Shown in pieces: positions 1-23,371 of a DNA stretch of 23,371 bases (the stretch's first letter is position 1; each line of letters starts with the position of its first letter). Source of the stretch: a virus. The notes under the pieces are model-generated. The model was not told where the DNA came from. It was given only the letters and a program-made list of their open reading frames with translations, and searched no databases. Made by a program: the position numbers and the translations under genes. Location of the stretch: positions 1 to 23,371 of the IMG/VR virus record IMGVR_UViG_3300025127_000290. One strand, given 5' to 3'.

Positions 1-1
1 T

Positions 2-334
2 TTTGGTGAAGGTATTCAGTCTTTTGTAGATCTTGGTATAGCTGATTTTGCTCTTTCCTTCTTAATGCTTAGGATAGGAATAGAAAGAGCTTTAAGTGCG
101 TTTGAGTTTGAAAGTGATCATGGCGTAAAAGTATATCACTCTCTAGAAAACCTAGCATTAATAGCTACTGGTACAAGTGCTAGAGCAATGGAGGGAACAG
201 CTAATAACATTAGTAGCGCCTTAGAACGGTTAGGAAATTCAATGGATGATAAACAAACAATAAAAATTACTATAGACAGGGAAGCTGTGCAAGAGTTAGT
301 CGACAAGGCTTACTACGAATGCAGCGCAGAATAG
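2..334 (+). CDS. 3' end of a probable tail tape-measure protein (partial)
   Basis: The frame is open from the first bases of the window, so the ATG at 65 is probably internal and the gene starts upstream. The visible 110 residues are helix-forming, with a hydrophobic stretch near the beginning (FALSFLMLRIGIERAL) followed by alternating Ala/Ser/Thr-rich helices and a short 'KITIDREAV' strand before the stop. Genes just downstream are tail-tube or baseplate adaptor proteins, and in contractile-tail phages the tape-measure gene normally sits just before them. The tape-measure call therefore rests on position and on the helical, partly hydrophobic composition, not on a diagnostic motif. The stop is 10 bp before the next ATG, with GGAGA between. 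It could instead be another minor tail protein. Confidence 0.45.
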   Translation, partial: FGEGIQSFVDLGIADFALSFLMLRIGIERALSAFEFESDHGVKVYHSLENLALIATGTSARAMEGTANNISSALERLGNSMDDKQTIKITIDREAVQELVDKAYYECSAE

Positions 335-344
335 GAGACACACT

Positions 345-1139
345 ATGGCAGTTCCAACTTTTCAATTATCAACAAACAGCAGCATAGAAAATCATGCACT
401 TGAAACTAATTCAATAGTTTCAATTACTAGTATGGTTACTGGTGATTTTGTTGATTTTGTAGCATACCTAACGGATGCTAGTCAGACATTAACATTGAAC
501 TGGAATACAGAGGATGTGTTTGGTAGAAACGATCCAATCGCAGTGTACCAAGGAACAAAAAGAACAATTTCAGTTGCTTTTCAAGTTCCGGCGGGGTCTT
601 TGGAAGATGCTCAAAATAACTTGTTAAAAGTTGATATTTTAACTGCCTTTATGTATCCCGGATTTAGAAATTATAAAAGTTTTAAAGATGTAGAAAATTT
701 GAAAGTGGCTAGTTATATGGCTTCGCCTCCTTTAATTAAATTAAAATTTGCAAATTGGATCAACAATAATGAAAATGCCGAATCTTCATTCGGCACTAGA
801 AGATTCAAGAAAATCGCAGGCGCCGAAGCACCAGATACAGCCAGAGCCAGAGCAGCAGAGGCCGAGGGTATGATGGAAGAGGACGTTGAGAGTGCAGCAA
901 CCATTCCCGACGCAACCATGGACGGCTTACTTGGATATGCAGACGCTCTTAGCATAACGCCAGTTTTAGAGCATGGAACATTCATTGCTCACACAGACCA
1001 AGAAGGATCAAAGCACTGTCCAAAATTAATTGAGATTAGTTTTACCTTTAATGTTCTTCACCAAAACACATTGGGATGGAATGAAGAAACAGGAACTTGG
1101 ATCGGAGATAAATTTTTATTTGGTAACAAGAAGTTATAA
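345..1139 (+). CDS. Tail tube / baseplate adaptor protein
   Basis: A 264-residue protein with ribosome site GGAGA before ATG 345. Its middle contains 'WNTEDVFGRNDPIAVYQG', then 'RTISVAFQVPAG' and later 'ASPPLIKLKFANW'. This arrangement (W..EDVfGR, a beta strand, then PP.i.f.w) resembles the tube-initiator/LysM adaptor proteins of contractile injection systems that join the inner tube to the baseplate hub. The C-terminal third repeats the beta-rich style (SITPVLEHGTF, ISFTFNVLH). Residues about 158-190 form an Ala/Glu-rich, probably flexible insertion encoded by DNA clearly richer in GC than its surroundings (about 815-920). The next gene encodes a gp53/LysM-like protein, as expected for a baseplate cluster. 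The structural role is fairly secure; the exact position in the tail is inference. Confidence 0.55.
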   Translation: MAVPTFQLSTNSSIENHALETNSIVSITSMVTGDFVDFVAYLTDASQTLTLNWNTEDVFGRNDPIAVYQGTKRTISVAFQVPAGSLEDAQNNLLKVDILTAFMYPGFRNYKSFKDVENLKVASYMASPPLIKLKFANWINNNENAESSFGTRRFKKIAGAEAPDTARARAAEAEGMMEEDVESAATIPDATMDGLLGYADALSITPVLEHGTFIAHTDQEGSKHCPKLIEISFTFNVLHQNTLGWNEETGTWIGDKFLFGNKKL

Positions 1140-1148
1140 GGAGATATT

Positions 1149-1460
1149 ATGGCTAGAGAAAGAACAACGGCGATTAACAATCATGAACAGTACAAGCAAG
1201 CCTTTGATGAAAGGGGAGTTAAAAAAATAGAACAACTCAGAACACCAAAGTTTTCTGAATATCCTAGCAATATTAACGCTGTTGATTACACTTGGAAACA
1301 GGGTGATTCTTATTGGAGGCTAGCTTATGAATTTTATGGCTCATCAAAATACTGGTATATAATAGCAAGGTTTAATGATAAGCCAACAGAAGCACATATT
1401 AGCATTGGAGAAAAAATATTAATTCCAATAGATATTAAGCCATTGCTAAGGAGAGCATAA
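1149..1460 (+). CDS. Baseplate wedge protein, gp53/LysM-like
   Basis: A 103-residue protein. Its C-terminal half reads 'YTWKQGDSYWRLAYEFYG' then 'KYWYIIARFNDKP' and ends with 'IGEKILIPI'. This is the LysM-like pattern of T4 gp53-type baseplate wedge proteins: a strand and helix that position the fold, W-x-x-I-A-x-x-N, then G..ILIP. The length is typical of minimal phage members. ATG 1149 follows AAGGAGATATT, a strong ribosome site. The TAA stop overlaps the start of the giant structural gene (TAATG), so the two are probably translationally coupled. Known relatives help assemble the baseplate wedges rather than degrading cell wall. No catalytic motif is visible. Confidence 0.7.
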   Translation: MARERTTAINNHEQYKQAFDERGVKKIEQLRTPKFSEYPSNINAVDYTWKQGDSYWRLAYEFYGSSKYWYIIARFNDKPTEAHISIGEKILIPIDIKPLLRRA

Positions 1461-4400
1461 TGGCGGGTGGATATATTCAAAACTGGTATGTTCGTAACTT
1501 AGTTCACTACTTAGTCGCAAGTATTGGTAGTTATCCATTAGATAAGCGTAGGCTAGGTTTTATGGCCAATCAACACTGGCTATCATTAACAGCGACTCCC
1601 GGCGAAGTTGACACGAGTGGAAACGCTAATCACTATTACCAATCTGGTGATTCGGCATTTCATGATAATAGTGTAACCCGCGCAAGTGATACTTTTTTTG
1701 CAAGACTACCTGCTGGAGAGCTTGTTAGACAAAGTGTGTTGTCGGCCGCTAGCGGTAACAAAGCAGAATTATATTGCATGGGAGAGTTTTTATTTCAATT
1801 TTTAGATCAATGGGGAAATGAAAACGAACTAAAACAAAGAGAATTGATGAGAGAAAACATGGGACCATGGGCCTTTGATCAGTGTTGGGAACTATGGTCA
1901 AAATTGTCGCAGTTTCATGAGTTTGATAGTAGTGCTCCACAAAAGGAACAAATATTTGATAAAATTGCCGATGTATTTTTTTCAAGGATTGATATGCTTA
2001 GCACTTTTGGTGATCCAGTAAGTCGGCCCCCAAAGTTTCCCGTTAGTATGATTAGCGTAACCCCAGGATCGACTGATGTGGACGTGCGGCCGCAGAATAT
2101 AGGATTTGAAAGCTTAACTGAGGCAGCATCGGCTGGTGACGAGGCACTGAATATTATTTCTATCGGCAATTTTGGTAATGTATTTAAACTTGATTTTAAT
2201 AAATTGTCTAATGGGGATTTTAAGAGTTTATCAAATGAACAATTGGCTAATATTGCCCTTACGTATTTTCATAAAGAAGCGAAGGCTAATGTAAGCGCAT
2301 TATACACTTCTTTTCAATTATCATATTCAGACTCAAAAATGGCAAGTTATCGCCGCGATCAAGTTGCTGTCGCCCAGTATCAATCCAATGGAGATTTTTC
2401 CTTTATTGGAAGTATGTTTAGGCAATATTTTTTTGGAATGGGCTGGTTGCGTACTGCTGGAGGAGGCTATAGATTTAATGACGCTCAAATTAATCTTTTT
2501 AAAACGATCTTCTTAAATCAATGTGAACAAATTTGCCGGTTAGTAAAAGAAAATGAAAACTTTCAACAAGACACGCCTCTGCCTGAATTTTATAGACAAC
2601 CAGTAAACTGGGTAGAAGATGCATGGAAAACAGCAAAATCAATGTTATTAAGACCCGGTGGAGTCATAGCCCTTCAGAACAAAACCCAAACAATAAATTT
2701 TAATGTTGGTGCTGGTTCTGGTGAACCCGACAGTAATAGCTTATTGTGGCATTATTATGATGATGCATTAAAATACAGATATGGCTTTTTTGGCTTTTAT
2801 CATGGCGACGGCTATGGAGACGATTTTTTTGTTGCAGCATATAAGGGTAATTGGTCTAGTACTATTGATGTACAACACGGCTGGAGTGATGCTTCAAGTG
2901 GTGACGTTGGCGATGCTTATATTGGTGCAGATGATGATCCAGATATAAAAAATAGGATGAGAGAAATATTTACCGACCCAGCGGTAACATTCGCGACCTC
3001 TAATTCTGTCGTTCATGGTTTCCAAAACTATAATGGTAGTCATACTAAAAAGAATGCGAATTGGAAAGGGCCGTACACTGGAACATGGAATATTTATGAG
3101 AATTGTGTATTTTCTGATGATGGTATATTTGAGAACTGGGGCGAATTCAGGAGAGAGGCAAGACTTAATTACAAAGCAAATTGGTTCTGGCAGTATCGTG
3201 GAGATCGGCATCGAGAATTTATCGAAAGGTTTAATGGCTTATCGGCTGCGGAATGGGTAACGGCAACACATAAAGCCCATGTTGTGGAATCGGACTCCGA
3301 TAAAGCAGCACATGCAAAATATTTGGCTGATTATAGTAACGATATGTACTATAGTATCGGCCACCAAGCACAATTTGACGATCCTGAAGCTGATTATTAT
3401 TACAATGGGCTGTGTGGTAAAATCATGAAGAAGTTTGAAGAAAAAATTAAACTTAAACAGACTCGTCGGGCAGAATATGATATCGAATTCGCTAAGAGAA
3501 AACAAGATCTAATGACCACTGGGCAACGTTTAGCCAACACAGACCCAGACTCAAGCGATTTTGAGGACGCACAAGTACAAGTAAACCTTGCAACCGTACA
3601 ATTTCAACTATTACAATCAATGGCTGAAAGCGCAGGAGTTGTTGATAGCTTCGGAAACCCAATACCAATATCAATTGACGATTTATACAAAGAAGCAACA
3701 ACAGTGATGGGATGGTCTTTTGCAATTGGCTTTGCATGCGCCCATAGAGACGAAATTGCGTTTAAAACTATTGATAAATTAATTGAGATGAGTCGTCAGG
3801 AAGGACATGATGATTGGTATCCGAGTTCAGGTGATCTTGAAGATATCCGAGAGGGGGTTGAACAGGCGTTAAATGCCGGACAGCAACAAGCTGCTGCTGC
3901 GGCTGCTGAACAGTTATCTAAAGATGATGAGTTAAGCAAAGAACAAATCGAAGAAAGACAAGTTTTTTATAAGCAGTGTTTTTTGCTAGCTAACATGGAT
4001 TTGTTTAAGGAGGAGTTCCAAAGAGACGTATATACGAAAACCACAAACGGTACAGACCCCGGTGCTGCTAATATACACGCCGGCTTAAAACAAGGAGAGG
4101 GGTTAGAGTACGGTGGACGAATCAAAATGGTCGACATTGACTCTGGAATGGGCAAGTCTACAAGAGCAGAAATAATTAACAAGCTTGTTTCACCAAAAGG
4201 AAAACCAATTGATCAATTTTTTAGTATGACCCCAGATATTATTTCTGCGCTTGTTCCTAAAATTAGATTATTTAGGGTTTTTAATGATGATGTTGGAACA
4301 TTAAGAGAGATTGAATTTGATTTTCCAAATCATATGAACCCAGATGATAATCAATATAGAGCATCATATTTATCACTTGGAGAAAAAAAAGCTGATGGTT

Positions 4401-6808
4401 CGTACTCATCATCACAAAGACAGGATAAGTGGGATTTTGGAATAAAAGAAATAACTCTGTCTTTTGAGGGCTCTTCACCAGCGACTTCAACAAAAGACAT
4501 AGTTGTTGATATGAGTATGTTTTTTAGAGACTTTACCGACTTAATAAAGAAGCGAAGACTGGGAACCTATTATGAATTTATTGAGGGCAGGAATGACGAT
4601 AGGCTTTTAGATGATGAATTTAACCTATTCAGCTATTTGGACTTAATTTTATTTCCAATAAGCGACAAAAAACCTCAAATTGATGGGGTTATACCTGCCC
4701 CTTTTCAATACGACCCAGCAAACTATAGAATTAGGCTTGATGTTGGATGGATGAAAAGAGAAGATCCATCATTTAGATCAATTTGTGAATCAAGAGGTCT
4801 TAGCATGGAAATGCTTAATGAAGCAATTGATAAAATAAATAAGTCATATTATTTAAATATGATTGACCATGATCTAGATTTTAAAAATGATGGCTCTGTT
4901 GAAATAAAAGTAAAGATGAGAGCTTTTATGGAGTCTGCTACTCAATCAATCGCAATGGACGCCATCTCAACGCCCGAATTGAACTCCCTAAGAAAGATTC
5001 TCAAAGAAGAAAAAGATAGAGTTCTACCGCAGTGTACGCCTGAAGGCGTTTTAGAGCTTTTAAATATTTATCAACAAATAGAATTGGAGTTTTTAAAAAA
5101 GTCATACCAGTCTATATTCGCGAGACTAATGATGAGGCAGAGAATCTTTTATTGTTTTGCTCATAGAAAGTCTAGAAATGAATTTGCAAAATATGGCTTT
5201 TTTAGCAATATACCACCAGTATATGACGGGCAGAAAACTGCTTATTCAATAGCACAAACAAATGTGAACATTGCTGAACAAGTCAAGGGCCAAGCGAAAG
5301 ATCCTGAAAACATCGTTGCTAATTCTTTTACACTACTTGACGGAGAGCTAAAAAACCTGACACCAGAAACTGTTAATTTTAGTAATGATAATGAGTATGA
5401 AATTGTAAACTTTTTTTATTTTGGGGATTTGATTCACACTTTGATGGATTGTATGTATGAAGCCCCTGACCCAACTGGAACAGCAACTATGGTTGGAAAA
5501 ATAAAAGACGATGTTAGAAATACGGTTGTTATTCTTCCATCATTTGATTATATTGGAAGCGATGGGGAATCACACCATATTAACATGGCTGAAATACCCG
5601 TTTCACTTGATTACTTTTTAGAATTTTTTACTAAAAATGTTTTGGAAGGTGAGAGACAAAGTTATCCCTTGATGCATTTTATTAAAGACTTGTGTAACCG
5701 CTTAATTGTAGACTTGTTTGCAGACTTGTGCTTTAGTTCAAATGTACCAGTGAAGAGTATGTACTTCAAATCAACAACAATTATGGGCGTTTCTCAGAGC
5801 CCACCTGATGATGATGGATTTGTTTTAGACCCGCTAGGGCCACAGTCTGCTAAATATTTCCCCAATACTAGAATAATTGATTTGGAAAGGTGTTATGAGA
5901 GTGGAATTGTACCTTTAAAAACAAATTTGGGAGACAGGCCAATTGAACAGTCTTTTAATTATATTATTGTGTACCCAGCTACCGATACAGATAACTCAAA
6001 TCGTCGAGGCGATAGAGATAGTGATGAAGAATCTGGTATTAGACATTTGTTTGTTGGGGCTGGTGAAGGGCTGCTGAAAAGTATATCATTTAGTAAAGTG
6101 GATATGCAATACCTAAGAGAAGCTAGATATTTTAATCATGGTTATGATAACTTGATGCAATTAGGTGCTGTGTATAAAGCTAGTATTGATATGGTTGGGA
6201 ACACTATGTTTTATCCCGGCATGTCTGTTTTTGTAAATCCAACAACTCTATCACCGGATCCTAATGACATGGACCCCTCAATTGGCCCACTAAGTGTTGG
6301 CGGAGCTTCAATTGCAAATGCTTTGGGGATTGGTGGTTATCACATTGTTACTAAAGTAAAAACGACTATCGGTCGTGGAAAATTTAATACAAATGTTGAA
6401 GCTATTTTTGACTATGCTGGTGACGGCACAAGAACCGACACTATTCAGAATAACGCAGAACCAGACGAAGAAAAAACTCCAAGAGAACAAGGCCTTATTG
6501 CCGCCAGAAGTTACGGAGGACTACCAGAAGGAGCAGATGATAGAGCATGTAGAGCAGTTAGTTCTGCGAGATTACAACACTTAAGCGACTTATACAACCC
6601 TGCCTACCAAACAAATATAGCGGCCGGAAAACCAGATGGGGTTGCGATGGAAGATTATCTCTTTGATAATGCTAATAACATAGCCTCGCAAGCTAGTAAT
6701 GCTAAAGCGCAACAAAAAGCCGCAAATGAAAAAGCATTTGCCGACTCTGTACGCGCAGAGGCTGAAGTCGCGCAAAGAAAAATAGCTAATACAGCAGGTA
6801 CAGAATAA
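1460..6808 (+). CDS. Very large virion structural protein (1782 aa), probably baseplate
   Basis: The largest gene in the window. It starts at ATG 1460 overlapping the previous stop, with AAGGAG 9 bp upstream. No enzyme motif is recognised. Parts that stand out: residues 1-30 aromatic and basic; a likely coiled coil at about 650-690 (KIMKKFEEKIKLKQ); an Ala/Gln-rich stretch at about 805-835 (QQQAAAAAAEQLSKDDELSK); a beta-rich block at about 925-1030 beginning 'IISALVPKIRLFRVF'; and a helical, Ala/Lys-rich tail at 1730-1782. Its place directly after the adaptor and gp53-like genes suggests a baseplate or hub-associated structural component; its size would allow it to replace several smaller wedge proteins. 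The structural call is well supported by context, the specific role is not. It carries no promoter consensus that I trust, so it is probably read from upstream. Confidence 0.6.
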   Translation: MAGGYIQNWYVRNLVHYLVASIGSYPLDKRRLGFMANQHWLSLTATPGEVDTSGNANHYYQSGDSAFHDNSVTRASDTFFARLPAGELVRQSVLSAASGNKAELYCMGEFLFQFLDQWGNENELKQRELMRENMGPWAFDQCWELWSKLSQFHEFDSSAPQKEQIFDKIADVFFSRIDMLSTFGDPVSRPPKFPVSMISVTPGSTDVDVRPQNIGFESLTEAASAGDEALNIISIGNFGNVFKLDFNKLSNGDFKSLSNEQLANIALTYFHKEAKANVSALYTSFQLSYSDSKMASYRRDQVAVAQYQSNGDFSFIGSMFRQYFFGMGWLRTAGGGYRFNDAQINLFKTIFLNQCEQICRLVKENENFQQDTPLPEFYRQPVNWVEDAWKTAKSMLLRPGGVIALQNKTQTINFNVGAGSGEPDSNSLLWHYYDDALKYRYGFFGFYHGDGYGDDFFVAAYKGNWSSTIDVQHGWSDASSGDVGDAYIGADDDPDIKNRMREIFTDPAVTFATSNSVVHGFQNYNGSHTKKNANWKGPYTGTWNIYENCVFSDDGIFENWGEFRREARLNYKANWFWQYRGDRHREFIERFNGLSAAEWVTATHKAHVVESDSDKAAHAKYLADYSNDMYYSIGHQAQFDDPEADYYYNGLCGKIMKKFEEKIKLKQTRRAEYDIEFAKRKQDLMTTGQRLANTDPDSSDFEDAQVQVNLATVQFQLLQSMAESAGVVDSFGNPIPISIDDLYKEATTVMGWSFAIGFACAHRDEIAFKTIDKLIEMSRQEGHDDWYPSSGDLEDIREGVEQALNAGQQQAAAAAAEQLSKDDELSKEQIEERQVFYKQCFLLANMDLFKEEFQRDVYTKTTNGTDPGAANIHAGLKQGEGLEYGGRIKMVDIDSGMGKSTRAEIINKLVSPKGKPIDQFFSMTPDIISALVPKIRLFRVFNDDVGTLREIEFDFPNHMNPDDNQYRASYLSLGEKKADGSYSSSQRQDKWDFGIKEITLSFEGSSPATSTKDIVVDMSMFFRDFTDLIKKRRLGTYYEFIEGRNDDRLLDDEFNLFSYLDLILFPISDKKPQIDGVIPAPFQYDPANYRIRLDVGWMKREDPSFRSICESRGLSMEMLNEAIDKINKSYYLNMIDHDLDFKNDGSVEIKVKMRAFMESATQSIAMDAISTPELNSLRKILKEEKDRVLPQCTPEGVLELLNIYQQIELEFLKKSYQSIFARLMMRQRIFYCFAHRKSRNEFAKYGFFSNIPPVYDGQKTAYSIAQTNVNIAEQVKGQAKDPENIVANSFTLLDGELKNLTPETVNFSNDNEYEIVNFFYFGDLIHTLMDCMYEAPDPTGTATMVGKIKDDVRNTVVILPSFDYIGSDGESHHINMAEIPVSLDYFLEFFTKNVLEGERQSYPLMHFIKDLCNRLIVDLFADLCFSSNVPVKSMYFKSTTIMGVSQSPPDDDGFVLDPLGPQSAKYFPNTRIIDLERCYESGIVPLKTNLGDRPIEQSFNYIIVYPATDTDNSNRRGDRDSDEESGIRHLFVGAGEGLLKSISFSKVDMQYLREARYFNHGYDNLMQLGAVYKASIDMVGNTMFYPGMSVFVNPTTLSPDPNDMDPSIGPLSVGGASIANALGIGGYHIVTKVKTTIGRGKFNTNVEAIFDYAGDGTRTDTIQNNAEPDEEKTPREQGLIAARSYGGLPEGADDRACRAVSSARLQHLSDLYNPAYQTNIAAGKPDGVAMEDYLFDNANNIASQASNAKAQQKAANEKAFADSVRAEAEVAQRKIANTAGTE

Positions 6809-8022
6809 TGAATTTTTTTGGTAAAAATACAAATCCTAATCCATTTATTGCATTTTATGAAAGGTCAAAATACAGACTAAAAGCATATGAGACTATTAAT
6901 TCGACTATAATGCAAGCGGTAAAAGATTTTAGTTTTTCTGACTATGCTTTATACGGCAAAGTTAACTCTGGAGGTATGAGTATATTTCCATTAAACAAAG
7001 GATTAAAAACTTTTATTCCACATGGTGCTAATGAAAATGCAATCATGTTATTAGATTTTGTTGGAGAGGCTTTTGAAGACTTAGTTGATTATTTTGAAAA
7101 ATGCAAAGTATCAGGCAAAATTCCAAATCAAAGCTTTATTAACAATATACAATTATTAAAAGGATATAAGAGCCCAGCACCAGATTATTTTGAATACATA
7201 AGTTTAATGAAAGATTCGTTTCATGAAAATTTTATTATTAATAATAAAAAAAATATACTAAACTTTGATGATTATATTAGAGAATTTATAGACTTTGTAA
7301 AAAGAATGGGTTCTAATTATCCAGTAACTTTGTCCTCTTGGTATAGGACCAAAACAGCGTCTCCATTTCACAGCGGAATATACTTGTCTATTTTAGATAT
7401 TCCATTTGGAGATGACTCTAAAAAAGAAGTGATCGTAAATGATCCTACATTTTCCTTTTTTATACATTCGTGCAAAGAGCACGGGTTTTATGTATACAAA
7501 AATAACCCAAGTGTTTTGGTCGCTGATTTAAAATCAAAATATATGATGGATAAATATTCAAGAAGTTTACCTGCCTCAATTGATGATTTTTTTAGTCTTT
7601 ATTACATGAAGGCTTCACACAACGACATGGATTTACTATACAATGAATTAGTAAAAGGTTACAATGAGTTTGTTGATTTGTACCCAGAACAAAGAAAGAT
7701 CATAATTGGTAAAAACAATCATGCAATATCTGTGTTTACTAAAAGAAATATGTATAATAATAATATTAATTATAATACATTTATTAAATTATATATATTA
7801 ATAAGAAATATAGAAAATGATTATCCATTTCATAGTGTTGAAGTAGATGATATGGCTAATAGTTGTATTTACTATTTAAAAAAACTTGACAGGAATAGAG
7901 TAATAGATTATATTGATCAACAGTTCGTCACACATCTTGCAAATCGACATGGATCTGTTAATTGGTATAAACAATTGATTCACAAAAGCAAAATGACGGG
8001 AGATAACAATGGAGGTTATTAA
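6808..8022 (+). CDS. Protein of unknown function at the structural/replication boundary
   Basis: A 404-residue protein starting at ATG 6808, which overlaps the preceding TAA (TAATG), so translation is probably coupled to the giant structural gene. It is rich in Phe, Tyr, Asn and Lys, as expected from AT-rich coding DNA, and has no signal peptide or clear membrane helix. I recognise no catalytic motif. Segments such as 'VTLSSWYRTKTASPFHSG' and 'DDFFSLYYMKASHNDMD' look like folded soluble domains. Coupling to the tail genes suggests a virion or assembly protein. However, the gene also ends in a good promoter (7886-7914) and overlaps the polymerase start, so it marks the change from late to replication genes. 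A capsid-internal or tail role is guesswork. Confidence 0.4.
   Translation: MNFFGKNTNPNPFIAFYERSKYRLKAYETINSTIMQAVKDFSFSDYALYGKVNSGGMSIFPLNKGLKTFIPHGANENAIMLLDFVGEAFEDLVDYFEKCKVSGKIPNQSFINNIQLLKGYKSPAPDYFEYISLMKDSFHENFIINNKKNILNFDDYIREFIDFVKRMGSNYPVTLSSWYRTKTASPFHSGIYLSILDIPFGDDSKKEVIVNDPTFSFFIHSCKEHGFYVYKNNPSVLVADLKSKYMMDKYSRSLPASIDDFFSLYYMKASHNDMDLLYNELVKGYNEFVDLYPEQRKIIIGKNNHAISVFTKRNMYNNNINYNTFIKLYILIRNIENDYPFHSVEVDDMANSCIYYLKKLDRNRVIDYIDQQFVTHLANRHGSVNWYKQLIHKSKMTGDNNGGY
7886..7914 (+). promoter_or_regulatory. Sigma-70-type promoter inside the 3' end of the 404-aa gene
   Basis: TTGACA at 7886-7891, exactly 17 bases, then TATATT at 7909-7914. The same hexamers and spacing recur at 10018, 10115 and 14109. 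Transcription would begin near 7921, about 100 bp before the polymerase start at 8022, so it would express the replication genes independently of the tail genes. It lies in coding sequence, which raises the chance-match risk, but the match is near-consensus and well placed. Confidence 0.6.
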
Positions 8023-9215
8023 TGTTATTTCAAATACTAGACAACAAGAAAGATTGCTTTGGGGTCTATCATAATGGTAATTTTATCTACGACAGAGTAC
8101 CAGCCAACGTCACAGGAACTTGGAATTATAACAGTTGCCTTAGTGGCCATAATATCAATTTCGCTAATATTTATACCGGTGGTAGAGCATTACATGAAGT
8201 TTGTCCGGAGAATATTAAATTACGATATGGTAAAAGAGAGGAAAAAATAAGATCATTTATTAACGCAGCAGTGAATGCTAAAATAAAAATTGATGATCGC
8301 TGTTTGTTTGAAATTGTACCTGAAAATCATCTTCGTCACTACTGTGAAATAAAGAATCAAATTTGTGATTGGGTCTTTAATAATTACGAAAGACCAGCTA
8401 ACCATGATTTCATTGTTGATTTACATGTAATGGCTGATGAGATTGCAAATAATGTGGTATTAATCGACCATAAACGCCTTAAAAACCACTCCAAAGTAGA
8501 TATGAAGGCTAAGTCACTCCTTAATACATTGAATGGAAAAAATATACCAATTTGCTATGATGTGTGGGGGTCAGTAACAGGCAGACTAACAACAAAAAGG
8601 GGCTCCTTCCCAATAATGAATTTAAAAAAGGAACTGGCTGATATTGTAATTCCAAAAAATAATATATTTGTTCAATTTGATTTGAATGGTGCTGAAATAA
8701 GAACTCTATTATCGCTTTCAACTGGTGCTCACCCAAGAGAGGATGTGCATGAATTCAATATTAAAAATGTATATAGAGGAATCGGCACAAGAGATAAGGC
8801 TAAAAAGAGATTTTTTGCGTGGCTATATAATCCAAACTCTGAGGATTATTTGACTGAGAGGTTTTATAATAAAACTGCTGTACTAAAGAAGCATTATGTT
8901 GGTGGTGTTGTTTGTACGCCATTTGGTAGAAAAATACCAACAGATGATTTTCATGCACTAAATTATCTACTACAAAGTACTTCATCTGATAATTGTATGC
9001 AACAAGCAGTTAAGATTCACAAATTTCTTAAAAATAAAAAATCTTTTGTCCACTCGGTCATACATGATTCGCTAACAATTGATCTTGATTTGAGTGAAAG
9101 ATCAATGCTTCCACAGTTACAAGAGCTGTTTGAAGACACACAGCTTGGTTGGTTTAAATCTTCAGTACAGGTTGGGCATAACTTGAAAGATTTGCTGGAG
9201 GTATCATGGTCTTAA
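8022..9215 (+). CDS. DNA polymerase, family A (compact, no exonuclease domain)
   Basis: Copies phage DNA. The 397-residue protein is only the palm/fingers/thumb part of a Pol I-type enzyme. Visible motifs: 'GRLTTKRGSFPIMNL' (template-binding region before motif A), motif A 'VQFDLNGAEIRTL' with catalytic D220, 'PREDVHEF', motif B R257-K261-F265-Y269 matching E. coli R754-K758-F762-Y766, and motif C 'HSVIHDSLTID' with D349. Motif C is HDS rather than the usual HDE. D220 to D349 is 129 residues, against 177 between D705 and D882 in E. coli Pol I, so fingers and palm are trimmed. No 3'-5' or 5'-3' exonuclease motifs are present; a separate 5'-3' nuclease is at 14155. ATG 8022 follows GGAGG and overlaps the preceding stop. 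The 3' end overlaps the tubulin-like gene by 10 bp. Confidence 0.85.
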   Translation: MLFQILDNKKDCFGVYHNGNFIYDRVPANVTGTWNYNSCLSGHNINFANIYTGGRALHEVCPENIKLRYGKREEKIRSFINAAVNAKIKIDDRCLFEIVPENHLRHYCEIKNQICDWVFNNYERPANHDFIVDLHVMADEIANNVVLIDHKRLKNHSKVDMKAKSLLNTLNGKNIPICYDVWGSVTGRLTTKRGSFPIMNLKKELADIVIPKNNIFVQFDLNGAEIRTLLSLSTGAHPREDVHEFNIKNVYRGIGTRDKAKKRFFAWLYNPNSEDYLTERFYNKTAVLKKHYVGGVVCTPFGRKIPTDDFHALNYLLQSTSSDNCMQQAVKIHKFLKNKKSFVHSVIHDSLTIDLDLSERSMLPQLQELFEDTQLGWFKSSVQVGHNLKDLLEVSWS

Positions 9216-9427
9216 TAGGTATAGGAACAGCCGGCAGTAACGTAGTAAATGAGTTTGGAAAGCAGCACAAAAAAATAACAATTACTGCTGAAGACTTTCC
9301 AAAAAAATGCACAAAAACAGAAGACTATGAAATGTACTGTCCTAGGTTTACAAGAAAATTAAAGTTTTCAAACGAAGAGTGTTGGGTTGCTCTATGGGTG
9401 CTGGTAAAGTTGCTGGATCTACATTAA
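9206..9427 (+). CDS. FtsZ/tubulin-like protein, N-terminal segment (frame broken near 9390)
   Basis: Begins at ATG 9206 with GGAGG upstream, overlapping the polymerase end. The first residues, 'IGIGTAGSNVVNEFG', match the first nucleotide-binding loop of FtsZ/tubulin proteins (G.GgaG.Nvv..). A strand 'KKITITAED' follows, where FtsZ has its NTD loop. The frame continues to a hydrophobic strand 'EECWVA' around 9374-9391 and then becomes unrelated (LWVLVKLLDLH) before a stop. The matching continuation, 'SMGAGKVAGSTLRIL', lies in the -1 frame from 9391. The two pieces therefore look like one gene of about 265 residues divided by a one-base deletion, a sequencing error or ribosomal frameshifting. 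By itself this segment would lack half the GTP site. Confidence 0.6.
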   Translation: MVLIGIGTAGSNVVNEFGKQHKKITITAEDFPKKCTKTEDYEMYCPRFTRKLKFSNEECWVALWVLVKLLDLH

Positions 9428-10008
9428 GAATATTACAGACAATTAAGAATAAAAAAATAAATATCATTTACATTTATCCCGACACATCACTAGCCAATCC
9501 AGCCGAACTTAAAAGGAACAAAGTTGTTTTTAATGTCTTACAGCAGTTTACGAGATCTGGATTACTTAATCGAATGTATCTGTTTTCAAATAAGGAAATT
9601 ATCAACACAATCGGAGACCAGCCAATAAACATGCTGTATAAAATGATAAATAAACAAATAGCAAACTCAATTGAAACATTGGAATGGCTTAAAACACAAA
9701 AACCTGTGTTTGGCTCCCAGCATGAATCAAAAGAAATATCAAGAATATGCACTGTATCTGTAGGTAATTTTGAAAATAATGATGAAAAAATGCTTTTTTT
9801 ACTTGACAACGTATCTGAATCATGCTATAATTATAGTGTAAGCAAAAATCAATTGGAGAAAAATAAAGACTTGCTAAAGATTATAAAAGAAAAAATAGAA
9901 AACGATGATAAAAATAATATTTCATCATCATTTGTTGTTTATACTTCTGAACATAATCAATCATTTTTTTATTCTCTTAAGTTTACACACTATATTCAAG
10001 AAAATTAA
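9379..10008 (+). CDS. FtsZ/tubulin-like protein, main C-terminal segment
   Basis: The -1-frame continuation of the segment at 9206. 'SMGAGKVAGSTLRIL' sits where FtsZ has the GMGGGTGTG phosphate loop. Next come a strand 'INIIYIYPD', a helix 'FNVLQQFTRSGLLNRMY', 'LFSNKEII' (like the FtsZ PNDKLL segment) and the long helix 'NMLYKMINKQIANSIETL' (like H7). The T7-loop region, 'SQHESKEISRI', lacks the usual N-D-x-x-D pattern and has Glu instead, so GTP hydrolysis may be altered. Candidate starts GTG 9379 and ATG 9394 have no good ribosome site, which favours one interrupted gene. A total near 265 residues is short compared with bacterial FtsZ or jumbo-phage PhuZ. The fold call rests on motif order; filament formation is inference. 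Confidence 0.6.
   Translation: MLGCSMGAGKVAGSTLRILQTIKNKKINIIYIYPDTSLANPAELKRNKVVFNVLQQFTRSGLLNRMYLFSNKEIINTIGDQPINMLYKMINKQIANSIETLEWLKTQKPVFGSQHESKEISRICTVSVGNFENNDEKMLFLLDNVSESCYNYSVSKNQLEKNKDLLKIIKEKIENDDKNNISSSFVVYTSEHNQSFFYSLKFTHYIQEN
9803..9831 (+). promoter_or_regulatory. Perfect-consensus sigma-70 promoter inside the tubulin-like gene
   Basis: TTGACA at 9803-9808, 17 bases, then TATAAT at 9826-9831, with TG one base before the -10 box (extended -10). This is the best consensus match in the window. Transcription would begin near 9838 and run into the control region and the small gene at 10272. It is one of three promoters stacked upstream of that gene. Confidence 0.6.
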
Positions 10009-10020
10009 TTTTTTTTCTTG
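9997..10020 (+). repeat. AT-rich inverted repeat ending at a -35 box
   Basis: CAAGAAAA (9997-10004) and TTTTCTTG (10013-10020) form an 8-bp stem spanning the end of the tubulin-like gene. The right arm runs into the TTGACA of the next promoter. It is mostly A/T, so it would be weak as a terminator; it could also act as an UP-element-like T tract. A similar AAGAAAAAA...TTTTTTCTT repeat precedes the promoter at 10115. Confidence 0.4.
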
Positions 10021-10046
10021 ACACCATATACCCAATAGGTTATATT
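10018..10046 (+). promoter_or_regulatory. Promoter with operator-like inverted repeat in the spacer (copy 1)
   Basis: TTGACA 10018-10023, 17-base spacer, TATATT 10041-10046. The spacer and -10 contain ATACCC-AATA-GGTTAT (10028-10043), a 5-of-6 inverted repeat. The block 10014-10050 is a direct repeat of 10111-10147, with 34 of 37 bases identical. A TATAAT at 10046 is also present but would need a 22-base spacer. Confidence 0.75.
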
Positions 10047-10090
10047 ATAATTGTAAGCAAGAAAAGCTTTTAAAAAAATTACAACCCACT

Positions 10091-10116
10091 AAGAAAAAAA
10101 CTTTAACTTTTTTCTT
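10091..10116 (+). repeat. A/T inverted repeat before promoter copy 2
   Basis: AAGAAAAAA (10091-10099) pairs with TTTTTTCTT (10108-10116), a 9-bp stem with an 8-base loop. The right arm merges with the -35 box at 10115. The same design as at 9997 suggests a deliberate T-tract or weak hairpin ahead of each promoter. Confidence 0.4.
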
Positions 10117-10143
10117 GACAACAAATAACCAATAGGTTATATT
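10115..10143 (+). promoter_or_regulatory. Promoter with operator-like inverted repeat in the spacer (copy 2)
   Basis: TTGACA 10115-10120, 17 bases, TATATT 10138-10143. It contains a perfect 6-bp inverted repeat, ATAACC-AATA-GGTTAT (10125-10140), overlapping the -10 box, so a bound protein would block RNA polymerase. Transcription would start near 10150 and give a leader of about 120 bases before the gene at 10272. That leader contains a small TGATGA-CTA-TCATCA hairpin (10182-10196). Confidence 0.8.
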
Positions 10144-10181
10144 ATAAGAGTGGGAAGAAAACTTGTTACGAGTTAAGCCAT

Positions 10182-10196
10182 TGATGACTATCATCA
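10182..10196 (+). promoter_or_regulatory. Short inverted repeat in the leader of the SH3-like gene
   Basis: TGATGA, 3-base loop CTA, TCATCA. It lies in the 263-bp non-coding stretch 10009-10271, which otherwise holds the two promoters. It could be an RNA hairpin or a dimer-binding operator. No uridine run follows, so it is not a terminator. Confidence 0.3.
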
Positions 10197-10271
10197 CAAA
10201 CTTTAGGTCACAATCTGCTTAATTAACCAAGGAAGTAAACACTCACAAGTCATTCACATAACGGAGGAAAT

Positions 10272-10523
10272 ATGACTACATACACACAATACACTGGAAC
10301 ATTTAGAAAAGCTGATGGTAGCACTCGCACTATGTCTTTTATTAAGACACAAGACTTACCTTCTTCACACTTTTCTGAAGGACAAATTAAAGGTAATCGT
10401 TCCCGTGATGGTAAAACTGAAGTTGTTTATGATACTCAGCTTCGATCATTTCGTCGATTCAATCACTCGACACAAATTGGTCAAATTTCTGAGCAAACTG
10501 TTCAGTATTCATTTGACAGCTAA
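10272..10523 (+). CDS. Small SH3/Sm-like phage protein (DUF2693/WYL_2-like)
   Basis: An 83-residue protein with a strong ribosome site (ACGGAGG) before ATG 10272. The pattern 'KADGSTRTMSFIKT' followed by 'VVYDTQLRSFRRFN' matches the usual layout of small T4-type phage proteins of the DUF2693/WYL_2 family (f.KaDGt.R.m..., then V.VyD....RsFR), predicted to form an Sm-like SH3 barrel. The function of the family is not established. The gene is served by three upstream promoters, and its last codons contain the -35 box of the SSB promoter. That suggests high or early expression. A nucleic-acid-binding or regulatory role for the repeated operators around it is speculation. Confidence 0.6.
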   Translation: MTTYTQYTGTFRKADGSTRTMSFIKTQDLPSSHFSEGQIKGNRSRDGKTEVVYDTQLRSFRRFNHSTQIGQISEQTVQYSFDS

Positions 10524-10541
10524 CCAACAATTGGTTACATT
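10513..10541 (+). promoter_or_regulatory. SSB promoter with inverted repeat in the spacer (copy 3)
   Basis: TTGACA 10513-10518 lies in the last codons of the SH3-like gene, followed by 17 bases and TACATT 10536-10541. The spacer carries AACCAA-CAA-TTGGTT (10522-10536), a perfect 6-bp inverted repeat similar to those at 10028 and 10125. Transcription should begin at about 10548, some 70 bases before the SSB start. Confidence 0.75.
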
Positions 10542-10550
10542 ATAATAGCG

Positions 10551-10567
10551 GGGGGATAAAATCCCCC
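10551..10567 (+). promoter_or_regulatory. Hairpin at the 5' end of the SSB message
   Basis: GGGGGAT-AAA-ATCCCCC, a 7-bp GC-rich stem beginning 3 to 4 bases after the expected transcription start of the promoter at 10513. No T run follows, so it is not a terminator. 5'-terminal hairpins commonly protect messages from decay. T4 gene 32 also has a structured leader used for self-regulation; any such link here is inference. Confidence 0.5.
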
Positions 10568-10616
10568 TGACTTTAGTCCTTAAAGACAAAAAACTTAGCT
10601 AAAATAGGAGATAAAC

Positions 10617-11381
10617 ATGGCTATAAATTTAGATTTAATGCGAAAGAAGCTGAACACTTCTAAAAATAATGGTAAAGAACAAGATAATACCAAGTGGCGC
10701 CCATCCGAAGGCGATCAAACAGTTCGAATTCTACCAACTTCTGATGGAGACCCTTTCAAAGAGTTTCACTTTCACTATAACGTTGGTAAAAACCCCGGCA
10801 TTCTTTGTCCAAAAAGAAATCATGGTGAAGATTGTCCAATCTGTGACTTTGCATCAAAGCTGTGGCGTGAAGGCGTCGAAAATAGTGATGATACTGCAAA
10901 GCGCGAAGCGAAAAAACTATTCGCAAGAAAGCGGTACTACTCACCAATCATTGTACGTGGCGAGGAGTCAAAAGGCGTAAGAGTATGGGCTTACGGTAAA
11001 ACTGCTTATGAAACACTTCTATCATATGTCCTCGATCCAGACTATGGTGATATTACTCATGCTGAAACTGGTACTGATATTGTATTGAACTATACTATTC
11101 CCGGTACACCCGGATCATTTCCCAAGACTGCTTTAAAACCACGTCGCAGACCTTCTGTCTTATGTGATGATGAAGTGGCTGATTGTGATGAGTTGATTAA
11201 TTCGATTCCTGAGATTGAGACCCTGTTCCAGCGGCACTCAACACAAGATGTTCAGGCGTTGCTGGATGAATATTTGTCCTCCGATGTTACCTCCGAAGGT
11301 CTCTCCAGTGAGTCGAACCATTACAATTCCCAGAAGACTGTTGATTCGGCTTTAAAGAACTTTCTAAACCAAGAAAGTTAA
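10617..11381 (+). CDS. Single-stranded DNA-binding protein, T4 gp32-like
   Basis: Coats single-stranded DNA during replication and recombination. The 254-residue protein begins with a basic, Asn-rich segment (MRKKLNTSKNNGKEQDNTKW), then an OB-fold-type core starting 'VRILPTSDGDPFKEFHFHY'. A zinc-binding cluster follows: C64, H69, C73 and C76 in 'LCPKRNHGEDCPICDFA', the gp32-type site in the same region of the fold. The C-terminal part is acidic, then Ser/Asn-rich, ending 'ALKNFLNQES', suitable for partner contacts. ATG 10617 follows AATAGGAGATAAAC. It has its own promoter (10513) and leader hairpin and is followed by a weak terminator-like hairpin, fitting a protein needed in larger amounts than its downstream neighbours. 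It lies next to RecA, as expected for a recombination partner. Confidence 0.85.
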   Translation: MAINLDLMRKKLNTSKNNGKEQDNTKWRPSEGDQTVRILPTSDGDPFKEFHFHYNVGKNPGILCPKRNHGEDCPICDFASKLWREGVENSDDTAKREAKKLFARKRYYSPIIVRGEESKGVRVWAYGKTAYETLLSYVLDPDYGDITHAETGTDIVLNYTIPGTPGSFPKTALKPRRRPSVLCDDEVADCDELINSIPEIETLFQRHSTQDVQALLDEYLSSDVTSEGLSSESNHYNSQKTVDSALKNFLNQES

Positions 11382-11393
11382 TTGGGAGTGTGG

Positions 11394-11421
11394 GCCCCGC
11401 ACTTAAAACTGGGGCACTTTT
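11394..11421 (+). terminator. Weak terminator / attenuator after SSB
   Basis: GCCCC (11394-11398), a 12-base loop, GGGGC (11411-11415), then ACTTTT. The stem is GC-rich but short and the T run is only four bases, so partial read-through is likely. It would reduce expression of the ATPase and RecA genes relative to SSB. Confidence 0.45.
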
Positions 11422-11435
11422 ACAATAGGAGAACC

Positions 11436-12959
11436 ATGACCACGACTTTAGATACATTTAAAATTAATCCGAGTGATGGGTTGTTTCGCAAATTAGGATC
11501 TCTCAACATTGAGTGGCCCCATGTAATTTGGGAACTTGTAAACAACTCAATACAGGCAGCAGATGATAGAGATTTAGATTTAAACTTAAAAATTATATTT
11601 GATTTTGATTCCGAAACCGAAAAACTTAATCAACTTACGGTACAAGATAAATCTGGCGGGATCAAAAGATCAGATATTTCCGTAGCCCTTGAACCAGCGG
11701 CCTTTCGAGATACAGAAAGGACTCTAAATGAACACAGCATGGGACTCAATATCGCAATCGAGCACTTAACACAAGGTAAGGGCTCTTATGAGTTAAGAAG
11801 CCACATTGGAGATAATAGCTTCATTATTAGTGATCGTCTTTCTTTTCACAAAGAAATATCAATCCACTCTCTGGATTCTAATGAAAAGCATGGTGTTGAG
11901 CTTATATTTTCTGATTTTGAAGATCAATTTGGCGATCTAAAGTTTCCTAATGGTGGATCGACCAATGCTCTATGGTATTTTTGGACCGATACATGTGCAA
12001 AATACCGGTATAAGTATGAATCCTTTATGAACGTTGGTAGAGATTTTAAAATAGAAATTGTTTGTAATTGTGGCTCACGATCAAGAAATAGAAAATACAC
12101 ACCAGTAAAGCCAGTATTAAAAAATCCTTTGAATGGAAAGAATGAGTGGGTCACAGAATTTGTACTTGAAGATCAAGATGTTAAAATCCATTATAAAATT
12201 GGCGCAGCAAGTTTACCCCATGAATCATATAATAAAGATGCTGGTCATGTTAATATATGGAATTCAATACATCCATATAGAGTTAAGACTGGGAACTTTG
12301 GTCTTGACTTAATCTATCAAGACGTTGTATTGGAACGTAATACACTATATAAGGACAAGCGAAACTCTTGGTGGGATCACTCACTTCTTCGTGGAGAAAA
12401 AATAATACTCTCCGGTGGAGAAAGTTTCTTTACCAAAGATGGAATGAAGGAAACAGAGGCAATTAGGTTCTTGGATGAAAAAGCGAAGAAAATCTTTAAC
12501 GGACAAGAACCGCACCCTTTAACAGGCGATAAGACCAATTTTTTTGATAACTTCATCAACAGAAAGAATCATGATAGAACAACCCCATGCGCACCAGAAA
12601 AAATTGTAAAATTCCGTCATCGGGAAATTCTAGAGTGTTTTATGGGAGAACAAGTATCGCAAGAATTAAATCTGCCTTGTGGGAGAATAGATATGATGTC
12701 ACCTACAACTGTCTACGAACATAAGATAAAATCATCAAAGCCAGATGATATTATGCAATTACTTAAATACTTATTATTCTGCCCAGAACACTCCGGAGAA
12801 CTATGGGCAGATGGACACACTGATGCTTCCAAAGAGACATGCACCAAAGTGAATGAACTATTAGCTGCTTCGGGAACAAATCAAAAAATAGTATTAAAAG
12901 ATCTCACCGAACAACTTAAGAACCCTAACTTAACTGACGATGAAAAAGAATTATTATAA
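11436..12959 (+). CDS. GHKL ATPase with a C-terminal PD-(D/E)XK-like motif
   Basis: A 507-residue protein. ATG 11436 is chosen because AATAGGAGAACC precedes it; the frame is open further upstream to 11382 but has no ribosome site there. N-terminal GHKL (Hsp90/MutL/histidine-kinase) ATPase motifs: E33 and N37 in 'ELVNNSIQAADD', D71 in 'QDKSGGI', and G103 in 'EHSMGLNIAIEHL'. Residues about 250-370 are a linker or transducer region I do not recognise. Near the C-terminus 'GRIDMMSPTTVYEHKIK' gives D419, E428 and K430, followed by a helix with Q441 and Y445 (QLLKY), the order expected of a PD-(D/E)XK nuclease core. An ATP-gated nuclease acting in recombination or repair is inferred from its place between SSB and RecA. 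The ATPase half is much surer than the nuclease half. Confidence 0.65.
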   Translation: MTTTLDTFKINPSDGLFRKLGSLNIEWPHVIWELVNNSIQAADDRDLDLNLKIIFDFDSETEKLNQLTVQDKSGGIKRSDISVALEPAAFRDTERTLNEHSMGLNIAIEHLTQGKGSYELRSHIGDNSFIISDRLSFHKEISIHSLDSNEKHGVELIFSDFEDQFGDLKFPNGGSTNALWYFWTDTCAKYRYKYESFMNVGRDFKIEIVCNCGSRSRNRKYTPVKPVLKNPLNGKNEWVTEFVLEDQDVKIHYKIGAASLPHESYNKDAGHVNIWNSIHPYRVKTGNFGLDLIYQDVVLERNTLYKDKRNSWWDHSLLRGEKIILSGGESFFTKDGMKETEAIRFLDEKAKKIFNGQEPHPLTGDKTNFFDNFINRKNHDRTTPCAPEKIVKFRHREILECFMGEQVSQELNLPCGRIDMMSPTTVYEHKIKSSKPDDIMQLLKYLLFCPEHSGELWADGHTDASKETCTKVNELLAASGTNQKIVLKDLTEQLKNPNLTDDEKELL

Positions 12960-12969
12960 AGGAGAAACA

Positions 12970-14049
12970 ATGGGAGAACTACTAAAAATGAAAACAGGAA
13001 AGATTAACGTTGCTGATCTTGCAAAGAAGATCAACAAGAAAATGGGAATGAATGTCGCTCATGACCTTTCCCAATCAGATCCGGTATCCGTAAAGGATTG
13101 GATTCCAACCGGATCAAAATGGCTTGACTTAATTGTGAGTCCGGGCCAAGAAGCAGGAATCCCTGTTGGAAAGATTACTGAACTGGCCGGCTTGTCCGGT
13201 TCTGGTAAATCATTCATGGCGGCACAGATTGCAGCGAATGCCCAAAAGAAGGGAATGTTCGTTGTTTATTTTGACGCAGAGTCAGCTATTGACCCTGAGT
13301 TCTTAGAGAAGGCAGGTTGTTCAAAAGACCAACTTCTTTACTATCAAGCCACGAGCGTTGAGAATGTGCTCAACACAATGGAATATGTAATGAATGAATA
13401 TGGGGAAGCCCGTGTTCTGTTCATCTGGGACAGTGTAGCTGCCACTCCGTCCGAGAAAGATTTGGAAGGTGACTTTAATCCTCAATCTTCTATGGCTGTT
13501 AAGCCAAGAATTTTTTCGAAAGCATTTCCTAAACTTACGATTCCATTAGCGAACACTGAATCAACGCTCCTTATGATTAACCAATTGAAAACCAATATCT
13601 CATCAAATCCAATGATGGCTCTTGTTGAGCCTTACATTGCACCCGGAGGAAAAGCGATTGAATACTTCAGTTCTCTTAGAATCTGGCTAACAAAGCGAAA
13701 GTCAAAGGCTAGTTTTGCGATAGATGAAGATGGTACAAGAATTGGTTCTCATGTTAGATGTTTTATCAAAAAGTCTCGTTTCGGTTCCGAAGGTCGTGAC
13801 TGTGAATTTAAAATCATTTGGGGTAATGAGATTGGTATACAAGATGAAGAATCTTGGCTAGAGATCCTTAAACGCTCAAAAACGCCTAATTTTTCATCCG
13901 CCGGTGCATGGTACACCCTTATACCAAAAGAAGGAAAACCAATGAAATTTCAGTCAAAACAGTGGAAAGATAAGTTAAAAGATGAAACATTTCGAAATGC
14001 CGTTATTGATTTATTAAATGAAGTAATGGTAGAAAAATACAAATCATAA
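12970..14049 (+). CDS. RecA/UvsX-type recombinase
   Basis: Strand-exchange ATPase for recombination-dependent replication and repair. ATG 12970 has AAAGGAGAAACA just upstream, so it is preferred to ATG 12940, which overlaps the previous gene. The 359-residue protein has Walker A 'GLSGSGKS' (74-81), 'VVYFDAESAIDPEFL', Walker B region 'VLFIWDSVAATPS', 'LLMINQLK' (like the RecA L2 side) and 'APGGKAIEYFSSLRIWL', which is diagnostic of RecA/UvsX proteins. Length is close to RecA and somewhat below T4 UvsX. It is the last gene before a strong terminator and probably shares a transcript with SSB and the GHKL ATPase. Confidence 0.9.
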   Translation: MGELLKMKTGKINVADLAKKINKKMGMNVAHDLSQSDPVSVKDWIPTGSKWLDLIVSPGQEAGIPVGKITELAGLSGSGKSFMAAQIAANAQKKGMFVVYFDAESAIDPEFLEKAGCSKDQLLYYQATSVENVLNTMEYVMNEYGEARVLFIWDSVAATPSEKDLEGDFNPQSSMAVKPRIFSKAFPKLTIPLANTESTLLMINQLKTNISSNPMMALVEPYIAPGGKAIEYFSSLRIWLTKRKSKASFAIDEDGTRIGSHVRCFIKKSRFGSEGRDCEFKIIWGNEIGIQDEESWLEILKRSKTPNFSSAGAWYTLIPKEGKPMKFQSKQWKDKLKDETFRNAVIDLLNEVMVEKYKS

Positions 14050-14078
14050 AGTTTGTTCGTGTGTTCTCCTGTGGTTGG

Positions 14079-14107
14079 CCCCCGGTTGAAAAACCGGGGG
14101 TTTTTTT
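14079..14107 (+). terminator. Strong Rho-independent terminator after RecA
   Basis: CCCCCGGTT (14079-14087), GAAA tetraloop, AACCGGGGG (14092-14100), then TTTTTTT (14101-14107). A 9-bp perfect stem with a stable tetraloop and seven T residues. It closes the SSB-ATPase-RecA unit. The T run abuts the -35 box of the next promoter. Confidence 0.92.
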
Positions 14108-14108
14108 C

Positions 14109-14137
14109 TTGACAAGATAGGAGTGCTATGATATATT
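14109..14137 (+). promoter_or_regulatory. Promoter of the exonuclease-helicase-RNR operon
   Basis: TTGACA 14109-14114, 17 bases, TATATT 14132-14137, with TG one base before the -10 (extended -10). Its spacer lacks the inverted repeat found at 10018, 10115 and 10513, so it may be regulated differently. Transcription should begin at about 14144, only about 10 bases before ATG 14155, leaving little more than the GGAGG at 14146-14150 as leader. Confidence 0.85.
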
Positions 14138-14154
14138 ATATAAACGGAGGATAA

Positions 14155-15135
14155 ATGAGACCAACAACAATTACAGAAGAGTTAGATCGCGTCATTATTA
14201 TAGACGCACTAAATATGTTTTTAAGATCATATACAATCATACCAAGTATGAATCCACAAGGTTTACCAAATGGAGGCACAATTGGATTCATCAAGTCATT
14301 ACAAAAACTATGCAGAGACTTTAGACCTAAAGAAATCATCGTGTGTTGGGATGGGCATGGAGGCTCAGAAAAACGAAGACAGATGAATAAAAATTATAAA
14401 CAAGGCAGAAGGCCAGTTAGATTCAATCGTCGTATGATTGATTTGCCTGAAGAAGAAGTTTACAAAAACAGAAGAGACCAGCAGCTTAGACTACATGAGT
14501 ATCTTAACTGTATGCCGTTGATGCAGCTTATGGTTGATTTTGTTGAAGCAGATGATATTATCGCACATGTAATAAACAACAAAAAATATAAAAATTGGGA
14601 GAAGATAATTGTTTCTTCGGATAAGGATTTCTATCAATTGTTAGGTGTTCAAAATACATGGATTTGGAGACCGATACAAAAAACATTGCTAAATGGTAAA
14701 ATGCTTTTATACAAAGAGGGTATTCACCCAAACAACTATGCACTGGCTAGAGCGATTGACGGGGACAAGTCTGATAACATTGAGGGAGTTCCTAGAATTG
14801 GTATGAAAACTATTAAAAAAGACTTACCAATTCTGGAACAGTCTGAGCAAATCAGTTGCAATGAGTTATTTGTTCATTGTAGAATGCAAATAAAACAAAA
14901 AAATATACATAAAAAGTTGCTAGAACACCAAGAACGTGTTAAAAAGAATTATGAAATAATGCAACTATATGAACCAAACATCTCTTATAATGGGCGGAGA
15001 TCTATTGATTACATAGTAGACTCTTTTGAGTATGGGTTTGATAAGTTGGAGATTCAAAAAATGCTCATACAGGACGGAGAAGCCCAATTAAATTTATCTG
15101 ATTTGTGGACAGCTTTTAAAAAAATGAAACCATAG
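14155..15135 (+). CDS. 5'-3' exonuclease / flap endonuclease (T4 RNase H-like)
   Basis: Removes RNA primers and 5' flaps during lagging-strand synthesis. The 326-residue protein has the FEN-family acidic sites in order: D17 in 'VIIIDALNMFLRS', 'IIVCWDGHGGSEKRRQ', E131/D133/D134 in 'VEADDIIAHVI', D156/D158 in 'VSSDKDFYQLL', and the helix-three-turn-helix with 'DGDKSDNIEGVPRIGMKT' (202-219) that holds DNA and metal. The length is close to T4 RNase H (305 aa). ATG 14155 follows ACGGAGGATAA. It supplies the 5'-3' nuclease missing from the short polymerase at 8022. First gene of the operon starting at 14109. Confidence 0.88.
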   Translation: MRPTTITEELDRVIIIDALNMFLRSYTIIPSMNPQGLPNGGTIGFIKSLQKLCRDFRPKEIIVCWDGHGGSEKRRQMNKNYKQGRRPVRFNRRMIDLPEEEVYKNRRDQQLRLHEYLNCMPLMQLMVDFVEADDIIAHVINNKKYKNWEKIIVSSDKDFYQLLGVQNTWIWRPIQKTLLNGKMLLYKEGIHPNNYALARAIDGDKSDNIEGVPRIGMKTIKKDLPILEQSEQISCNELFVHCRMQIKQKNIHKKLLEHQERVKKNYEIMQLYEPNISYNGRRSIDYIVDSFEYGFDKLEIQKMLIQDGEAQLNLSDLWTAFKKMKP

Positions 15136-15153
15136 TTAAAAACGGAGGACAAC

Positions 15154-16509
15154 ATGGAACTGAAACAAGAAACTTTTCAAAAGTTCGGTAAGAACTTTCA
15201 AGAAAACTTATGTCATTTAATGCTACAAGATAGAGCTTTCTGTGATCAAATCACCGAGGTTTTGGATGTTGAATATATTCAATATGAACATTTGAGGGTG
15301 TTTTCAAATATGCTGATTGAATATAGGACAAACTATAGAGAGCATCCATCATATGAGACAATGGCCACAATAATTACGTCTAATGTTGGTAAGTACACTG
15401 ACGCATTAAAGAAGCAAATAACATCTTTTTATTCTAAAGTGATTAATACAGGTGAGATATCTAGCGCTGAATTTATAAAAGATAATGCGATTGATTTTTG
15501 TCGTAAGCAAGTGCTCAAAAAGGCTATGATACAATCAGTAAAGCTTTTAAAATCGTCATCTTTTGAAGAAATCCAAAAAGTCATAGAAGAGGCTATGAAG
15601 CTTGGTACTAATATTGATTTTGGCCATGATTATCACATGGACATTGACGACAGATATAGAGTGAAGTCTAGGAACCCTATTACAACTGGCTGGTCTCGGT
15701 TTGATGAAATAACCCAAGGCGGGTTTGGTAAGTCTGAGTTAGGTGTTGTTATTGCGCCAACAGGGGCCGGAAAATCAATGGCTCTTGTTCACATGGGGGC
15801 CACTGCCGTTAAGGAGGGTAAAACCGTTGTTTACTATACTCTTGAGCTTGCTGAGACCGTTGTTGGCCAGAGGTTTGATTCATGCATTACAGGCATTAAA
15901 TTAAATGATTTATTAAAAAACAAATTTAATGTGATCGAGCGTTTAAAAGAAGTTGACGGTCACCTAATTATTAAAGAATATCCAAGCAAGTCGGCCTCTA
16001 CACAAACAATTAGAAGTCATATAGAGCGTCTTAAAAAACGCGGGACAAACCCTGATATGATTATTATTGATTATGCTGACCTGCTAAAACCAGTTAGATC
16101 ACAAGGCGAAAAGAGGCACGAATTGGAAAGCATATATGAGGAATTAAGAGGAATCGCACAGCGAGAGAAATGCACTGTTCTCACCGCTAGTCAAACAAAC
16201 AGAAGCGGTTTGAATGCAGAGGTTATCACAATGGAATCAATATCTGAAGCATTTAGCAAGTGTTTTGTAGCAGACTTTATATTTTCCTTATCAAGAACAC
16301 CACAGGATAGGCAAGCAAATACCGGTAGAGTTTTTGTTGCAAAAAATAGAAACGGTCCAGATGGCTTAGTATTTCCAATTTATGCAGATTGGTCAAACGT
16401 CAGTATGAAGATACTAGACAAAGACAGTGGCGAACAAAAGCCAGAAGTTTCTACAACAAATAATTTAAAATATTTAAAAGACAAATACGCACAAGCCAGA
16501 GGCAAATAG
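15154..16509 (+). CDS. Replicative DNA helicase, DnaB/gp41-like
   Basis: Unwinds DNA at the fork as a hexamer. The 451-residue protein has an N-terminal helical region with a DnaB-like look (about 1-150), a linker, then a RecA-type motor: 'TTGWSRFDEITQGGFGKSE', Walker A 'PTGAGKS' (202-208), 'VVYYTLELAETVVGQRFDS' (the DnaB catalytic-Glu region), Walker B 'MIIIDYADLLKP' with D306, 'VLTASQTNRSGL' (sensor) and 'VFVAKNRNGPDG' (arginine-finger loop). It is close in size to T4 gp41 and bacterial DnaB. ATG 15154 follows ACGGAGGACAAC, 18 bp after the exonuclease stop. No primase domain is fused and no primase gene is visible in the window, so one should lie elsewhere. Confidence 0.9.
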   Translation: MELKQETFQKFGKNFQENLCHLMLQDRAFCDQITEVLDVEYIQYEHLRVFSNMLIEYRTNYREHPSYETMATIITSNVGKYTDALKKQITSFYSKVINTGEISSAEFIKDNAIDFCRKQVLKKAMIQSVKLLKSSSFEEIQKVIEEAMKLGTNIDFGHDYHMDIDDRYRVKSRNPITTGWSRFDEITQGGFGKSELGVVIAPTGAGKSMALVHMGATAVKEGKTVVYYTLELAETVVGQRFDSCITGIKLNDLLKNKFNVIERLKEVDGHLIIKEYPSKSASTQTIRSHIERLKKRGTNPDMIIIDYADLLKPVRSQGEKRHELESIYEELRGIAQREKCTVLTASQTNRSGLNAEVITMESISEAFSKCFVADFIFSLSRTPQDRQANTGRVFVAKNRNGPDGLVFPIYADWSNVSMKILDKDSGEQKPEVSTTNNLKYLKDKYAQARGK

Positions 16510-16520
16510 GAGGAAAACAA

Positions 16521-18377
16521 ATGAGTATTGCGAACAATATATTGTCGGACATAACCGTACACATGAAATATGCAAGGTATCTACCAGAAAAGAAACGTAG
16601 AGAATCTTGGGAAGAGTTAGTCACTAGGAACAAACAGATGCACCTAAAAAAATTTCCGAAGCTAAAATCTGAAATTGAGAGTGCGTATAAGTTTGTGTAC
16701 GATAAAAAGGTTTTACCTTCTATGAGGTCTATGCAGTTTGCTGGTAAACCTATTGACATTAGTCCCAATAGGATATTTAATTGTGCGTATGCCCCTATTG
16801 ATGACCACCGAGTTTTTGGCGAGATCATGCTACTTTTACTTGGCGGAACAGGTGTTGGATATTCAGTACAGCAACACCACGTTGAAAAATTACCATCAAT
16901 TTTAAAGCCTAACACAAGAAGGGCCAGACGCTTTTTGATTGGAGATTCAATCGAGGGATGGTCTGACGCTGTGTCGGCACTAATGAAGTCTTACTTTAAA
17001 GGTACCTCAAAGCTGCGATTTGATTTTTCTGATATAAGAGCGAAGGGTGAAAGGTTGGTAACTAGTGGTGGTAAAGCACCCGGACCACAGCCATTAAGAG
17101 AATGTTTAATCAAGCTTGAGGGCATTTTAGACTCCAAAGAGAATGGTGATAAACTTACGACGATTGAGGTTCATGATATTATATGCCACATCGCTGATGC
17201 TGTTTTGGCTGGTGGTATTAGACGCGCTGCTCTTATTTCCCTGTTTTCGATTGATGATGAAGAAATGCTAGCGGCAAAAACAGGTAATTGGTGGGAAAAA
17301 AACCCTCAACGAGGAAGAGCAAATAATTCGGTTGTTATAATGCGGCATAGAATAAAAAAACAACAGTTCTTGAAACTTTGGGATAGAATAAAAGCATCAG
17401 GCGCCGGAGAGCCCGGAATTTATTTCACTAATGATAAGGAATATGGGTGTAATCCTTGTTGTGAAATATCTTTACGCCCATTTCAATTTTGCAATTTAAC
17501 CGAGATAAATGTTAGCGATGTGAAAACTCAGGAGCAATATGAATCTAGAGCAAAAGCTGCGGCCTTCATAGGCACACTACAGGCTTCTTATACAGATTTT
17601 CACTATCTAAGACCAGTGTGGCAGCGAAATACTGAAAAAGACTATTTGATAGGTGTTTCAATGACCGGTATTGCGTCTGGTAAAGTATTGGAACTGGACA
17701 TGGAGAAAGCTGCTACTGCTGTTAAAGAAGAAAATGCTAGAGTCGCAGAGTTAATCGGTATTGGCCCAGCTTCTCGATGTACAACTACGAAGCCGGCAGG
17801 CACTACATCTCTAGTTCTCGGCACTTCTAGTGGTATTCATGCATGGCACAACGATTATTATATTAGAAGATTGAGAGTGGGGAAGAACGAAGCAATTTAT
17901 TCTTATCTTGTTGAAAACCACCCAGATTTAGTTGAGGATGAGTTTTTTCGCCCACATGATACTTCCGTCATATCAGTACCTCAAAAGGCTCCGGAAGGAT
18001 CAATTACTAGGTCTGAGACAGCACTAAACCTTTTAGAAAGAGTTAAGAAAGTAGCTGTTGACTGGGTGGTAACCGGACACAGAAAAGGACAAAATACAAA
18101 CAATGTATCAGCTACAATTACTGTAAAGCCAGATGAGTGGCTAGAAGTAGGCAACTGGATGTGGGATAATAGAAAATACTACAATGGGCTTTCTATTTTA
18201 CCTTTCTCGGATCACACGTATAAACAAGCCCCATTTGAAGATTGTAGTCAGAAAAAATTTGAATATATGATGAAGTCGCTGGTTAATGTTGACCTAAATA
18301 TGGTTAGTGAGGAAGAGGATAACACAGATCTCACAGGTGAAGTTGCATGTGCCGGCGGCGCTTGCGAAATAATTTAA
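16521..18377 (+). CDS. Adenosylcobalamin-dependent ribonucleotide reductase (class II, monomeric)
   Basis: Reduces ribonucleotides to deoxyribonucleotides for phage DNA synthesis and needs vitamin B12 coenzyme. In the 618-residue protein, C88 in 'RIFNCAYAP' and C324 in 'FQFCNLTEIN' fit the active-site disulfide pair, while C313 and E315 in 'CNPCCEISL' fit the radical Cys and Glu. The 313/315/324 spacing equals 408/410/419 in Lactobacillus leichmannii RTPR. 'TTTKPAGTTSLVLG' is the substrate loop. The C-terminal C610-x4-C615 (CAGGAC) matches the re-reducing pair 731/736. All catalytic Cys are present, so it should be active; it is shorter than the 739-residue reference. C314 replaces the usual Gly. 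AGGAGG precedes ATG 16521. Confidence 0.9.
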   Translation: MSIANNILSDITVHMKYARYLPEKKRRESWEELVTRNKQMHLKKFPKLKSEIESAYKFVYDKKVLPSMRSMQFAGKPIDISPNRIFNCAYAPIDDHRVFGEIMLLLLGGTGVGYSVQQHHVEKLPSILKPNTRRARRFLIGDSIEGWSDAVSALMKSYFKGTSKLRFDFSDIRAKGERLVTSGGKAPGPQPLRECLIKLEGILDSKENGDKLTTIEVHDIICHIADAVLAGGIRRAALISLFSIDDEEMLAAKTGNWWEKNPQRGRANNSVVIMRHRIKKQQFLKLWDRIKASGAGEPGIYFTNDKEYGCNPCCEISLRPFQFCNLTEINVSDVKTQEQYESRAKAAAFIGTLQASYTDFHYLRPVWQRNTEKDYLIGVSMTGIASGKVLELDMEKAATAVKEENARVAELIGIGPASRCTTTKPAGTTSLVLGTSSGIHAWHNDYYIRRLRVGKNEAIYSYLVENHPDLVEDEFFRPHDTSVISVPQKAPEGSITRSETALNLLERVKKVAVDWVVTGHRKGQNTNNVSATITVKPDEWLEVGNWMWDNRKYYNGLSILPFSDHTYKQAPFEDCSQKKFEYMMKSLVNVDLNMVSEEEDNTDLTGEVACAGGACEII

Positions 18378-18389
18378 TTAGGAGTAAAA

Positions 18390-18692
18390 ATGAAAGGAAA
18401 ATTTCAACCATTTAACAGACATTTAGTTGTTGATGTAATAGAAGATAAGAAAGAAGAAAAGGATAGTCTCATTGTCCTTCCAACTGATTATGAGAAACCT
18501 CTAGATCCTTTTGTTAAAGCAATTGTTATTGCAATAGCCGAGGATTCAAAACTACGTGATAAATTATCTCTAAACGATGTGATTCTAGTTGAGAGAAGGA
18601 TGCTTCATAAAGTTGAGATTAGTGAATATTTGTTCTATTTAGTGTTAGAAAATTACATTTATGGGAGAATTAACGATGAAACTGACCGCTGA
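18390..18692 (+). CDS. GroES-like co-chaperonin
   Basis: A 100-residue protein with TAGGAGTAAAA before ATG 18390. The pattern 'FNRHLVVDVIEDKKEEKDS' then 'LIVLPTDYEKPLDPFVKAIVIAIAEDS' then 'LSLNDVILVERRMLHKVEI' and a final 'FYLVLENYIYGRI' follows GroES: strand, mobile loop with a short hydrophobic motif (here near LIVLP), a strand-turn 'kA.V.aig', then 'GD.Vlv......v'. The size matches GroES (97 aa) and T4 gp31 (111 aa), which team with host GroEL to fold the capsid protein. Sequence similarity is weak, so the call relies on order of elements and length. Its stop overlaps the ribosome site region of the next gene. Confidence 0.55.
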   Translation: MKGKFQPFNRHLVVDVIEDKKEEKDSLIVLPTDYEKPLDPFVKAIVIAIAEDSKLRDKLSLNDVILVERRMLHKVEISEYLFYLVLENYIYGRINDETDR

Positions 18693-19431
18693 TACACTAA
18701 GGAGCTTAATAAAAGAGGTGATTTCTGAATCAAAACAAAAATCTTGGATTCTAACAGAAAACTATGGTAATAATGATTTTGAAAACGCATACAGCAAAAT
18801 GGCTGATCCGCAAGGGCCTGCTCAATTTGCTTTTATAACTGCTCACAATCCTCCGGGGAAAAGCAAACACGGTAAAGGGTTTGGATGGAATAATGAAAAC
18901 CAACAAAGGAGATTAATCAACGATCTTAGCACTAGAGGGTATGAGTTCGTAACTGGACATGGAGTTTATGGTGGGGCCCCTGAAGAAAGTCTAATGGTTT
19001 TTAGCAAAAACAACAAAATAGAGGGCAGGTTTAAAGTTGATATGATTAAACTTGGAAAGAAATATTTACAAGATGCAATTGTATATGGAGAAAAATATTT
19101 AGGGGCAGCTATCGACTATAGTGCCGGTGAAAAGCCCATAGACGCAGATACTGGCGAACCAATGTCTCAGGCTGCTGGTATGCAAACTGAAACAGGTCCT
19201 AGAATTTTTTGGAATATGAAGATGGTTATGCTTGAGCCAGATAAAACTTCACGCCCAACTAGTTTTGAAAAATACCACATTGATAAACAATCTAACTTTT
19301 TGCTAACAGGAAAAATGATTCAAGATCGGAAGGATTTTTATACTATTATGAGAGGAATGAAGTCATATATTCCTTTTTACGATGATGAAAGAGAGGAGTA
19401 TATAGCTAATCCATATCCGGTGAGACAGTGA
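18676..19431 (+). CDS. DUF3293-like protein of unknown function
   Basis: A 251-residue protein. ATG 18676 is preferred to ATG 18661 because GGGAGA lies 7 bases upstream of it. Residues 1-20 (KLTADTLRSLIKEVISE) form an amphipathic helix like the N-terminal leader seen on many T4-like marine phage proteins. The core 'FAFITAHNPPGKSKHG', 'NENQQRRLINDL', 'GAPEESLMVF' and 'KLGKKYLQDAIVYGEK' follows the DUF3293 layout (aw.TA.NP, N...L...L, w.EpS, lg..f.QdA). The function of that family is not known. The gene lies between the GroES-like and ThyX genes; its TGA overlaps the ThyX ATG. The extra C-terminal 90 residues are not explained by the domain. Confidence 0.6.
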   Translation: MKLTADTLRSLIKEVISESKQKSWILTENYGNNDFENAYSKMADPQGPAQFAFITAHNPPGKSKHGKGFGWNNENQQRRLINDLSTRGYEFVTGHGVYGGAPEESLMVFSKNNKIEGRFKVDMIKLGKKYLQDAIVYGEKYLGAAIDYSAGEKPIDADTGEPMSQAAGMQTETGPRIFWNMKMVMLEPDKTSRPTSFEKYHIDKQSNFLLTGKMIQDRKDFYTIMRGMKSYIPFYDDEREEYIANPYPVRQ

Positions 19432-20156
19432 TGACTTATGAAAAAACAATTAAAATCTACGACGATGACGTTGGTCGCGTGGACTACATTGATCATATGG
19501 GCAGTGACCTTACCATCGTTAACAGTGCTCGCGTTAGCTTTGGTGTGCAAAAGTCTAGTTTGGATGGGAGGGACAGGAAGCTTATTAATTACCTTATCAA
19601 ACATCGGCATACCTCAACCTTGGAGCACAATATTGTTACTTTTAAATTTACTGTCCCTCTGTTTGTTCGTTCACAGCATCATCGTCATAGGACGTGGAGC
19701 TACAACGAAATCTCAAGAAGATATACAGACAAGGGGCTGAGATTTTATGAGCCGCTAAAATTCAGAACCCAGCACGAATCAAATAGACAAGCTTCAAACC
19801 CTGACGAATTAATAGACCCGGATATATCAGAGTATAGTGCAAATATTGTCCCTGTCCCACCACGACATGCTTCTTTTGCAATACTTAATCATCACCAAAG
19901 AAGTCTTGATCTTTTTAATAAACTAATTAAGGCTGGAGTTTGCAGAGAGCAAGCAAGAGGTGTATTGCCTCAAAATTTATATACAGAGTATTATGGAACA
20001 GTTAATCTTAATAACCTACTTAAATTCATTGACCTACGAACGCATATGGGAGCACAGTGGGAAATCCAAAAAGTCGCGGAAGCGTGTTTGGAAGTGGCCA
20101 CTGATCTTTGGCCAGAAGCCGTAAAATCATATAGGAAAATAAGAGGTGTCGGATAA
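19431..20156 (+). CDS. thyX: FAD-dependent thymidylate synthase
   Basis: Makes dTMP from dUMP using FAD and methylene-tetrahydrofolate. The 241-residue protein has the diagnostic ThyX motif, RHRTWSYNEISRRY, at residues 85-98 (consensus RHRxxSxNExSxRY), preceded by 'HTSTLEHNIVTFKF' and 'VRSQHH' typical of the active-site side. The C-terminal 'ARGVLPQNLYTEYYGTVNL' and 'LRTHMGAQWEIQKVA' are standard dUMP-binding segments. The start is ATG 19431, sharing bases with the preceding TGA; the GTG at 19428 is just upstream in frame. Together with the class II RNR it would make dTTP. Similar RNR-ThyX clusters occur in many phages. It overlaps the next gene by 11 bases. Confidence 0.95.
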   Translation: MTYEKTIKIYDDDVGRVDYIDHMGSDLTIVNSARVSFGVQKSSLDGRDRKLINYLIKHRHTSTLEHNIVTFKFTVPLFVRSQHHRHRTWSYNEISRRYTDKGLRFYEPLKFRTQHESNRQASNPDELIDPDISEYSANIVPVPPRHASFAILNHHQRSLDLFNKLIKAGVCREQARGVLPQNLYTEYYGTVNLNNLLKFIDLRTHMGAQWEIQKVAEACLEVATDLWPEAVKSYRKIRGVG

Positions 20157-20394
20157 GTTTGAAGTTGGAGACCTAATCATATTAAATCAGTATGGCATGT
20201 TCATTACTTTTGATTATGAAAAAAAAATTGGACTTGTTATCACCGAACCATATAGCATTATTGCACCAATCGAACCTGAGACAGAAACCTTCTTCACAGT
20301 TTACGATATTTTGCTAGAAGGAGAACTATTTAAAATGGTGCCTGAGGAGTTTATGGAGAGCTACAATAAAGACAACGAATCGAGCGATAAATGA
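20146..20394 (+). CDS. Small SH3-like protein, unknown
   Basis: An 82-residue acidic protein from GTG 20146, overlapping the ThyX end, with AGGA 9 bases upstream. The opening 'FEVGDLIILNQYGMF' and 'KKIGLVITEPYSI' resemble a KOW/SH3-like barrel (v.vGDlV......G.Vi......). 'TVYDILLEGELFKMVPEEF' follows as the last strands. No catalytic residues are evident. The partial gene at 23287 opens with the same 'F.iGDLV' pattern, so the phage may carry more than one such protein. It overlaps the next gene at ATGA. Confidence 0.5.
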   Translation: MSDKFEVGDLIILNQYGMFITFDYEKKIGLVITEPYSIIAPIEPETETFFTVYDILLEGELFKMVPEEFMESYNKDNESSDK

Positions 20395-21230
20395 TTAGTG
20401 AATATTGTTTTGATGAACTTGTTATAGCAGGATCTTTAGAGAGCTTATTGTATTGCTTTTTTAATGATAAAAAGTTAATCCTACTTGATAAACATGTGCC
20501 TTTTAAGTTGTCTACAATCCCATATCATGAAAAGTTCCGGATGCTAGGTTATTCTGCTGATGATATTATTTATAAGCAAGAACTGTGGGATCGTTTGGCT
20601 TTTGTTCTATCAATGACGAACAACATTGTTTGTCCAAATATTGTAAAATCGAGTAGGGATTCTGATGGTGAAGTCATATTGGTGACTGACCACAACAAAA
20701 GAATAAGATTGTTTTGTGATTCTATGATACAGTTTGATTCGCCCATTGAGAATAGTTTTTTTGTGTATGATTGGTTTAATGTACGGTCAGGCAATAATCA
20801 CAAATTTACTATACTTCATGATAATGATATATTTGTAAATCAGATAATTTTTTATCAATCTGAGAGAATAGGCGGTAACAAAAACATGAAAGATTTAGTT
20901 GCTGTCTCTACGCTAACTAAAAGCCAACTACAGGATATCAACTTTTGTGAAGGTATTGCTAGAATAAAAATATTAAAAATGATGAAGTCTGTGGGTATAA
21001 GAGGCCAGAGTAATGGAATTAGTAAACTAGGTTATAAACTACACTATGCTTTGAAAATTGAACACACGCACAGAGAAACAATTCAAAACTATGATAGTAT
21101 GCACGACATAAACACAATACTTTTAAAAGAACCAACTAGGGGAGACAAATGGAACATAACCAAAAAACTATTTCGTCACAAGCAAATTTCCACCTTGCAG
21201 GAATCATTCCGATTGCCGGCCAACCTTTAG
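20391..21230 (+). CDS. Unknown protein with a beta-alpha-beta start
   Basis: A 279-residue protein beginning at ATGA shared with the preceding stop. The opening 'DELVIAGSLESLLYCFF' then 'KKLILLDK' has the strand-helix-strand layout of a dinucleotide-binding fold but lacks the full GxGxxG, so cofactor binding is uncertain. A second notable region is 'RIGGNKNMKDLVAVSTL', then 'CEGIARIKILKMMKSVGIRG' and a basic C-terminus. No signal peptide or membrane helix. Its last 82 bases also encode the start of the next protein in another frame, so the two are probably expressed together. A sugar-nucleotide-linked role is possible by association only. Confidence 0.45.
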   Translation: MISEYCFDELVIAGSLESLLYCFFNDKKLILLDKHVPFKLSTIPYHEKFRMLGYSADDIIYKQELWDRLAFVLSMTNNIVCPNIVKSSRDSDGEVILVTDHNKRIRLFCDSMIQFDSPIENSFFVYDWFNVRSGNNHKFTILHDNDIFVNQIIFYQSERIGGNKNMKDLVAVSTLTKSQLQDINFCEGIARIKILKMMKSVGIRGQSNGISKLGYKLHYALKIEHTHRETIQNYDSMHDINTILLKEPTRGDKWNITKKLFRHKQISTLQESFRLPANL

Positions 21231-22060
21231 AGTTTAGCATGCCTTATCCCGACTGCTTAATGCCTGTGGCTGTAGATTATACTGCTATTGAAGCGGCAGT
21301 GGTAGAGGCGGCTATGGCCGGGTGTAAAACCATTTGGATTGTCTGTAATGATGACATTGCACCAATTGTGAGGTATAGAGTTGGTGATTTTATTCAAGAT
21401 CCGCTTCATTTTTACAACAACTACAATTACAATATCAGCGATAGGAGAATGAAAATACCAATATATTGGGTTCCTATTCATCCAAAAGATCGAGACAAAA
21501 GAGATTGTCTTTCTTGGAGTGTTTTACATGGAGCAGTTACATCTTTAAAGATATCTTCCCAGATCTCGAAATGGTTAATACCAGATAAGTATTATGTTTC
21601 GTTCCCGTATGGTATATTTGATCCAAGACCATTGCAAAAAATTCGTAACAAGATAAGAAGCAAAAATAATTTTTATGTATCGCATAATAATAAAACAGTA
21701 TCCGATAACATTTATTCTAGTTTTACTTTTGGGAAAGATGAATTTATTCAATATCGCAAAAACGTTCGCAGAGGAACTGGAATGTACACAAGTGAAGTAA
21801 AAAACAAACATGGTATACCGAGAAGTAAACTGCCGATTGAGGAACGTTGGTCTGCGAGGTTTTTTGAACTTGAGGATGTTTTTACACCTGATACTACCGG
21901 GGGTGCGTATACACACGAGGTAGCTGAGTTTTATAATTTAAATAATTGGGAAAACTATAGGCAATATATGTGTTCTAATTTTTCTAATGTAATAAGGCGC
22001 CCTTCAAAGGAACTGTTTTCTTATAGAGAGTTTAATCGAATAGCCGTTGATAGGGACTAA
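21149..22060 (+). CDS. Nucleotidyltransferase-like protein
   Basis: A 303-residue protein. ATG 21149 follows AGGGGAGACAA, the strongest ribosome site nearby, and no other start lies before the first strand. 'LAGIIPIAGQPLEFSMPYPD' followed by 'CLMPVAVDYTAIEAAVVEAA' and 'GCKTIWIVCNDDIAPIV' copies the layout of nucleotide-sugar pyrophosphorylases (aiipAaG...... pK.llPv...p.i..a.e.a..aGi..i.iv). The 'GxGTRL' loop is changed to AGQPLEF and the usual Lys is not in place, so activity is doubtful. 'CLSWSVLHGAVTSL' may match the G-ta.Ai segment. The C-terminal 100 residues are not recognised. A role in capping, glycan or nucleotide modification is inference. It overlaps the preceding gene by 82 bases. 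Confidence 0.5.
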   Translation: MEHNQKTISSQANFHLAGIIPIAGQPLEFSMPYPDCLMPVAVDYTAIEAAVVEAAMAGCKTIWIVCNDDIAPIVRYRVGDFIQDPLHFYNNYNYNISDRRMKIPIYWVPIHPKDRDKRDCLSWSVLHGAVTSLKISSQISKWLIPDKYYVSFPYGIFDPRPLQKIRNKIRSKNNFYVSHNNKTVSDNIYSSFTFGKDEFIQYRKNVRRGTGMYTSEVKNKHGIPRSKLPIEERWSARFFELEDVFTPDTTGGAYTHEVAEFYNLNNWENYRQYMCSNFSNVIRRPSKELFSYREFNRIAVDRD

Positions 22061-22067
22061 TTATTAT

Positions 22068-22700
22068 ATGTCGCTGCTAATAAAAAAATATAAAAAACTC
22101 GTGAAACAGTTGTTGTTTACATATTCAGAACTAGAGTTTGTAGAGGCCGTGTTGAAAGATGCTCACTTAGATTTTGAAATGTTTTTACAAGAGTATTGTA
22201 GAAAAAATAATGTACCCATTCAGCAACTAAATGAAAAAAATGCTGAAAAGCTAGAAAAAGTGCTTCCTAAGATAGAACAGAAGACAGACAAGGATGGTGT
22301 TATATTATACGACAAACCAGAGAAAGACACACCAGCACATAAAGTTTTTCAAAGAATGTATAGGGTTTTAGCTAAAAAGATGCACCCTGATAAGTTTGCT
22401 AACAGAGAGATGACCCCGGAGATTGAAGAAAAGATAGAATCTTTCAAGAGCGCAACTGGAGCTTTTAACAAAAGAAATTGGGCCAAGTTTCTTGACATTT
22501 GTGAAAAGTATGATATATTACCATCTAGATACGATAAGATAAATTTGGTGATAAAAAGAGAGATTGATGATATTAATCAAACTATCAGAAATAAAAAGAA
22601 AGCATTCAGTTGGACACTTTATGAGTGTGATGACGATGAGGAGTGCAAAGAAAAAACAATAGAAAACTTTTTATTTCAGTTGTTTCAATATAAACTTTAG
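22068..22700 (+). CDS. J-domain (DnaJ-like) protein
   Basis: A 210-residue protein. ATG 22068 is favoured over the upstream TTG 22047 because of AGGGA 11 bases before it. Residues 1-75 are highly charged and helical. Residues about 90-150 are a J-domain: 'HKVFQRMYRVLAKKMHPDKF' with the HPD tripeptide at 106-108, then a helix 'EEKIESFKSATGAFNKRNW'. The HPD motif stimulates ATP hydrolysis by Hsp70 (DnaK) in known family members. There are no zinc-finger or substrate-binding domains of classical DnaJ, so it probably directs DnaK to a specific phage target. With the GroES-like gene upstream this suggests two contacts with host chaperones. The C-terminal part is acidic near 'ECDDDEECKEK'. Confidence 0.75.
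   Translation: MSLLIKKYKKLVKQLLFTYSELEFVEAVLKDAHLDFEMFLQEYCRKNNVPIQQLNEKNAEKLEKVLPKIEQKTDKDGVILYDKPEKDTPAHKVFQRMYRVLAKKMHPDKFANREMTPEIEEKIESFKSATGAFNKRNWAKFLDICEKYDILPSRYDKINLVIKREIDDINQTIRNKKKAFSWTLYECDDDEECKEKTIENFLFQLFQYKL
22492..22519 (+). promoter_or_regulatory. Extended -10 promoter inside the J-domain gene
   Basis: TTGACA 22492-22497, 16 bases, TATATT 22514-22519, with TG one base before the -10 box. The TATGATATATT segment is identical to that of the promoter at 14109. Transcription would begin at about 22526 and serve the small genes from 22709 onward. It lies in coding sequence. Confidence 0.5.
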
Positions 22701-22708
22701 GGGTTCGG

Positions 22709-22897
22709 ATGAAGAAGACTAAATTAACGATAGAAGAAGGAAACGTATACCTACACATTCAAGATTTAAGTGAGTGTTGTTTTGAACTTTGGGAGGTCGA
22801 TGGTGTAACTGACAGTTCTGTAAAAGTTAAAATTTCACTAAAAGAGTGGAAAAGTATCGTAAAAGATTGGAAAAATAGAAAAAGCAATAAAAAATAG
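22709..22897 (+). CDS. Small protein of unknown function (62 aa)
   Basis: ATG 22709 with AGGGG 10 bases upstream, 8 bp after the J-domain stop. The sequence opens with alternating strand-like residues (KLTIEEGNVYLHIQDL) and ends in a very basic tail (WKNRKSNKK). Codon use matches its neighbours. No family recognised; a compact beta domain with a Lys-rich tail might bind nucleic acid, but nothing specific supports it. Confidence 0.55.
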   Translation: MKKTKLTIEEGNVYLHIQDLSECCFELWEVDGVTDSSVKVKISLKEWKSIVKDWKNRKSNKK

Positions 22898-22919
22898 TAC
22901 TGTTTCTAGTTATTTTATA

Positions 22920-23108
22920 ATGCATCTTTTAAGTGGACATATGCTTTTATGTGTTGAGCCCTTCTTCATCTTTACAGTAGGGAGCAAATATTATTGTACC
23001 CACGTTGATGAGAAGCATTTTTTTGTTGCAAACAAAGGCAGCCAATTTAATGTTAACTATATTAAAGTCCCTTTTAGTTTTGCTACTAAATTTAAAATTT
23101 TAGTTTAA
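22920..23108 (+). CDS. Small protein of unknown function (up to 62 aa)
   Basis: The frame from ATG 22920 to TAA 23108 is coding-like, but no ribosome site precedes 22920. ATG 22941, after AGTGGACAT, would give 55 residues. The core 'FIFTVGSKYYCTHVDEKHFF' then 'NKGSQFNVNYIKVPF' looks like a small beta barrel, similar in style to other tiny phage proteins. Function unknown. Confidence 0.45.
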   Translation: MHLLSGHMLLCVEPFFIFTVGSKYYCTHVDEKHFFVANKGSQFNVNYIKVPFSFATKFKILV

Positions 23109-23118
23109 TGGAGATAGA

Positions 23119-23259
23119 ATGAAAAGTAATTTTTTTAAAACAACCACCCTTGTTTTGGTTGGAGTTCAAATTGTGATGTTGGTGTGTATGTATGCACTAG
23201 CATGGAGAGTCGGTACTTTAGAGTCAATTCATCACGAACCTAAGCACATTAAAGAGTAG
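23119..23259 (+). CDS. Tiny single-helix membrane protein (46 aa)
   Basis: ATG 23119 has GGAGATA just upstream. The protein has a basic start (MKSNFFK), a hydrophobic span 'TLVLVGVQIVMLVCMYALAW' (about 9-28), and a short hydrophilic His/Lys/Glu tail. It should sit in the inner membrane with its N-terminus in the cytoplasm (positive-inside rule) and a periplasmic tail. It could be a small lysis, superinfection or envelope-modifying protein, but no lysis genes are visible around it. Start and length are well supported, function is not. Confidence 0.6.
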   Translation: MKSNFFKTTTLVLVGVQIVMLVCMYALAWRVGTLESIHHEPKHIKE

Positions 23260-23286
23260 CCCTATATATACTATGGGGCCTAAAAT

Positions 23287-23371
23287 GTGTATTGCTCGGA
23301 GTTTGTAATTGGTGATTTGGTTTGTGTAAGGTCTTGGCGTATGGACGATGACGACGCAGGATGGGTATGCC
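23287..23371 (+). CDS. Small SH3-like protein, 5' end only (partial)
   Basis: The frame is open from GTG 23287 to the window edge. The start has only a weak GGGG (23275-23278) ribosome site. The visible 'EFVIGDLVCVRSWRMDDDDA' then 'GWVC' matches the opening of an SH3/KOW-like barrel, the same pattern as the protein at 20146. The rest is outside the window. Confidence 0.4.
   Translation, partial: MYCSEFVIGDLVCVRSWRMDDDDAGWVC

Follow-up and report, generated by a model that had tools for sequence, protein, structure and literature searches.

A compact tubulin/FtsZ-like protein predicted in the replication cassette of uncultured phages

Most of what is known about phage tubulins comes from jumbo phages and plasmid-like phages, in which these proteins form filaments that move DNA. 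The window analysed here is a 23,371-nucleotide stretch of viral DNA (IMG/VR record IMGVR_UViG_3300025127_000290, positions 1 to 23,371), in which a small gene with FtsZ-like strings overlaps a family A DNA polymerase gene (polA). The locus raises the question of whether a tubulin is encoded among replication genes and, if so, what it does there. The protein, which we call the mini-tubulin, is smaller than the tubulins with which it was compared. Its gene is part of a core replication operon, and the portion of the fold that carries out catalysis is missing.

The mini-tubulin gene and its family

The mini-tubulin is encoded by one gene of approximately 267 codons (9206–10008), which is broken in the window contig and is under purifying selection. 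This gene, its motifs and the cassette genes of the window are all on the plus strand. Its ATG start codon at 9206 gives a 10-nt overlap with the polA stop (9215). Two open reading frames, 9206–9427 and 9379–10008, cover the gene, which is intact in relatives such as L001, L002, L003 and L007. The frameshift point is located at 9395–9397 (approximately between 9396 and 9397), where DNA alignment showed that a single base is absent relative to all compared relatives. The base is present in six of the six relatives aligned as DNA (CTATG-GGTGCT in the window versus CTCTGTGGTGCT in L001), and all 168 full-length relatives are uninterrupted single frames of 256–298 amino acids. Programmed frameshifting at 9396 was considered and rejected because the slippery heptamer is absent and every relative is read in a single frame. 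Without a slippery site, the break reflects either an error in the sequence of the window contig or a deletion that arose recently. The dN/dS values of close pairs of relatives were 0.05–0.11 where they could be estimated, including in a clade that has lost the guanine pocket described below. Therefore, the mini-tubulin is a real gene under purifying selection.

The initial annotation, made from sequence alone, had proposed a single gene overlapping a family A polymerase, which is correct except that the gene is frameshifted in this contig. The strings that it quoted were confirmed in the window: GIGTAGSN (9218–9241), GAGKVAG (9397–9417), LFSNKEII (9580–9603) and an H7-like segment (9625–9693). 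Its longer string SMGAGKVAG was only partly right; "SM" consists of wrong-frame residues, and intact relatives read ALCGAGKVAG.

The family was assembled by a search with the 3' part of the gene, which gave one relative, then with polymerase and protein profiles, and then with the motif [NGH][VI]LQ[EQN][YF][AT]RS in IMG/VR. At least 591 IMG/VR stretches encode relatives. The largest retrieved contigs encoding a mini-tubulin are below 200 kb, and the phages are uncultured. Whole-record searches, often on incomplete records, revealed one copy per record and no canonical or second tubulin. A tblastn search with three members gave no match in 50,697 phage records, which include 179 PhuZ genes. The sole match in 84,980 bacterial and archaeal genomes was L072, in a WOR-3 metagenome-assembled genome (MAG; CP070664.1). 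This locus gives no host, because it is a phage replication cassette fragment that is flanked on both sides by runs of N; its presence in a bacterial MAG chromosome is probably a scaffolding or binning artefact. Two cultured phages with similar single-stranded DNA-binding protein (SSB) and UvsX genes, Microcystis phage Mel-JY01 and Flavobacterium phage immuto, were rejected as carriers of a homologue, as they have an unrelated protein behind polA. This slot protein of 130–155 residues (L110, 5597–6061, in Mel-JY01; L111, 1346–1798, in immuto) contains the motif ILVHRKKESNTLYTINALN.

The Pfam tubulin profile PF00091 detected no family member above the cut-off in 20 whole viral records, often incomplete (best score, 13.2 bits). 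Therefore, the family is invisible to standard annotation. Matches to PHROGs were weak, and none was to a tubulin family. No earlier description of the mini-tubulin family was found in the open-access literature searched.

Predicted fold and conserved sites

Two intact members, L003 and L004, which are approximately 24% identical, were modeled with AlphaFold2 (pLDDT 92.4 and pTM 0.90 for L003; pLDDT 92.4 and pTM 0.91 for L004). The input alignments were small, with only 43 and 29 sequences. The predicted fold consists of a GTPase core, a long helix H7 and a C-terminal sheet domain. In Foldseek searches of the PDB, TubZ and FtsZ ranked first for both models, with matches spanning the whole chain. 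The L003 model matched TubZ (4ei7, E = 3.4e-12, TMq 0.73–0.77) and FtsZ (1fsz, 1.4e-11), and the L004 model matched FtsZ (7ojd, E = 1.6e-12, TMq 0.71) and CetZ (3zid, 5.2e-12). The top matches in a viral structure library were phage FtsZ-like, PhuZ and tubulin proteins, and Noxifer PhuZ was matched in BFVD (E = 2e-6). Profile-profile comparison by hhalign gave probabilities of 50% to FtsZ, 37% to PhuZ and 90.6% to FtsZ and PhuZ combined; FtsZ against PhuZ, the positive control, gave 95.9%. Weaker methods were less clear: a PDB profile search placed FtsZ at E = 1.4, and single-sequence Pfam searches found TrkA_N in 7 of 43 members but Tubulin in only 3 (best, 5.5e-4). A chance match of strings is excluded because the fold and profile comparisons agree and the control profiles of six other families of the same cassette gave no more than 0.4%. 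We consider the tubulin/FtsZ fold to be settled at the level of prediction.

The initial reading of a small tubulin-type GTPase thus holds in its main part. It passed both of the checks that had been set for it beforehand: the predicted structure shows the GTPase core and a 23-residue H7 and matches TubZ and FtsZ, and the superfamily profile match was obtained. The claim that the T7 loop lacks the usual Asp pair was also borne out. However, the claimed shortening of the N-terminal region was not; the residues that are missing come instead from the H2/S3/T3 region and from T7-H8.

The T1 phosphate loop GIGTAGSN (9218–9241) aligns with the GVGGGGGN box of FtsZ, and its GxGxxG glycines are conserved (G7 in 168, G5 in 165 and G10 in 160 of the 168 members). 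The T4-equivalent loop GAGKVAG (9397–9417; GGGTGTG in FtsZ) does not meet the signature GGGTG[ST]G. Instead, a shorter loop resembling G[SA]GK[IV][SA]G is present, and it differs between clades. Helix H7 (9625–9693) corresponds to the predicted helix 141–163 of L003. Guanine-contact roles, and the B. subtilis numbering, are known from FtsZ structures. Residues N129, Y145 and N149 of L003 align with E. coli FtsZ N165, an aromatic residue (B. subtilis F183) and N186 (B. subtilis D187), respectively, and are predicted guanine contacts. The first is encoded at 9589–9591, and the other two, both in H7, at 9637–9651.

Of the 168 members, 149 carry both N129 and N149 and 16 carry neither; in the remaining three the two positions disagree, and two of these three have Asp at position 149, as in B. 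subtilis FtsZ. Deviations at the two positions coincide best among 1,378 pairs of conserved columns (Jaccard 0.84), and the next-ranked pairs are N129 and N149, each with A9 of T1. This joint presence and loss, together with the top co-variation, argues for a working nucleotide pocket. Nucleotide binding is therefore likely in approximately 90% of members; this is an inference from the joint constraint, and there are no binding data. On the polymerase tree of a 42-row subset, three joint losses of the pocket are required, two of them on well-supported branches. Three losses do not suffice to test significance by independent pairs. Nearly all of the pocket-less members have an acidic residue in T4 in place of the usual glycine or lysine (GxE, GRD).

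The T7-equivalent loop (9694–9744) has no conserved acidic residues and is not followed by helix H8. This segment is coil in both models (164–180 in L003, and likewise in L004). Across the 168 sequences, Asp and Glu together reach at most 62% in any column of the T7 segment (column 174). Protofilaments of tubulin, FtsZ and phiKZ TubZ share a longitudinal contact that is built from the T7 loop, the base of H8 and S9 (PMC3678025). With the T7 acids and H8 missing throughout the family, neither canonical GTP hydrolysis nor protofilament stacking seems possible, which is an inference without biochemistry. Acidic side chains at positions 166, 174 and 177, present in 55–62% of members, could conceivably form a non-canonical catalytic site, and filaments built through an unusual interface cannot be ruled out.

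The most invariant stretch of the family is the signature VLQxYxRSG at the end of H5 (9535–9561; VLQQFTRSG in the window), with Q113 and R117 each conserved in 167 and S118 in 168 of 168 members. It is retained in the pocket-less members. This surface is the likeliest partner-binding site, although this is inferred and no interaction data exist. The C-terminus is a short tail, predicted with low confidence in the L003 model.

Each known relative shares only part of these features. PhuZ, the tubulin of phiKZ-like jumbo phages, is also phage-encoded with the tubulin fold, and the mini-tubulin profile resembles the combined FtsZ and PhuZ set. However, the PhuZ proteins compared are longer (314–344 versus 256–298 residues), and the direct match of 37% does not place the mini-tubulin within PhuZ by sequence. 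The PhuZ proteins of phiKZ and 201phi2-1 keep the catalytic Asp of T7 and use the C-terminal tail in the filament (PMC3678025), whereas the mini-tubulin lacks the T7 acids, H8 and an acidic C-terminal tail and resides in a polA-SSB cassette. TubZ, the partition tubulin of Bacillus plasmids and phages, is the best PDB match of the L003 model (TMq up to 0.77), but its target chains are longer (360–410 residues). TubZ hydrolyses GTP and has TubR and tubC partners and a C-terminal tail. No winged helix-turn-helix (wHTH) TubR gene lies next to the mini-tubulin; the neighbor is a WYL_2/Sm-like gene, which is missing from many loci. A search behind the mini-tubulin for centromere iterons found only promoter-like repeats. 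FtsZ shares the fold (E = 1.6e-12), the T1 box, the guanine-contact residues and H7. However, the mini-tubulin is only about 10% identical to it, lacks the T7 NxDxxD motif and H8, has an altered T4 and is surrounded by replication genes rather than division genes. FtsZl1 (Makarova and Koonin 2010) has no alignable T6-T7 and possibly a novel mode of filament formation, and it provides a precedent for a superfamily branch without canonical T6-T7 and C-terminal features (PMC2875224). Unlike the mini-tubulin, FtsZl1 is a cellular protein that has coiled-coil extensions and for which a role at the membrane has been proposed (PMC2875224), and T6/H7, which cannot be aligned in FtsZl1, is conserved in the mini-tubulin. 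The mini-tubulin has the fold, T1, H7 and guanine contacts of the superfamily but differs from FtsZ, TubZ and PhuZ in T7/H8, T4, partners and tail. It is thus probably a new branch of this known superfamily, compact in size and located where a tubulin would not be expected in a genome; the fold on which this rests is predicted by model.

The replication cassette

The mini-tubulin belongs to a cassette with the order 404-residue protein, exonuclease-less polA, mini-tubulin, WYL_2 (in part of the family), gp32-type SSB and UvsX. In the window, the 404-residue protein (6808–8022) has no Pfam match and no known function, and it is conserved throughout the family, immediately upstream of polA. The family A polymerase (8022–9215; PHROG_17, 4e-11; PF00476, 1.8e-5), whose gene overlaps the mini-tubulin start, has 397 residues and lacks a recognisable exonuclease domain. 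The WYL_2/Sm-like protein of 83 residues (10272–10523; PF10902, 7e-4), the gp32-type SSB (10617–11381; PF08804, 1.7e-17) and the UvsX/RecA-type recombinase (12940–14049; PHROG_97, 1.6e-62) follow downstream.

The initial annotation had suggested looking for the gene beside polA in related phages, and this association was confirmed. Among 176 distinct loci, polA lies upstream of the mini-tubulin in 141 of the 143 with room for it, and a gp32-type SSB lies downstream in all 132 with room. In the two polA exceptions (L136 and L164), other genes are inserted, and no polymerase was visible on the fragment. This linkage was not created by the search, because most loci were fetched by a tubulin-derived pattern. 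The mini-tubulin start overlaps or abuts the polymerase stop in 71 of the 141 loci, and the gap exceeds 30 nt in 54. A search for sliding clamps with PF02916 gave no match in 12 records, and positive controls of that clamp family also fell below the cut-off.

Several minor features were observed around the gene. Two pentapeptide-repeat genes (552–1777) lie directly upstream of the mini-tubulin in L164. Right behind the window mini-tubulin are two near-identical sigma-70-like promoters (TTGACA-17-TATATT) at 10018–10047 and 10115–10144, which share the exact 16-mer CCAATAGGTTATATTA; a weaker copy is located at 10527. Similar repeats occur in L001.

Possible function and alternatives

We favor, at somewhat less than even odds, the reading that the mini-tubulin binds GTP and serves the replisome as an accessory or scaffold that is not dynamic. 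Binding, loss of hydrolysis, partner and effect are all inferred, without any experiment. The protein would bind GTP in a switch-like manner, without hydrolysis in a tubulin-type filament. Loaded with GTP near the replication fork, it may serve the polymerase, the SSB or both as a scaffold or regulatory subunit. Overlapping translation would allow it to be made in step with the polymerase, and the VLQxYxRSG surface would contact the partner even where the guanine pocket has been lost. The fixed position between polymerase and SSB, the overlapping translation and the near-invariant surface outside the pocket argue for a replication role with a protein partner, and the absence of T7 and H8 speaks against hydrolysis coupled to a polymer. 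However, a neighborhood of polA and SSB genes is no proof of physical contact. A bolder version, which is possible, is a fixed GTP-sensing replisome subunit that replaces a processivity or regulatory factor and is a pure scaffold in lineages without GTP binding. If the favored reading is true, a cytoskeletal GTPase has been turned into a replisome part, and the nucleotide was later given up in some branches. The family makes it testable what a tubulin fold retains once polymerisation-coupled hydrolysis is removed.

The alternative that survives best is that the mini-tubulin forms filaments, through the canonical or a new interface, and in the manner of PhuZ and TubZ uses them to position or segregate the DNA of the phage or replication centres. 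Its location would then be explained because such a filament handles the replicating genome. The best structural match of the L003 model is TubZ, the guanine pocket is jointly constrained, and characterised phage tubulins form filaments (PMC4244570, PMC3678025). However, parts of the T7/H8 base/S9 longitudinal contact (PMC3678025), namely the T7 acids and H8, are gone, only a short tail is present rather than the acidic tail of PhuZ, no wHTH TubR-like partner adjoins the gene, and the 16 pocket-less members of 168 are still conserved. This alternative remains possible. The initial annotation had also suggested DNA positioning; the tight linkage to polA and SSB favors a replication role over it.

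A second alternative is a decoy or capper of host FtsZ, which would end the filament and stop division during infection. In agreement with this idea, the prediction is that one filament face (nucleotide) survives and that the other (T7/H8) has gone. However, approximately 10% identity to FtsZ is too low for an FtsZ interface to be expected, a gene for host takeover would have no need of a fixed place between polA and SSB, and pocket-less members would not function in this way; we consider it unlikely. An ordinary NAD(P)-binding Rossmann-type protein that resembles FtsZ by chance, as the N-terminal GxGxxG box and the weak Pfam matches to TrkA_N (best 1.5e-3) and other NAD-binding families might suggest, is very improbable given that Foldseek places TubZ and FtsZ first over the whole chain for two models and that the 23-residue H7 and the N..Y...N pocket are at FtsZ positions.

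Further along the window, a 525-residue protein with a HATPase_c (GHKL) domain is encoded at 11382–12959, between SSB and UvsX, and a different GHKL-looking protein is encoded in L003 (9428–11257). A Cpn10/GroES-like protein (18390–18692) is followed by a DUF3293 protein (18661–19431).
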